From contig NZ_JANEYT010000010.1 of NCBI RefSeq assembly GCF_024357955.1, positions 1 through 64,000 on the forward strand: a stretch of 64,000 nucleotides of DNA, given 5' to 3'. This stretch comes from Photobacterium pectinilyticum. GTDB taxonomy: Bacteria > Pseudomonadota > Gammaproteobacteria > Enterobacterales > Vibrionaceae. This document shows, piece by piece, positions 1 through 64,000 of the stretch (the first letter of the stretch is position 1; every line of letters starts with the position of its first letter). The translations under genes and the position numbers were made by a program. The notes beneath the pieces were generated by a model. The model did no database searches and was not told the origin of the DNA. It saw only the letters and a program-made list of their open reading frames with translations.

Positions 1-19
1 AAACCTGCCTCGATAGCCC

Positions 20-847
20 TTATTGCCTTGAACCTAGTGTCGATGGCGGCTTTACCACCACCTCCGGGTCCAGCCGCTTGATATAAGGCTGGGAGTCATT
101 GACGTTACCTGCGGTCGCATAGGTATCGACGATAATCCCATGCATGCCATCGACGGTGCGGTGGTCAAGGTAAAAGAACCCTTGCGGCTTGTTATCCCGC
201 GTCATAAAGCCGCTTTCAGAATCAGTCGTGCTCACTTTGGTATTTTTGAGCTTAGGCTCTGATTTTCGCTCAGCTAAAGGTTTTTTCCCTTCGGCTTCCC
301 GCTCCTTGGCCACATCTTCGTTGAGCATCTCAAGGTAGGCACTGGTGCGGACAGCTTGCTGTTCATTGGTAAATTTCTTCTTGTTAGCATTGGCTTTGAG
401 GTGGGTGCTGTCAGTGAATAATTCATTCCCGGCGACAAGCCCTTTATCCATGGCCTGGAGTACGATATTGGTAAAGATGCGTTCAAAAATATCCGTACCG
501 TTGAAGCGGCGGATGCGGTTTTGGCTGAGCGTCGAGGCATGGATAACTTTCTCTGTCAGTGACATGCGAAGGAACCACCGATAGGCCACATTGACCTCGA
601 TTTCTTTGACTAGCTGACGCTCGCTCTTGATGCCAAAGATGTAGCCCAGCAGGATGATTTTAAACAAGCGGACGGGGTCAACAGGAGGTCGGCCATTGTC
701 TTGGCAATATAGGTGAGCGACTTCGTCTCTAATAAATTCGAAATCTATAACTTGGTCAATTTTACGCACGAGATGATGCTTCGGAACCAGCTGTTCCATT
801 GTGACCATTTCGAGTTCGTACTGTTGGGGTAAGGGTTCTTTTAACAT
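20..847 (-). pseudogene. IS1182-family transposase, 3'-truncated
   Basis: 275 residues, ATG start. The N-terminal half carries the DUF772-type segment of IS1182-family transposases (NGRPPVDPVRLFKIILLGY, then an RQLVKEIEVNVAYRWF block) and the start of the DDE catalytic domain (ELFTDSTHLKANANK at about 142-156; FFYLDHRTVDG; YATAGNVNDSQPYI). Family members are usually about 450 residues; this one ends soon after RLD with a tail that does not look like the family. The reading frame next to it stays open to the window edge and reads like a different protein, so the transposase seems truncated by a junction near position 60 rather than by a point mutation. Transposition activity is not expected. 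Confidence is high for the family and moderate for the truncation. Confidence 0.82.
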
Positions 848-883
848 GTCGAGATATCCATATTTCGATACCTCTATTAGATC

Positions 884-911
884 AAAGGCCTAGCTTAAAA
901 GCCAGGCCTTT
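884..911. repeat. Hairpin upstream of transposase
   Basis: AAAGGCCT at 884-891 pairs with AGGCCTTT at 904-911, with an inner GCTT/AAGC pairing. There is no clear U-tract on either strand. It lies 37 bases upstream of the transposase start and could be part of the IS end or an RNA structure blocking outside transcription. Function is unknown. Confidence 0.4.
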
Positions 912-923
912 GTCATCAATCTG

Positions 924-947
924 AAGCAGCCTATGGCTGCTTTTTTG
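924..947 (+). terminator. Orphan intrinsic terminator
   Basis: An 8-bp stem (AAGCAGCC / GGCTGCTT) with a TAT loop is followed by a T-run on the plus strand. No plus-strand gene precedes it in the window, so it is either a remnant of a gene displaced by the IS or an IS-borne terminator. Confidence 0.6.
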
Positions 948-975
948 TTCGTCGCTTACCAGAATTAAGGGTCGT

Positions 976-1025
976 CTATGAGCTAATCACTCATAGCTGG
1001 AGGTAAATGGCCCATATAGGGCCAT
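976..1025 (-). terminator. Paired hairpins downstream of the phosphoesterase gene
   Basis: Two hairpins lie just after the stop of the minus-strand phosphoesterase gene: ATGGCCC/GGGCCAT (1007-1025) and CTATGAG/CTCATAG (976-996). On the minus strand the first is followed only by TTTACC, so this is a weak terminator or a 3'-end stabilising structure. Confidence 0.35.
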
Positions 1026-1082
1026 TATTAAAGGCGTGATACGTTTATTTTATAGGGAAAAGGATGAAATTTGGTATTTAGC

Positions 1083-2903
1083 CTAAGCTTCGGTTGCTGC
1101 TGCAATCCCACCGAGAACCACTTCAAACTCACCTTGCTCGAGTCCCTCAAGGGTAAACTTAGCATGAACACCACTATCATCATGCCAGTTAGATGCAGAA
1201 TCTTGTGGATTCAGCACTAAGTAGTACTCAACGCCGTACTCTAAGTTGGTGTTGTTCGTGTGCAAAGGGACGCCTTCAAAGCGTTGACGGGTACCCACAA
1301 ATTGGGTGTCAGAAAGTATGCTTTGTGCGAATACGCGGTCGCCTTCGTTACCTTCACTATTTACTTTAGATACTCGAATATAATACATCTGAGGGGCTGT
1401 AATATGGCCGCGTACATTATTAAACCACAGCCTTGCCACACCGTCGCTCGCTGTAAGATTGATATTGTGCTCGAATGGGAACTTGGTGTTTTTGAAAACA
1501 TCCAGGCGTGCCTGATTATATTTATCTAGTTCAACGGTTTGTTGTAGCCCCTCGTTACGATACTGAAATGTCCACGCCTCACCTAATAGTGCGCCAGCGG
1601 AGCGGAACGATAATGGAGACAACTCGTTGTCACTATAGTCTGCATCAGGACGACCAACATCAACCATAAAATAAGGGTCTGCAGCCATTGCAATACGGTC
1701 GAACTCAACGCGGTCTTCGTATATCTCAACCAAGAGTAAAGACCAGATTGGATGATAGTTGTAACCACGAAGATGATCATCTTTGTGGATACCCCCTGAG
1801 CCGTCAAGCCAGTTATAAGTGGATGGGGATGCACAATTTACATGGGTAAATGTATCTTGGAAGATGGAGCGATCATCGGTCAGTGGGTAGTGTGAGTGAC
1901 CAGAGAAGTGAATGACTTCAGGGTGCTTACTCAAAATGTCTCTGATTATGCTGTTTCCGCCATTCCAAGCGCCACCGCAGACGCCACCTGGCAATGGGTG
2001 GTGTGCTTGGACGATAATTGGCTCGCCGTTATAATCTGCTGAGTTTTTAATGTCCTGCAACGCTTGCTCGACAAAGCTGTTCTGAGCCTCATGCGTATTG
2101 CTGAGGTTTGAGTCATAGCCAATCACATGAATATTCTTAACCATTGTATGATAGAAGCCACCATTTTCACTTTCATCCTCAATAGGGAACCATGATTTAG
2201 GGTAGTTATTAACCATATCCATTGTGTAAGCATCATGATTTCCTCGAGCCAAGAGCACTTGTGTATCGATCATGCCAACACGATTCATGTTTTGCTCAAA
2301 TACGTTGCGAAGCAGTGAGTGGGTCCAACCGGTTGTCTTGTCATTATCGGCAATTAAATCACCCGCATTGATGATTAAGTCTGGGTTAGGCATATAGTGT
2401 TGCAGTACGTCAAAATGGGAGTTCCAGCCAGTAACGACGCCAGGCTCATAAAGATTACGAAACTCAGTATCCGACATCGCTATCATACGAAAAAGCGGCT
2501 CTTCCTCTGTTTTGACGAGGTAATTATGAACAACCATCTCGCTCTCTTCTTCATCACGGAATGCGCGAGCACAGATAGTTTTTGATTCGGTAAGGGTAAT
2601 CCCTTCTGCAGGATTATAAAGCTTGTCGCTACGACTTGGCTCAAAACGATCTAGGGTGTAACGAATCTCGACATTCTCAGGTACATCTTCAAAGTAAATT
2701 GTTTGCGCACCAATGTAGCGACCGCTTAGCTGTTTTACTTTAGGGGTAAGTAACGGAGTGTTGTCGCCGGTGTCACCGTCATCATTGTCGCTTGAGCTAC
2801 TTCCGCAACCAACTAATGTTGTAGCACTGGCTCCCAATATGATCGCGCCACTTGCTGTGCGAAAAAAATTACGTCGGGAATTATTGAAGTTTTTATTTTT
2901 CAT
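1083..2903 (-). CDS. Tat-exported calcineurin-like phosphoesterase lipoprotein
   Basis: 606 residues. The N-terminus has a twin-arginine signal (SRRNFFR, 9-15) followed by a hydrophobic stretch and a lipobox-like LVGC with Cys33, so it should be exported folded and probably lipid-anchored. Residues about 60-130 resemble a chitobiase/CHB_HEX-type beta-sandwich. The metallophosphoesterase domain spans about 136-400: SDTE (144-147), GD (181-182), GNHD (221-224), HH (301-302) and GHSH (335-338). The first motif is D-x-E, not the usual D-x-H. About 200 C-terminal residues look like a further beta-rich domain. The substrate cannot be read from the sequence; extracellular phosphodiesterase or phosphomonoesterase activity is an inference. 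It is monocistronic, ATG start. Confidence 0.85.
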   Translation of the reverse strand: MKNKNFNNSRRNFFRTASGAIILGASATTLVGCGSSSSDNDDGDTGDNTPLLTPKVKQLSGRYIGAQTIYFEDVPENVEIRYTLDRFEPSRSDKLYNPAEGITLTESKTICARAFRDEEESEMVVHNYLVKTEEEPLFRMIAMSDTEFRNLYEPGVVTGWNSHFDVLQHYMPNPDLIINAGDLIADNDKTTGWTHSLLRNVFEQNMNRVGMIDTQVLLARGNHDAYTMDMVNNYPKSWFPIEDESENGGFYHTMVKNIHVIGYDSNLSNTHEAQNSFVEQALQDIKNSADYNGEPIIVQAHHPLPGGVCGGAWNGGNSIIRDILSKHPEVIHFSGHSHYPLTDDRSIFQDTFTHVNCASPSTYNWLDGSGGIHKDDHLRGYNYHPIWSLLLVEIYEDRVEFDRIAMAADPYFMVDVGRPDADYSDNELSPLSFRSAGALLGEAWTFQYRNEGLQQTVELDKYNQARLDVFKNTKFPFEHNINLTASDGVARLWFNNVRGHITAPQMYYIRVSKVNSEGNEGDRVFAQSILSDTQFVGTRQRFEGVPLHTNNTNLEYGVEYYLVLNPQDSASNWHDDSGVHAKFTLEGLEQGEFEVVLGGIAAATEA

Positions 2904-3406
2904 CGAAAAGCCTGATTAAATAAGCAGAATAAATAACAAGCGCATCAAATAAACGTTTGTCGCTTGCGATTATATTAATCACTATTGTTTACAATTTAGA
3001 GTTTTTGCCTCTCAGTGTTTGTATACATTTGGTTAAGAAAAACTAATGCTCAGGCTGTCATAACTCTTTTATGTATAAGAAAAAGAGTACGTATTACTAT
3101 TTTATAATCAGATGGTTTTCTTTGCTTGTGTGTTAATACTTGGCTGTTACTGGTTGTTGTTATTGTAGTTTTAGTCTCCGTAATCACGCGAGTGAGAAGT
3201 ATGGGCTGTGATATAGGTACCGAGATACGTGATTAAGGAAAGGAGGTCAACGTAGACGAAAACGGTGATTAAAAAGCAATCGAAATAATTAATTGCTAGC
3301 GTACAAGGATGTCAATTTTTAACCGTCAAGTTTAAGTGTGGAATATTTATCACGGCTTTTATCAGTGAGCCTGACATTATTATTAAAACATCAGGCTTGA
3401 AAGTGT
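2904..3406. other. 503-bp AT-rich intergenic region
   Basis: It separates the phosphoesterase gene (its promoter side) from the 3' end of the SMR gene. I see no credible ORF. An inverted repeat TAATCACG (about 3181) / CGTGATTA (about 3228) encloses about 40 bases, and a purine-rich AAAGGAGGT follows it without a suitable start codon. A GCCTGA/TCAGGC stem at about 3369-3396 lies at the end of the SMR gene but lacks a U-tract. Confidence 0.4.
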
Positions 3407-3736
3407 TTAATGGCTCACACTGCTAGAAAAGGCATTAATAATTACCGTCCCCACTAAAATAAAGCTAATACCGATTATTGCTGGTATGTCGAGCCGTTGG
3501 TCGTAGACGCGCCAAGCGATACCGGCGATCAGGACGATTCCAGCCCCGCACCAGATGGCATAGGCAATGCCGATAGGCATAAACTTGACGACTTGGGCCA
3601 GGCAAGAAAATGCCAGTGCGTAGAAGCCAAGACAAAGCAGCGTGGGCAGAGGCTTGGTAAAACCAGCGGTTTTTGCCAGGGCACTGGTCGCTGCAACTTC
3701 GGCGATAATAGCAACAGCCAAAAATAAGTAGTGCAT
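3407..3736 (-). CDS. Small multidrug resistance (SMR) efflux protein
   Basis: 109 residues, four transmembrane helices, typical SMR length. The essential membrane-embedded glutamate is in IIAEVAATSALAKTAGFT (about residue 13), and the GIAYAIWCGAG block of helix 3 matches EmrE/QacE rather than Gdx (SugE) proteins as far as I can judge. Expected role: proton-coupled export of lipophilic cations by an antiparallel dimer in the inner membrane. An AGGAG ribosome-binding site lies 8 bases before the ATG. It begins 30 bases after the LysR gene on the same strand, so the two are probably co-transcribed and the regulator may control it. True substrates are unknown. Confidence 0.88.
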   Translation of the reverse strand: MHYLFLAVAIIAEVAATSALAKTAGFTKPLPTLLCLGFYALAFSCLAQVVKFMPIGIAYAIWCGAGIVLIAGIAWRVYDQRLDIPAIIGISFILVGTVIINAFSSSVSH

Positions 3737-3766
3737 ATCATTTTCTCCTGCACATTGAATAAAGAT

Positions 3767-4681
3767 TTAGCGCTGCAGCGCATCGATTAGTGCTTTTTCA
3801 GGTTGTAGCGCCAAAAAGCGTTGTTGTAGCCAACCAGTAAACAGGGTGACTTTCGGTGGTGCATGGTTGCGCTCATATTGCAGATAGTGACAATCAGTGG
3901 ATGAAATAGTGCTGTCATTAAATACAACGATGCGTTTGTTCTGCAGCAGCGGCAAGGCATTGAGTGAGCGACAAAGCATTATACCCGCTCCTTGTGCCGC
4001 GAGTTCCAAACCCATCATAGTACTATCTACTTCGTATTGTTGTAATGGCGGGGAGCTAGAAAGTGTGTTGCTGCTTAGCCATTCATGCCAGCCTTCGGTG
4101 TAGCCACGTACATAAATCCCTGGTAATTGCTCTAAAGCGCATTGCGTCAGTTCTTCGTTGTGTTGCGCTTTAAATTCAGGGCTGCATACCGCTATCCAAT
4201 ACTCTTTGCAAAGTAGCTCAGAATGAAGCTCTTTGCTGGGTTGCCCGTTAACGATTTCGATATCGACTTTGGTTTGGTTGGCTTGTAATTGTGGCCAATC
4301 TTCAGTGTGTAACTTCACCTGGATAAATGGATAGCGTTGGCAGAAGTCTTGCAGTTGTGGTAACAGCCAGTAGTAGCAGAATGAAGTATTAACCTTCACC
4401 GTAAGCTGTTGAGGTTCATTACGGTGGGTTAGCGCTTTGGTCTGGTGACTGATCGCGCGTAGCGACTGGTGAACAGTAGGGTAGTACTGTTGACCACGAA
4501 TAGAGAGTTTTAGCCGACGGTTTTCACGGTTAAACAATGCAAACCCCAAATATTGCTCAAGAGCCTTAATATGCTGACTGATCGCAGCTTGAGTGACGTG
4601 CAATTCTTGCGCAGCCTTGGTAATTGACTGGTGGCGAGCACAAGCTTCGAATGCAACCAGAGATTTTAGCGGGGGCAACAT
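3767..4681 (-). CDS. LysR-family transcriptional regulator (GcvA-like)
   Basis: 304 residues. The N-terminal winged helix-turn-helix (MLPPLKSLVAFEACARHQS; TKAAQELHVTQAAISQHIKALE at about 20-41) is typical of the GcvA/AmpR-like branch of LysR proteins. It is followed by a substrate-binding domain (about 92-300). It is divergent from the downstream ABC transporter operon (257-bp gap) and is followed closely by the SMR gene. It could control either or both; LysR proteins usually act on the divergent promoter and on themselves. The effector is unknown. Confidence 0.85.
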   Translation of the reverse strand: MLPPLKSLVAFEACARHQSITKAAQELHVTQAAISQHIKALEQYLGFALFNRENRRLKLSIRGQQYYPTVHQSLRAISHQTKALTHRNEPQQLTVKVNTSFCYYWLLPQLQDFCQRYPFIQVKLHTEDWPQLQANQTKVDIEIVNGQPSKELHSELLCKEYWIAVCSPEFKAQHNEELTQCALEQLPGIYVRGYTEGWHEWLSSNTLSSSPPLQQYEVDSTMMGLELAAQGAGIMLCRSLNALPLLQNKRIVVFNDSTISSTDCHYLQYERNHAPPKVTLFTGWLQQRFLALQPEKALIDALQR

Positions 4682-4938
4682 AGTAACAACACTCCAGAGA
4701 ATAAACTGTCAGCACAGTAAGAAGAGTAAGTGTCATAAATATGACCGAATGATGAAGATAGTTTTACTTAAGTGTGTGACATGTCGATGACTCGATATTT
4801 AAGCCTAGCTTAACTAAAAAGGTCGAAATAATCATTTTACTGTCACTTTGCCTTAATTATTGATGGTTAACTTATGCATCAACTTAATTGCTTCCTAGGT
4901 TGATGGTGGCAATGAAATATTTATTTCTGGAGATTGTC

Positions 4939-5949
4939 ATGAAAAAGATTTTGCTAGCTTCAATGGTTGCCGCGACATTTAGTGCCGCTGCATTTGCTCA
5001 AGAAGAACTGACTGTTTATACCGCTTTTGAAATTGAGCAGATCCGTGCACTGGAAACGGCATTCAATGCTGAGTACCCAGATATCAAGCTGAACTTCATG
5101 CGTGATTCGACCAGCGTTGTGACTGCCCGTTTGTTGGCAGAAAAAAACAACCCTCAGGCAGATGTTATTTGGGGGTTGGCAGCAACGTCCATGATGGTGC
5201 TTGATAAAGACGAATTGCTGGCTCCTTATGCGCCACAAGGTCTGGAAAAGCTGGACGAGAAATTCCGTGATAGCCGTGAAGTACCGCACTGGATTGGTAT
5301 GGACGCATGGATTGCTGGTGTTTGTTTTAACACGATAGAAGCAGAAAAACATGGTCTAGAGATGCCACAAACTTGGGCTGATCTGACTAAGCCAGAGTAC
5401 AAAGGTCACATTGTAATGCCTAACCCGGCTTCTTCTGGTACGGGGTTCCTTGATGTTTCAGGTTGGCTGCAGCAGTTCGGTGAAGAAAAGGGCTGGGAAT
5501 TCATGGAAGGCCTTCATGACAATATCGCTCGCTACACGCACTCAGGATCTGCGCCATGTAATTTGGCAGCAACTGGCGAAGCAACAATGGGGATCTCGTT
5601 TGCATTCCGCGGTGCGACGTTGAAACAACAAGGCGCGCCAATTGAGATGATTTTCCCAACCGAAGGCGTGGGCTGGGATATGGAAGCAGCAGCGATTGTT
5701 GATGGTACGCCAAAAGTGGCGGCCGCACAGAAGTTGATTGATTTTGCAGCTTCTGCAGAAGCTAACCGTCAGTACAACAAGTTCTACCCAGTTATTGCTA
5801 AGCCGCATCTAGCAGAAGCGGTTGCGTTTTACCCTGATAACGCCACTGAGATCATGATTGAGAATGACTTTGCTTGGGCATCTGACAACTACGAGCGAAT
5901 TATCGGCGAGTGGGTTAAGCGCTTCGATGGGAAGTCTGACGCCAAATAA
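4939..5949 (+). CDS. ABC transporter substrate-binding protein, probable 2-aminoethylphosphonate type
   Basis: 336 residues from the ATG at 4939, chosen because it gives a clean Sec signal peptide (MKKILLASMVAATFSAAAFA, cleavage after residue 20) with a purine-rich site before it; the longer frame starts with TTG and has none. The mature part is a type-II periplasmic binding fold similar to PhnS-like aminoethylphosphonate binders and to iron(III)-binding FbpA proteins (LTVYTAFE; DVIWGLAATS; PNPASSGTGFLDVSGW; SGSAPCNLAATGE). Next to a PhnT-like ATPase and a fused permease of about 580 residues, a 2-aminoethylphosphonate importer is the best guess. No phnW or phnX is present in the window, so the ligand is inferred only. 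FbpA-like Tyr-Tyr iron ligands are not evident. Confidence 0.8.
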   Translation: MKKILLASMVAATFSAAAFAQEELTVYTAFEIEQIRALETAFNAEYPDIKLNFMRDSTSVVTARLLAEKNNPQADVIWGLAATSMMVLDKDELLAPYAPQGLEKLDEKFRDSREVPHWIGMDAWIAGVCFNTIEAEKHGLEMPQTWADLTKPEYKGHIVMPNPASSGTGFLDVSGWLQQFGEEKGWEFMEGLHDNIARYTHSGSAPCNLAATGEATMGISFAFRGATLKQQGAPIEMIFPTEGVGWDMEAAAIVDGTPKVAAAQKLIDFAASAEANRQYNKFYPVIAKPHLAEAVAFYPDNATEIMIENDFAWASDNYERIIGEWVKRFDGKSDAK

Positions 5950-6056
5950 ACCTTAAATTCCATGAAACAATTTCAAGGCCGCTGTTTTTGATGGCGGTCT
6001 ACTCTGTGTCCGACTGTAGGGTCGGATGCAGTATTTAAAGAGAGTTTAATACCGAA

Positions 6057-7118
6057 ATGACTAGTAGTTACCTGCATATTGACCGTCTAATAAAACGCTT
6101 TGACGACTTCACCGCCCTTAAAGGGATCTCTCTAGATATCAAAGAGGGTGAGTTTGTTTGTTTCCTCGGCCCATCAGGGTGTGGCAAAACCACCTTACTG
6201 CGCGCAATTGCTGGTTTGGAATTACCAAGTGAAGGCCAAATCGTGCAAAACGGTCGGGACGTGACAGTGCTGCCTCCTGAGCAGCGTGATTTCGGTATTG
6301 TATTCCAGTCTTATGCCTTATTTCCAAACCTGACCGTGGCCGACAATATAGCCTTTGGCTTAATTAACCGTGGCATGAAAAAAAACCATGCAATGGAAAA
6401 AGTGCGCGAATGGCTTTGCCTTGTCGACCTTGACGGCTATGAAGACAAATTCCCGGCCCAGTTGTCAGGCGGTCAACAACAGCGTGTTGCTCTGGCGCGT
6501 GCCTTGGCGCTTTCTCCCGGTCTACTGTTGCTTGATGAGCCGTTATCAGCACTGGATGCCAAAGTACGTATCCACCTGCGCCACGAAATTTGCCAGTTGC
6601 AGCGTAAGCTAGGGATCACCACCATAATGGTGACCCATGATCAGGAAGAAGCCTTGACGATGGCTGACCGTATTGTGGTGATGAACCACGGCGTGGTTGA
6701 GCAAGTTGGCACCCCGGAAGAGATATACAACAACCCGGCGTCTGAGTTTGTTGCTCAGTTTGTCGGAACCATGAACTTCCTGCCAGCAAATGTGGTCGAT
6801 GGCGACCAACTTAAGATCGAGGGGATTACTGTACCTTCTCCACAGGATGTTAAAGGCCGTCATGCAACACTGGCATTGCGCCCAGAGCAAATCCGTATAG
6901 GTAAGCCGTCTGAGCCAGGATTAGGTGCGACAGTAAAGACGATAGAATTTATGGGCTCTTTCGTGCGTCTAGAGTGTCAACTGCGTGATAACTCATCGTT
7001 ATTACAGGTTGATATATCGGCAGAACGGGCCAAGCAAGGCTTGCCTGCGCGAGGCGAAATGTGCACGTTGAGTTGGGATGTCGTAAATAGTCAGGTATTT
7101 GAGGGGGAAGTAGCATGA
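6057..7118 (+). CDS. ABC transporter ATP-binding protein (PhnT/PotA-like)
   Basis: 353 residues. It is a complete nucleotide-binding domain: Walker [10 protein letters not shown] (38-46), Q-loop [13 protein letters not shown], signature LSGGQQQR (about 138-145), Walker B LLLLDEP, and H-loop [10 protein letters not shown]-terminal TOBE-like regulatory domain follows (about 240-353). It energises uptake by the neighbouring permease and binding protein. It overlaps the permease start by four bases (ATGA), showing translational coupling. The substrate is most likely a phosphonate, based on architecture with its neighbours; putrescine or ferric iron importers have similar ATPases. Confidence 0.88.
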
Positions 7119-8863
7119 GTGTCGAAAGTGTCATAAGTGTTGAGTCCGACCTAATTACACCGACATCCACGCCTCTGTTTGAGCGGGTTAAAGGGATTTT
7201 TAACCGCATGAGTACTGACCAATGGGTGATGGGGGGCGTGTTGATATTGGCAGCCTTACTGATGATCATTGGTCTTATCGCCCCGTTAGGTGCGATGTTT
7301 GTCAAAAGTGTGCAGGATCGCAGTGGTGAGTACATTGGTTTTGCGAACTACGTAAACTATTTGAATAATCCGGCGCTGACCCAGTCTATTTATAACACCT
7401 TATTTATCGGCATCGTGGTTTCGGCGGTTGTTGGACTGCTGGCGTTTTGCTACGCCTATGCGTTGACTCGGACCTGTATGCCGGCGAAACGTTTGTTCAA
7501 GTTAGTCGGTAGCTTGCCGATATTGGCTCCGTCACTGTTGCCGGCCATCTCCCTGGTTTACCTGTTCGGTAATCAGGGGATCTGGAAGTCGTGGCTGATG
7601 GGCAGCAGCATATATGGTCCTATCGGGATAGTGCTTGGCTTGGTTTTCTGGTGTTTTCCGCATGCGTTGTTGATCATGAGTACTGGGTTGTCTACTGCTG
7701 ATGCCCGCCTGTATGAAGCGGCAAGAGTGATGCGCACCTCACCGATCCGCACCTTCTTTACCATTACTTTACCGGGCGCGAAATACGGTTTGATGAGTGC
7801 CATGGTGGTGATTTTCACTTTGGTGGTATGTGATTTTGGTGTAGCTAAAGTGATTGGTGGACAATACAACGTCTTAGCGACCGATATTTACAAGCAGGTG
7901 ATTGGCCAGCATAACTTTGCTATGGGGGCGGTAACCTCGGTGGTTCTGCTGTTACCTGCACTGTTATCTTTTGCTCTTGAAACGCGTATTCGTAAAAAGC
8001 AGCAGAGCATGATGAGTGCCAACTCAGTGATCTACCAGCCAACGCCAAATAAAGTCCGAGATAGAGGTGCATTTGTGTTCTGCCTGATTGTTGCTACCGC
8101 CATTATGGTAGTGATCGGGATGGCGTTTTATGGCTCTCTGATTAGTTTTTGGCCTTACAACAAGGCGTTGACTTTGGGTAACTATGATTTCGGCCGGTTT
8201 ATTAGCTATGGTTGGGCGCCGTTCTACAACTCAGTGAAAATGGCTCTGCTGGTGGCTTTGATTGGTACCTTGTTTACTTTTTTGGTCGCATACTGTGTCG
8301 AAAAAGGACGTGAAATGCGGTCGGTGCGTAGTGCTCTACACCTTATGGCAATGATGCCGATGGCGGTACCAGGTATGGTACTGGGGTTGGGGTATATTTT
8401 CTTCTTCAACTCGCCGACTAATCCAATGAACAATTTATACGGCACCATGACTATTTTGGTGGTGTGTACCGTCGTTCACCTTTATACAGTCGGTCATATG
8501 ACCGCACTAACAGCGTTGCGACAGATCCCAGCGGAAATCGAAGCGGTGGCGGCTTCACTAAAAATCCCGCAGTACAAGGCATTCTTGAAGATCTCTATTC
8601 CGGTCGGTCTACCTGCTCTGCTAGATATAGGTAGCTACCTGTTTGTTAATGCGATGACTACCACTTCTGGAGTGATATTCCTGTACACCACAGATAATGT
8701 ACTGGCGTCGATTGCTGTGATGCACCTCGATGAGATGGGGTATACTGCGGCCGCAGCAGCCATGGCGGTGATGATCATGCTGACTTCAGCTATCGCTCGA
8801 TTGATCCATGGCGCCTTTAGCCATCTGCTACTTAAGCGCACCCAGCGCTGGCGTACACGCTAA
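7115..8863 (+). CDS. ABC transporter permease, two fused permease domains (PhnU-like)
   Basis: 582 residues and about 12 transmembrane helices. Two binding-protein-dependent permease domains are fused in one chain, each with an EAA-type loop contacting the ATPase ([22 protein letters not shown] at about 200-221, and [21 protein letters not shown] at about 475-495). Fused permeases of this size occur in ferric iron (FbpB) and putative 2-aminoethylphosphonate systems. A GAGGGGGAAG ribosome-binding site lies inside the end of the ATPase gene. Together with the two preceding genes it forms a complete importer. Confidence 0.87.
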
Positions 8864-8962
8864 ACACTCCCCCCGTTAGCGTATTGTATCAATGCGCTAA
8901 TAACCCTCTAATTTTAGATACCGAGGCAGGTAAAATAGCTGCCTCCGGTTAGGTATACCCTT

Positions 8963-9646
8963 ATGAATATGAAAACCCCTGAAGCGGCGACGGAGCTTGT
9001 TGTCTTTGATATGGACGAAACCTTAATCGGCAACGATCTCACGGTATTGTGGCATGCCTTTGTGGTTAGTGAGCTGGGATTGGCTGATGACCGCTTTTTG
9101 GCTCAGGACAAGCAGATGATGGATCTTTATTATCAAGGGAAAATGGATCTCGATGCTTACATGGCATTTAGTCTGTCACCGCTGATGTCACTGACGGCTG
9201 AGCAGGTTGATGCGTTGGCTGACCGTTATGTGAGTGAACAGGCTGCGCAGTACATTTTCCCGCAAGCCAAAACCTTGTTGGCGGATCTACGAACGCGAAA
9301 TGTTACCTGCATGATTATTTCAGCGAGTGCGTCGTTTTTAGTCAAGGCGATGGGGCGTTATCTAGGTATTCCATATGCAGAAGGTGTCGATCTTGTTGTT
9401 GATAATGGTTATTACACTGGAAAAATTGATGGCATTCCGAGTTATCAACACGGTAAGGTCATTCGCCTGCAACGCTGGTTAGAAGCGAATGACGGTAGTT
9501 ATACTCCGATCCATTTCTATTCCGATTCAATAAACGATCTGCCACTGTTGCTCGAAGTGGATTACCCTGTGGTTGTTAATGGTTGTCCCAAGTTACAGTC
9601 CGAAGCGATAACACGAGGATGGCCTCAGCTTAGATGGCAGCTCTAA
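8963..9646 (+). CDS. HAD-IB (SerB-like) phosphatase
   Basis: 227 residues. It has all HAD motifs: DxDxT as FDMDET near residue 18 (nucleophile and acid/base Asp), motif II serine in IISASASFL, a motif III lysine region (YQHGKVIRL), and DSINDLPLL supplying the metal-binding Asp residues. It resembles the HAD-IB branch that includes phosphoserine phosphatase, not the PhnX phosphonoacetaldehyde hydrolase branch. It lies 99 bases after the permease on the same strand and may be part of the transporter operon, suggesting dephosphorylation of the imported compound or its product. Substrate unknown. Confidence 0.8.
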   Translation: MNMKTPEAATELVVFDMDETLIGNDLTVLWHAFVVSELGLADDRFLAQDKQMMDLYYQGKMDLDAYMAFSLSPLMSLTAEQVDALADRYVSEQAAQYIFPQAKTLLADLRTRNVTCMIISASASFLVKAMGRYLGIPYAEGVDLVVDNGYYTGKIDGIPSYQHGKVIRLQRWLEANDGSYTPIHFYSDSINDLPLLLEVDYPVVVNGCPKLQSEAITRGWPQLRWQL

Positions 9647-9777
9647 AATGTAGGCTAAAGTATGAGTGCTTACACGGCTTTGATTAATGGCTTACTAGCA
9701 ATGCTTCACGCCAGCTAAGTTTCCTATTGGGTTCGTGTCTATCACCTGAGGTAACGGCATGAATATGGTGTGGGGTT

Positions 9778-9811
9778 AGCAAGCTCCAGGTAGGAGCTTG
9801 CTGTTATTAGT
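9778..9811. terminator. Bidirectional hairpin between convergent genes
   Basis: A perfect 10-bp stem (AGCAAGCTCC 9778-9787 / GGAGCTTGCT 9793-9802) lies between the convergent HAD phosphatase and yciK genes, followed by a short T-rich stretch on the plus strand. Confidence 0.65.
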
Positions 9812-9823
9812 CGCAATGGATAA

Positions 9824-10585
9824 TTAACTTGCGGCGCCCGGTTTGCGCTTGGGCTGAGCATCAATACACTGGCCGTTGACGTCTTTGCTTTCAGGGCCCA
9901 TTAGGTAGAGGTACAGCGGCATGATTTGCTCTGGCGTTTTCAACAATGACGGGTCTTCTGCCGGGAAGGCTTTGGCACGCATACCGGTACGAGTACCGCC
10001 CGGGTTAATAGCATTGACGCGCACAGCGGTATTGGCCATTTCGTCGGCCAAAATCTGCATCATTCCTTCAGTGGCGAACTTAGACATCGAATAGGCACCC
10101 CAGAAGGAGCGGCCCTGATGGCCAACGGTCGATGAGGTGAATACAATGCGGCCGTCTTCGGCTTTCTTGACCAGTGGCATAATGGCTTGGGTCAACAGGA
10201 ACTGGGCTTTGACGTTGACCTGCATGACATCATCAAAAGAATCTTCACCAAGCTGATCGAATGGGCTGAGCACGCCCAGCAGGGAGGCATTGTGCAACAC
10301 ACCGTCCAAGCGGCCGAACTGGCCCTCGATCGTTTCGGCCATATCGAGATAGTTCTGCTTGGTGGCCCCCATCATGTCCATTGGGATGATCGCGGGTTGC
10401 GGATAGCCTTGCGATTCGATTTCATCGTAAACGGCTTCTAATTTGGCTACGGTGCGTCCGAGCAAGATAACGGTTGCACCGTGGGCAGCATAGCTGATGG
10501 CAGCTTGGCGGCCTATTCCATCACCCGCTCCGGTTACCAGAATAACTCTATCTTTCAGTGAGTTTTCAGCGACTTGATAATCCAC
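9824..10585 (-). CDS. yciK: YciK-type short-chain dehydrogenase/reductase
   Basis: 253 residues. Classical SDR features: NAD(P)-binding TGAGDGIG (about 18-25), NAS motif (HNAS), catalytic Ser in VFTSSTVG, and YSMSK (YxxxK) catalytic pair; NPGGTRTGM follows. Length and sequence match YciK oxidoreductases, whose physiological substrate is not established. The start is a GTG with AAGGAAG eight bases upstream; no better ATG exists. It is divergent from sohB, as in E. coli, where yciK and sohB are also neighbours. Confidence 0.9.
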   Translation of the reverse strand: MDYQVAENSLKDRVILVTGAGDGIGRQAAISYAAHGATVILLGRTVAKLEAVYDEIESQGYPQPAIIPMDMMGATKQNYLDMAETIEGQFGRLDGVLHNASLLGVLSPFDQLGEDSFDDVMQVNVKAQFLLTQAIMPLVKKAEDGRIVFTSSTVGHQGRSFWGAYSMSKFATEGMMQILADEMANTAVRVNAINPGGTRTGMRAKAFPAEDPSLLKTPEQIMPLYLYLMGPESKDVNGQCIDAQPKRKPGAAS

Positions 10586-10619
10586 TGTGTACTTCCTTAT
10601 TGGTTTTTTCGTCAGCTCA

Positions 10620-10680
10620 TTGTATACCCAAATTATTCTCGCTTAAACGCACATATACCCAAGTTACCTCAAGGTGCAGG
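10620..10680. repeat. Dispersed repeat beginning TATACCCAAG
   Basis: Two nearby motif copies (TATACCCAAATTATT at about 10623 and TATACCCAAGTTACCTCAAG at about 10653) lie between yciK and sohB. A related copy (TATACCCAAGCTTATTGAAG) occurs at about 32653 upstream of ubiG. Similar elements are scattered in vibrio genomes from memory; the function is unknown. Confidence 0.45.
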
Positions 10681-10842
10681 ATTCAGAGGGTTGTCAGTGC
10701 ATTCAATCCAAGAAGAAGGTTTACAGTAATGATGCTCCCTTTCAAAAAGTGTCTATATTGCAGCTGTTTGGCTATATTGCGATAGCGGTATGGGTGACAA
10801 CTTGGTTACAATGGTTGAATGCCAATAAATGAGGACTCGACA

Positions 10843-11904
10843 TTGGATTTTTTGTTTGATTATGGATTGTTCCTAGCCAAGATTGCCACAGTGGTTGTCG
10901 CATTCATCGCGATTCTGGTGGTGGCTAAAAGTGTGAAAGGCCATCATAGTAGCCAGAAAGGTGAGCTAGAGGTTACTGATCTGACTGAGCAGTACAAGCA
11001 CACGGTGCATCAACTGGAGTCTCACTTATTTGATAAGCCGTTGCTCAAAGCTCGCGACAAGGCTGAAAAGAAAGCAGATAAAGAAAAGCACAAGGCAAGG
11101 CAGAATGAAGTGAAGAAAGCGGCCAAAGAAGGCGACTTGTCGCACTCACGTGAACCTCGCCTGTTCGTTTTGGATTTCCATGGCAGCATTGATGCCCGCG
11201 AAGTGACCTCACTACGCGAAGAGGTTACCGCTATTCTGGCTGTGGCAATGGAAGGCGATGAAGTCTTGCTGCGCCTGGAGACCGGCGGCGGTATGGTACA
11301 TGGTTACGGCCTTGCTTCTTCTCAGCTTGATCGTCTAAAAGCTGCCGGGATTAAACTTACTATTTCTGTCGATAAAGTCGCTGCCAGCGGTGGCTATATG
11401 ATGGCGTGTATTGCCGACAAAATTATCTCGGCACCGTTTGCGATTGTTGGTTCTATCGGGGTGATAGCCCAGCTACCAAACTTCAATAAAATATTGAAGA
11501 AGAACGATATTGAATTTGAGCAGATCACCGCAGGCGAGTTCAAGCGTACCTTGACAATGTTTGGAGAAAACACGGATAAAGCGCGCGAAAAGTTCCAGAG
11601 CGAGATTGAAGAGACCCATGGGCTGTTCAAAGCATTCGTGTCTGAGCACCGCCCTGCGCTAGATTTGGCTAAAGTGGCCACCGGGGAACACTGGTTCGGT
11701 AAGCAGGCATTTGAGCTGGGCTTGGTGGACGAGATTGGCACTAGCGATGACTACATCAGCCTATCGTGTAAAGATCGCGAAGTGCTGCAGGTTCGTTATG
11801 TTCAGCGCAAGAAACTGGCTGAAAAACTGGCTGGTGCAACAGGCGACGCCGCTGATAATGTATTGCTGAAATGGATCAGCCGTGGTCAGCGTCCAATTGT
11901 TTAA
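10843..11904 (+). CDS. sohB: SohB inner-membrane S49-family serine peptidase
   Basis: 353 residues from a TTG at 10843, chosen because GAGGA lies seven bases before it and the product then starts MDFLFDYGLFLAKI, matching the family N-terminus. An in-frame ATG at 10819 lacks a ribosome-binding site. One N-terminal transmembrane helix is followed by a charged Lys/Glu-rich segment and the SppA-like peptidase domain. The nucleophile is probably the Ser of KVAASGGYMMA, and the general base probably the Lys of GEFKRTLTMFG. SohB is a periplasm-facing relative of signal peptide peptidase whose substrates are poorly defined. Confidence 0.9.
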   Translation: MDFLFDYGLFLAKIATVVVAFIAILVVAKSVKGHHSSQKGELEVTDLTEQYKHTVHQLESHLFDKPLLKARDKAEKKADKEKHKARQNEVKKAAKEGDLSHSREPRLFVLDFHGSIDAREVTSLREEVTAILAVAMEGDEVLLRLETGGGMVHGYGLASSQLDRLKAAGIKLTISVDKVAASGGYMMACIADKIISAPFAIVGSIGVIAQLPNFNKILKKNDIEFEQITAGEFKRTLTMFGENTDKAREKFQSEIEETHGLFKAFVSEHRPALDLAKVATGEHWFGKQAFELGLVDEIGTSDDYISLSCKDREVLQVRYVQRKKLAEKLAGATGDAADNVLLKWISRGQRPIV

Positions 11905-11930
11905 ACGTCCAATTGTATAAAGAGGTTACG

Positions 11931-12347
11931 ATGGGTCAAAAGTGGGCCTTGTTTTCATTTCAGGGACGGATGCGTCGTCGGGATTATTGGTTGTATAGCA
12001 TTCCCGTGCTGCTGGTATCGCTGCCGGTGTTTCTCTATACCACACCGGAGAACGCGGATAATCCGCTGCTTAATATTCTGTCGATTATTGTCTTGGTCTT
12101 TGTGTTCTGGGCCTCAGCGGCGTTGAATGTAAAGCGTCTACATGATCGCAATAAAAGCGCGTGGTGGATCATTCTGACCTTCTTGCCGTTGATAGGGCCG
12201 ATCTTTGTGATTGTTGAACTGGGTATCTTAGATGGCACTATAGGTGATAATCAGTTTGGTGCCGACCCTAAGGGCCGCGGTGCTCCGCCGTCGGGGCCGG
12301 ACAACGAGTCCAAGGATGACAAAGATACGATGACCATTGATATGTAA
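11931..12347 (+). CDS. DUF805 inner-membrane protein
   Basis: 138 residues from the ATG at 11931, preceded by AGAGG. It has the DUF805 signature (FSFQGRMRRRDYW near the N-terminus, then LNVKRLHDRNKSAWW and LIGPIFVIVELGILDGTIGDNQFG). About three transmembrane segments; the C-terminus is an acidic hydrophilic tail. The function of the family is unknown. It starts 26 bases after sohB and is probably co-transcribed with it. Confidence 0.87.
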   Translation: MGQKWALFSFQGRMRRRDYWLYSIPVLLVSLPVFLYTTPENADNPLLNILSIIVLVFVFWASAALNVKRLHDRNKSAWWIILTFLPLIGPIFVIVELGILDGTIGDNQFGADPKGRGAPPSGPDNESKDDKDTMTIDM

Positions 12348-12383
12348 TCGTTTTACATCACTAGAAATGTTGTATTGCTAAAA

Positions 12384-12417
12384 TAAATCAGCCCCGTTTG
12401 ACGGGGCTGATTTTTTG
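12384..12417. terminator. Bidirectional intrinsic terminator
   Basis: AATCAGCCCCGT / ACGGGGCTGATT stem (12386-12412) with A- and T-runs on either side. It serves both the DUF805 gene and the convergent yciN. Confidence 0.9.
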
Positions 12418-12427
12418 TTTTGGACCA

Positions 12428-12676
12428 TTACTTGCCGAGGGTGAATTTCGGCGAAAGCTGGTGGGCAAGGTATTTGAACATATTGAATACTGCCGTGGTC
12501 TTTTCTGTCGGCAGACCGTTGTCATCGAGGAAATACTCGCCTTTGAAAATCAATACTCCGGCACGCTCTTCAACGGAGTCGGCGCGCATACCGTCAATGT
12601 AGGCTTCATGATCTTGGATTAGCTGGTTGGCAATCATCAGCAGCTCATCATTTGCAATGGATTCTTTGGTGCTCAT
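12428..12676 (-). CDS. yciN: YciN family protein (DUF2498)
   Basis: 82 residues, ATG start. It matches the small cytosolic YciN family (ANDELLMIANQLIQDHEAYI; GVLIFKGEYFLDDNGLPT; VFNMFKYLAHQLS), conserved next to topA in enterobacteria and vibrios. No biochemical function is established. It is divergent from topA across a long intergenic region. Confidence 0.88.
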   Translation of the reverse strand: MSTKESIANDELLMIANQLIQDHEAYIDGMRADSVEERAGVLIFKGEYFLDDNGLPTEKTTAVFNMFKYLAHQLSPKFTLGK

Positions 12677-13367
12677 TGTGTCTCTCTCATCTCATAGCAG
12701 TTCGCCGGTTTGAGTCTCCGGCCAAGGTGGCTAAGTGTATTTGAGTTGATTCGGGATGACAAATTTTGCAGGCTATATCGGATGCCATTTTCGTGGTGTT
12801 ATTGATTTTTCGCGGTGACTGGCTATATCTTGAAAGAAAGGCCGTGATGGTTTTTGTGCGCTTAAAGGGTAAATTTGTAGGGTATAAAGATTAGGCATTA
12901 ACCTTATGAATTGCCGAAAAATTGTGAGCGATGGCAAAAAATAGTGGTTTTTTATAGTCAAACCGGTGCTGAGGTGGTAATGATTAGCGCCCATTGTGGT
13001 AGATGTTTTTCAGTCTTACGGCATAAATGAGAGGAATATCGCGTGGCAACCGAACTTGTCGGCACGTTTTTTTCCTATTCATTTAGTGGTGTAACTATCT
13101 GTTAACAAGTGGGGAAGGGACAACCAAACGGTCTCGTTTTGTTAAAAAGCAGTTGACCTTCTCCGATTGTAGCCCAATATGTAAATACCAATCACATTAC
13201 GTAACTAGTTATCCGGAGCTGTCCTCAACCGGTTGGATTTCGCGATTTAAATAGTTACTTAATCAGTTTGGTGTACCAGCGTTGCCGTGCTAGCTCTAGT
13301 TTTTTTAGCGTGCAACTAGTTGTTTTAATTTTAAGTTTTGTGAGCACGAGGACGTAATAGAATTATT
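12677..13367. other. 691-bp yciN-topA intergenic region
   Basis: AT-rich leader of topA and yciN. No convincing ORF. A weak terminator-like structure (CGTG..CCGA ACTTG TCGG CACG followed by seven T, about 13042-13073) could end a short plus-strand transcript. topA is known in other bacteria to have several supercoiling-sensitive promoters, which would fit such a long leader, but no promoter can be called reliably here. Confidence 0.35.
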
Positions 13368-16013
13368 ATGGGTAAATCACTCGTTATTGTGGAGTCCCCA
13401 GCCAAGGCGAAGACGATCAATAAGTACTTGGGTAAGGACTTTGTGGTTAAGTCAAGCGTCGGTCACGTTCGTGATTTGCCGACTGGTGCTCGTAGCACCG
13501 GTAAGAAAGCGGCGGCTACTTCAACCAAGGGCTTGAGCGCCGAAGAAAAAGCGCGCATCAAAAAAGAAAAAGACCGCAAATCGCTGATCAATAAAATGGG
13601 CGTGGACCCATACAATGACTGGGAGGCTCAATATGAAGTGCTTCCTGGTAAGGAAAAAGTGGTCAACGAACTACAGAAGCTAGCGGAAGATGCTGACTTT
13701 GTTTATCTCGCAACCGATTTGGACCGCGAAGGAGAAGCTATTGCGTGGCACCTTCGTGAGATCATCGGCGGCGATGATGCACGTTACAAGCGAGTGGTTT
13801 TTAACGAAATCACCAAAAATGCTATCCAGCAGGCTTTTGAGCAGCCGGGTGAGCTGAACATGGATGGTGTGAATGCCCAGCAGGCACGCCGATTCCTCGA
13901 TCGTGTGGTCGGCTTTATGGTTTCCCCTCTGTTGTGGAAGAAAGTCGCACGTGGTCTTTCTGCGGGCCGCGTACAGTCGGTTGCGGTTAAGCTGATTGTT
14001 GAGCGTGAACGCGAAATCAAAGCGTTCGACCCTGAAGAATACTGGGATATGCATGCCAACACCCAAACAGCAGGCAACGATGCACTGCGTTTGATGGTGG
14101 CACAACAGGCAGGCAAGGCATTCCGTCCGGAAAACGAAGCTGACACCATGGCGGCAAAATCGCTGCTGGAGAAGGCTGCCTTTACGGTTAAAGACCGCGA
14201 AGACCGACCAACCAGCAGCAAGCCGTCAGCGCCGTACATCACTTCAACGTTGCAGCAGGCGGCCAGTACCCGTCTAGGCTACGGTGTTAAACGTACCATG
14301 GGCTTGGCCCAGCGCTTGTATGAAGCCGGTTACATTACCTATATGCGTACCGACTCGACCAACCTGTCTAAGGAAGCGGTTGAAGCGGCACGTGAGTTTA
14401 TTGCTGGCGAGTACGGCGATAACTATTTACCGTCATCACCGAATGTCTACGGTAGCAAGGGTAATGCTCAGGAAGCGCACGAAGCGATCCGTCCTTCTAG
14501 TGTTGACGTGAAAGCGGAAAACCTTGAAGGCATGGAGCAAGATGCCATCAAGTTGTACGATTTGATCTGGCGCCAGTTCGTGTCCTGTCAGATGGTTCCG
14601 GCGAAGTACGACTCCACCACGATTACAGTGGAAGCGGGTGACTTTACCCTGAAAGCCAAGGGCCGTACCCTGCGCTTTGCGGGTTGGACACAAGTTCAGC
14701 GTCCGTCTGGTAAAAATGAAGATACGACGCTGCCAATGGTTCATGTGGGCGATACGCTCAAGGTTGAGTCGTTGGAGCCGAAACAGCACTTCACCAAGCC
14801 ACCGGCACGCTTTACTGAAGCGGCATTGGTTAAAGAGTTAGAAAAACGAGGCATTGGCCGTCCTTCAACTTACGCATCGATCATCTCGACGATCCAAGAT
14901 CGTGGTTATGTGCGTGTTGACCAACGCCGTTTCTATGCCGAGAAAATGGGTGAGATTGTTTCCGATCGCCTTGATCAAAGTTTTGCCGATTTGATGGATT
15001 ACGACTTTACTGCCCGTATGGAAGGTAATCTCGACAAAATCGCCGAAGGTGATGCGAGTTGGAAATCAGTACTCGATAAATTTTTCAGCGACTTCACTGG
15101 TGAGCTTGAGAAAGCTGAGCTGGATGAAACTGAAGGCGGCATGAAGCCGAACAATATCGTACTGACCGATATCAAGTGTCCGACCTGTGAACGCCCGATG
15201 GGGATCCGTACCGCGTCGACTGGTGTATTCCTTGGCTGTTCAGGGTATGCACTACCGCCTAAGGAACGTTGTAAGACAACGATCAACCTGGGTGATGAAG
15301 ACGGTATCATCAACGTGTTGGAAGAGGACGTTGAAACGGCCGCCCTGCGTGCCAAGAAGCGTTGTCCGAAATGTAGCACGGCGATGGATGCCTACCTGAT
15401 TGATGCCGAGCGCAAGTTGCATGTGTGCGGTAACAACCCAAGCTGTGATGGCTATGTGGTTGAGAAAGGTGAGTTCCAGCTAAAAGGCTACGACGGTCCG
15501 GTTATCGAATGTGACAAGTGTGGCTCTGATATGGAGCTAAAGAACGGTCGCTTTGGTAAGTACATGGGCTGTACCAGTGAAACCTGTAAGAACACCCGCA
15601 AGATTCTGAAGAACGGCGAGATTGCGCCACCGAAGGAAGATCCGGTACATCTACCAGAGCTACCTTGTTCACAGGATCCAGACGCTTACTTTGTATTGCG
15701 TGATGGTGCTTCCGGTCTGTTTATGGCGGCAAGTACTTTCCCTAAATCGCGCGAGACACGTGCGCCGTTGGTAGAAGAGTTGGTTCGCTTCAAAGACCGT
15801 CTGTCGCCGAAGTTCACGTATTTGGCTGATGCACCGACAGAAGATCCGGATGGTCGCCCGACAGTGGTTCGCTTTAGCCGTAAGACTAAGGAAAACTACA
15901 TTCGCTCGGAAGTTGATGGTAAACCATCAGGCTGGACGGGGCTGTTCATTGACGGTAAGTGGGAAATTACCGACAAGCGTAAAAAGCCGAAGAAAGAAAA
16001 GGCTGATGAATAA
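13368..16013 (+). CDS. topA: DNA topoisomerase I
   Basis: 881 residues, typical of gammaproteobacterial TopA. TOPRIM domain at the N-terminus ([32 protein letters not shown] supplies the metal-binding acidic residues). The catalytic Tyr lies in [12 protein letters not shown] (about residue 320). The C-terminal part has tetracysteine zinc ribbons ([46 protein letters not shown]), then degenerate ribbon-like domains and a lysine-rich tail. It relaxes negative supercoils by single-strand passage. Ribosome-binding GAGGA is unusually far (about 15 bases) from the ATG. Confidence 0.97.
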
Positions 16014-16018
16014 CAGAT

Positions 16019-16048
16019 AAAAAAACCGCCGAAAGGCGGTTTTTTGTT
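16019..16048. terminator. topA/miaE bidirectional terminator
   Basis: AAAAACCGCC GAAA GGCGGTTTTTTG hairpin immediately after topA; the A-run on the other strand lets it also serve the convergent miaE. Confidence 0.9.
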
Positions 16049-16084
16049 TTTCTGGCTAGAGGCCATCGCCTTATACCAATCGCC

Positions 16085-16873
16085 TTAAGCGGTAGCGAAA
16101 GCCGGCACACCACTGTGGAAGCGGAAGGTATCATCAGGGGTGTTGATGAGCAGAGCTTCTCGGGCGCCAATGGTACGGATGCGCTCGCTGATATCTTCAC
16201 CGGCGATTTGCTCGGCCAGTTTAAGGTAATCTTGGTAATGGCGGGCTTCGGAGCGTAGCAGGGAAATATAGAATTTCTTCAATTCATCATCGAGGAAAGG
16301 GGCAAGCTTGGCAAATCGCTCGCACGATCGTGCTTCGATATAGGCACCGATGATCAGCTTGTCAATTAAGGTACTCGGCTCATGGGTACGAACAATCTTC
16401 ATCAGCCCTTTGGCATAACGTCCCGCATGCAGGTTGGAGTAGGGGATCCCCCGGCTTTTCATGATCTCCAGTACCTGCTCGAAGTGATGGAACTCTTCTT
16501 TGATCAGGCGAACCATCTTGTCGATCAGCTCTTCGCCGTGGGCAAAACCGGCTTTGGGTGTCAGTTCGGCAGCAAGGCCGTTTTTTTTGCCGTGGAAGCT
16601 ACGGGCATCCCGTTCGATGCCATAGACGAACTCTTCATAAGGCTTGGCCCAGGCAAGCAACGCCTTGCCGCTTTCTGCGTCAATGGCATATTTGCGGATC
16701 AGAAACATGGCGGTTTGGCTGGCTTTTAGCTCGCAGTTACAATGGTCAACCAACAGCGCCGTCAGGTTTTCTGGTTTTTTGGCTTCGGTGATCCAGGCGT
16801 CAGGCGTATCGCATTGCAGGAACTGTTTGATCGGCTCAAGCAAGGTATCGATCATGTACTGGGTTGTATTCAT
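16085..16873 (-). CDS. miaE: tRNA-(ms2io6A) hydroxylase
   Basis: 262 residues. Ferritin-like diiron protein: carboxylate/histidine motifs EEFHHFEQVLEIM and EARSCERFAKLAP, and SEARHYQDYLKL near the C-terminus, match MiaE, which hydroxylates the isopentenyl side chain of ms2i6A37 in tRNA using oxygen. It is convergent with topA. This enzyme is found in a subset of gammaproteobacteria, including vibrios. Confidence 0.92.
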   Translation of the reverse strand: MNTTQYMIDTLLEPIKQFLQCDTPDAWITEAKKPENLTALLVDHCNCELKASQTAMFLIRKYAIDAESGKALLAWAKPYEEFVYGIERDARSFHGKKNGLAAELTPKAGFAHGEELIDKMVRLIKEEFHHFEQVLEIMKSRGIPYSNLHAGRYAKGLMKIVRTHEPSTLIDKLIIGAYIEARSCERFAKLAPFLDDELKKFYISLLRSEARHYQDYLKLAEQIAGEDISERIRTIGAREALLINTPDDTFRFHSGVPAFATA

Positions 16874-16951
16874 GGGCTAGGTTTGTTGAGTCTTATTGTT
16901 TATTTTTGCCCAGTATACCAATGCTCGTGGGTAAAGTGAGTGGTAATGGCA

Positions 16952-16984
16952 GAAAAAACAAAGGCCACCGTATGGTGACCTTGG
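16952..16984 (-). terminator. Intrinsic terminator of the upstream hypothetical gene
   Basis: On the minus strand AAGGTCACC ATAC GGTGGCCTT is followed by TGTTTTTT, just past the stop of the 17024-17800 gene. Confidence 0.8.
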
Positions 16985-17023
16985 AAGAGGAGACAGAACT
17001 ATATACAGGGGCCTGATAAGCGC

Positions 17024-17800
17024 TTACCATTTCCGCTTCGGCTGGAACAGCACATCGAGCTCGTCTTGATCTTTTTCTAGCATCTGCTGGCGCTGTTGTT
17101 CATTGGTCATATTCTGGCTGCTATCAATGTCTTTGAGCATTTTATGAAGTTTTTCACGGGCCTGGTTTGCATAGTCATCATTTTTGCTGGCCAAGACATC
17201 AATCCCTTTTTTCAGCAACTGCTTTGCCGTACCCAATTGCCTTTTGACACAGGCTTCATTAGCTCGCTTGATCACGTTCTCAATGTTGATTCTGAGCTGG
17301 ATACCTTCCAGGCGGGCATTCTCGGTTACAAAGGCCTGAGTGGGCATACGCCCTTTGCTGTGCTCGCTTTTGACAACGTTTTTTAGGCGTTTAACAAGCT
17401 GCAGCATGCCGAGCGCTTGCTTGTCGGTGCTTGGGACTTTGAAGCTTGCTACATCAGCTTGCGAATAATTGGCTTGAAGTTGGTTGATCTGCTCGGCGAC
17501 ATTACTAATACGTTGAGGCAGTGACTTATCTGTTGGATCCGTTGCCTTCATTGTTTCCAATGAGAACAGTACTCGTTTGTTGAGACAAACCAACAGTTCT
17601 TTGCTGTAAGGAAGGTGATGGGCGTTACTGATCAATTCTTCAGTTGCATCAATAATCGCGATGAATTTGGCTAATTCCTGCTGCTTCGCGCTTTCCAGTT
17701 TTTGTCGGTACTGAATAATGATGTTGTAACCAACAATCAAGATCAGCAACAGGCTTACCAGGCCAATAATTAGAGGCATGCTCATGGGGTAGTGGACCAT
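17024..17800 (-). CDS. Conserved-looking membrane-anchored coiled-coil protein, function unknown
   Basis: 258 residues. One N-terminal transmembrane helix (about 9-29, IIGLVSLLLILIVGYNIII) and a long, mostly helical, charged soluble part rich in Lys/Gln/Glu, likely cytoplasmic. No catalytic motif is visible. The C-terminus ends in DELDVLFQPKRKW. I do not recognise a named family; a similar gene next to cysB in other vibrios is my recollection only. In-frame ATGs at codons 1, 6 and 8 make the exact start uncertain. It is divergent from cysB. Confidence 0.7.
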   Translation of the reverse strand: MVHYPMSMPLIIGLVSLLLILIVGYNIIIQYRQKLESAKQQELAKFIAIIDATEELISNAHHLPYSKELLVCLNKRVLFSLETMKATDPTDKSLPQRISNVAEQINQLQANYSQADVASFKVPSTDKQALGMLQLVKRLKNVVKSEHSKGRMPTQAFVTENARLEGIQLRINIENVIKRANEACVKRQLGTAKQLLKKGIDVLASKNDDYANQAREKLHKMLKDIDSSQNMTNEQQRQQMLEKDQDELDVLFQPKRKW

Positions 17801-18037
17801 CCGTGCTTACATGAAGCCCTATAAGATACACCATATCGATAATGGGTCATAGCCGCGAGAGCGGTTTCTATCACATCCCTGCCGTGTCGGAGTATGAAAA
17901 TGCTACCAATGAGCTGCTTAAGTGGCATTTTGTGGTAAAAGTCGCTTAACTGTCGGAAATTAGACACCTAAGACTGGGAAACTAGGTCTATAAGTTATAT
18001 AACATTATGTTATAAAGCCCTGCAGAAAACAGCTTAG

Positions 18038-19066
<1,029 letters not shown>

Positions 19067-19073
19067 CCCTTCT

Positions 19074-19105
19074 CAGGCTGCCCCTTGGCAGCCTGTTTGT
19101 TTCTT
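19074..19105 (+). terminator. cysB terminator
   Basis: CAGGCTGC / GCAGCCTG stem (19074-19095) followed by TTTGTTTCTT. Confidence 0.82.
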
Positions 19106-19196
19106 GTCACATCAATCAAAATCAAGTATTAGCCCATTTGCTTTATTTGCGTTTACAATACCGATGATTTTTTTCTGATTAACTCAAGAGTACACC

Positions 19197-20384
19197 ATGC
19201 ACGCCCCGCGCTTTTCCCAACTCGATCGCTTACTGACGGATACCCGTGAATTGTGGCAGTTCATGCCCTTCTCCACTTCACAGGCGGAATGGGAGCAGCG
19301 TCACCCGGCACTGACACATTGGTTGCTTGGGTTGGATGAACCGCAATTGGCTAGCCTCCGGGAAAACCCCGATCAGCTGGCCACGGCATTGAGTCATTGG
19401 ATTCCGCAGGCCGGAGCGATGCAGGCATTGTCAGCCTTAGACGCTTTGCCGCAGGTAAAGCGCATTACGCCTCGTGGTTTAGATACCGGTATTCCCGGTC
19501 GTAAGTGGCAGCAGCTGCAAGCTTTTAACGGTGTGCTGCCGGCATTGTCGTTACCATGGCTGGAGTGGTGTGCCGGGAAAGGTTTCCTTGGCCGAGTGCT
19601 AGCGGCAACCCACAAGACGCCGGTAACGAGTTTGGAATGGCAGCAGGCGTTGTGTGAAAGTGGCGAAACTGCCGCCCGTAAGTTGGCTTTACCGATGACA
19701 TTTGTCCATGGTGATGCGTTTTCACCAGATAGCGGTAAATTTATTCTATCGCAGCAGCATGCAGTTGCTTTGCATGCATGTGGTGATCTTCATGTCTCGC
19801 TGTTGCAACGGGTTGCCGAACGTAAGGGACAAGCGGTGAGTGTTTCACCGTGCTGCTATCACCTGATCAGGGACAAGGTGTATCAGCCGATGTCTACCCT
19901 CGCGAAGCACAGCGGGTTAAGGCTCAGCAAGCACGATCTCCGTTTGCCTTTGCAGGAGACGGTAACGGCAGGTAATCGGGTACGCAACCTGCGTTTTGTG
20001 GAGGTGAGCTTCCGGCTGGGTTTTGACAGCCTGCAGCGCAGTGTGACCGGAGAGAATGTGTACTTGCCAGTGCCTAATGTTCAAAAGGCTTTGCTCAACG
20101 ACGGTTTTGCGGCTTTCAGCCGATGGGCGGCGAAGCAAAAGGGATTGGCATTACCGGACAATATCGATTTTTCCCATTGGCAGCATGTCGGTGAGCAGCG
20201 GTTTGATTGGGTGGAGCGGCTAGAATTGTTGCGTCAGTTATTCCGTCGACCGTTGGAGATGTGGCTGGTTTATGACCGGGCCTGTTTTATGGAAGAGTCC
20301 GGCTATGATGTCACCGTTGGGACATTTTGCGATAAGCCGATCACTCCTCGCAATATTATGATTCATGCGCAGTTAAAGGATTAA
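19197..20384 (+). CDS. SAM-dependent methyltransferase (Methyltransf_32-like)
   Basis: 395 residues. A SAM-binding glycine motif WLEWCAGKGFLGRVLA lies near residue 121, followed by HACGDLHVSLL and SPCCYHLI, the pattern of the Methyltransf_32 (METTL25/RRNAD1-like) family. The substrate is unknown; some relatives of this family act on RNA or ribosomal proteins, but nothing here fixes that. It is monocistronic between the cysB terminator and a repeat element. Confidence 0.78.
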   Translation: MHAPRFSQLDRLLTDTRELWQFMPFSTSQAEWEQRHPALTHWLLGLDEPQLASLRENPDQLATALSHWIPQAGAMQALSALDALPQVKRITPRGLDTGIPGRKWQQLQAFNGVLPALSLPWLEWCAGKGFLGRVLAATHKTPVTSLEWQQALCESGETAARKLALPMTFVHGDAFSPDSGKFILSQQHAVALHACGDLHVSLLQRVAERKGQAVSVSPCCYHLIRDKVYQPMSTLAKHSGLRLSKHDLRLPLQETVTAGNRVRNLRFVEVSFRLGFDSLQRSVTGENVYLPVPNVQKALLNDGFAAFSRWAAKQKGLALPDNIDFSHWQHVGEQRFDWVERLELLRQLFRRPLEMWLVYDRACFMEESGYDVTVGTFCDKPITPRNIMIHAQLKD

Positions 20385-20423
20385 AGTGAAATCAGCACCG
20401 AAGTTAATCTAGAAGCGTGTATT

Positions 20424-20474
20424 TATACCAACCTAGATAAATATTTGATCAACGACTTATCCAGATTGGTATTA
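20424..20474. repeat. 52-bp palindromic repeat, copy 1
   Basis: Short form of the TAATACCAAyC...GrTTGGTATTA element: TTATACCAACC at the left end, central TTGATCAA (20446-20453), CCAGATTGGTATTA at the right end. It is followed by an additional half-end (CCAGGTTGGTGTTA, to about 20488), a sign of tandem or rearranged ends. Confidence 0.85.
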
Positions 20475-20506
20475 TCCAGGTTGGTGTTACATCTCAGGCT
20501 TAATAT

Positions 20507-20541
20507 AAAGGCCAGTCATTTGCCGTGACTGGCCTTTTTTG
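20507..20541. terminator. Bidirectional intrinsic terminator
   Basis: AAAGGCCAGTCA / TGACTGGCCTTT (20507-20537) with a 7-base loop and a T-run; it serves the minus-strand GGDEF-EAL gene and stops transcription from the methyltransferase side. Confidence 0.9.
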
Positions 20542-20573
20542 TTTTCTTGCGCGAGTTATCCCTGAGAGAGTGA

Positions 20574-22550
20574 TTAGACGATTTCGGGGCTGAGTTCCGG
20601 GATCTCGTTGAGCAGGGAGAAATTACGTTCCTCATGCTCGTGAGCGGGCAGCGGCCGGCCGAGATAATACCCTTGGCAGAAGTCGAAACCGCATTGCTGT
20701 AAATAGCGCAGTTGCGCCTTGGTTTCGACGCCTTCAGCCACGACTTTAAGCGCCAGCTTCTCACAGATAGCCTGAGTTGCTTCGATAATAGCCTGGCTCC
20801 CTTTGTGTTCACCCTGAACAAAGCTTTGATCAAGCTTGACGGTACTGATAGGCAGGTCCTGTAGCTGTGATAAGGATGAGTAACCGGTACCAAAATCGTC
20901 TAGGTAAAGTTCAAGGCCTAACGAGGCAAGATCATCGAGACACTGTTTTGCTTCATCGTACTCTTGCAGCATAGTGGACTCGGTGAGCTCAAGCGCAAGT
21001 TGTGATGATGGGATCTGGTATTGGTTCAGAAGCCCCTCGATGGTCGGTGCCAAGCTTGACTGCAGCTGGGCACGCGATAGGTTGACACTCATGATGAACG
21101 ACTTGCCGTACTTTTTCTCCCACAGTGCAAGCTGCTTACAGGCCGTTTTTAGGATCCATTTACCTAGCGGTACGATCTGACCGGTTTCTTCAGCCAGTGG
21201 GATGAACTCGCCCGGGGAAACTTGTCCCAGCTCTTCATCATGCCAGCGGATCAGCGCTTCAAAGCCTTTGAGAGACTTCGAGTTCATGTCAACAATCGGT
21301 TGGTAGTAAAGCTCGAATGCTTCTGCTTCCAAGGCCAGCGTCAGGTGATGACGCAGCGTCATTTTTCGATATAGCGCATCGGCCATATCTGGTGAAAAGT
21401 GATGGCTGCGATTGCGGCCGCGTAATTTGGCGCGGTGCATCGCCATATCAGCTTGGGTCACTAAGGTTTCGATATCTTTTGCATCGGTTGGGTAATCCGA
21501 TGTACCGATACTGCAACCAATCGACAGTTCCCCCACTTCCTTTAGGTGGAAGGGGCGGTTTAGGGCTTTGATAAGTTGCTTGGCAAACAGAGCCGAATTA
21601 TCAATGTTTCGGTGTTCGGCTTGGACAATGAATTCATCGCCGCCAAAGCGTGCTAAAAGTCCTTTGAACTTAACTTCTTCTTGCAGACGAATAGCGATAG
21701 CGCGCAGCAACTTATCACCAATTGCATGGCCATAGGTGTCATTGACTAGCTTGAAGCCGTCGATATCGAGGAACAACAAGCTATAAGGATGCTGGCTGTG
21801 CTGGTTTTCGATAATGGCATTGGTGATGCCGCGGCGGTTTAGCAACCCGGTGAGGAAGTCATGCTCGGCATTGTATTTGGCTTTGTGAAGCTGCTCTTTT
21901 TCTTGGCTGATATTGATGAGGCTCAGTAACAGCTGATGTTTATCAGACAGCCACTTACCGTCGATGTTGAGCCAGTTGTGGCTTTTTCCGGTCCAGCATA
22001 GCCGCTTGGATTTCAATACCCCCTCAGATCTGGCGGTGGCTAGCCATTTTTCAGCTAATTGGGCATCACCGAGAAAGCTAGCAAGATCGTTAAGATCTTC
22101 TCCAAAAGAGTGGGTAAAAGAGTTGTTGGCGCTGATCAGGTGACCGTCTTCTTCAAACAGCAACGCGAGGTTAGAGCTGCCAGAGAAAGCCAGCTCACGG
22201 CGCAGGCTTGCTTCTTCAGCGATCACTTCAACGAGCATGACGGTCGAGCCGTCAGGACCTGGCATGCCCGAAAAGTAACATAATGCTTTTTTGATCATGT
22301 CATTGGGGGAGAAGTACCACCAAGTTTTGATTTTTTCACCTTGATGGAATCGGCTGAGATAGCCGTCCAGAATGGCATCGACAGCCTCTGACATGTCAAG
22401 GCTGAGATCACGAGCGGTAAGCTCACTGGTCGTTTCCGCTTCCCATAGGGAAAGGGAGGCAGCGTTGGCCCAAAGAATACGTTTTTGGTGAATATCGAAA
22501 ATCCAAACAGGGGTCTGCAGGAACTCAAAGAGAGAAAAATTTTGGTTCAT
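20574..22550 (-). CDS. PAS-GGDEF-EAL cyclic-di-GMP protein
   Basis: 658 residues from the ATG at 22550 (TTG and GTG codons lie just upstream in frame). Two PAS-like segments (about 10-110, beginning FLQTPVWIFDIHQKRILWANA, and about 115-220), a GGDEF domain (about 225-385) with intact LARFGGDEF, and an EAL domain (about 400-645) with FEALIRW, ELTEST, LDDFGTGYSS and VKLDQSF. Both catalytic signatures look intact, so it could make or degrade c-di-GMP, with the direction set by the PAS input. No transmembrane segment; cytosolic sensor. Monocistronic. Confidence 0.92.
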   Translation of the reverse strand: MNQNFSLFEFLQTPVWIFDIHQKRILWANAASLSLWEAETTSELTARDLSLDMSEAVDAILDGYLSRFHQGEKIKTWWYFSPNDMIKKALCYFSGMPGPDGSTVMLVEVIAEEASLRRELAFSGSSNLALLFEEDGHLISANNSFTHSFGEDLNDLASFLGDAQLAEKWLATARSEGVLKSKRLCWTGKSHNWLNIDGKWLSDKHQLLLSLINISQEKEQLHKAKYNAEHDFLTGLLNRRGITNAIIENQHSQHPYSLLFLDIDGFKLVNDTYGHAIGDKLLRAIAIRLQEEVKFKGLLARFGGDEFIVQAEHRNIDNSALFAKQLIKALNRPFHLKEVGELSIGCSIGTSDYPTDAKDIETLVTQADMAMHRAKLRGRNRSHHFSPDMADALYRKMTLRHHLTLALEAEAFELYYQPIVDMNSKSLKGFEALIRWHDEELGQVSPGEFIPLAEETGQIVPLGKWILKTACKQLALWEKKYGKSFIMSVNLSRAQLQSSLAPTIEGLLNQYQIPSSQLALELTESTMLQEYDEAKQCLDDLASLGLELYLDDFGTGYSSLSQLQDLPISTVKLDQSFVQGEHKGSQAIIEATQAICEKLALKVVAEGVETKAQLRYLQQCGFDFCQGYYLGRPLPAHEHEERNFSLLNEIPELSPEIV

Positions 22551-22686
22551 CACCAAGGCTTTGTTATCTATTGTGATAGTTGTCAGATGCTATAATAAAA
22601 ACGGCGTTTTAAATACGCATATAGGATAAAATCGTGAGCTTTATTCATGAAAACTGAAATAAAACGTATAATATCTTGAAATTATG

Positions 22687-22715
22687 AAAAAACGCGATCG
22701 GTGAATCGCGCTTTT
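22687..22715 (-). terminator. Terminator of the DUF3943 gene
   Basis: CGCGAT/ATCGCG stem (22693-22710); on the minus strand it is followed by GTTTTTTC. Confidence 0.82.
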
Positions 22716-22734
22716 ATTGCTACTATTACTGGCT

Positions 22735-23652
22735 TTATTGCAGAGCTAGTTTGACTTCTAAGCCAACGAAAACGGGATCATAGGCGGCACCTGCATCGAG
22801 TGCAAAGCTAGCCGCGTCGGCATTACCGAACCATGGTGTGTAAGTGAAGCTAACATCGGCATCGTCATGCCACCAGTCCGTTATCCAGTAGTGGATATGC
22901 CCAACAGGGTTGAGCAGGAACAGGCTGACATCCCCCATTGTTTGCGATCCCATGACCTTACCGCGGTTGGCGGTGATTTCCATTTCTGTCTGGAACATCC
23001 ATTCCCCGACAGCGGCACCAAACAGTGGGGTGACGATAATATCTTGAATCGACGGCACCTCAGCGAAGGCTTCTACACCGTATTCCCAGAAGAATGTCGA
23101 CATCGTCGCAGAGTACAGAAATGACTCCCATTCGTTAAACCCTGAATGTCGGGCTGCGGTGTAGTAAACACCACCGAAGTATGGGTGCATTATATAGTTA
23201 AGGTAGTGATCGTCCTTGTCCCAAACAGGGCCTTCTTTAACATTGTCCCACCATTTTTGTCCCAGACCTTTTAGGTTTGTATCCTCTGGGTCCCAGTTGG
23301 TAACACTTTCCGGTAGCAATGTCATGAGACCAACCGTTGCCACACTTAGCCCCAAAATGGTATATGACTGCTCAATCAGGTACTCCCAGTCTTTTTCCGG
23401 TGCGACGGACAAGTGCTTGGGTAGCGTATTGGTGGTTGGCTCGGTGCTAACCGGTTGCAGCGAAAAGCCTTGATCCATGGCTGTATACTGATCTTCGCTG
23501 GTGAAAGCAAGCTGTTGGCTAGGCTGAGAAGCATAGTTGTTCAGAAACGTTGACTGTTGGTATGAACCAACATTGGCATTCTCATTCCATGCGAATGCAG
23601 GGGTGCTGACGGCAATCCCCAGAACAAGTGGTGACAGAAGTGAAGTGCGCAA
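22735..23652 (-). CDS. DUF3943 exported protein
   Basis: 305 residues from a TTG start with GGAG six bases upstream; no nearby ATG fits. A Sec signal (MRTSLLSPLVLGIAVSTPAFA) precedes a linker and the DUF3943 domain (about 90-290): WDNVKEGPVWDKDDHYLNYIMHPY, then WEYGVEAFAEVPSIQDIIVTP and WMFQTEMEI. The C-terminus ends in alternating aromatic beta-type segments, consistent with an outer-membrane-associated protein. The biochemical role of the family is not known. Monocistronic. Confidence 0.82.
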   Translation of the reverse strand: MRTSLLSPLVLGIAVSTPAFAWNENANVGSYQQSTFLNNYASQPSQQLAFTSEDQYTAMDQGFSLQPVSTEPTTNTLPKHLSVAPEKDWEYLIEQSYTILGLSVATVGLMTLLPESVTNWDPEDTNLKGLGQKWWDNVKEGPVWDKDDHYLNYIMHPYFGGVYYTAARHSGFNEWESFLYSATMSTFFWEYGVEAFAEVPSIQDIIVTPLFGAAVGEWMFQTEMEITANRGKVMGSQTMGDVSLFLLNPVGHIHYWITDWWHDDADVSFTYTPWFGNADAASFALDAGAAYDPVFVGLEVKLALQ

Positions 23653-23861
23653 GATACGCTCCGCAATAGATCAAGGTGGATAGGATAAAAAAGTGCGGGA
23701 AGTATCACTGAAATGAAAAAAAATTCCTAGTATTCATTCACCATTACTAGGCAATTTTGTGCAAAATTTTTGTAAAGATTAGCAATTTTTATGAATGATT
23801 GTTGGTATTAACAACATTGTTCAAACTTTTGTAGTGTTAGTGATGCATTCGGTTGTAGGAC

Positions 23862-23892
23862 GAGCGGCAAGACTCGCGTGCTTGCCGCTCAG
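23862..23892 (-). terminator. Hairpin at the end of tyrP
   Basis: A perfect 10-bp stem GAGCGGCAAG / CTTGCCGCTC (23862-23890) lies 10 bases after the tyrP stop. On the minus strand it is not followed by a T-run, so it may stabilise the 3' end or terminate weakly. Confidence 0.55.
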
Positions 23893-23899
23893 GTTTTCG

Positions 23900-25120
23900 T
23901 TAGCCTACAGCAGGGATCACCCCTGCCATTTGCAGAAATTGGGCGGTGATGATCAGCACACCGGCACCCGTTGCGGCGAGCATCGCGGGTTTGCCGCCTG
24001 CGACTTGATAGCCAATGTTTTGCTGACCGCTGTTTTTTTCAAACTGCTTGCGCTGTGCACTTACCATGGCGACTGGCAGGAAAATAGCGAGGATAACCAG
24101 AGCGATAGCAGCAAAACCCAATGCCATGATAAAGCCCTGCGGGTAGAACAAAGCAAAGGCCAGCGGTGGAACGAATGTTATTGCCGCTGTCTGCAGTCGA
24201 CCATACTTCTTATCATGCTGTTTGAAGCTATCGGCAACAAAGTCGAACAGGCCGAGGCTGACACCCAAGAATGAGGTTGCCAATGCCAAGTCAGCAAAAA
24301 TAGAAACGGACTGGCTAACCATTGGGTTATGTAGCAATTCACTCAGCGAGCCAATAAATGAGCCAAGGCTGTTGCTTGCCATCAGATCGTGCTGACTGAG
24401 TACGCCCTGGCTTGTCAATTGCCAGAAAATGTAGATGACGAGTGGCAGGGAAGAGCCGATGATCATGACTTTCTTCAGCGCTTTGATATCCAACCCGATA
24501 TAGCGAACGATGGATGGGATACTGCCGTGGAAGCCAAATGACGTGAAGATGACTGGCAAGGCTGAAATGATCAGACCTTTTTCTACCGGCATGTTGACCA
24601 GGTAGCCTCCTTCAACGTTTGGTGCCAGCAAGCCGAGCATGACGATCAGGGCAATGGTTTTTAGGGTAAACAGCACCCGGTTAACCATGTCTACCGAGTG
24701 GGTACCAATGGCGACGACACTGGCAATGCAGATCGTAAACATTACCGTGCTGGTTTGTGCTGAGATGTCCAAACCGATCCAGTTAGTCAACTTGTCATTG
24801 AGTTGGCCGCCCCCGCCTGCAATGTAGGCTGCGCACAGTGAGTACATCAGAAAACACACTGCAAAATTGGCTAAGTACTGACCTTTTTTGCCCAGCAAAT
24901 CACGGGCCAATGAGTTAAGTGTCGCTTGGTGATCGGCATGCTGGTGAACTTCAAGCATCAAGAATGCGGTGTAGGTCATCAATGACCAGCTCGCAATCAT
25001 AATTAAAGTCGCCGTGGTAAAGCCGAGCCCGGCAGAGGCCAGTGGAAGGGCGAGCATGCCAGCGCCAATGGTTGTACCGGCGATGATCAGCATACTGCCG
25101 AAAGTCTTGTTCATAGACAT
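23900..25120 (-). CDS. tyrP: Tyrosine/aromatic amino acid permease (HAAAP family)
   Basis: 406 residues, about 11 transmembrane helices. The N-terminus NKTFGSMLIIAGTTIGAGMLALP is the conserved first helix of TyrP/Mtr/TnaB permeases; FTSFGFHGSIPSIVRYIG in helix 5-6 is also characteristic. It imports aromatic amino acids, probably tyrosine, by proton symport. Upstream TyrR operators (25226-25243 and 25415-25432) support tyrosine-responsive control; I used the tyrP name because of sequence plus these boxes, though Mtr-like specificity is not excluded. Confidence 0.85.
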   Translation of the reverse strand: MSMNKTFGSMLIIAGTTIGAGMLALPLASAGLGFTTATLIMIASWSLMTYTAFLMLEVHQHADHQATLNSLARDLLGKKGQYLANFAVCFLMYSLCAAYIAGGGGQLNDKLTNWIGLDISAQTSTVMFTICIASVVAIGTHSVDMVNRVLFTLKTIALIVMLGLLAPNVEGGYLVNMPVEKGLIISALPVIFTSFGFHGSIPSIVRYIGLDIKALKKVMIIGSSLPLVIYIFWQLTSQGVLSQHDLMASNSLGSFIGSLSELLHNPMVSQSVSIFADLALATSFLGVSLGLFDFVADSFKQHDKKYGRLQTAAITFVPPLAFALFYPQGFIMALGFAAIALVILAIFLPVAMVSAQRKQFEKNSGQQNIGYQVAGGKPAMLAATGAGVLIITAQFLQMAGVIPAVG

Positions 25121-25225
25121 GGGGTCAATTGCTCCGAGTATTCAATGTGTTGGTGCTCGGGAGGTGGTGTTTGCACCTGTGGTTACTCCCTTTCTTTTTT
25201 AAAGAGGGCCACAATGGCAATGAAG

Positions 25226-25243
25226 TGTCAGTAATTGTTTACA
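25226..25243 (-). promoter_or_regulatory. TyrR operator upstream of tyrP
   Basis: Minus-strand reading TGTAAACAATTACTGACA fits the TyrR box consensus TGTAAA-N6-TTTACA, with the invariant G and C 14 bases apart. It differs at only two of 18 positions from the box in front of tyrR (57795-57812). It lies about 105 bases upstream of the tyrP ATG. Confidence 0.72.
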
Positions 25244-25414
25244 CTTTATGTAGCCACTGTGGCTATCGATAGAAAATGCTTGCTTGGTGATTATTCATGG
25301 TTTGATCCATTTTTTATAGTGATAAATGGTGGCTTTTACGTGTTTGCTAACGCTTGCTTCTGGTTGTGAACAATATAGGTATTGCATTTGACTGTCAACT
25401 TTTGTGTTTTTTGG

Positions 25415-25432
25415 TGTAAACTTAATCTTACA
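25415..25432. promoter_or_regulatory. Second TyrR box between tyrP and the cinA-like gene
   Basis: TGTAAACTTAATCTTACA matches TGTAAA-N6-TTTACA at 11 of 12 defined positions. It is about 295 bases from tyrP and 158 from the divergent cinA-like gene, so it may act at a distance or at the other promoter. Confidence 0.6.
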
Positions 25433-25590
25433 CTTGTTGCGGATTGATATGTCATAGAGTGATGTCTGGTTGATGATGATTGATTAAGTAAAAAATAACG
25501 TGCTGAAATAGATAGAGATATGCTTGAATGTGCAGATAGAGACTTGGTATAGAAAAAGGGTGTCGCAGGTCGGCATAATGGGGAAAAGAT

Positions 25591-26808
25591 ATGCTGAAAG
25601 TAGCAATGATAAGTACGGGTGAAGAAGTCCTTCACGGAGACATTACCGACACTAATGCAGCGTGGATGTCGGCACTGTTCTTTCAGCGGGGGTTTCCCCT
25701 GTCTCGGCGGACGACAGTCGGCGATCAGCTCGATATGTTAGCCAAAGAAATTGAGCACTGTAGCCTAACTGCCGATGTGGTGATCGTTAACGGCGGTCTA
25801 GGGCCGACAACCGATGATCTGACTGCGCAGGCGGCAGCCGTAGCTGCCGACGTAGGGTTGGAGTTGGTTGATGAGTGGGTCGTGGCAATGGAAGAAAAAT
25901 ATGCTCAGCTCGGCCGTGTGATGCCCGAAACCAATCTTAAACAAGCGATGCTGCCGGAAGGCGCAGAAGTGTTGGATAACCCGGTAGGGACAGCCTGTGG
26001 GTTTGCGATGCAGATTAATCGGGCTTGGATTTTCTTCACGCCGGGTGTGCCAAGTGAATTCAAGAAAATGACCCATGAGCAAATATTGCCGCGCTTGGAA
26101 AGTAGCTATGCCAATGACAGTGCTCAAGAATGTATCCGCCTTTATACGTTTGGTCTATCGGAGTCAGGGATAGGGCAGTCACTGCAATCCATTTGTCTGC
26201 CGGACGGCTTCGAGCTCGGCTATCGTTCGGAGATCCCTTTTATAGAAGTGAAAGTCTTTTGTCCGCAAGGCCATCAGCAAACACCTGTTTTGGTCGAAGC
26301 AATTGCCAGTGAACTTGGGGACAACCTGGTCGGTCACAATCAGCCTTTGCTCGCGGCTGTTGGTGAACTTGTTGAAGGCAAAGGGCATAAAATCGCCATT
26401 GCTGAGCAGTATACCGGTGGCTTCCTGACCAGTTGGCTCTATGATGACGAACGCTTAGCTGGGTTTATTTCCCAATCTTGGATACTGGGGAGTGACAGTG
26501 TTATCGAAGGTGATGCAAAGGCACCCATTGAGGCCTCGTTGTCGATGGCTCAGGTCGCGCGGGATAAAAACCGGGCGGATATTGGGCTGGCAATAGGGGC
26601 TGAACAAGACGGGTACGTGGTCGTGGCGCTGGTGACACCCGAAGGGGAATGGGCGCAGCAAGTGGCGACTAAACGCCGTTATAGCTCACGTGATTATCGT
26701 TATGTACTGGCAACGTTAGGACTAGATATGCTTCGCCGCTGGTTGGAAGACAAACCGATTTTTGGTCATTCGGAGTCGCTTCAGCGTATCGCCCAGGTGG
26801 GGAATTAA
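25591..26808 (+). CDS. CinA/YfaY-like protein with degenerate amidohydrolase domain
   Basis: 405 residues. The N-terminal CinA/MoaB-like domain (MISTGEEVLHGDITDTNAAWM; VIVNGGLGPTTDDLT; TPGVPSEFKKM) is intact. The C-terminal PncC-like domain starts IAIAEQYTGGFLTSWL, where active nicotinamide-mononucleotide deamidases have AES-C/S-TGG, so the nucleophile-bearing motif is changed. E. coli YfaY is a comparable CinA-like protein lacking deamidase activity. The N-terminal domain could still hydrolyse ADP-ribose-type substrates. It is convergent with yfaE. Role uncertain. Confidence 0.8.
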   Translation: MLKVAMISTGEEVLHGDITDTNAAWMSALFFQRGFPLSRRTTVGDQLDMLAKEIEHCSLTADVVIVNGGLGPTTDDLTAQAAAVAADVGLELVDEWVVAMEEKYAQLGRVMPETNLKQAMLPEGAEVLDNPVGTACGFAMQINRAWIFFTPGVPSEFKKMTHEQILPRLESSYANDSAQECIRLYTFGLSESGIGQSLQSICLPDGFELGYRSEIPFIEVKVFCPQGHQQTPVLVEAIASELGDNLVGHNQPLLAAVGELVEGKGHKIAIAEQYTGGFLTSWLYDDERLAGFISQSWILGSDSVIEGDAKAPIEASLSMAQVARDKNRADIGLAIGAEQDGYVVVALVTPEGEWAQQVATKRRYSSRDYRYVLATLGLDMLRRWLEDKPIFGHSESLQRIAQVGN

Positions 26809-26836
26809 TATTAGGTATTCCGACATGGATATGGAG

Positions 26837-26888
26837 TAATACCAACCTACATAAATACTTGATCAACTATCTATCCAGATTGGTATTA
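26837..26888. repeat. 52-bp palindromic repeat, copy 2
   Basis: TAATACCAACC ... CTTGATCAAC ... CCAGATTGGTATTA. Its right end (26886-26888) is the TAA stop codon of yfaE on the minus strand. Confidence 0.9.
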
Positions 26889-27173
26889 GATGCTAACGTG
26901 CTGATCTTGCAGCTGGAGTTGGTATTCAAACTCGATATCAACATTACTTTTAGGGGTTGAGCAACACGCCAAGATTTCGCTTGGGGCGATAAATGCCATG
27001 GCGTCTTGTTGGTCGACTGCACCCGATTTTAGCTTGCAACGACAAGCGCCACACATACCGTTGCGGCATTGGTACTCGGGTTGAAAGCCTGCTTTTTCTA
27101 GTTGGTCGAGCAGAGGCTCACGGCTATTGCCGTGAACCTCGATACCATTGACGCAAATGGCGACTCGACTCAT
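26886..27173 (-). CDS. yfaE: 2Fe-2S ferredoxin for ribonucleotide reductase cofactor maintenance
   Basis: 95 residues. Plant-type ferredoxin fold with the Cys pattern [16 protein letters not shown] plus a later ILACCSTP. In E. coli YfaE supplies electrons to maintain the diferric-tyrosyl radical of NrdB. The ATG overlaps the nrdB stop by four bases (ATGA), so translation is coupled. Its stop codon is contributed by repeat copy 2. Confidence 0.93.
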
Positions 27174-28303
27174 AGCTCGAAGTCACCCAGGTCATCGGCA
27201 CTGACATCGTTATCGATTTGGCCGACTAAGTAGGAGCTAATCTCAGCCTCCTGAGGAGCAACCTGAACATTGTCAGATGACAACCAAGAGTTGATCCATG
27301 GGATTGGATTCTGAGTCGCGCCCGGGTAGGCATGCTCAAGACCCACAGCAGCCATGCGTAGGTTGGTAATGTACTCGACGTATTGGCACAGGATATCTTT
27401 GTTCAGGCCGATCATTGAACCGTCCTTGAACAAGTACTCTGCCCACTCTTTCTCTTGCTCGGCGGCATCACGGAAAATCGCAAAGCATTCTTCTTTGCAC
27501 TCTTCAGCAATTTCAGCCATTTCAGGATCGTCCTGTCCGGTGCGCAGCAGGTTCAGGATGTGCTGGGTTCCGGTTAAGTGCAAGGCTTCATCACGGGCGA
27601 TCAGCTTGATGATTTTGGCGTTGCCTTCCATCAATTCACGCTCAGCAAAGGCAAATGAACAAGCGAAGCTAACGTAGAAACGGATCGCTTCTAGTGCGTT
27701 CACTGACATCATGCACAGATAGAGCTTTTTCTTGATGTTACGCAGGTTCACCGTAATAGTGCTGCCGTTGATAGTGTGAGCGCCTTCACCTAGTCGGTGG
27801 TAATCGTTGGTCGCTGCGATCAGATCATCGTAGTACTTGGAGATGTCACCAGCACGTTTGATGATCTGTTCGTTACCGACGATATCATCAAACACAATAG
27901 CAGGATCATTGGTGATATTACGGATAATGTGGGTGTACGAGCGGGAATGGATCGTTTCGGAAAACGACCACGTCTCAATCCAAGTTTCCAGCTCAGGGAT
28001 CGATACGATCGGAAGCAGGGCAACGTTAGGGCTACGGCCTTGGATTGAATCAAGTAGCGTCTGGTACTTAAGATTGCTGATGAAAATGTGGCGTTCGTGA
28101 TCTGGCAGGTTGTTGTAATCAATACGGTCGCCAGAGACATCCACTTCTTCTGGTCGCCAGAAGAAAGAAAGTTGTTTTTCAATCAGCTTTTCGAAAATCT
28201 CAAATTTTTGTTGGTCATAACGCGCAACGTTGACAGGCTGGCCAAAGAACATTGGCTCTTTAAGTTGGTCGTTATTTGTTTGACAGAAAGTGCTATATGC
28301 CAT
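27170..28303 (-). CDS. nrdB: Ribonucleotide reductase class Ia, beta subunit
   Basis: 377 residues from the ATG at 28303, which has GAGGATAAG directly upstream; the longer frame begins at a GTG with no support. It holds the diiron/tyrosyl radical site: ligands in [13 protein letters not shown] and the radical Tyr in [14 protein letters not shown]. The C-terminus (end DDLGDFEL) is the acidic tail that docks on NrdA. It generates the radical used for reduction of ribonucleoside diphosphates. Operon nrdA-nrdB-yfaE. Confidence 0.97.
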
Positions 28304-28351
28304 CTTATCCTCAACATCGATAGGAGCCGAAGCTCCCACCGTTTAAAGTCA

Positions 28352-30619
28352 TTAAATCTTGCAGCTTGTGCAGTCGTCTGCGCCTACATCGCCCTGGCTA
28401 TCAGATGCGCCGTCACGGGTGTTGTGGTAGTACAAGGTTTTCACACCGAGTTTATACGCTGTTAGCAGATCTTTTAGCAACAGTTTCATCGGCACTTTCC
28501 CGCCTTGCTGTCGGCTCGGGTCGTAATTGGTGTTTGCTGAAATCGCCTGATCGATGAATTTCTGCATAATACCAACGAGTTGTAGGTAACCGTCGTTGTT
28601 GCCAATGTTCCAAAGCAGCTCGTAGTTGTCTTTGTATTTGCTGTACTCCGGTACAACCTGCTTCAAAATACCGTCTTTCGACGCTTTAACAGAGACAAAA
28701 CCACGAGGTGGCTCAATACCGTTGGTCGCGTTTGAAATCTGCGATGAGGTTTCTGATGGCATAAGGGCTGACAAGGTTGAGTTGCGCAGACCGTGGGTCT
28801 TGATTTCTTCACGCAGCGCTTCCCAGTCGTAACGTAGCTCGGTGGTGCACACTTTATCGATGTCTTTCTTGTAAGTATCGATAGGTAGAATGCCCTGTGC
28901 GTAAGTGGTTTCGTTGAATAGCGGGCAAGCACCTTGCTCTTTTGCCAAACCAACAGAGGCTTTGAGCAAGTAGTACTGAATCGCTTCGAACGCTTCGTGT
29001 GTCAGGTTGTTTGCGCTGCCGTCAGAGTAGCGTACGCCGTGCTTCGCTAAGTAGTAAGCGAAGTTAATCACACCCACACCCAGAGTACGGCGGTTCATGG
29101 TTGAACGATAAGCCGCTGGTAATGGGTAGTCTTGGTAATCCAGAAGCGCATCGAGAGCACGTACCGTTAGGTCAGCCAGTTCTTCCAGATCGTCCAGTGT
29201 ATCAATGGCGCCAAGGTTGAACGCTGATAGCGTACACAGGGCGATCTCACCGTTTTCGTCTTCCACGTTGTTCAGTGGTTTGGTTGGCAGTGCGATTTCC
29301 AGACACAGGTTAGACTGGCGGATTGGCGCTACACTTGGGTCGAACGGGCTGTGGGTATTACAGTGGTCGACGTTTTGAATGTAGATACGGCCAGTTGATG
29401 CACGTTCTTGCATCAGTAGCGAGAATAGCTCGATGGCTTTAATTGTCTTACGTTTGATGCTGTTGTCCTGTTCGTATTTCACGTACAGGCGCTCGAATTC
29501 GACTTGATCGGCAAAGAATGCGTCGTACAGCCCTGGTACATCAGACGGTGAGAACAAGCTGATGTTTTCGCCTTTGATCAGGCGGGTGTACATTAATTTG
29601 TTGAGTTGTACGCCGTAGTCCATGTGGCGAACACGGTTTTCTTCAACGCCGCGGTTGTTCTTAAGTACCAGCAGTGACTCTACTTCACCATGCCACATTG
29701 GGTAGAACAAGGTGGCAGCACCACCACGAACACCACCTTGCGAACAACACTTAACGGCTGTTTGGAAGTATTTGTAGAATGGGATACAGCCTGTGTGGAA
29801 AGCTTCACCGCCACGGATTTCTGAACCTAGCGCACGGATACGGCCAGCGTTGATACCGATACCGGCACGCTGGGATACGTAACGGACAATCGCACTTGCT
29901 GTGGCATTGATTGAATCTAGGCTGTCATCACACTCAATCAGTACACATGAGCTGAACTGGCGAGTTGGTGTACGCACACCTGACATAATTGGTGTCGGCA
30001 GTGAAATCTTGAATTGAGACACAGCATCGTAGAAGCGCTTGATATAGCCCATACGGGTTTCGCGCGGGTATTTGCCGAACAGGCAAGCGGCGATCATCAT
30101 GTATAGGAACTGGGCGCTTTCGAAAATTTCACCGCTAACACGGTTCTGAACCAGATACTTACCTTCCAGCTGCTTCACGGCAGCGTAAGAGAAGTTCATA
30201 TCACGCCAGTGATCGATGTAGTCTTCCATCAAATCAAATTCTTCGCGGCTGTAGTCTTCAAGCAAATGCTTGTCGTACTTACCTTTACTGACAAGGTTCG
30301 TTACATGGTCAAACAGCTTTGGTGGCTCGAATTGGCCATAGGCTTTCTTACGTAAGTGGAAGATAGCTAGGCGAGCAGACAGATATTGGTAATCTGGTGT
30401 TTCTTCAGAGATCAGATCAGCTGCAGCTTTAATGATGGTCTCGTGAATGTCTTCAGTCTTGATCCCTTCATAAAACTGAATATGAGATTTGAGTTCGACC
30501 TGCGAAACCGAGACATTCTCTAAGCCTTCGGCGGCCCAAGTAATGACTCGGTGGATTTTGTCGAGGTCGATATTTTCTGTGCGTCCATCACGCTTGGTAA
30601 CAGTGAGCTGTTGATTCAT
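28352..30619 (-). CDS. nrdA: Ribonucleotide reductase class Ia, alpha subunit
   Basis: 755 residues. N-terminal ATP-cone (TVTKRDGRTENIDLDKIHRV) for allosteric activity control; catalytic cysteines in FSSCVLIECDDS, SNLCLEIALPTKPLN and IALCTLSAFNLG; C-terminal CTSCKI shuttle cysteines. It reduces NDPs to dNDPs with NrdB. ATG start; nrdB follows 48 bases after the stop. The promoter region carries two NrdR boxes and a perfect DnaA box. Confidence 0.97.
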   Translation of the reverse strand: MNQQLTVTKRDGRTENIDLDKIHRVITWAAEGLENVSVSQVELKSHIQFYEGIKTEDIHETIIKAAADLISEETPDYQYLSARLAIFHLRKKAYGQFEPPKLFDHVTNLVSKGKYDKHLLEDYSREEFDLMEDYIDHWRDMNFSYAAVKQLEGKYLVQNRVSGEIFESAQFLYMMIAACLFGKYPRETRMGYIKRFYDAVSQFKISLPTPIMSGVRTPTRQFSSCVLIECDDSLDSINATASAIVRYVSQRAGIGINAGRIRALGSEIRGGEAFHTGCIPFYKYFQTAVKCCSQGGVRGGAATLFYPMWHGEVESLLVLKNNRGVEENRVRHMDYGVQLNKLMYTRLIKGENISLFSPSDVPGLYDAFFADQVEFERLYVKYEQDNSIKRKTIKAIELFSLLMQERASTGRIYIQNVDHCNTHSPFDPSVAPIRQSNLCLEIALPTKPLNNVEDENGEIALCTLSAFNLGAIDTLDDLEELADLTVRALDALLDYQDYPLPAAYRSTMNRRTLGVGVINFAYYLAKHGVRYSDGSANNLTHEAFEAIQYYLLKASVGLAKEQGACPLFNETTYAQGILPIDTYKKDIDKVCTTELRYDWEALREEIKTHGLRNSTLSALMPSETSSQISNATNGIEPPRGFVSVKASKDGILKQVVPEYSKYKDNYELLWNIGNNDGYLQLVGIMQKFIDQAISANTNYDPSRQQGGKVPMKLLLKDLLTAYKLGVKTLYYHNTRDGASDSQGDVGADDCTSCKI

Positions 30620-30728
30620 TTTTGGTCGTTTTCCCGGATTTCCATCAATAGCAGTGTTTTTTTGTATCTTTTAGCAATAAGGCTAGCAAAGATTGTGATC
30701 TTTGTTGGATTTCTGATTGCCTGTTAAA

Positions 30729-30744
30729 ACACTATATATTGGGG
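30729..30744. promoter_or_regulatory. NrdR box 1 upstream of nrdA
   Basis: ACACTATATATTGGGG: the core CTATATATTG matches the NrdR consensus C-W-A-T-A-T-A-T-W-G exactly. It is about 110 bases upstream of nrdA. NrdR represses ribonucleotide reductase genes when dATP is high. Confidence 0.82.
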
Positions 30745-30760
30745 TGTTGAGCTTATGGTG

Positions 30761-30776
30761 TTACAAGATAGTGGTG
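30761..30776. promoter_or_regulatory. NrdR box 2 upstream of nrdA
   Basis: The core CACTATCTTG (minus strand) fits the consensus at 8 of 10 positions. Its centre is 32 bases from box 1, about three helical turns, the spacing expected for cooperative NrdR binding. Confidence 0.62.
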
Positions 30777-30813
30777 GGAGCGGGGTAATGCAAGGCGGTA
30801 ATTTTTAACTGGC

Positions 30814-30822
30814 TGTGGATAA
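30814..30822 (-). promoter_or_regulatory. DnaA box upstream of nrdA
   Basis: TTATCCACA on the minus strand, a perfect DnaA 9-mer, about 195 bases upstream of nrdA. E. coli nrdAB is regulated by DnaA, so the same link is likely here. Confidence 0.72.
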
Positions 30823-30912
30823 CATGGGGATTCATAAATTTAAGTTAGTACCTACTAACTGATTTGCGCAGTTGTGACAATATCATAAGAAAAATCAAAA
30901 TTTTTTGAGGTC

Positions 30913-30956
30913 AAAAAAAGCGCCTGCAAAAAAAAAATTCTTGATTTCTTGCAGGC
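30913..30956 (-). terminator. Terminator of the ubiG-HAD operon
   Basis: On the minus strand GCCTGCAA pairs with TTGCAGGC across a 19-base loop and is followed by GCTTTTTTT. Confidence 0.75.
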
Positions 30957-31040
30957 ATTATACGTACTGACAAGGTTCATATCTTTTGGTTATTTATTGG
31001 TTAGTTAGTGGCACGTTGTTAGTGGTTTGACCTCGTCGTT

Positions 31041-31703
31041 CTAGCTGCTGACGACCGTTAATATCTCACTTGGGTGGGTCAGTACACCAAGCGCCTGCCA
31101 GTCTGAGGGCGTGTGCTCATCGCCAATATATCCCCAACCCGCAACATAGCCTGCCATGTTGGCTGCTTTGGCGGCAATCATGTCTTTTTCAATATCACCA
31201 ATGTAAATGCAGTCGCGATGATCCACACCCATTTGCTTGCTGGCATGGAGTAATGGTTCGGGGTGAGGTTTGGCGACAGCAAGAGTATCACCACAGACAA
31301 CCGTTTTGGCGCGGAGCAGTTCGGGAAAAAAGGGGAGCAGCATGTCGGTCAAAAAGCCGGGTTTGTTGGTCATGATCCCCCAATTTATCTCTTTCTCATC
31401 CAGTTGCTCTAACAGGGCGACCACGCCTTGGTAGAGGGATGTATTGACACAAATGTTGTCTTGGTAATAGCGCAAAAAATCTTCTCTTAACGCCATGATA
31501 TCAAGGTGTGCAGGAATGGTTCCAAACCCGGCTGTCAGCAACCCCTTGGCGCCCATGCTGGTGTTGGCCTGGATTTGTTTATGGGTCAGCGGTGGTTGGT
31601 TGTGATCGGCAAGTACTCGGTTAGCCGCATCCGCCATGTCCGGAGCCGTATCGAGTAAGGTGCCATCCAGATCGAACAATATCGCTTTTTTTGTCATCGC
31701 CAT
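31041..31703 (-). CDS. HAD-family phosphatase (Gph/MupP-like)
   Basis: 220 residues from the ATG at 31703, which has AAGGA seven bases upstream (ATGs also at 31709 and 31697). HAD motifs: FDLDGTLLDT (nucleophile), MTNKPG, AKPHPEPL (motif III Lys) and YIGDIEKDMIAAKAA. It resembles phosphoglycolate phosphatase; the gene directly after ubiG in Pseudomonas, MupP, is a related N-acetylmuramate-6-phosphate phosphatase. Which substrate applies here cannot be decided from the sequence. It is probably co-transcribed with ubiG. Confidence 0.85.
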   Translation of the reverse strand: MAMTKKAILFDLDGTLLDTAPDMADAANRVLADHNQPPLTHKQIQANTSMGAKGLLTAGFGTIPAHLDIMALREDFLRYYQDNICVNTSLYQGVVALLEQLDEKEINWGIMTNKPGFLTDMLLPFFPELLRAKTVVCGDTLAVAKPHPEPLLHASKQMGVDHRDCIYIGDIEKDMIAAKAANMAGYVAGWGYIGDEHTPSDWQALGVLTHPSEILTVVSS

Positions 31704-31875
31704 GTACATGTCCTTGTATCGAAAAAGGGGCTTCAATAAGTATATACGTGGCGATAGAGGAAAAAGCGATCAGTGCGATCTATTGCAATAAATTTCTGTT
31801 CTGTCGATAGCCAAGCGGCGTAAGGCGGGCACTGAGGTTAGTGCGTAATGAATAAAGAGTGCGGGAAATCGCAGT

Positions 31876-31899
31876 CGCTAGGGTGGAACCACCCTAGCG
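31876..31899. repeat. Perfect 11-bp hairpin in the ubiG-HAD spacer
   Basis: CGCTAGGGTGG / CCACCCTAGCG separated by AA. There is no following T-run on the minus strand, so it is more likely an RNA processing or stability element between the two genes than a terminator. Confidence 0.6.
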
Positions 31900-31907
31900 A
31901 AAAGAAG

Positions 31908-32615
31908 CTACAACATCGTGGTATGAACGATGTAGTTTACATCGACATTGTTGCCTAGCCAGTAGCGGTCGGTCAGCGGGTTGTAGTGCAGGCCGGTAAT
32001 ATGGCGGTCTTGCAACGGTGTGGCGTCAATCATGTCTAATAATTCTGACGGGCGGATAAATTTCTCGTGGTCATGGGTCCCTTTGGGAACCAGCTTCAGT
32101 AGCTGTTCGGCGCCGACAATGGCAAACAGGTATGATTTGAAGTTACGGTTGAGTGTCGAGAAAAACACGTGGCCGCCAGGTTTTACCATTTTGGCACAAG
32201 AGGCGATGACTGATGCCGGATCCGGTACGTGTTCCAGCATTTCCATGCAGGTCACCACATCGTAGGTTTCTGGATAAAGCTCGGCATGCTCTTCCGCCGT
32301 ACGCTGGACATACTCAAGTTTGGTGCCCGTTTCCAGTGCGTGGAGGCGAGCCACGGTCAACGGCTCCTTACCCATATCCAACCCCGTCACTTCAGCGCCT
32401 TCAACGGCCATACTCTCGGCCAAAATACCACCGCCGCACCCGACGTCGAGTATCTTTTTGCCAAAGATCCCTTCGGCACGATCAATCACGTAGTTGAGGC
32501 GTAGAGGGTTGATTTGATGCAACGGCTTGAATTCACCTTCCAAATCCCACCAACGGGACGCCATTTCCTCGAATTTGCTAATTTCTGCTGGGTCTACATT
32601 CAACTGCTTGGTCAT
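31908..32615 (-). CDS. ubiG: Ubiquinone biosynthesis O-methyltransferase
   Basis: 235 residues. SAM-binding motif [16 protein letters not shown] (about 55-70), then [21 protein letters not shown] and [27 protein letters not shown], all characteristic of UbiG. It carries out both O-methylation steps of ubiquinone synthesis at the inner membrane. The gyrA-ubiG divergent arrangement is the same as in E. coli. Confidence 0.95.
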
Positions 32616-32729
32616 GAATCTTTGCCATATTCCTTTTTGATAGCGGCATTATATACCCAAGCTTATTGAAGATGCAGGTGTTAGAGGAAAATTATTGGCA
32701 TGTAAAGAAAATGATGTCTAGGGGAGTGG

Positions 32730-32759
32730 CTGTCGCTCTGAAAGGAGGTAGAGCGACAG
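32730..32759. repeat. Hairpin displaying a Shine-Dalgarno sequence in its loop
   Basis: CTGTCGCTCT / AGAGCGACAG, a perfect 10-bp stem. The ten-base loop on the plus strand is GAAAGGAGGT, a full Shine-Dalgarno motif with a central GGA; on the minus strand the loop is the complementary ACCTCCTTTC, like the 16S rRNA 3' end. No terminator T-run. Confidence 0.6.
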
Positions 32760-32815
32760 AATTAGCCATATGCAGTAATAAGAGAGGCGAACAGTTTTGA
32801 AAAAGGAGGAATAAA

Positions 32816-33082
32816 ATGTGTTTCGCTGCCCTTATAAACAATTCAGGCTCAAAAGCAGTGACGCATTGTGTTGCATTACGACTTCTAAGCCTGATAAACA
32901 ATCCGTGTTTGCATAGGTTTTACTCAGTTGGTTCTAGCATAGCTAACTGCATCATATCAGGCTGTACGCCACCTGATGTCATCGCAATACCTGCGATAAT
33001 GAGCATGAGAAGATATTTGCCACCAATGATACACATACCTAGTGTTGTGATTACTCTGCCTAACATAATTGACCTCGCTTAA
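32816..33082 (+). CDS. Doubtful 88-residue ORF with strong ribosome-binding site
   Basis: AAAGGAGG lies six bases before the ATG, a near-ideal translation start. The predicted product (MCFAALINNSGSKAVTHC...) has no recognisable domain or regular pattern and overlaps the antisense small ORF at 32920-33066 almost entirely in its second half. Only one of the two is likely to be a conserved protein; the other strand looks more protein-like. It could instead be a leader peptide or chance. Confidence 0.2.
   Translation: MCFAALINNSGSKAVTHCVALRLLSLINNPCLHRFYSVGSSIANCIISGCTPPDVIAIPAIMSMRRYLPPMIHIPSVVITLPNIIDLA
32920..33066 (-). CDS. Putative 48-residue single-pass membrane peptide
   Basis: Start ATG at 33066 with GCGAGG about seven bases upstream, stop TAA at 32920-32922. 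The product starts MLGRVITTLGMCIIGGKYLL, continues with LMLIIAGIAM (together one hydrophobic helix, about residues 5-30), then a short polar tail ending LEPTE. It is too short for usual ORF calling. Positive charge before and negative charge after the helix would place the N-terminus inside. I do not recognise a family; small toxic or regulatory membrane peptides look similar. Position between ubiG and gyrA, transcribed towards ubiG. Confidence 0.5.
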   Translation of the reverse strand: MLGRVITTLGMCIIGGKYLLMLIIAGIAMTSGGVQPDMMQLAMLEPTE

Positions 33083-33550
33083 CTGGTTATTTTTGAAATC
33101 TTAGTTTTTGTTCTTGCGGGTTCAATTGTACCTAATTGCTTGGACACAAAATTGATAATGATCAGTTTTCCGTTCAGCTTTTGGTCAGGATTTTGAAGAA
33201 CTGGTGTAATTACGATCTTGGTCAATAATTTACAATTGGTTGCAAAATAAGCGTGCCAGAATCAAAACCAAGAAAAGTAATAAAAAACAAGCTTTGAGTA
33301 AAAAACAGGCTATCGGAAAGGTAATAGTTAGATTAGTGCTTTCGATTTTTTTTCAATCAGCTAAATTACTCACAACATAATAGTGAAAGGTGTGCCTATC
33401 TGGGCTGAAATATGCTATATTCTCGCACCTTGCACGTATGGTACCAGACGTTATAGATATCGCCTTAAATTGGCTCTCAGCCCGTTTTAGCGCTAACTAT
33501 GCCGTTTGGTATACGTATACGACAGAAATTACCTGAGGGATATTGGCTCC

Positions 33551-36184
33551 ATGAGCGATCTTGCAAAAGAGATCACGCCCGTAAACATTGAAGAGGAGCT
33601 GAAAGGCTCGTATCTCGACTACGCGATGTCAGTTATCGTGGGTCGTGCTCTTCCTGATGTGCGTGATGGCCTTAAGCCGGTACACCGTCGCGTTTTATTC
33701 GCGATGAACGTGCTGGGCAATGACTGGAATAAAGCATATAAAAAATCTGCCCGTGTGGTCGGTGACGTAATCGGTAAATATCACCCGCACGGTGATAGCG
33801 CGGTTTACGACACGATTGTACGTATGGCGCAACCTTTCTCTCTACGCTACATGCTGGTAGATGGTCAGGGTAACTTCGGTTCGATTGACGGTGACTCTGC
33901 CGCTGCAATGCGTTATACCGAAGTGCGTATGTCCAAGATCGCCCATGAATTGTTGGCGGATCTTGACAAAGAGACGGTAGATTACGTTCCTAACTATGAT
34001 GGTACCGAGCAGATCCCTGCGGTACTGCCAACTAGGGTCCCGAATTTGCTGGTTAACGGCTCATCGGGTATCGCGGTTGGTATGGCGACGAATATTCCGC
34101 CTCATAACCTTGGTGAGGTCATTGATGGCTGTTTGGCTTATATCAATGATGAGAGTCTCACCATTGATCAGCTGATGGAGTATATCCCAGGTCCGGATTT
34201 CCCGACTGCAGCGATGATCAGTGGCCGTAAAGGTATTATCGACGCCTATAAGACAGGTCGTGGTAAAATCTACCTGCGCTCAAAAGCGAATATCGAAGTT
34301 GAGAAGAATGGTAAAGAAACCATTATTGTCACCGAGATCCCTTACCAGGTTAACAAAGCTCGCCTGATCGAAAAAATCGCCGAGCTGGTTAAAGACAAAA
34401 AGATTGAAGGTATCAGTGCCCTGCGTGACGAGTCTGACAAAGACGGTATGCGCATTGTTATCGAATGTAAGCGTGATGCTGTGGGCGAAGTGGTTCTAAA
34501 TAACCTCTACGCGCAAACTCAGCTGCAGACCACATTCGGTATCAACATGGTGGCACTGGACAACGGCCAGCCGAAGACATTCAACCTGAAAGACATGTTG
34601 AAGTGCTTCGTCAACCACCGCCGTGAAGTGGTGACTCGCCGTACTATCTATGAGCTACGCAAAGCCCGTGAACGTGCTCACCTTCTTGAAGGTTTGGCAC
34701 TGGCACTGGCCAACATCGATGAGATTATCGAACTGATCAAAAACGCGACAACACCAGCCGAAGCGAAAGCCGGCCTGGTTGCGCGCGGTTGGGAGCTTGG
34801 TAATGTTGCTGCAATGCTTGAGCGCGCAGGGACCGATGCCGCTCGTCCAGAATGGCTGGAAGAGCAGTATGGTATCCGTGATGGTCAGTACTACCTGACT
34901 GATCAGCAAGCACAAGCAATTCTTGACCTTCGTCTACACAAGTTGACTGGTCTAGAGCACGAGAAGATCCTTGGCGAATACAAGACACTACTTGAAGAAA
35001 TTGCAGAGCTGCTGCATATCCTTGGTAGTTCTGAACGCCTGATGGAAGTGATTCGCGAAGAGCTAGAAGCGGTGAAAGAGCAGTTTAACGATGTCCGTCG
35101 TACTGAAATCACAGCTGCTAGCCACGATATCGACTTGGAAGATCTGATCAACCAAGAAGATGTTGTTGTGACTCTTTCTCACGAAGGTTACGTGAAATAC
35201 CAGGTTCTGAGCGATTACGAAGCACAGCGTCGTGGTGGTAAAGGTAAGGCTGCAACGCGCATGAAGGATGAAGACTTCATCGAGCGTCTGCTGGTGGCCA
35301 ATACCCACGATACTATCCTGTGTTTCTCAAGCCGTGGCCGTATGTACTGGCTGAAAGTGTACCAGTTGCCACTGGCTAGCCGTACCGCCCGTGGTAAGCC
35401 AATTGTGAACATCCTTCCGCTGGAAGAAGGTGAGCGTATTACTGCGATCCTTCCGGTGAAAGAATACGAGCAAGACAAGTTTGTCTTTATGGCTACCGCA
35501 GACGGTACCGTTAAGAAGACGCCGCTGACTGACTTCAGCCGTCCTCGTAGCGCGGGTATCATTGCGGTGAACCTACGTGACGGTGACTCGCTGATTGGTG
35601 TTGATATCACCAAAGGTAGCGATGACATCATGTTGTTCTCGAAAGCGGGTAAAGTGGTTCGCTTCTCGGAAGAGCAGGTACGTGGCATGGGCCGAACGGC
35701 TGCCGGTGTTCGTGGTATCAAGTTGGCTGACAGCGATAAGGTTGTCTCCTTGATCGTTCCTCATAACGATGGCGATGTGCTAACAGTAACCGAAAATGGT
35801 TACGGTAAGCGTACAGAGCTTGAGGAATACCCAGCGAAGAGCCGTGCGACTCAAGGTGTTGTGTCGATCAAGGTTTCAGACCGTAATGGTAGCGTAGTCG
35901 GTGCTGTTCAGGTTGAAGACGGCGATGAGTTCATGATGATCACCAACGGTGGTACGCTGGTTCGTACTCGTGTGGCAGAAGTGAGCCGTGTCGGTCGTAA
36001 TACCCAGGGTGTTACCTTGATCCGTACCGCTGAAGGCGAGCTGGTTGTTGGCCTGCAGCGTATCGATGAGCCGGAAGAAGACGAGTTTATCGAAGACGCG
36101 GAACTGGTCGAAGGAGAAGCTCCGGCTGAGGGTGAAACGCCAGCTGCGGACACTCCTGCAGACGACTCTTCTGAACAAGAATAA
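33551..36184 (+). CDS. gyrA: DNA gyrase subunit A
   Basis: 877 residues from the ATG at 33551 ([20 protein letters not shown]); an upstream in-frame TTG adds 15 residues not found in the family. Catalytic Tyr122 (AMRYTE). The quinolone-resistance region reads [10 protein letters not shown] with Ser83 and Asp87, the susceptible form. Six beta-pinwheel repeats make the C-terminal DNA-wrapping domain, with the GyrA box QRRGGKG; the end is an acidic Glu/Asp/Ala-rich tail. It introduces negative supercoils with GyrB. Confidence 0.98.
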
Positions 36185-36208
36185 CTAACTAGTTAGTTAA
36201 TCTGATAA

Positions 36209-36237
36209 AAGCGCAGCCTTTAGGCTGCGTTTTTTTA
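36209..36237 (+). terminator. gyrA terminator
   Basis: CGCAGCC TTTA GGCTGCG (36212-36229) followed by seven T. Confidence 0.92.
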
Positions 36238-36379
36238 TGTCTAAACATAATAGCGAAGACAAAGTATCAGTATTTTCCGATAGCCTCTTTTCAGCATCGT
36301 CATAAAGGTGTAAAAAAAGACATGGGTCACATACATGACCACAACCCTATGTTTTTCCAGCAGGAGCAAGTCTTTCACC

Positions 36380-37462
36380 ATGGACAACGTTTATAACTTT
36401 TGTGCCGGTCCAGCGATGGTCCCGGCAGACGTATTGAAAAAGGCCCAACAAGAACTGATCAATTGGAATGGATTAGGTACGTCGGTGATGGAAGTCAGCC
36501 ACCGAGGCAAAGAATTCATTGCTGTGGCCAAACAGTCCGAACAAGACTTACGTGACCTGCTTTCCATTCCTGATAACTACCATGTTCTGTTCTGCCACGG
36601 TGGTGCGCGTGCCCAATTTGCCGCAGTACCGATGAATTTGTTGGGAGTTGCTGACAGTGCCGATTATATGGATGGGGGCTATTGGGCTCACAGCGCCGCC
36701 CAGGAAGCCGCGAAGTACTGTCAACCGAATGTGGTGGATATCACTTGTGATCGCGATGGTAAAAAAGCGATTCTGCCTGCGGCAGAGTGGCCTTTGTCTG
36801 ATAATGCGGCATTTGTCCATTTCTGCCCGAATGAAACCATTGATGGGCTGGAAATCCGTGATTTGCCAGTGACGGATAAGCCGATTGTGGCGGATCTGTC
36901 ATCAACTATCCTCTCGCGCCCGATTGACGTATCGAAGTACGGTGTGATTTACGCCGGTGCCCAGAAAAATATCGGCCCTGCTGGACTGACTATTGTTATT
37001 GTTCGTGACGACTTGCTGGGTAAGGCCCAGTCTATTCTACCGAGTATTCTTGATTACAGCGTGCAGGTAGACAAAGAGTCGATGTTCAATACCCCGCCAA
37101 CGTTCGCTTGGTATCTTGCTGGCGAAGTCTTCAAATGGCTGAAGGAGCTTGGTGGTGTGAAGGTGATGGAGCAACGTAATGTCGCCAAAGCCAATGTGCT
37201 GTATGACTACATTGACCAATCCGACTTCTACCGCAATGAGGTTCATGCCGACAACCGCTCTTTGATGAATGTCCCTTTCCAGCTTAAAAAACCTGAGCTA
37301 GATGGGTTGTTCCTAGAGCAAGCTGATGCAGCAGGCTTGAAAGCGCTCAAAGGTCACCGCGCTGTTGGTGGTATGCGTGCATCTATTTATAATGCGATGC
37401 CGCTTGAAGGCGTGCAAGCACTGGTCGATTTTATGAAAAAATTCGAGCACGAAAATGCCTAA
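36380..37462 (+). CDS. serC: Phosphoserine aminotransferase
   Basis: 360 residues from the ATG at 36380 ([20 protein letters not shown]), which matches the family start; an ATG at 36335 has no ribosome-binding site. PLP lysine in the motif [16 protein letters not shown]-terminal [19 protein letters not shown]. It acts in serine synthesis and in the pyridoxal phosphate pathway. It precedes aroA, as in E. coli, but here a lipocalin gene lies between them on the opposite strand. Confidence 0.96.
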
Positions 37463-37494
37463 GCGGCAGGGAATGATCACCGCCGCTAATTAAA

Positions 37495-37527
37495 ACGAAA
37501 AAGCCGCTTTGATGAAGCGGCTTTTTC
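37495..37527. terminator. serC/lipocalin bidirectional terminator
   Basis: AAAAAGCCGCTT / AAGCGGCTTTTT stem (37498-37526), A-run before and T-run after. Confidence 0.92.
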
Positions 37528-37541
37528 ATAGGTACCTTATT

Positions 37542-37593
37542 TGATACCAGCCGGCATAAATATTTGATCAACTACTTATCCAGATTGGTATGA
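37542..37593. repeat. 52-bp palindromic repeat, copy 3
   Basis: GATACCAGCCGGCATAAATA ... TTGATCAACTACTTATCCAG ... ATTGGTATGA. Most diverged left end of the four short copies. It ends five bases past the lipocalin stop codon. Confidence 0.85.
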
Positions 37594-37597
37594 GTTG

Positions 37598-38143
37598 CTA
37601 CATTTTCTGCAACTGGTCAGGGTATAGCAGTTTGTCTGTTGCGAACCCCGCTTGCTCAGCGATGGCAACATAGCGGTCGATTCGTGCTTCATCCATGACG
37701 GGCTCTCTGGCGAGTAGCCATAGATAATCGGTGTTATAACCGCTGACGAGGGCAATCGAATAGTCTGGTTCGAGAAAGAACACCACGTAACTGCTGTAGA
37801 AGGGGCCGAAGAAAGAGACCTTGAGGTGCGCTTTGTCGGTATCATCAACAAAGACAGCCCGGCCATCAGCTTGCTGCCATTGTTGTTCTTCTGTGTCATA
37901 GCCTCGGTTGATAACTTTTATTGAGCCGTCATCATTGAGAGTATAGACGGCACTGACATGACTTAGGCCACGCTCGAAGCTATGGTCGAGTCGGGCAATT
38001 TCGTACCAGGTGCCAAGGTACTTATCGACACTGAAGGGAGAGACAGGCTCGACCGATTGGGGCATGCCGGTACAGCCTGCAAGTAGAATAGATGATAATA
38101 ACGCGAACATTGCTCGGGTAATGGTAATGAGTTTTTTCTTCAT
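37598..38143 (-). CDS. blc: Outer-membrane lipoprotein lipocalin (Blc-like)
   Basis: 181 residues from the ATG at 38143, which has GGAGGAACC just before it. Lipoprotein signal with lipobox LLAGC (Cys about 23), then the lipocalin first strand motif YLGTWYEIARLDHSFERG and later AVYTLNDDGSIKVINRGY. Blc-type lipocalins bind lysophospholipids or fatty acids and sit on the inner face of the outer membrane. Monocistronic on the opposite strand to serC and aroA. Confidence 0.92.
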   Translation of the reverse strand: MKKKLITITRAMFALLSSILLAGCTGMPQSVEPVSPFSVDKYLGTWYEIARLDHSFERGLSHVSAVYTLNDDGSIKVINRGYDTEEQQWQQADGRAVFVDDTDKAHLKVSFFGPFYSSYVVFFLEPDYSIALVSGYNTDYLWLLAREPVMDEARIDRYVAIAEQAGFATDKLLYPDQLQKM

Positions 38144-38277
38144 GGTTCCTCCGTCCTTGGTGGCTTTAAATAGCATAGCAAAATGGTCGCTTAGAAACTC
38201 AATTCAGTACTAGCGAACTGAGGCATTATTGGTTAATCTGCAATGACTGCGACCAAACAGGATTAATGAAATAACAG

Positions 38278-39558
38278 ATGGAAAGTTTAACGTTACAGCC
38301 GATCAGTAAAATTAATGGCACCGTAAATTTGCCTGGTTCCAAAAGCGTCTCGAACCGAGCTTTGCTATTGGCAGCGTTAGCAAGCGGTAAGACCCGACTG
38401 ACTAACCTCCTTGATAGTGATGACATCCGTCATATGCTAACAGCCTTGACCAAGCTGGGAGTAAGCTATCAACTGTCTGAAGACAAAAACGTTTGTGAAG
38501 TCACTGGCCTAGGCGGCGTGTTCAAGCCGGCCGAAGCAATGGAATTGTTCTTGGGTAATGCCGGTACCGCAATGCGTCCATTAGCGGCGGCGCTATGCTT
38601 GGGGACTGGCGAATATATCCTGACCGGCGAGCCACGGATGAAAGAGCGTCCAATTGGCCACTTGGTTGATGCTCTGCGTACCGCGGGTGCCGATATTACT
38701 TATTTGGAAAACGACAATTATCCACCACTCAAGATCAAAGGCACTGGCCTGAAAGGTGGTGAAGTCGAAATCGACGGCTCAATCTCGAGTCAGTTCCTAA
38801 CGGCCTTTTTGATGTCTGCTCCGCTGGCATCGGCAGATACGGTGATCCGTATTAAAGGGGAACTGGTATCGAAACCCTATATTGATATTACTTTGCACAT
38901 CATGGCCCAGTTCGGTGTTGAGGTGGAAAACCGCGATTACCAAGAATTTGTGGTGAAAGGCGGCCAGACCTATCAGGCACCGGGTGATTTCTTGGTGGAA
39001 GGCGATGCCTCTTCCGCATCATACTTTCTTGCCGCTGCGGCGATTAAAGGCGGTGAAGTCAAAGTAACAGGTATTGGTAAGAAGAGTATTCAGGGGGATG
39101 TTCAGTTTGCCGATGCACTGGCAGCGATGGGTGCTGACGTTGAGTGGGGTGATGACTATGTGATTGCCCGCCGCGGTGAACTAAAAGCGGTCGATTTGGA
39201 CTTCAATCATATCCCCGATGCAGCAATGACAATCGCCACCGCGGCCTTGTTTGCAGAAGGTACGACGTCAATCCGAAACGTCTACAATTGGCGCGTGAAA
39301 GAAACGGACCGCTTGGCGGCGATGGCGACCGAACTGCGTAAAGTCGGAGCTGAGGTTCTCGAAGGTGAGGATTTTATTACCATTACCCCGCCAGCACAGC
39401 TTACTCATGCTGCGATCGATACCTATGACGATCATCGTATGGCGATGTGTTTCTCGCTGGTGGCGCTAAGTGATACACCGGTGACCATTAATGACCCGAA
39501 GTGTACCTCCAAAACCTTCCCGGATTACTTCGAAAAATTGGCTGCGTTAAGCAACTAG
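38278..39558 (+). CDS. aroA: EPSP synthase (3-phosphoshikimate 1-carboxyvinyltransferase)
   Basis: 426 residues. Signature motifs [18 protein letters not shown] (shikimate-phosphate binding), [15 protein letters not shown] (PEP/glyphosate region; class I sequence NAGTAMRPL) and [17 protein letters not shown]. It makes 5-enolpyruvylshikimate 3-phosphate for aromatic amino acid synthesis. It is linked to cmk and rpsA as in E. coli. Confidence 0.97.
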
Positions 39559-39581
39559 TTACGGTGTCTGTCAATCTATAA

Positions 39582-39613
39582 AGAAAACCCGCTTGCTGGC
39601 GGGTTTTTTCTTT
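39582..39613 (+). terminator. aroA terminator
   Basis: AAAACCCGC TTGCTG GCGGGTTTTTT; separates aroA from cmk. Confidence 0.88.
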
Positions 39614-39776
39614 TTCCCAAAGGGGATTTGGTTTTAAGTCTGATTACTGATTGGTATCACAACTTTTTTCTCGTATAATATGCCCCCGTTTGAGAGTGGT
39701 AATAAGTATCGGTATGTCCTTGATGGCGTGGCGATGGGTATTACTGCTTTGGTTTAAACAAGTTTGGAGATTACCT

Positions 39777-40460
39777 ATGTCTACTCACGCACCAGTGATC
39801 ACTGTCGATGGACCAAGCGGAGCCGGTAAAGGCACGCTGTGTATGCTATTGGCAGAAAAACTGGGCTGGAAGCTATTGGACTCTGGCGCTATTTACCGCG
39901 TGCTGGCCCTTGCGGCGTTGCACCATGGTGTTGATCTTGAGTCTGAAGACGCACTTGTCCCTTTGGCAGCCCACTTGGATGTGCAGTTCGTGGCCGAAGG
40001 CGAGTTGGTAAAGGTGATCCTTGAAGGGGAAGATGTGTCGGGTGAGCTTCGTAAAGAAGAAACCGGTATGGCAGCCTCTAAGGTGGCAGCGCTGCCACGT
40101 GTTCGTGAAGCGTTGCTTCGTCGCCAGCGAGCCTTCAGTGAGGCTCCGGGTTTGGTCGCGGATGGTCGCGATATGGGCACCGTTGTTTTTCCTCAGGCAG
40201 AAGTCAAGTTCTTTCTTGATGCCAGTGCTGAAGAACGTGCGAGTCGTCGCATGAAGCAGTTGCAACAGAAAGGGTTAGATGTTAACTTTGACCACCTTTT
40301 GAAAGAAATTCAGGAACGTGACGATCGAGATCGCAACCGTGCGGTCGCACCGTTACGTCCCGCGGCTGATGCTTTGGTGCTAGACTCTACAGAGATGTCT
40401 ATTGACCAAGTCATTGAACTGGCATTGGCCCATATTGAAACGAAATTATCAGCCGAATAA
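39777..40460 (+). CDS. cmk: Cytidylate kinase
   Basis: 227 residues from the ATG at 39777 (TTTGGAGA ribosome-binding site), giving the family start [20 protein letters not shown] with the P-loop. The longer frame would add 42 non-conserved residues. [14 protein letters not shown] and [10 protein letters not shown] are typical CMP-binding and lid motifs. It phosphorylates CMP and dCMP. It is followed 99 bases later by rpsA, and read-through is likely. Confidence 0.96.
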
Positions 40461-40559
40461 TTCGGCAGATGGAGTCGGTGTCACGGATGATAACTGACAT
40501 TACTACCAACCCCATGCGGTAGGATACCCATGGTTGTTAATCACATTGAAGATTAAATA

Positions 40560-42230
40560 ATGACTGAATCTTTTGCTCTACTTTTTGAAGAGTCTCTAAA
40601 CGAACTAGAAACACGTCCAGGCGCGATCGTTAAAGGTACTGTTGTAGCTATCGAAAACGGTTACGTACTAGTTGACGCAGGCCTTAAGTCTGAGTCTTCT
40701 ATCCCAGCTGAAGAATTCAAGAACGCTGCTGGCGAACTTGAAATCGAAGTTGGCGCTGAAGTTGACGTTGCACTAGATGCAGTAGAAGACGGCTTCGGTG
40801 AGACTAAGCTATCTCGTGAGAAAGCTAAGCGCCACGAAGCTTGGATCGTTCTTGAGAAAGCTTACGAAGACGCTGAAACTGTTGTTGGTATCATCAACGG
40901 TAAAGTTAAAGGCGGCTTCACAGTTGAACTTAACGGCATCCGTGCGTTCCTACCAGGTTCTCTAGTAGACGTGCGTCCAGTTCGTGACACTGCTCACCTA
41001 GAAAACAAAGAGCTAGAGTTCAAAGTAATCAAGCTAGACCAGAAGCGTAACAACGTAGTTGTTTCTCGTCGCGCAGTTATCGAATCTGAAAACAGCGTTG
41101 AGCGTGATGAGCTTCTTGCTTCTCTACAAGAAGGCATGGAAGTTAAAGGTATCGTTAAGAACCTTACTGACTACGGTGCATTCGTTGACCTTGGCGGTGT
41201 TGATGGTCTTCTACACATCACTGACATGGCTTGGAAGCGCGTTAAGCACCCATCTGAAATCGTTAATGTTGGCGACGAGATCAACGTTAAAGTTCTTAAG
41301 TTCGATCGTGAGCGTACTCGCGTATCACTAGGTCTTAAGCAGCTAGGCGAAGATCCATGGGTAGCTATCGCTAAGCGTTACCCAGAAGGCACTAAGCTTT
41401 CTGGCCGCGTAACTAACCTAACTGACTACGGCTGCTTCGTTGAAATCGAAGAAGGCGTTGAAGGTCTTGTACACGTTTCTGAGATGGATTGGACTAACAA
41501 GAACATCCACCCATCTAAAGTTGTTAACGTGGGCGACGAAGTTGAAGTTATGGTTCTTGATATCGACGAAGAACGTCGTCGTATCAGCCTAGGTCTTAAG
41601 CAGTGTAAAGCTAACCCATGGCAGTCATTCGCAGAAATGCAAGCTAAGGGCGATCGCGTAACTGGTAAGATCAAGTCTATCACTGACTTCGGTATCTTCA
41701 TCGGTCTTGAAGGCGGCATCGACGGTCTAGTTCACCTATCTGACATTTCTTGGAATGTTGCTGGTGAAGACGCAGTTCGCGACTTCAAGAAAGGCGACGA
41801 GATCTCTGCTGTAGTTCTAGCGGTTGACGCTGAGCGTGAGCGTATCTCTCTAGGTGTTAAGCAGATCGAAGAAGACCCGTTCAACGGCTACGTTGCTGTT
41901 AACAAGAAAGGCGCACTAGTAACTGGTACAGTTACTGCAGTTGATGCTAAAGGCGCAACTGTTGAGCTAATCGAAGGTGTTGAAGGTTACCTACGTGCTT
42001 CTGAAGCATCTGTTGACCGTGTTGAAGACGCAACTCTAGTTCTTTCTGTTGGCGATTCTGTTGAAGCTAAATTCACAGGCGTTGACCGTAAGAACCGCGT
42101 AATCAACCTATCTGTACGCGCTAAAGACGTTGCTGAAGAGCAAGAAGCTATGGCTAACCTGAACAAGCAAGATGATGCTTCTTTCGGTAGCGCAATGGCT
42201 GACGCTTTCAAAGCGGCTAAAGGCGAATAA
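40560..42230 (+). CDS. rpsA: 30S ribosomal protein S1
   Basis: 556 residues with six S1/OB-fold repeats ([114 protein letters not shown]). It helps mRNA binding and unfolding at the 30S platform. Codon use is strongly skewed (CTA, GTT, GCT, ATC, AAC, CGT) compared with neighbours, as expected for very high expression, and the sequence has no strong internal GC bias otherwise. Confidence 0.98.
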
Positions 42231-42302
42231 TTGAGCGAGGGGGGATCACTTTTCCTCCCAAGCGGTTATACTATTGAGAAACATACTAAAAACGGAGTGT
42301 TT

Positions 42303-42593
42303 ATGACAAAGTCTGAATTAATTGAAAGACTATGTAGTCAACAAACACATCTTTCTGCCAAACAGGTAGAAGATGCAATTAAGGAAATCCTTGAGCATAT
42401 GGCTACGACACTTGCCGAGGGTGACCGGATCGAAATCCGTGGCTTTGGTAGCTTCTCGTTGCATTACCGCGCTCCACGTGTAGGTCGAAACCCGAAAACA
42501 GGTGACAAAGTTGAGTTGGACGGCAAGTACGTTCCTCACTTCAAGCCTGGTAAGGAATTACGCGACCGTGTTAACTTGTCAATTGCTAGTTAA
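42303..42593 (+). CDS. ihfB: Integration host factor subunit beta
   Basis: 96 residues from the ATG at 42303 (CGGAG six bases upstream). HU/IHF fold with [15 protein letters not shown] and the DNA-intercalating Pro in [12 protein letters not shown]. It forms a heterodimer with IhfA to bend DNA. The rpsA-ihfB linkage is conserved. Confidence 0.97.
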
Positions 42594-42604
42594 CCGCGTT
42601 TAGA

Positions 42605-42642
42605 ACAAAAAAACGGCATGCTGTTAAGTATGCCGTTTTTTT
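42605..42642 (+). terminator. ihfB terminator
   Basis: AAAAACGGCAT / ATGCCGTTTTTTT stem with a ten-base loop just after ihfB. Confidence 0.9.
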
Positions 42643-42790
42643 ATGCGTATTGATCATGGTCTGATGAGGTAAAATCTTGCATAATCAGGCCATACCCTTC
42701 TGTGTTTATACCAGATGTTTTTCTGTTTTGGGGCATTGCCTTTACCAGATAGGTATCATCTCCATTTCGTTCAAGTGAGAAGGATTCACG

Positions 42791-43075
42791 ATGAAGATAC
42801 TGACTGTACTCTTACTGGCTGCATGTTTCTTGGTTACCCTTGCACTGGGTGCCCAAAACCAGCAGTTGGTTAACTTTGACTTTCTGTTAGCCCAGGGAGA
42901 ATTCCAGCTTTCTACTTTGCTGGGTATCGCCTTCGGTTCCGGGTTTGTGATCGGCTGGCTGATTTGTGGCTTGTTATACCTCAAGACCCGTTTCACCAAA
43001 AACCGCCTGAGCAAGAAAGTACAAAAGCAGAAACAAGAATTGGATCAGCTGCGAGCCGAACCAGTTAAGGAATAA
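42791..43075 (+). CDS. lapA: Lipopolysaccharide assembly protein A
   Basis: 94 residues. Two transmembrane helices (about 3-20 and 41-63) separated by NQQLVNFDFLLAQGEFQLS, then a basic coiled-coil tail; matches LapA (YciS, DUF1049). It works with LapB in regulating LpxC turnover and LPS synthesis in the inner membrane. It is six bases upstream of lapB. Confidence 0.92.
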   Translation: MKILTVLLLAACFLVTLALGAQNQQLVNFDFLLAQGEFQLSTLLGIAFGSGFVIGWLICGLLYLKTRFTKNRLSKKVQKQKQELDQLRAEPVKE

Positions 43076-43081
43076 CATTTA

Positions 43082-44251
43082 ATGCTAGAACTGTTGTTCC
43101 TGCTATTGCCTATCGCAGCCGCTTACGGCTGGTATATGGGTAACAGGAGCGCTAGTAATAAGCAACAAGAGCAGTCTCATCACATGTCACGTCAGTACGT
43201 GACAGGTTTGAACTTGCTGTTATCGGATCAGTCCGATAAAGCAGTCGATGTGTTTATTGAGCTGCTTCAGGTTGATAGCGAAACTATTGATACACACCTG
43301 GCTTTGGGAAATCTGTTCCGAAGCCGGGGAGAAGTTGATCGTGCGATTCGCATTCACCAGAATTTAATTGCCCGCCCAAACCTCACCATCGACCAGCGTA
43401 ACCTCGCTTTGCAGCAATTAGCGCAGGACTACATGGCTGCAGGCTTTTTTGATCGCGCCGAAAAAATCTTTGAGCAGCTGCTAGACGAACCTGATCATCG
43501 CAAAGGAGCCTTGCAGCAACTTCTGACCATCTACCAGCAGACCCGTGAATGGGAAAAGGCAATCAATATTGCTACCCACCTGGTCAAAATGGGTAAGAGT
43601 AAGCTCAAGCATGATATTGCTCATTACTGGTGTGAAATGGCGATGCTTGAAATGAGTGCGCAGAATCCAGATAAAGCGAAGCAGCTGCTCAAGAAGTCTT
43701 TATCGGCTGATAAAACCTGTGTCAGGGCCAGTATCATGCTGGCGAAAATTTTTATAGCCGAAGAAGAGTTTAAAGCGGCTGCTAAACAGCTTGAGCGTGT
43801 TGCTGAGCAGGATCTCGAATTTATCGGTGAGGCGTTGCCACTTCTGTTGCAGTGCTACGAAGCGATGGACAACGAATCTGGTTGGCTTAAGTACTTGCGT
43901 TACTGTGTTGAGCAAAAAGCCGGTTCAACAGCTGAGCTGATGTTGGCCGATGAGATAGCCAAGCGGGAAGGCCCAACCATGGCCCAGACGTTCATGACCC
44001 GTCAGTTGCAGAAAAACCCGACGATGAAGGGCTTCTATCAACTGATGGACTATCATTTGGACGAAGCTGAGGACGGCAGGGCAAAAGACAGCTTGACCAC
44101 GTTACGTGGATTGGTAGGGGAGCAACTTAAAATTAAGCCTCACTATCGTTGCCGTAAGTGTGGCTTTGCAACGCACTCTTTGTATTGGCAGTGTCCATCT
44201 TGCAAGGGGTGGGGCGCAATAAAACCTATCCGAGGTTTGGATGGTGAATAA
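43082..44251 (+). CDS. lapB: Lipopolysaccharide assembly protein B
   Basis: 389 residues. One N-terminal membrane anchor, about nine TPR-type helical repeats (for example LSDQSDKAVDVFIELLQVD; LALGNLFRSRGEVDRAIRIH) and a C-terminal rubredoxin-like zinc site CRKCGFATHSLYWQCPSCKG. In E. coli LapB (YciM) adapts LpxC for degradation by FtsH. Co-transcribed with lapA. Confidence 0.95.
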   Translation: MLELLFLLLPIAAAYGWYMGNRSASNKQQEQSHHMSRQYVTGLNLLLSDQSDKAVDVFIELLQVDSETIDTHLALGNLFRSRGEVDRAIRIHQNLIARPNLTIDQRNLALQQLAQDYMAAGFFDRAEKIFEQLLDEPDHRKGALQQLLTIYQQTREWEKAINIATHLVKMGKSKLKHDIAHYWCEMAMLEMSAQNPDKAKQLLKKSLSADKTCVRASIMLAKIFIAEEEFKAAAKQLERVAEQDLEFIGEALPLLLQCYEAMDNESGWLKYLRYCVEQKAGSTAELMLADEIAKREGPTMAQTFMTRQLQKNPTMKGFYQLMDYHLDEAEDGRAKDSLTTLRGLVGEQLKIKPHYRCRKCGFATHSLYWQCPSCKGWGAIKPIRGLDGE

Positions 44252-44574
44252 GCCTAAGGGCTGTTACCTTCATTACGTGTTAAAATGATTATAAAAAGCC
44301 TGCTTGATATTCAAGTGGGCTTTTTTATAACTAAAGTCGGCTACTTTAGACTAAATATTGAAAGTTAATTTTTTTGACGCTCATTTTGACTCTGAAAATG
44401 GTGGTGAAAATTTTAGTGAGTTAAATAAACGATTGCTAAATGTATTGAGTGCATATTTTGGCTGCTTGGTGCTATTTTTCAATTAGTACTCGAAAAAAAA
44501 CTATTTTGCTGTACAATCCTGAGCGCGCTCAGCAAGCTGGGCCAGTTTGACCTTATAACTAAGCAGGAGATGCC
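44252..44574. other. lapB-pyrF intergenic region
   Basis: Holds the lapB terminator (44292-44327), then an AT-rich stretch. A 12-bp palindrome TGAGCGCGCTCA (about 44519-44530) follows a possible minus-10 TACAAT just upstream of pyrF; function not known. Confidence 0.45.
44291..44328 (+). terminator. lapB terminator
   Basis: AAAAAGCC-t-GCTTGA / TCAAGT-g-GGCTTTTTT stem-loop. Confidence 0.88.
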
Positions 44575-45270
44575 ATGTTAGATCCAAAAGTAATTGTCGC
44601 TCTCGACTACCCAAGCCAAGACGAAGCATTCGCCTTTGTTGACCGGATTGAACCGGGAAGTTGCCGATTGAAAGTTGGCAAAGAGATGTTTACTTTTTTT
44701 GGCCCTGACTTTGTGCGTAAACTGCATGATCGGGGCCATTCTGTATTTCTTGATTTGAAATTCCACGATATTCCTAATACCTGCTCACGCGCAGTGGCTG
44801 CGGCTGCTGATCTGGGCGTATGGATGGTGAATGTTCATGCCAGTGGTGGTGAGCGGATGATGACAGCATCACGCGAAATTCTTGAGCCGTTTGGCAAAGA
44901 TCGCCCGCTGCTTATCGGTGTGACGGTACTGACCAGTATGGAAGCCTCAGATCTGCAAGGTATCGGCATTACAGCTGAGCCAAAAGATCATGTTTTGAAT
45001 CTTGCTCGTCTGACGAAGAACAGCGGCCTTGACGGTGTAGTGTGCTCTGCCCATGAATCAACTATGCTGAAAACGGAACTGGGAAGCGAGTTTAAGCTGG
45101 TTACCCCGGGTATCCGCCCTGCAGGTAGCTCAGCAGGCGATCAGCGCCGTGTCATGACCCCAGTTGAAGCGGTGCAGGCTGGCTCTGACTACTTGGTTAT
45201 CGGTCGACCAATTACCAAAGCGGCTGATCCAGCAGCGGTTCTAGCTGAAATCAACAAAACACTTGCTTAA
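44575..45270 (+). CDS. pyrF: Orotidine 5'-phosphate decarboxylase
   Basis: 231 residues. TIM-barrel motifs VALDYPS at the N-terminus and the catalytic [11 protein letters not shown] (Asp-Lys-x-x-Asp). VTPGIRPAG and [10 protein letters not shown] bind phosphate. It makes UMP. GCAGGAG ribosome-binding site. The lapAB-pyrF order is conserved in E. coli. Confidence 0.97.
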
Positions 45271-45292
45271 CTGACAGCTGCTTATTTTGTAA

Positions 45293-45324
45293 AGACAGGT
45301 CCTCATGAGGGCCTGTTTTTTTAT
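45293..45324 (+). terminator. pyrF terminator
   Basis: ACAGGTCCTCAT / GAGGGCCTGT stem followed by seven T. Confidence 0.88.
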
Positions 45325-45375
45325 ATATCAATATAAAATTCGTGATAGAGCAGACGGTTGCTCGTCGTTGCTCAT

Positions 45376-45406
45376 CCTAAACTAGATTAAGGAAATCTAG
45401 TTTAGG
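45376..45406 (+). promoter_or_regulatory. 13-bp perfect inverted repeat touching the MgtC-like ribosome-binding site
   Basis: CCTAAACTAGATT (45376-45388) and AATCTAGTTTAGG (45394-45406) flank a five-base loop. The right arm ends inside the AGGTGG ribosome-binding site of the gene starting at 45413. In RNA this stem would partly hide the site; in DNA it could be an operator. Confidence 0.6.
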
Positions 45407-45412
45407 TGGTCT

Positions 45413-46684
45413 ATGGACTCGGATTTAGCGTTAACGTCCCCTTATATTCGGTTGGCTATTGCCTTGCTACTTGGTGCTATCATTGGTATCCAGCGTGGAT
45501 GGGTCGATCGTAATGAAGCGGCAGGGAGCCGAATTGCCGGGATCCGTACCTATTCGCTAGTGGGTCTGCTCGGTGGTATTTGCGGGCTGCTGGCTGAGCA
45601 TTTCTCTGAACTATTTCTCGGCTTGTCGTTTGTTGCACTGACCATTGTCTTGTCCGTCGCTTATTCCCAGCGTCTAAAGTGGAAAACTAACCTCAGTATC
45701 ACTGGTTTGGTGGGGGCGTTAATTACCTTTCTGCTCGGGGTACTGGCGATTGTTGGTGACCCTACTTTGGCTGTCTCTGCTGCGGTGATCACCGCGATCA
45801 TTCTTGATAACAAACAAGAGCTGCACGCAGCCCTGCAGCGGTTGCAGGAGTATGAGCTGGATGCCGCCCTCCGTTTGTTGCTTATCTCTGTTGTATTGCT
45901 GCCATTACTACCCAATGAACCGATGGGACCGTGGGGAGCCATCAATCCCTACGAAATTTGGTGGATGGTGGTATTGATCGCCGGTATTTCCTTTGTCGGT
46001 TACTTTGCAATGAAAATCGGCGGGACACAAAAAGGTATTTTGCTGACCTGCCTGTTTGCCGGGCTCAGTTCGTCGACCGCGCTGACATTACAGTTTTCCC
46101 ACTTGTCGAAGCAGCAGCCTCAACTTAATGGCTTGCTAGGCAGTGGGATCTTGCTCAGCTGTGGGACCATGTTTCCTCGTATTCTCTTTGTATGCTCAGT
46201 GGTAAACCGGCAGCTGGTCGAGTTGCTGTGGATACCTATGTTGTTGATGATGCTTGGCTTCTACTTGCCGGCGTGGTGGATATGGCAGCGGAACAAAGTC
46301 GATAACCAGACCAACCCCGAGATGAAGCAAAACCCGCTGGCGCTGACGTCAGCACTGGGCTTTGGGCTTATATTGCTACTGATTATCTTGCTGGCTAACG
46401 GGTTGCAGGAGTGGTTTGGTAATACCGGGACTTTGTTGCTGGCGGCTATTTCAGGGATCACTGATGTCGATGCTATCACTCTGGCGTTGGGCCGGCAGAG
46501 TGCCAGTGCCGGTGGCCAGATGTTAGCAACAGCATCGATGGGGATTTTTATCGCAGCTGCTGTGAACAGCTTGGTAAAAATGGGGATGGCGTGGTTTGTC
46601 GGCGAGCCTGGATTACGAAAATATGTTGCTTTGCCTGTGATCAGTGCAGTGATGCTTGGTGGCTTGGCGGTGATGTTGGCTTAG
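45413..46684 (+). CDS. MgtC-like/DUF4010 integral membrane protein
   Basis: 423 residues, about 12 transmembrane helices. N-terminal MgtC/SapB-type domain (RLAIALLLGAIIGIQRGW; AGSRIAGIRTYSLVGLLGG), C-terminal DUF4010 domain (GLSSSTALTLQFSHLSKQ; ISGITDVDAITLALGR). The N-terminal part resembles MgtC, but these long proteins are a separate family of unknown transport or regulatory role. A hairpin overlaps its ribosome-binding site, suggesting leader control. Confidence 0.8.
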   Translation: MDSDLALTSPYIRLAIALLLGAIIGIQRGWVDRNEAAGSRIAGIRTYSLVGLLGGICGLLAEHFSELFLGLSFVALTIVLSVAYSQRLKWKTNLSITGLVGALITFLLGVLAIVGDPTLAVSAAVITAIILDNKQELHAALQRLQEYELDAALRLLLISVVLLPLLPNEPMGPWGAINPYEIWWMVVLIAGISFVGYFAMKIGGTQKGILLTCLFAGLSSSTALTLQFSHLSKQQPQLNGLLGSGILLSCGTMFPRILFVCSVVNRQLVELLWIPMLLMMLGFYLPAWWIWQRNKVDNQTNPEMKQNPLALTSALGFGLILLLIILLANGLQEWFGNTGTLLLAAISGITDVDAITLALGRQSASAGGQMLATASMGIFIAAAVNSLVKMGMAWFVGEPGLRKYVALPVISAVMLGGLAVMLA

Positions 46685-46705
46685 CCAATATCAGACCAAG
46701 TAGAG

Positions 46706-46733
46706 ATAAAAACGGGCGAGAGGCCCGTTTTTG
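46706..46733. terminator. Bidirectional terminator between MgtC-like gene and sapF
   Basis: AAAAACGGGC GAGAG GCCCGTTTTT; flanked on both strands by T-runs. Confidence 0.9.
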
Positions 46734-46769
46734 ATCGCCCAGTGCAGTGCCCCGTTTGATAGCACAGAA

Positions 46770-47594
46770 TTAGCATTCTATTTTCGGGGTTGACCGGCTA
46801 ATACGGTTGCTCCTGTCATGGGATGGGGCGGAAAAGTGACTGTCGAGCAGCTTTTGGGTCAGTGCGTGTTGCGGGTTGTCGAACACCTCATTGGTTTTGC
46901 CTTCCTCAACAATCATACCGTGTTGCATCACGATAACCCTATCTGAGAAATGCTTGATCACCCCCATATGCTGCGACACATAAATGTATGACAGACCCAT
47001 TTCTTCCTGAAGCTCAAGCAGCAGGTTGATGATCTGAGAGCGCATCGACATATCGAGGCCGTTAAGTGCTTCATCCGCCACTATAATACAAGGCTGCAGA
47101 ATCAAGGCTCGTGCCAGTGATACGCGCTGCTTTTGGCCTGTCGCCAGCATTTGCGGGTAAAAATAAGCATGTTCAGGCAGCAAACCCACACGCTTTAGGG
47201 TTTCCATGATCCGGCGCTCACGGGCTTGCGGTGTCATGTTGGTATTTCGTTTCAGCGGCCCTTCGAGGATTTTACCGATCTGGATCCGCGGATTGAGCGA
47301 TGTGTTGGGATCTTGGAAGATCATCCTGATCAGCTTGCAGCGGGTCTGATAATCTCGGTGCGTTAGCGGCTCGCCATTCACCCGGATCACTCCCTCGGTA
47401 GGCTCGACCACCCCAGAGAGCATACGCGCTAAGGTGGACTTACCTGAGCCATTTTCTCCCATAAAAGCGATGGTTTCCCCGGCTTCCAAGCTAAACGAGA
47501 CCGGTTTTACTGCTTCTATGGTGCGGCGGCGAAACAAGCCTGAGCGGTAATGGTAGTCTTTTTTGAGATTCTCGACTTCAAGTAACGCACTCAT
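46770..47594 (-). CDS. sapF: Sap ABC transporter ATP-binding protein SapF
   Basis: 274 residues. Walker [10 protein letters not shown] (near residue 46), Walker [10 protein letters not shown]-loop YVSQH. The ABC signature is LATGQKQR instead of LSGGQ, a feature shared with E. coli SapF. With SapBCD it forms a dipeptide/oligopeptide-family transporter linked to antimicrobial peptide resistance and, in E. coli, putrescine export. Start overlaps sapD stop by four bases. Confidence 0.94.
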
Positions 47595-48592
47595 TTGGTA
47601 TTTCTCTCCATGTTCAGCGGAAAATGACAGCTGAACTTGTGGTTTTTGATCTTCCTGCGTTTTGGCACTTCAACACACTTACGTTGTGCATGCGGGCAGC
47701 GGGGCCCAAGTCGGCAACCAATAGGAAGGTGCTGAAGCGGAGGAATCGATCCCGGTAGGGTTTCCAGCTTACTTTTATGGGCCAGCTTATCGAGGTTGAA
47801 ATCCGGCATGGCCCGCAGCAAAGCTTCGGTATAGGGATGATGCGGCGATTCCAATAGTTGTTGTCGATTGGCGGATTCGACAGATTGACCACAGTACATA
47901 ACAGTGATCCGGTCTGCCCATTGGGTCACGGTGGTCAGATCATGGCTGACCAGTAAGATGGTGGTATTACCCAGCTGATTCATTCGGCTTAATAAGCGGA
48001 AAATTTGTGCTTGGGTGATCGGATCCAGATCATTGGTTGGTTCATCGGCGATCAGCAAGCGTGGACGGTTGGCGATAGCCATGGCAATCATTACCTTTTG
48101 GCATTCCCCATCGGTCAGCTCGTAAGGGTAACTCCGCATCACTCGACGATGATCTTTGATCCCGACTTTGTGCAGCAGGGCGATAGCCTGTTTCTGACGC
48201 CAGTAGAACCGCTGCCAGAAATAGCCATCGAATGACGCAGAGGGAATCGCTTCTTCCAACTGCGCACCGACTTTCTCAGACGGATCAAGGCATGAGGACG
48301 GCTCTTGGAATATCATCGCGATTTCCCGGCCGACAACGCGACGACGCTCGCGCGCAGATAGGGTCAGCAAGTCAACATCACCGAGGCGTAGGCGGTCGGC
48401 ACTGACCCGCCAGTTGCTCTTGGCCACACCAGCGATGGCTTTGGCAACCAAGCTTTTACCCGAGCCAGATTCGCCTACTAAGCCACGGATCTCGCCTTCA
48501 TTAATGGTTAAGCTCATCCGTTCAACGGCTTTGACCATGCCTTGCGGCGTATCGATCTCAATGGTCAGGTTACGAATATCTAAGAGTGGCAT
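47591..48592 (-). CDS. sapD: Sap ABC transporter ATP-binding protein SapD
   Basis: 333 residues. Walker [10 protein letters not shown], signature LTDGECQK (as in E. coli SapD, non-canonical), Walker B LLIADEPT, and a C-terminal oligopeptide-type cysteine motif ([19 protein letters not shown]) that in related ATPases holds an Fe-S cluster or zinc. SapD has also been tied to potassium uptake through Trk in E. coli. Start overlaps the sapC stop by one base. Confidence 0.94.
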
Positions 48593-49479
48593 CAGTCAAT
48601 CCCCGCATTGATGGCTTGGCGGAGTCCTTCTCCTACTAAGTTTACAACCAAAACACTGAATGTAATGGCCAGTCCTGGCAAGGTAACCGTCCATGGAGCA
48701 AGATAGATCAGCTCGATGGAGTCACCCAGCATTGCACCCCATTCCGGCATCGGTGCCTGAGCGCCAAGGCCAAGAAAACCCAGTGCAGCTATATCTAGAA
48801 TTGCAATCGAAATTGCCCGGGTGAACTCATTGGTCAGCACGGTCAGGATATTGGGCAAAATAGAGTTGTACAGCAGGTAGAAGTTGTTGGCACCATCAAG
48901 GCGTGCCGCCATGATGTAGTCTTTTTCTACCTCGTTGTGTACTGCTGTATACACGGCACGGATAAAGCGCGGGATGAGTGCCAGCCAAATAGCCAGCAGG
49001 ATATTGATCTCGCCCGGGCCCATGTATGCGACAACGATGATTGCCAGCAGCAGAGAAGGGATAGACAGTACGGTATCAAGAACGTGGTTGAGGAAGCTTG
49101 ATTTTAAGCCTCGGGTCATACCGGCCAATACGCCGATCAATATCCCAATCGTCGCGGAGCAAATCGCCACCAACACGGCGTAGCCAAAAGTCAGACGCGA
49201 ACCGAGCAGTAAGCGGCTCAGCATATCACGGCCAAGGTCGTCGGTACCGAAGAAGTACTCGACTTTACCTGTGGTATCCCATGACGGTGGCATGAGCAGC
49301 TCACCGACCTGACTGAAGGCATCGTAGGGCGTGAGCCAAGATGCCAGCAATGTAATGACACTGAGGAGAGCCAAGCACCATAGACCAAACATCGCCAAGG
49401 AGTTGTTTTTGAAATTTTGCCAAGCCCGCTCACGCTGGGTTGGGATCTTGGTCTCCTGATAGATGTTATTTGATAGCAT
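48592..49479 (-). CDS. sapC: Sap ABC transporter permease SapC
   Basis: 295 residues from the ATG at 49479 (AAGGA upstream), matching the E. coli length of 296. OppC-type permease with N-terminal helix then TM block; [20 protein letters not shown], and the EAA loop [24 protein letters not shown]. The first 14 bases overlap sapB. Confidence 0.93.
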
Positions 49480-50428
49480 ACCATTCCTTCCGTACGAGGG
49501 GATTGACAAGGGCACCGGTCAAGTCAGACAGGATATTGGCAATCAGGATAAAGGTACCCACGGTGATCACACCGGCTTGAATGGCGACATAGTTCTGAGT
49601 TGAAATGGCATCAAGTAACCAGCGGCCGATCCCCGGCCAGTTGAAGATGGATTCGGTTAGCATTGCAAAGGTCATCATGGTCGAAAATTGCATACCCAGT
49701 TTCGGGATGATCGGTGGAATGGCATTTCTCAGCACATGCCGGATAATGATTTCAAACATCGACAGGCCCTTGGTCTGGGCAACTTTGATAAAGTTCTGAT
49801 CCATGACATCTGACACCGATGCACGGGTCAGCCTGATCACCTCGGTGGTCGGTGCCATTGCTAACACCACAGTGGGCAGTACAAGGTGTCTGATGGTATC
49901 CATCAGGGCTTCAGCACGGTAAGGCTTGTCAGATAGCATCACATCGATTAGGGCAACACCGGTGACATGGTCAATCTCGTACAGCAAACTGTAGCGGCCA
50001 GAGACGGGGAGCCAGCCTAATTTCAAAGAAAACAGCATAATAAGCAACATCGCCAACCAAAATAGTGGAATTGAGTAACCCACAAGAGTGATGGATGAGA
50101 TGGTGGTGTCTATGAATTTTCCGCGCTTGACTCCTGCAAGGGTACCCACAGGGATACCAATGATCAGTGAAAGCACAAAAGCAAAGAAACTCAGTTCTAG
50201 TGTGGCAGGGAAAACCGCCATCACTTCGTTGACGATTGGCTCGCCTTGGAGGTTCATGCCTAAGTGGCCGGCCATTAGGTTCTCGAGGTATATCACCCAA
50301 CCAGACCAGAATGACCCGGTGCTCCACAGTGGCGCATTGTCTAGCCGCAAAATGCTGTAGCCGATCAAGGTTAGGATCAGCAGGGTGATCAGAAAGAGGT
50401 TTAGCCTACGAATGGTATAGATAAACAT
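49466..50428 (-). CDS. sapB: Sap ABC transporter permease SapB
   Basis: 320 residues from the ATG at 50428; the longer frame starts with a TTG inside sapA. OppB/DppB-type permease: six helices, TLAGVKRGKFIDTTISSITLVG and the EAA loop QNFIKVAQTKGLSMFEIIIRHVLRN. It starts one base after the sapA stop. Confidence 0.93.
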   Translation of the reverse strand: MFIYTIRRLNLFLITLLILTLIGYSILRLDNAPLWSTGSFWSGWVIYLENLMAGHLGMNLQGEPIVNEVMAVFPATLELSFFAFVLSLIIGIPVGTLAGVKRGKFIDTTISSITLVGYSIPLFWLAMLLIMLFSLKLGWLPVSGRYSLLYEIDHVTGVALIDVMLSDKPYRAEALMDTIRHLVLPTVVLAMAPTTEVIRLTRASVSDVMDQNFIKVAQTKGLSMFEIIIRHVLRNAIPPIIPKLGMQFSTMMTFAMLTESIFNWPGIGRWLLDAISTQNYVAIQAGVITVGTFILIANILSDLTGALVNPLVRKEWYAIK

Positions 50429-50429
50429 A

Positions 50430-52055
50430 TTAGATCTCGCTCCGGAAGACTGTCGAGAAGGAGCGGGTGCCAAACGGACTCATCTGCAAGCCTTCCAGGG
50501 ACTTGTGGTGAACTTGGAAATGGACGCCATGGGCCAATGGGACAATCGGTACCTCGGTATCCAAGATATCTTGGGCAAGGTGATAATAATTAAGCCGCTG
50601 GTTCAGTTTAGGGGTTCTGGATGCCAGCTCGAGTAGATTATCAAAGCTGAGGTTACACCAGTTGGCCACGTTCAGGCCGGCTTTTTTGGCATCGCAAGAT
50701 AGCAGCGGACGCAGAAAATTATCCGGATCGCCGTTATCGGCAACCCAGCCCGTTAAGATCAAATCACTGTTGTACTTATCAATCGCACTAAAGCGGTTGA
50801 CGGTATCTTGGGTGATGATGTCTACCTTGATCCCGACAGCATTGAGATCCGCTTGGATTAATTCTGCCGTTTTGCGAGGGCTTGGATTATACGGGCGTGG
50901 CTCAAGCGGCACCCATAAAGTCAGTGCTAAGTTTTTGTCATAACCGGCTTCTTTAAGTAGGTCAAGTGCTTTTGCTGGGTCATAATCCAGCGCCTGGCTA
51001 CCATGGTTGTAAGCCCAAGACATTGGCGGCAAGAGGCTGCGGGCCTTGGTGCCAGTACCGTAGTAGACTGAATTGAGCAGATTTTCACGGTTGATGGCAT
51101 GGTTGATGGCTTTACGAACCCGAATATCACTCAGCTCTGGCTGGTTGCTATCCAAGGCCAGAAACGCCACGTTCATACCTGTTTGGGCATCAAGGCTAAA
51201 ATTATCGTCAGCACTGATAACGGGCAGTTGGCTAGCAACGGGTGATGACAGTACGTCACATTCGTTGCTCAGCAGTTTGGCCAGTGTGCCTGTACCACGG
51301 CTGGCAATGTCGAACACCACTTGCTCCATCGCCGCTTTACCCTGCCAGTAGTTTTCGTGGCGGTTAAGCCTAACAAAATCATTGGCTTGGTAGCTATCGA
51401 GGAAAAACGGCCCGGTACCAACGGGTAAGGAGTCCAGTTGGTCGGGCTTGCCTGCGCGAAGCGTTTGCTGGGCATATTCCTGCGAGTGGATCACCGCATA
51501 GGTCGTTGCCAAATTGGACAAAAAAGCGTTATCAGGCCGGCTTAGGGTAAACCTTACTGTGAGAGGGGCAACAACCTCAATATCTTCAATCAGGTTGGCA
51601 AACCCCTGGCTGTCGAACCAAGGGTAGCGACCGCCGGAGATCGCATGGAAAGGGTGATCCGGTTGAATGACTCGCTTAAAGCTAAACACCACATCCTGAG
51701 CGTTGAACTGGCGTGTAGGTTTGAACCAATCAGTGGTTTGAAACTCAACACCTTGTCTTAAGTTAAAGGTATAGACTAAGCCATCATCACTGCTACTCCA
51801 GCCATCGGCGAGCGATGGAAGAGGCTGGTGACTAACAGGATCGAGGAGTAACAAACGGTCGAAAAGTTGCGCAGCCAAGGTATCAGCCGTCAATCCACCA
51901 TCGATTAGCTGTGGATTAAAGGTTGTTGGCTTATCTTGTCCGCAATAGACGAAACCACGGCTGCGAATATTGCTATCCTGCTGCGGGTCATCACTACAGC
52001 CAATCAGGCCGGCAAGGCTGACGCACAAAAGCAAAAGACGAGTATAGGCGCTCAT
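50430..52055 (-). CDS. sapA: Sap ABC transporter substrate-binding lipoprotein SapA
   Basis: 541 residues. Signal peptide with lipobox LIGC (Cys20), so probably a lipoprotein facing the periplasm. SBP_bac_5 (oligopeptide-binding) fold: DKPTTFNPQLIDGG, LADGWSSSDDGLVYTFNLRQGVEF, and SDIRVRKAINHAINRENLL. It is the first gene of sapABCDF. E. coli SapA binds peptides and haem; ligand here not determinable. Confidence 0.93.
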   Translation of the reverse strand: MSAYTRLLLLCVSLAGLIGCSDDPQQDSNIRSRGFVYCGQDKPTTFNPQLIDGGLTADTLAAQLFDRLLLLDPVSHQPLPSLADGWSSSDDGLVYTFNLRQGVEFQTTDWFKPTRQFNAQDVVFSFKRVIQPDHPFHAISGGRYPWFDSQGFANLIEDIEVVAPLTVRFTLSRPDNAFLSNLATTYAVIHSQEYAQQTLRAGKPDQLDSLPVGTGPFFLDSYQANDFVRLNRHENYWQGKAAMEQVVFDIASRGTGTLAKLLSNECDVLSSPVASQLPVISADDNFSLDAQTGMNVAFLALDSNQPELSDIRVRKAINHAINRENLLNSVYYGTGTKARSLLPPMSWAYNHGSQALDYDPAKALDLLKEAGYDKNLALTLWVPLEPRPYNPSPRKTAELIQADLNAVGIKVDIITQDTVNRFSAIDKYNSDLILTGWVADNGDPDNFLRPLLSCDAKKAGLNVANWCNLSFDNLLELASRTPKLNQRLNYYHLAQDILDTEVPIVPLAHGVHFQVHHKSLEGLQMSPFGTRSFSTVFRSEI

Positions 52056-52182
52056 AGGATAAGAAATTTTTTGGAAACAAGATTATAAATTTACCATTAA
52101 CCCAGCCTGCCACCAAGTCACCTCATTAAAATACCTGTTATTTCTAGGTTCTTTATGGCCAGAAAGTGTACAGATCATTGCT

Positions 52183-53235
52183 TTAGTCATTTCCGACCAA
52201 CTGGTACTTGCGCAGCAGTCCCCTCAGTTGATGGTAGCTCAAGCTGAGTAAGTCAGCGGCTTTACGCTGATTATACTGTGCTTGCTCGAGAGCCTGTTGA
52301 AGAATGGCAACCTCCTGATCTTGTTGCCACTGGCGAAAATCAATGGGGAGTTCCCACATGCCGTTGCCGTTGCCGTTGCCGTTGCTGGTCGCTAGCTCTT
52401 GAGTGGAAGAGCTGGGTTCGGTATGGTTTTTATTGCTGCTCTCATTGTCTTTCTCTTGTTGCCAAGGTGGCGTGAACGGGTCAAAAATAATGGTATTGAC
52501 CGGCTCATTCTCGAGGCTGTGGCGAAAGACGGAGCGTTCAGTCACATTTTTAAGTTCACGGATGTTGCCGGGCCAGGGGTAGGTTTGCAGTTGCTGCTGG
52601 GCTTGCTGACTGAACCCGGCGAAAAAGCTGAAGTTGAGCTCGCGGCACATTTTCACGGCGTAGTATTCGGCAAGGGGTAAAATATCTTCTTGTCGTTCGC
52701 GCAATGGCGGTAAGTGAATGATGTCGAAGGCAAGGCGGTCGAGCAAATCGGAACGGAACTTACCCTCTGCGGCCAGTTGCGGCAGGTTTTCATTGGTAGC
52801 GCAGATCAACCGGACATTGGCCTGGCAAGTTTTGCTGCCCCCCACTCGTTCATATTCGCCGTATTCAATCACCCTGAGCAGTTTTTCTTGTACTCCCATC
52901 GGTGCTGTTGCTAGCTCGTCGAGGAACAAGGACCCGTTCTCGGCGCGTTCGAACCGCCCCTGGTGTCGGCCTTTAGCGCCGGTAAATGAGCCGGCCTCGT
53001 GGCCGAACAGCTCGGAGTCAATTACGCCTTCACTCAGCGCGGCGCAGTTTAGCGAGACGAGGGGCTGGTCCCACCGGCGCGACAGATAATGCAGGCGTTG
53101 AGCGATGAGCTCCTTACCGGTTCCTCGTTCGCCGATGATCAGGATAGGGCGATCAAGCGGTGCAAGACGTGACGTTTGATCCAGTACCGTGAGGAACGCC
53201 TCGGATTCGCCGATGAGGTTATCTGTCTTTCGCAT
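52183..53235 (-). CDS. pspF: PspF, sigma-54 activator of the psp operon
   Basis: 350 residues from the ATG at 53235 (MRKTDNLIGESEAFL). AAA+ domain: Walker A GERGTGKE, GAFTGA loop present as GSFTGA, Walker B LFLDELATAP, R-fingers in FRSDLLDRLAF. No N-terminal regulatory domain, as in all PspF. A Ser/Gly/Asn-rich linker (about 265-300, with GNGNGNGN) precedes the C-terminal Fis-type helix-turn-helix. PspA inhibits it in the absence of membrane stress. Divergent from pspABC. Confidence 0.95.
   Translation of the reverse strand: MRKTDNLIGESEAFLTVLDQTSRLAPLDRPILIIGERGTGKELIAQRLHYLSRRWDQPLVSLNCAALSEGVIDSELFGHEAGSFTGAKGRHQGRFERAENGSLFLDELATAPMGVQEKLLRVIEYGEYERVGGSKTCQANVRLICATNENLPQLAAEGKFRSDLLDRLAFDIIHLPPLRERQEDILPLAEYYAVKMCRELNFSFFAGFSQQAQQQLQTYPWPGNIRELKNVTERSVFRHSLENEPVNTIIFDPFTPPWQQEKDNESSNKNHTEPSSSTQELATSNGNGNGNGMWELPIDFRQWQQDQEVAILQQALEQAQYNQRKAADLLSLSYHQLRGLLRKYQLVGND
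52360..52385 (-). repeat. Hexanucleotide repeat inside pspF
   Basis: Four tandem units of GCCGTT (plus strand) encode GNGNGNGN in the linker between the AAA+ and DNA-binding domains. A unit gain or loss stays in frame and changes linker length by two residues. Confidence 0.85.
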
Positions 53236-53331
53236 GGTAAATCTCACTAATAGTTAGCGTAATTACTTATACCTTAGCAGGGCGACTGTTGAGGTGCAAA
53301 GCTAAGTGTATGATATATAAAAGACATAAAG

Positions 53332-53347
53332 TTGGCATGTTTGTTGT
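53332..53347 (+). promoter_or_regulatory. Sigma-54 promoter of pspA
   Basis: TTGGCATGTTTGTTGT: GG of the -24 element (53334-53335) and TTGT of the -12 element (53344-53347) with 10-base GG-to-G spacing. It closely resembles the E. coli pspA promoter, which also has TTGT. Transcription start expected near 53358. PspF sites should lie upstream, towards the divergent pspF. Confidence 0.8.
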
Positions 53348-53406
53348 AATAGTCAACATAGTTACTGTTTTGGAACAGAACGCAAATATATTTAGGAGAT
53401 GTAATT

Positions 53407-54072
53407 ATGGGTATTTTTTCTCGTTTTGCCGATATTGTGAATGCCAACGTCAACTCACTGTTGGATAAGGCTGAAGATCCGCAGAAAATGATCCGTCTTA
53501 TCATTCAGGAAATGGAAGATACGCTGGTTGAAGTGCGTACCTCTTCTGCGCGTGCATTGGCTGACAAGAAAGAACTTCAGCGCCGTATTCAGGCGATTGA
53601 GGCTCAGAGCCGTGACTGGCAAGATAAAGCTAGCCTGGCCATTCAGAAAGGCCGTGAAGATCTCGCTCGTGCTGCACTGATTGAAAAGCAGAAGCTTAAC
53701 GATGTCGCGCTGACATTAAATGAAGAGTACAAACTGGTGGAAGCGACCATCGAGAAGCTAGCAACGGAAGTGGCTGAGTTAGAGCGTAAGCTGCAAGAGA
53801 CCCGCGCCCGCCAGCAGGCGTTAGTGATGCGTCATAAAGCGGCCGATACTCGTCGTGATGTGCGCCGTCAATTGGATACCGGTAAGGTTGATGAAGCGTT
53901 GTCGAAATTCGAGCAGTACGAACGCCGTATCGATGAGATGGAAGCAGAAGCTGACAGTTACAGCATTGGACGCGGCAAGAACTTGAATGATGAGTTTGCT
54001 GATCTGCAGGCGCAAGATGAAATCGAAAAAGAGCTTGAGCGCATGAAAGCCAACCTCAAGGACAAAGAGTAA
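53407..54072 (+). CDS. pspA: Phage shock protein A
   Basis: 221 residues, almost entirely helical coiled coil, starting [25 protein letters not shown] with the amphipathic N-terminal helix that binds damaged membranes. ESCRT-III/Vipp1 superfamily. It stabilises membranes and inhibits PspF. AGGAG ribosome-binding site; sigma-54 promoter upstream. Confidence 0.97.
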
Positions 54073-54162
54073 TTCACCTTAACAGAAATTGGTTGTTATG
54101 ATGGCAGTGGCTATTATGACAATCTAATGAATTGAATCTGCGCGGATAAAAGGAGAAAAGTA

Positions 54163-54393
54163 ATGTCTATGGGGTTTATTGTAGGGCCGTTAGTCGTATT
54201 CATGATCTTTGTTGCCCCACTGTGGTTGATCCTCCACTATCGTAGCAAGAAGCACGCAAGTGAAGGGTTGTCTGGTGATGATCAGCAGAAACTACAGGAG
54301 CTGGTGGCTCGCGCAGAGCAGATGCAAGATCGTATTGTGACTTTGGAGCGTATCTTGGATTCGGAAGTTCCGCAGTGGAGGCGCAAGTCATGA
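54163..54393 (+). CDS. pspB: Phage shock protein B
   Basis: 76 residues. One N-terminal transmembrane helix (GFIVGPLVVFMIFVAPLWLI) and a cytoplasmic leucine-zipper-like helix ending QWRRKS. With PspC it senses inner-membrane stress and recruits PspA. The stop overlaps the pspC start (ATGA). Confidence 0.95.
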   Translation: MSMGFIVGPLVVFMIFVAPLWLILHYRSKKHASEGLSGDDQQKLQELVARAEQMQDRIVTLERILDSEVPQWRRKS

Positions 54394-54776
54394 ATAAGAC
54401 CCTTTTTCGCGACCCGAAAAACGGCAAGCTAGGTGGCGTTTGTGCCGGAGTTGCCGAATACTTTGGTATGGAAATCTGGTTAGTGAGGATCCTCACTGTG
54501 TCAGCTTTTTTACTCGGGGTGGGATTCATCGTCACCCTGGCCTATGTTGCCGCTTGGCTGATCCTCGACAAAATGCCCGAGGAGCGCATTCAGCAACAGA
54601 CGGTTTTTCGCGAGCATCAGGTTAAGCAAAAACCATGGCAAGCAGGAAAACCAGCAGGCCAAATCTTACAGAATGTCGAGAATGAGCTCGACAATATGGA
54701 ACATGAGTTGCGCGATATGGAGGCCTATGTGACCTCTTCGGCGTTCAAAGTCGACCGAGAGTTTCGCAACCTATAA
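54390..54776 (+). CDS. pspC: Phage shock protein C
   Basis: 128 residues from the ATG at 54390, with GGAGG upstream inside pspB; an upstream GTG would add five residues. PspC domain FRDPKNGKLGGVCAGVAEYFG then TM helices (LLGVGFIVTLAYVAAWLIL) and a C-terminal helix (VENELDNMEHELRDMEAYV). No pspD or pspE follows; a terminator closes the operon. Confidence 0.95.
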   Translation: MNKTLFRDPKNGKLGGVCAGVAEYFGMEIWLVRILTVSAFLLGVGFIVTLAYVAAWLILDKMPEERIQQQTVFREHQVKQKPWQAGKPAGQILQNVENELDNMEHELRDMEAYVTSSAFKVDREFRNL

Positions 54777-54788
54777 CTAATGAGTAAC

Positions 54789-54818
54789 CAGAAAAGCAGG
54801 CAATGGCCTGCTTTTCTT
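54789..54818 (+). terminator. psp operon terminator
   Basis: AGAAAAGCAGGC AATG GCCTGCTTTTCT hairpin. Confidence 0.88.
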
Positions 54819-54996
54819 GTCTCCAGCAAACCATTTCCAACCAAGGCGGAGGGCACGAGGTTGACTTGGTTCGATGATGTTAACTTGGTGTCTATGTGGT
54901 TAACAAGCCAATTCATCAGAGGTTAATAAGCCGGGGTTTATAGTCAGGGTTATCGTTTCCCACTCTGTGCTGTGTTTGACATTTTCAGGAAAGTTT

Positions 54997-56394
54997 ATGA
55001 ATCGATTTAGCAATGAGTTGAATAAATTGGTGAACCGGAGTCTAGACCGCCATGTCCGTTTGGCGGTGACGGGCCTGTCCCGGGCGGGCAAGACCGCTTT
55101 CATTACTTCACTGGTTAATCAGCTTATGCATGTGAGTACTAACCCGCGATTGCCGCTGTTCACCGCCGTTAGGGATGATCAACTTCTGGGCGCCAAGCGG
55201 GTGCCACAAATTGATATGCATGTGCCTAAATTTGCTTACGAAGAAGGGATGGGCGCACTGCTCTCGGCACCGCCAAGTTGGCCCGAGCCGACGCGCGATG
55301 TTAGCCAGACCCGTTTGGCACTGCGTTACAAGCCCCAGCGTGGGCCGATGAAGCTGTTGCAAGAGACGGCAACATTGTATTTGGATATTGTCGATTATCC
55401 AGGTGAATGGTTATTGGACTTACCGTTGTTAGAGCTGGATTTTATGGCGTGGTCACGTCAGCAGGCCCAGATCCTGAAAGGTAAGCGTGCCGAGTTGGCA
55501 TCGGATTGGTTGGCGATGGCCGAATCTTTCGACCCATTGGCGCCGGCAGACGAGACGTTGATTGAACAGGTCTCGGCGCGTTTTACCGAATATTTGTATA
55601 AGTGCAAAGCAGAAGGTGGATTACATTGGGTGCAACCGGGCCGATTTGTTCTACCGGGTGAGCTGGCGGGTGCACCGGTATTGCAGTTCTTCCCGATGGT
55701 CTGGCTCGAAAAAATCACCGAGCAGCAATGGGCTGATGCCAATGAAGAGACCAATCTCGGTATGCTTAAAAGCCGCTACCGTTATTATCAGCAGCATGTT
55801 GTGAAGGCGTTCTATAAGGAGCACTTCTCCAAATTCGACCGCCAGATCATCTTGGTTGACTGTTTGCAGCCGCTCAATGCTGGGCCTGAGTCATTCAATG
55901 ATATGCGCCAGGCGCTAGACCAGCTGATGCAGAGCTTTCGTTACGGTCGTAGCTCAATGCTAAAACGTTTGTTCTCACCCAGAATCGATAAGGTACTGTT
56001 TGCGGCAACTAAAGCCGATCATGTCACGCCTGAGCAACATCCTAACTTGGTGAGTTTGCTACAGCAGCTTGTCAATGAAGCATGGCAAACCGCATCATTT
56101 GAGGGGATCAAGATGGATTGTGTCAGCCTGTCTTCGATTCAGGCCACCGAGCCGGGCTTCGTCGATTATCACGGTCGACAGGTGCCAGCCCTGCGAGGGC
56201 ACCAAATTGACGGTGATGCCAAGACCTTATTTCCTGGTGAAGTGCCACGCCGTTTGCCAAACGACACTTTCTGGCAGCAATCGGGCTTTGATTTTATTAA
56301 TTTCCGTCCGCTTGAAATGCAAAGCGACGAACCATTGCCACATATCCGGATGGATAAAGCAATGGAATACCTGCTGGGAGATAAATTGCGATGA
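54997..56394 (+). CDS. ycjX: YcjX-type GTPase-like stress protein
   Basis: 465 residues from the ATG at 54997 (CAGGAAAG upstream), equal to the E. coli length. P-loop GLSRAGKTAF (about 37-46); DIVDYPGEWLLDLPLL resembles a switch II DxxG-like motif; ATKADHVTPEQ is the NKxD-like element. YcjX (DUF463) belongs to the psp regulon in E. coli; function not defined. It overlaps ycjF by four bases. Confidence 0.92.
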   Translation: MNRFSNELNKLVNRSLDRHVRLAVTGLSRAGKTAFITSLVNQLMHVSTNPRLPLFTAVRDDQLLGAKRVPQIDMHVPKFAYEEGMGALLSAPPSWPEPTRDVSQTRLALRYKPQRGPMKLLQETATLYLDIVDYPGEWLLDLPLLELDFMAWSRQQAQILKGKRAELASDWLAMAESFDPLAPADETLIEQVSARFTEYLYKCKAEGGLHWVQPGRFVLPGELAGAPVLQFFPMVWLEKITEQQWADANEETNLGMLKSRYRYYQQHVVKAFYKEHFSKFDRQIILVDCLQPLNAGPESFNDMRQALDQLMQSFRYGRSSMLKRLFSPRIDKVLFAATKADHVTPEQHPNLVSLLQQLVNEAWQTASFEGIKMDCVSLSSIQATEPGFVDYHGRQVPALRGHQIDGDAKTLFPGEVPRRLPNDTFWQQSGFDFINFRPLEMQSDEPLPHIRMDKAMEYLLGDKLR

Positions 56395-57425
56395 GTGAGT
56401 CGTTAAAAAGCAAGATCGTTTTTGATGAGCCATCAAAGCCAAAGGCGGATACCGTCGAGGTTGAGTTGACGTCACAGTTGCAGTTTGCCGAGCAGGACAA
56501 GAGTTTCTTACCCGAGGCAATGGATACCGAACAACCGGATGTTGAAGCAGAGCTCGACCGAGCCCTGCGCAGTAAGCCCAAGCGCCGTTCTGGTTGGCTA
56601 AAAGGCTTAATGGTTGGCGGTGCAGCCATGGTGGGTTGGCAAACGGTGGATTATGTCGTGACGGCCTATCAGGGCGGTGATTGGCTTGCCTTGGGCTGGA
56701 GTGTCATTGTTGCCGGTATTGCCAGTGCGGGGATCACGGCACTGGGACGTGAGCTAATGAGCTTGCGTCGCCTTAAGCGTCGTCAGAGTGAGCGAGAGCA
56801 GGCGCAAGCCTTGCTTGAGGCCGATGGTATCGGTCAAGCCAAAGCGTTTTGTACCCGGCTAGCCAAGCAGGGCAAGGTGATGGAAGAGCATGCTGGCTAT
56901 GACAAATGGTTGCAGTCATTGGCGGCCACCCATAATGACCGTGAGGTGATGCAGCTTTATGATCGTATGGTACTGGGGCAACAAGATAAGCTGGCACGTA
57001 AACTGGTGGCGAAATATGCCAGTGAAGCCGCCGTTATGGTGGCGGTCAGTCCGTTGGCCTTGGCGGATATGTTGCTGGTGGCATGGAGAAATTTCCGATT
57101 GATTGACCAAGTCTCTAAGGTCTATGGCGTCGAGTTGGGGTATTGGTCGCGGATCAAGTTGGTAAAGTTAGTGCTTGCCAATATGGCGGTAGCTGGTGCC
57201 AGTGAAGTCATTGCTGATAGCGGTATGGATATGCTCTCGATGGACTTGGCGGGCAGAATGTCGACCCGCGTTGCCCAAGGTGTCGGTGTTGGTCTGCTGA
57301 CTGGCAGGTTAGGACTCAAGGCAATTAACCTGATGCGTCCGCTGCCATGGCAACCCGAGCAGCAGCCTAAGCTGAGTGAAATTCGTAAAGATCTGCTTAG
57401 CCAGTTGACCCATAAAGAACGCTAA
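56391..57425 (+). CDS. ycjF: YcjF membrane protein (DUF697)
   Basis: 344 residues. Acidic N-terminal region, two transmembrane helices (about 75-125), and a C-terminal DUF697 domain (AVMVAVSPLALADMLLVAWRNFRLIDQVSKVYGVELG; ARMSTRVAQGVGVGLLTGRLG). Works with YcjX presumably at the inner membrane; role in the Psp response is inferred from conserved linkage. Its TAA stop is the first three bases of the long repeat that follows. Confidence 0.92.
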   Translation: MSESLKSKIVFDEPSKPKADTVEVELTSQLQFAEQDKSFLPEAMDTEQPDVEAELDRALRSKPKRRSGWLKGLMVGGAAMVGWQTVDYVVTAYQGGDWLALGWSVIVAGIASAGITALGRELMSLRRLKRRQSEREQAQALLEADGIGQAKAFCTRLAKQGKVMEEHAGYDKWLQSLAATHNDREVMQLYDRMVLGQQDKLARKLVAKYASEAAVMVAVSPLALADMLLVAWRNFRLIDQVSKVYGVELGYWSRIKLVKLVLANMAVAGASEVIADSGMDMLSMDLAGRMSTRVAQGVGVGLLTGRLGLKAINLMRPLPWQPEQQPKLSEIRKDLLSQLTHKER

Positions 57426-57587
57426 TACCAATCTGGATAAGTAGTTGATCAAGTATTTGCACTGGAAAAGTCGTTGTTATCAAGGCAGATATTGCAGTCA
57501 CTAGTGGCTCTAATTACAAAATATCTAACGCAGAGAACAGCGATTTTAACCAGCAAGACTGATCAAATATTTATGTAGGTTGGTATA
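57423..57587. repeat. Long (165-bp) form of the palindromic repeat
   Basis: Outer ends match the short copies: left TAATACCAATCTGGATAAGT...TTGATCAAGTATTT (57423-57458), right TGATCAAATATTTATGTAGG...TTGGTATAA (to 57587). Between them lie about 100 bases which are themselves an imperfect inverted repeat (CTGGAAAAGTCGTTGTT with AACAGCGATTTTAACCAG; AGATATT with AATATCT). The four 52-bp copies look like internal deletions across the shared TGATCAArTATTT. It begins in the ycjF stop codon. Confidence 0.85.
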
Positions 57588-57626
57588 AAGACCAAGCTTA
57601 TCGTAAGGGAAATTTTTCATTACTAA

Positions 57627-57652
57627 ATGAAGGCCCATAGCGGCCTTCTTTC
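57627..57652 (+). terminator. ycjF terminator
   Basis: GAAGGCC / GGCCTTC stem (57629-57648) followed by TTTCC. Confidence 0.7.
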
Positions 57653-57794
57653 CACTCTTTCCACCCCTTCATCCCTCTTCGATTTTTTTATTCATTAGGC
57701 CGATATTGATTCGGTAATGGATTGATAGTGCGCAACCTCTCAGCTACGAACGCCAATGACTTGACTCCATTACAGGGAAGGCGCAAACTTCTTG

Positions 57795-57812
57795 TGTCAA
57801 CAATTCCTGACA
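57795..57812 (+). promoter_or_regulatory. TyrR operator in the tyrR leader
   Basis: TGTCAACAATTCCTGACA lies just before the tyrR ribosome-binding site (GGAAG). It is nearly identical to the tyrP operator (16 of 18 bases), suggesting autoregulation as in E. coli. Confidence 0.7.
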
Positions 57813-57830
57813 CCTTGGAAGATAATTAAT

Positions 57831-59366
57831 ATGAGGCTACAAGTCTTTTGTGAAGACCGACTTGGCATGACCCGAGAGCTGCTGGATATCCTTGCGAGCC
57901 GGCAGATTGACTTACGGGGCATTGAAATTGACCGGGTTGGGATCATTTATTTAAATTGCCCCGAAGTTGAATTTGAGCAGTTTAGCCAGTTGATGTCACA
58001 GATCCGCCAGTTGGATGGGGTGACTGATGTTAGAAAGATCCAGTTCATGCCAAGCGAACGTGAACACAAAGAGCTTAAAGCGTTACTGGAAGCCTTACCC
58101 GATCCGTTTTTTTCTATTAGCTTGCAGGGCAAAATCGATCTTGCCAATGACGCAGCAGAAGTCTTGCTTGGCAAACCCCGTGAGGAGATTGTCGGCGAAC
58201 ATATCCAAACTTTCGTCGGCTTTAATATCCATAACTGGCTTGAAAATGATAATGCCAGCCGCCGGAGCGAGCTGGTGGTGCAGTCAGGCCTCGACTACAT
58301 GATGGAAATCATGCCGGTCTATGTGACCGACGAAACGGAAGAACAGGTACTGGCCAGTGCGGTTATCCTGCTCAAATCCCTCTCGGAAGCCAAGATGCCA
58401 TTGGCGATGCGCCAGCTTAGTGGTGACAATGGATTCGAGCATCTTGTCGGCCAATCATCCCGTTTCAAGCAGCTGGTATCGCAGTCGAAGAAGCTGGCTA
58501 TGCTGGATGCACCATTATTGATCCAGGGTGAAACGGGGACTGGTAAAGAGATGCTGGCAAGGGCTTGTCATCAACGCTCACTGCGTCGTGATAACCCGTT
58601 CCTGCTGGTCAATTGCATGTCTATGCCAGACAACGCTGCCGAAACGGAGTTGTTCGGTATGGCGGCAACTGCGACCGAGCCGGGCAAGAAAGGTATTTTC
58701 GAACAAGCCGATGGCGGTATTGCCTTCTTGTATGAAGTCGGCGAGATGTCAGAGCACCTGCAAATCAAACTGTTGCGTTTCCTACAGGATGGGACGTTCC
58801 GTCGTGTTGGTGAAGAGCAGGAGATGAAGGTGGATGTCCGTGTTATTTGTTCGACCCAGAAGAAGCTGCCTGAACTTGTCGCGACCGGGAAATTTAGGGA
58901 AGACTTGTACTATCGCTTGAATGTATTGGCTTTGACCGTCCCGCCGCTGCGTGAAAGAACAGCGGATATTGTTCCGTTGGCCGATTTGTTCCTGAGTCAG
59001 TTTGCTCAAGAGCTGCAACAGCAGAAGCCAGCGATTTCTGCCGAAGTTGCCCAATATCTTAGCCAATATGCATGGCCGGGTAATATTCGCCAGCTGCGCA
59101 ATGTACTGTTCCGGGCCATGACCCAACTCGAAGGGACGGAAATCAAAGTCGATGATATCCAGTTGCCAGAAAACGAGTCAGCGACAGTGCTTAGCGAGGA
59201 GATCCTTGATGGCTCGCTTGACGAAATTATGAAGCGCTATGAGTCGGGTATCTTGAATAGCTTGTACCGCAGCTATCCGTCGACACGCAAACTGGCGAAA
59301 AGGCTGGGGGTTTCACATACCGCAGTCGCTAACAAGTTACGTGAATACGGGATCGGTAAGCATTAA
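57831..59366 (+). CDS. tyrR: TyrR, aromatic amino acid regulator
   Basis: 511 residues from the ATG at 57831 (MRLQVFCEDRLGMTRELLD). ACT domain (about 1-75), PAS (about 78-190), AAA+ (about 205-430), C-terminal Fis-type helix-turn-helix (TRKLAKRLGVSHTAVANKLREYG). Walker A is GETGTGKE. The usual Walker B LDE is LYE here (Tyr301, codon TAT at 58731-58733). The GAFTGA loop for sigma-54 contact is absent, as in E. coli TyrR. It controls tyrP and probably its own gene through TyrR boxes in the window. Confidence 0.95.
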   Translation: MRLQVFCEDRLGMTRELLDILASRQIDLRGIEIDRVGIIYLNCPEVEFEQFSQLMSQIRQLDGVTDVRKIQFMPSEREHKELKALLEALPDPFFSISLQGKIDLANDAAEVLLGKPREEIVGEHIQTFVGFNIHNWLENDNASRRSELVVQSGLDYMMEIMPVYVTDETEEQVLASAVILLKSLSEAKMPLAMRQLSGDNGFEHLVGQSSRFKQLVSQSKKLAMLDAPLLIQGETGTGKEMLARACHQRSLRRDNPFLLVNCMSMPDNAAETELFGMAATATEPGKKGIFEQADGGIAFLYEVGEMSEHLQIKLLRFLQDGTFRRVGEEQEMKVDVRVICSTQKKLPELVATGKFREDLYYRLNVLALTVPPLRERTADIVPLADLFLSQFAQELQQQKPAISAEVAQYLSQYAWPGNIRQLRNVLFRAMTQLEGTEIKVDDIQLPENESATVLSEEILDGSLDEIMKRYESGILNSLYRSYPSTRKLAKRLGVSHTAVANKLREYGIGKH

Positions 59367-59396
59367 GCTGATCTATCCAGTTATAATCGTTTATTC

Positions 59397-59428
59397 AAAC
59401 GCCCGATGAACATCATCGGGCGTTTTGT
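59397..59428. terminator. tyrR terminator
   Basis: AAACGCCCGATG / CATCGGGCGTTT stem-loop (59397-59425) followed by TG TTT. Confidence 0.88.
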
Positions 59429-59470
59429 TTCTACAGCCCTTGGCAAGAGCGGTTATAGGCGATAGCCTGC

Positions 59471-59950
59471 TTACTTCAACAACGTCAGCTTACCTTGTTC
59501 GAGTTCTCTGAGCTGGCAGATCAGTCCTTGCCCGTAGCGACAGCTTTGCTGGGCCTCGATTTCGGAGGCGACGCGGTGGCAAGGGATGATAATAGGGATT
59601 GGGTTGACGTTCTTGGCCATACCGATAGCGAGAAGAGCGGTGGAATGTTCAATCTGTGTGGCGATTTGTTGGTATGAGCGATGGCTGTTATAGGGGATTT
59701 CACAAATGGCTTGCCATACTTGTTGCTGGAACTCTGAGCCGGGAGGAGCTAGGGGGAGGGTAAACTGCTTTCTTTTTCCATCGAGATACTCAGCGAGCTG
59801 GGTGATGTAAGGCGCCATGAAGTCCGGGTCGTGATCCCAGTGGCTGTCTGGGGCAAATCCGCCACTGGCAATGGTCAGTTGCCGTAGTCCTTGCTCGTCT
59901 GCCAATAAATATATTTTGCCCAATTCCGTATCAAGGTGGTCGTAATACAT
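59471..59950 (-). CDS. Divergent O6-alkylguanine-DNA alkyltransferase-like protein (Ogt/MGMT family)
   Basis: 159 residues from the ATG at 59950. The active-site PCHRV is intact (Cys124) and the base-flipping Tyr is present in RSYQQIA, so it belongs to the methylated-DNA-cysteine methyltransferase family. However the arginine finger expected in the A-x-R-A-V-G segment is Leu (TALLAIG, Leu107), and the segment after PCHRV lacks the usual G-Y-x-G-G loop. It may be a low-activity repair enzyme or a sensing protein. Monocistronic, ribosome-binding site weak. Confidence 0.75.
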   Translation of the reverse strand: MYYDHLDTELGKIYLLADEQGLRQLTIASGGFAPDSHWDHDPDFMAPYITQLAEYLDGKRKQFTLPLAPPGSEFQQQVWQAICEIPYNSHRSYQQIATQIEHSTALLAIGMAKNVNPIPIIIPCHRVASEIEAQQSCRYGQGLICQLRELEQGKLTLLK

Positions 59951-60112
59951 AATCTTCACTGTGTTGGTTAGCGTCAAACGCGGCGCGGCTATCACAATGA
60001 TAGTTCAAACATACGGCCAATTCTTTGTCATGAAATAAGTTTATAGCGAAGGTGTATTCATCATCCACGGGCTGTGCTAACGTTTCAACATAGTGTAAGG
60101 CATAAGGATAAG

Positions 60113-60700
60113 GTGCTGTTGTTTCATTCGATTATCAGCCGAACAACATCAATCGATATAGGTGATGCGACGGTTAGGCTTGTTACTCCTAAAGATGTTG
60201 CGGCTATTACTGCCTATTATCAGCGAAACCGGGTTTTCCTACAGCCCTGGGAGCCGTTGCGTGAAGAAGCCTTTTTTACCGAAACAGGTTGGCAGCGACG
60301 GCTGGAACAGCTTATGCAATTGCATAAGCACAAAATGGCTTACTACTTTGTTATCCAGCAAAAAGGCAGCGATGAGATTTGTGGTGTGGTGAATTACAGC
60401 AATCTTGTCCGTCACCCTTTCCATGCTTGCCATGTCGGATATTCATTGGAGCAGGACTGCCAAGGGCAAGGGTTGATGAGTAGGGCACTGGCTGCCGCCA
60501 ATTGCTGGATGTTCGAAGATCAAGGCTTCCACCGTATTATGGCCGCGTATATGCCCCGTAATGCGAAGAGTGAGGCAGTCTTGAAAAAATGCGGTTTTGA
60601 ATTTGAAGGCAAAGCGAAAGACTACCTGCTGATTAACGGTAAGTGGGAAGATCATATCTTGACGGCCTGTATCAATAATAATTGGACGATGCCGCTGTAG
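60113..60700 (+). CDS. rimJ: RimJ-type ribosomal protein N-acetyltransferase
   Basis: 195 residues from a GTG at 60113 with AAGGATAAG just upstream; an alternative TTG at 60119 and a longer GTG start at 60074 exist. GNAT fold with the pattern of RimJ: YYQRNRVFLQPWEPLREE, ICGVVNYSNLVRHPFHACHVGYSL, GQGLMSRALAAA (acetyl-CoA loop) and CGFEFEGKAKDYLLINGKWEDH. It acetylates the N-terminal alanine of S5. Confidence 0.9.
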   Translation: MLLFHSIISRTTSIDIGDATVRLVTPKDVAAITAYYQRNRVFLQPWEPLREEAFFTETGWQRRLEQLMQLHKHKMAYYFVIQQKGSDEICGVVNYSNLVRHPFHACHVGYSLEQDCQGQGLMSRALAAANCWMFEDQGFHRIMAAYMPRNAKSEAVLKKCGFEFEGKAKDYLLINGKWEDHILTACINNNWTMPL

Positions 60701-60716
60701 TACCAATATTTTCAAA

Positions 60717-60749
60717 TAAAAAAACGGGAGCCATGTGGCTCCCGTTTTC
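60717..60749. terminator. rimJ terminator
   Basis: AAAACGGGAGCC ATGT GGCTCCCGTTTT stem-loop (60721-60748), A-run before and T-run within the stem end; usable in both directions. Confidence 0.9.
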
Positions 60750-60772
60750 GTTATGGATTATTCCGTGTGGCA

Positions 60773-60824
60773 TTATACCAACCGAGATAAATACTTGATC
60801 AACTACTTATCCAGATTGGTATTA
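60773..60824. repeat. 52-bp palindromic repeat, copy 4
   Basis: TTATACCAACCGAGATAAAT ... TTGATCAACTACTTATCCAG ... ATTGGTATTA. Its right end supplies the TAA stop codon of cydC (60822-60824, minus strand). Confidence 0.9.
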
Positions 60825-62543
60825 GATACGTTGCCAAAGCTCGGTGTATCGACCATTTTGGTTCAGCAGTGCGTGGTGCTTGCCTTGCTCGATAATTTCA
60901 CCTTCATCCATCAAACAGATATGATCCATGTGCTCCAAACCAACCAATCGGTGGGTAATGAACAGCACGGTCTTGTCTTTGGCGTGTTCCAATAGCAAAG
61001 CTATGATCTGCTGCTCAGTACGGCGGTCAAGGCCTTCGGTCGGTTCATCCATAAGTAGGATTGGTGCGTCGTGCAGCAGGGCACGGGCGATACCGATACG
61101 GCGACGTTCACCACCAGAGATCTGACGTCCGCCTTCACCAAGCCATGTATCCAGCCCTTTACCTTCCAGCAAAGCGTCTAGGCCAACGTTGGTAAGCACG
61201 TTGCAGAACTCTTCGTCAGTTCCTTGCGGTTTGGCAAGCAGCAGGTTCTCGCGCAGCGAACCGTTGAAAACATCAACACGCTGGCTAACAACAGTAATTG
61301 CTTGGCGCAGCGGCGCTTCTTGCCATTGGGGCAGCGGTACTTCATCGAGGGTGATTTGCCCCTGCTGCGGATCCCAGTTGCGGGTGATCAGCTGCAACAG
61401 GGTCGATTTACCGCAACCAGTTCGACCTAGCAGTGCGACTTTCTCGCCTTTGCCTATGGTCAATGAGATATTTTTCAGTACTGGTTCGTCACTGCCGTAA
61501 TAGGTGTAGCTGATATTCTGGAGATCCAGCGCACCCTCAACCTCTGCGGTATGGCCGTTAGGATCAAACGGTGTATCTGGGGTCGCTTCAATGATCTCAT
61601 TAAGTCGACGGGCAGATGTCAGGGTCTGCCCCAAGTACTGGAACGCGCCAGCCACGGGCATCATTAGCTCGAAGCTGGCCATGGTGGCAAAGGCGACCAT
61701 GGCTACAAACGGGTCTGGTGCTTGTCCGGCAATGCCATCAGCTGCTATCCAGGTGATCAGTACCAGTGTCCAGCCCGTTGCCGCCATCAGGATCGCATTG
61801 GCAAGGCCGGTAAGGTTGGCCATTTTCCGTTGTGCATCTAATAACGCTTGTTGCTCATTAAGGGCGGCCTGATAGTAACGCTCCTCGGCATTAAACAATA
61901 GCAACTCGGCATTGCCCTGGATCCAGTCCAGCATTTTCACCCGATAATTGGCTTTGGCCATCGTCAGGGTTTCACCGTTGGATTTACCTAGACGGTAGAA
62001 GATAACCGGCAAGATCAGCATCAGGCTGAGTAAAATGGCACCAAGGGTCAGGCCTATAGTGACATCAAACCAAGCAAGGAAGCCTGTGATAGCCAGTAAC
62101 CCAATGACACCGATAAGTAATGGATTAACCAAGCGCAGGTAGACGTGGTCCATCGCATCGACATCGGCGACCAAGCGGTTGAGCAAGTCAGCATCGCGTA
62201 GGTTGGTCTGTCGACCCGGGATCAACGGAGTCAGCTTTCGGAAAAAGAACAAACGCAAGTCAGCCAGCAGTTTGAAGGTTGCGTTGTGGCTGACCACTCG
62301 CTCGCCCCAGCGGCCCGCCGTACGGGCAATAGAGAAGCCTCGTACACCCGCACCCGGTAGCATGTAGTTGAAGGTTTCACGGGCAATGGTGAGGCCTGCA
62401 ACGGCTGAGGCCGTAATAAACCAGCCCGATAGGGTCAACAGGCTCATGGCAGCCAAAAGAGTGCCTAGGCCAAGCAACATGCCAAGTGTCATGCCGAACC
62501 AGTGTTTACGATAGAGTTTGAGGTAAGGGATTAAATCACGCAT
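60822..62543 (-). CDS. cydC: Cysteine/glutathione exporter subunit CydC
   Basis: 573 residues, the E. coli length. Six transmembrane helices then an ABC ATPase: Walker A GRTGCGKST, signature ISGGERRR, Walker B ILLMDEPT, H-loop LFITHR. CydDC exports thiols to the periplasm, needed for cytochrome bd assembly. It overlaps the end of cydD by eight bases. Its stop codon lies in repeat copy 4. Confidence 0.95.
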   Translation of the reverse strand: MRDLIPYLKLYRKHWFGMTLGMLLGLGTLLAAMSLLTLSGWFITASAVAGLTIARETFNYMLPGAGVRGFSIARTAGRWGERVVSHNATFKLLADLRLFFFRKLTPLIPGRQTNLRDADLLNRLVADVDAMDHVYLRLVNPLLIGVIGLLAITGFLAWFDVTIGLTLGAILLSLMLILPVIFYRLGKSNGETLTMAKANYRVKMLDWIQGNAELLLFNAEERYYQAALNEQQALLDAQRKMANLTGLANAILMAATGWTLVLITWIAADGIAGQAPDPFVAMVAFATMASFELMMPVAGAFQYLGQTLTSARRLNEIIEATPDTPFDPNGHTAEVEGALDLQNISYTYYGSDEPVLKNISLTIGKGEKVALLGRTGCGKSTLLQLITRNWDPQQGQITLDEVPLPQWQEAPLRQAITVVSQRVDVFNGSLRENLLLAKPQGTDEEFCNVLTNVGLDALLEGKGLDTWLGEGGRQISGGERRRIGIARALLHDAPILLMDEPTEGLDRRTEQQIIALLLEHAKDKTVLFITHRLVGLEHMDHICLMDEGEIIEQGKHHALLNQNGRYTELWQRI

Positions 62544-64000
62544 CGAGATCCCTCTTGTCAGTGTGGGCTAGCATGTCTGCAAGCAGACCTTGCTGGCGGA
62601 TGTGTTCGAAAGAACCATTTTGGACCAGTTTACCGTTTTCCATCACCAGAACGCGGTCCATTGCGGCCAGTTGATCGAGACGGTGGCTCACCATCAGAGT
62701 GGTTTGACCGCTCACTGCATTTTTCAGGCTTTCCAAGACTAAGTGTTCGCTGTTGGCGTCTAGGCTTGCCGTTGGTTCATCCAATATCCAGAAGGCACCG
62801 CTTTGCAGCATGGCCCGAGCCACGGCAATACGCTGGGCTTGGCCGACAGACAGGCCACCAGAGCGATCACCGACCTGATGGTGGTAACCTTTCTCTAGGC
62901 GCTGGATGAACTCATCAGCATTGGCTTGTTGAGAGACCTGCTTGATGTGTTCTTCGGTGGCCAATGGGTTACCCAGCGTAATGTTGTCGCGGACGGTACC
63001 GTGTAACAGTAGTGGGTTTTGGCCGACCCAGCTTATGGCCTGTCGCCACTGGCTGTGATCGAGTTCTTTGAGCTCGGTTCCGTTGATTTTCAAGCTACCG
63101 CGGTAGGGTAGGAAGCCCAACAAGGCATTGAGCAGGCTGGTTTTGCCAGCGCCGCTTGGGCCGACAAGTGCAACCTGCTCGTGCGGATGGATGGTAAAGC
63201 TCAGCGGGCCTGCCAGTACTTGGCTTTGCGGGCTCAGTACTTCCAGTTGATCGGCTGTAATCGAAATGGTCTCTGGTGATTCCAGGTTCGTTTGCCCTTG
63301 GCTCATGCCATCAGCATCGCTGTTAAGAAATTCAACAATTGACTCTGCTGCACCGATAGCCTGTGCTTTGGCATGGTAGAAAGTGCCCAGATCACGCAGT
63401 GGTTGGTAGAACTCCGGCGCCAGTACCAAAATGAACAGACCGGTAAACAGGCTGATAGGCACGCCGTAGTGACCAAAGTTGAGTTCACCGATAAACGAGA
63501 AGCCAAAGTATACTGCGGTAATGGCGACTGAGAGTGCCGAGAAAAATTCCAGCACAGCCGATGACAGGAAAGCCATTCTCAATACTTCCATGGTCCGCTT
63601 ACGCAGGACATGGGATGCAGCATGTAAGTTTTCGGCTTCAGCTTCAGCGCGATTGAATAAGCGCAGGGTCGATAAGCCTTGTAATCGGTCATAGAAGTGA
63701 CCGGACAGGCGTTGCAGTGCTTTGAAGTTTCGGCGGTTGGCATCAGCAGCCCCCAAACCAACCAGAGCCATGAACATTGGCACTAGCGGTGCGGTGATGA
63801 GGAAAATCAGGCCTGCTGCCCAGTTGAGCGGGAAGACTGCAAATAAAATCACCATAGGAACCAATACTGCGATCGACATCTGCGGAATGTAGCGGGAGAA
63901 GAAGTCTTGCATCTCTTCTACCTGCTCAAGTACCAAGCTGGCCCAGACGCCGGCAGGTTTGCCTTTGATATAGGCGGGACCCAATTGTTGCAGGCGTAGC
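62536..64000 (-). CDS. cydD: Cysteine/glutathione exporter subunit CydD, 5' part beyond window
   Basis: About 488 residues are seen, with no start codon: the frame is open to the window edge (an ORF caller would start at a TTG at 63984). ABC transporter with transmembrane domain and Walker A GPSGAGKTS, signature LSVGQAQR, Walker B WILDEPTA. Partner of CydC in thiol export. Confidence 0.94.
   Translation of the reverse strand, partial: LRLQQLGPAYIKGKPAGVWASLVLEQVEEMQDFFSRYIPQMSIAVLVPMVILFAVFPLNWAAGLIFLITAPLVPMFMALVGLGAADANRRNFKALQRLSGHFYDRLQGLSTLRLFNRAEAEAENLHAASHVLRKRTMEVLRMAFLSSAVLEFFSALSVAITAVYFGFSFIGELNFGHYGVPISLFTGLFILVLAPEFYQPLRDLGTFYHAKAQAIGAAESIVEFLNSDADGMSQGQTNLESPETISITADQLEVLSPQSQVLAGPLSFTIHPHEQVALVGPSGAGKTSLLNALLGFLPYRGSLKINGTELKELDHSQWRQAISWVGQNPLLLHGTVRDNITLGNPLATEEHIKQVSQQANADEFIQRLEKGYHHQVGDRSGGLSVGQAQRIAVARAMLQSGAFWILDEPTASLDANSEHLVLESLKNAVSGQTTLMVSHRLDQLAAMDRVLVMENGKLVQNGSFEHIRQQGLLADMLAHTDKRDLDA

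Follow-up and report, generated by a model that had tools for sequence, protein, structure and literature searches.

The 64,000-nucleotide stretch of Photobacterium pectinilyticum DNA analysed here (the window) raises the question of why copies of one repeat lie so close to the stop codons of genes, in some cases supplying the stop itself. A preliminary description had listed one long and four short copies with common ends; all five were present, with slightly corrected boundaries (20423 and 57588). Coordinates of these copies include the 3-bp flanks, and the strand refers to the orientation of the long copy. The long element, with both of its 3-bp flanks (TAA...TAA), spans 57423-57588 (+), the element proper being 160 bp long (57426-57585, +). 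Its left flank (57423-57425, +) is the TAA stop of an upstream DUF697 gene (56391-57425, +). The short elements all lie on the - strand. The copy at 20423-20474 is flanked by TTA on both sides and sits between convergent genes, while that at 26837-26888 has the non-identical flanks TAA and TTA, the right flank being the TAA stop of a ferredoxin-like gene (26886-27173, -). The copy at 37542-37593 has TGA flanks, and the one at 60773-60824 has TTA flanks, of which the right one is the TAA stop of an ABC-transporter gene (60822-62543, -). As had been noticed, stops coincide with repeat ends: at 57425 (+), 26886 (-) and 60822 (-) the TAA that closes an ORF consists of exactly the three flanking bases, and a lipocalin ORF stops at 37598, 4 bases beyond its copy. 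Pfam assigned the neighbouring genes to the lipocalin (PF08212), 2Fe-2S ferredoxin, ABC transporter and DUF697 domain families; the gene names yfaE, cydC and ycjF are those of the preliminary description only.

The repeat belongs to a large family. At least 40 long copies with 94-100% identity were found in the genome of the same strain (5.7 Mb, 200 contigs; 40 of 211 candidates scored). A 36-base end/short pattern, allowing up to 3 mismatches, matched this genome 129 times, ends of long copies included, against 0 matches for the reversed control, which makes a chance resemblance untenable. A sample of 854,041 bases, made up of the window and 40 further stretches of the genome, held 34 complete or near-complete elements (16 long, 18 short) and 3 fragments, and extrapolation gives about 230 copies genome-wide. 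Long elements were also obtained from Photobacterium, Vibrio, Aliivibrio, Aliagarivorans, Shewanella and further relatives; when clustered at about 90% identity they gave 29 representatives, of which 27 measure 155-161 bp and the remaining two 151 and 177 bp. The terminal inverted repeats are imperfect, 26-27 bp long, and start with TACCAA. The longest stop-free run is 25-52 codons in 27 element types, and the types differ by indels of 1-3 nt. Terminal inverted repeats, a target-site duplication, a short non-coding body (160 or 46 bp) and numerous dispersed copies are the features of a miniature inverted-repeat transposable element, and the five window copies belong to one non-autonomous transposon (MITE) family.

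The target duplication was read from the flanks of 154 copies. The flanking 3-mers were identical in 27 of 37 own long copies, 28 of 41 own short copies and 47 of 76 copies from other species. All 102 identical 3-mers were TNA, and 97 of them were TAA or TTA; the target is thus TWA and rarely TSA. Where TNA stood on both sides, the middle base agreed in 27 of 29 own long, 28 of 33 own short and 47 of 57 other-species copies, compared with 13.3, 12.6 and 24.8 expected for independent flanks. Identical TNA flanks and agreeing middle bases indicate a 3-bp duplication, mostly TAA/TTA, in place of the TA that had been proposed. Empty sites were found in a relative (G007) that is 86-89% identical in this region. 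At the site of the long copy it reads CGC-TAA-GATC, with a single TAA that is already the stop of the same gene, and the 60773 site contains just one TTA, complementary to the pre-existing stop. These empty sites show that the stop codons beside the copies at 57423 and 60773 predate the insertions and were then duplicated, in agreement with the proposed insertion at gene ends. The relative also has an empty site at C145:64431 (short copy). At C145:66017 (element C145:66014-66065, L094:6014-6065) a stretch of 13 bp (TAATACCAAC...) is left in it, suggesting that an older copy decayed or was partly excised. The long copy at C145:76953 falls in a gap between aligned blocks.

We then considered where the copies lie relative to genes, which were predicted with a simple codon-based caller. 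Both neighbours were called for 33 of the 34 sample copies: 23 were in convergent gaps, 10 in tandem gaps and none in divergent gaps, whereas TNA sites drawn at random from the same intergenic sequence would be 12.7% convergent (p = 6e-14) and 32% divergent (p = 3e-6). Divergent gaps are avoided rather than forbidden, since they hold 2 own copies outside the sample (a set made up of top search matches, not drawn at random) and 7 of 73 copies in other species. Six own copies, at the edges of contigs or loci, lacked context. The duplication was exactly a stop codon in 8 of the 33 sample copies (4.9% expected, p = 1.5e-4). The claimed overlap with stops thus stands above chance, but most of the enrichment was gone once the TWA preference and the gene-end class were modelled: 17 of 70 own copies overlapped a stop against 9.9 expected (P = 0.015), the sample alone gave 8 against 4.8 (P = 0.09), and in other species the overlap was 11 of 73. 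Selection for stop codons was for this reason rejected as the main cause, a 1.7-fold excess remaining after target preference and 3' location were accounted for. Stop overlap results mainly from the target word being a stop codon and from the survival of copies behind genes, a simple explanation in which such an insertion is silent.

The window alone had suggested an orientation bias. In all five copies the better-folding strand is co-directional with the gene ending just ahead on the same strand, the stop being at most 4 bases away in four cases and 99 bases away in the fifth; the folding z-score was -7.6 for the + strand of the long copy, -6.1 to -7.1 for the - strand of three short copies and -2.5 for the fourth. 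This bias was absent over all copies: orientation to tandem genes in all species was random (long 23:25, short 6:9), and the stop was at the 5' versus the 3' side of the element in 17:11 cases (p = 0.34). Random orientation speaks against any role in host mRNA that requires a single orientation. With terminators called by a simple rule of our own, a terminator-like hairpin was kept in 18 of 23 convergent gaps with an element versus 68 of 96 gaps without one (p = 0.61). The element as a terminator finds no support in this comparison, flanking terminators being retained as often as in element-free gaps; together with the random orientation, this goes against the transcript-end hairpin role put forward in the preliminary description. 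A terminator-like hairpin was present on one side only in 16 of the 23 convergent copies, which places these copies between stop and terminator; 9 were in sense and 7 in antisense (p = 0.80).

The short form (46 bp, or 52 bp with target duplications) corresponds to the long form minus 114 bp between two 13-bp direct repeats, TGATCAAGTATTT (57446-57458, +) and TGATCAAATATTT (57560-57572, +), as expected from the earlier suggestion that short forms are deletions at TGATCAARTATTT. The comparison of the two forms was made on full-length own copies only (29 of 37 long, 33 of 41 short). The junction base of the short copies was G in 20 and A in 13, as produced by crossovers on either side of the single mismatch between the direct repeats, and the 46-bp copies would therefore have arisen by deletion probably at least twice. 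Position 18 was A in 27 of 33 short but only 11 of 29 long copies (Fisher p = 6e-4), a skew that, as far as sequence can tell, points to spread from few founders. Divergence from the consensus over the shared 45 nt was equal (0.97 changes in long, 0.91 in short copies). With haplotypes that differ from the long ones and the same divergence, short copies would probably move by themselves, and single ones may be later deletions. Since short copies seem to spread, the ends alone would be enough for movement, which would make the interior cargo. A separate 46-bp form, whose interior is different, occurs in a second Photobacterium species (G029; L232).

We sought to characterize this interior. Alignment of the 27 element types, found by sequence alone (the 151- and 177-bp representatives were left out), gave a consensus fold of 47 pairs, 26 of them with compensatory changes. 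Double-change cells numbered 119, compared with 32.2 in shuffled alignments (0 of 500 reached 119) and 14-25 in slid controls. At the pairs that were predominantly Watson-Crick, G-U exceeded A-C by 64:9, a count taken from the pairs of the + strand fold and hence somewhat favourable to G-U. For the whole element, the + strand was the better-folding one in 28 of 29 representatives, and the same was true of 96 of 100 copies and of 49 of 51 short forms. For the cores alone, within the order of the window, this was so in only 12 of 27 types, and much of the strand bias in folding in this order therefore lies in the arms.

More distant cores were collected with a structure-aware model (R1), a procedure that leans towards pairing. 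The search covered the loci L257-L284 except L270, which hardly differs from L269 (27 of 28 loci), and of the 35 matches obtained 29 were aligned. Left out were four opposite-strand or second matches (L275, L278, L259) and two copies from genomes already represented (L277 and L278:1536-1687). Several of the 29 rows share a genome (e.g. L268 twice, L271 twice, L275 twice, L257/L284, L264/L279, L259/L278), three (L272, L275 twice) belong to the order of the window, and the ranges of L259 and L279 were manually adjusted to the CAAGGC motif. The 29 cores shared 27 pairs, 26 with compensatory changes, and had 236 double-change cells versus 65.5 in shuffled and 20-52 in slid controls; the covariation score was 0.854 versus 0.251 and 0.07-0.15, respectively. 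G-U exceeded A-C by 55:6, again counted on pairs of the + strand fold, and 24 of 29 cores folded better on the + strand. The layout is stem, CAAGGC, variable stem, GCAG, hairpin, CAAG, stem', AACGC, stem', and the non-palindromic internal loops, CAAGGC opposite AACGC and GCAG opposite CAAG, persist across the 29 cores. The element thus contains a strongly covarying core of about 80 nt that forms a conserved hairpin, and the bias of G-U over A-C is suggestive of a fold at the RNA level. A second model (R2), built from distant cores with no Photobacterium or family row, although its rows had originally been found through R1, located the core of the long element at 57467-57549 (+; 74.7 bits, E = 2.4e-16). 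R2 also found it in 28 of 28 supplied loci of the window's order with long elements and in 16 of 16 long copies of the sample. Its three extra matches in the sample were a contig-edge fragment (E = 0.075), an element at C111:105713-105977 and a weak match in L098 (30.5 bits). A scan of the element and core copies of the window and 27 other element loci against Rfam 15 gave no convincing match, the single overlap being at chance level (L276, E = 0.07; 29.6 bits where the cut-off is 100).

The core extends far beyond the window. R1 matched 194 of 296 sampled genomes of the window's family (6 of 13 genera; E <= 1e-3), 104 of 295 genomes of the order (27 of 100 genera; E <= 1e-4) and 37 of 369 genomes of the class (31 of 272 genera, 29 family labels; E <= 1e-5), the own genome being counted at each level, 8-10 candidates being scored per genome under strict filters and E-values being rough. 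Eleven listed class-level matches covered the interior only, from position 32 or 43 to 121-132 of 160. Element ends were read in 28 loci from 21 distant genomes and, where discernible, differed from those of the window. Two architectures were seen. In the first, an element of about 160 bp holds one core and its ends resemble GGAACCTCTGATTAA; flanking repeats are clear only in some cases (TTAA in L284, whose ends are GGAACC, and CTTA in L282). In the second, elements of about 255-280 bp carry a pair of inverted cores; R1 matched twice in each of L268, L271 and L275, a second core unit was recognized by eye in L269 and L285, and CTAG flanks L271 and L285. With two inverted cores, a transcript from either side would hold one sense core. 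Searches of phages, E. coli and viral contigs gave no match, and among plasmids one Photobacterium and one Azotobacter record matched, further plasmid searches giving none.

The element at C111:105713-105977 of the own genome is 263-265 bp long and has TACCAA-like ends; its R2 core lies at L067:5856-5937, and its second half resembles another hairpin unit. It looks like a link between the single-core and two-core architectures within one genome. On the Azotobacter plasmid pAcX50f (L285), a two-frame transposase gene with HTH_32 and DDE_3 domains (1191-2436), which we take to be IS630-like, runs at its 3' end into a 263-bp CTAG-flanked element with a core. This DDE_3 transposase was considered as a partner and rejected: the element has CTAG-flanked ends of its own, and we read the arrangement as an insertion beside the transposase gene.

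Taken together, we assign a probability of roughly 0.8 to the reading that the repeat is a MITE family mobilised in trans, which carries a covarying RNA-type core as cargo and is placed at gene 3' ends. A putative IS5-like transposase, suggested by the duplication types, would mobilise the element in trans. A TAA stop is a valid target; the protein remains unchanged because the stop codon itself is the target and is duplicated on insertion. Copies elsewhere would probably be lost by selection. The core may be transcribed by read-through from the neighbouring gene, and its most likely role would be that of a structured RNA serving the element or the hosts, for instance by binding a protein.

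Three other explanations were weighed. The repeat might be a transcript-end hairpin selected by the host, a terminator or mRNA stabiliser for which the position at the stop codon is useful. The strong hairpins, the 3'-end enrichment and the small residual stop excess would fit, yet orientation is unbiased, adjoining terminators are retained, the element ends without a U-run, and target and location account for most of the stop overlap. Duplications and empty sites, moreover, document insertion since the split from G007, and we regard this explanation as improbable. Even less probable is that arm covariation is a by-product of palindrome correction, through template switching, with no selection for the fold; correction copies one arm of a palindrome onto the other, and the element is indeed a long imperfect palindrome. 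This process would however not predict the great excess of G-U over A-C on one strand, and the non-palindromic loops persist in the 29 distant cores; we hold it to be the least credible of the three.

A stronger competitor, although still an unlikely one, is that the core belongs to the transposition machinery, for example as an RNA or a folded single DNA strand bound by the transposase. Retention of the core in otherwise divergent elements with different ends, and conservation of the fold despite random orientation to host genes, would fit such a role. The core-less 46-bp copies are nevertheless about as numerous and as little diverged as the long ones, and the core seems dispensable unless all of them are later deletions. 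Since copies without the core seem to spread, we favour cargo over machinery. The trans-mobilised MITE with an RNA-type cargo remains our preferred reading.

The element is of a known kind, a MITE, with an apparently undescribed structured RNA module; what is new is the covarying core common to elements with different ends. In the open full-text literature searched we found no description of the element, and six sequence strings gave no match there. Whether the core is an undescribed class of bacterial structured RNA, a Gammaproteobacteria-wide cargo of non-autonomous transposons with unrelated ends, is close to an even question, and we put it forward tentatively, at slightly less than even odds. 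If true, the transposon would be the vehicle and the RNA the conserved function. Bacterial MITEs are usually seen as debris of insertion sequences, while here a hairpin core with very strong covariation is kept. A functional core would mean a class-wide RNA hidden in repeats, for which the natural 46-bp forms without the core provide ready controls.

Subgroups of the IS5 family have TNA or YTAR target duplications, with 3-bp TNA the rule for the IS1031 type, and this is the duplication found here. The element thus resembles IS5-family derivatives, and related elements with TTAA (L284) or CTAG (L271, L285) flanks carry the core; it differs in that the own genome yielded no insertion sequence with TACCAA ends. 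PF13586 had no match in five of five genomes. Ten PF01609 matches in the own genome had other ends or no matching ends, and none had TACCAA inverted ends (14-mers 0.8-2.6 kb apart were scanned). Exact end pairs 0.7-4 kb apart were absent by eye from four genomes, only three of which had any exact end, and terminal inverted repeat pairs more than 200 bp apart in element loci, as far as followed (L102, L126), were neighbouring copies or chance. No autonomous partner was therefore found in the few families, four genomes and retrieved loci examined; to our knowledge, many accepted MITEs are without a known partner.

ERIC, REP and QMITE2 sequences are, like the Photobacterium element, hairpin repeats behind genes. 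ERIC is a long imperfect palindrome of about 127 bp with a TA target and without a known transposase, whereas the Photobacterium element has 160 bp and a TWA target. An E. coli ERIC copy (L197), the one copy tested, gave no match to R1 (E <= 10), R2 (E <= 1) or the profile (E <= 100). The copy, at positions 259-378 of L197, matches the Rfam family V_AS5 (RF02818, Vibrio RNA AS5; E = 1.2e-6, 44.5 bits, gathering score 96), and V_AS5 may be an ERIC element. PMC10969869 describes ERIC as a high-copy intergenic repeat of Enterobacteriaceae and Vibrionaceae, calls it a MITE and reports that insertions at gene 3' ends affect mRNA. GTAG REPs/REPINs likewise lie between convergent or tandem ORFs, have G-T pairing in their stems and have already been described to supply stop codons with their ends; REPs are 20-40 bp long, and the movement of GTAG REPs is attributed to RAYT tyrosine transposases (PMC3733652). 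The Photobacterium element differs from REPs by its TACCAA terminal inverted repeats, 3-bp target duplication and stop-supplying TAA end. QMITE2 of Coxiella burnetii, compared by description only, is a MITE of about 190 bp that occurs in full-size as well as smaller versions, and one of its insertions, at the 3' end of a gene, affects the stop; it differs in having direct repeats of 7-9 bp (PMC5896051).

Two minor observations concern the window itself. A stretch of about 90 bp at 13184-13275, in the divergent gap ahead of the gene at 13368, is palindromic at its ends (TACCAATCAC / TTTGGTGTA) and is matched weakly by R1 (19.8 bits, E = 0.025); it is probably a decayed relative with another interior. 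The direct repeats at 57446-57458 and 57560-57572 resemble, except for the first base, WATCAANNNNTTR, which we take to be the IHF-site consensus. An IHF site has been reported in QMITE1 (PMC5896051).
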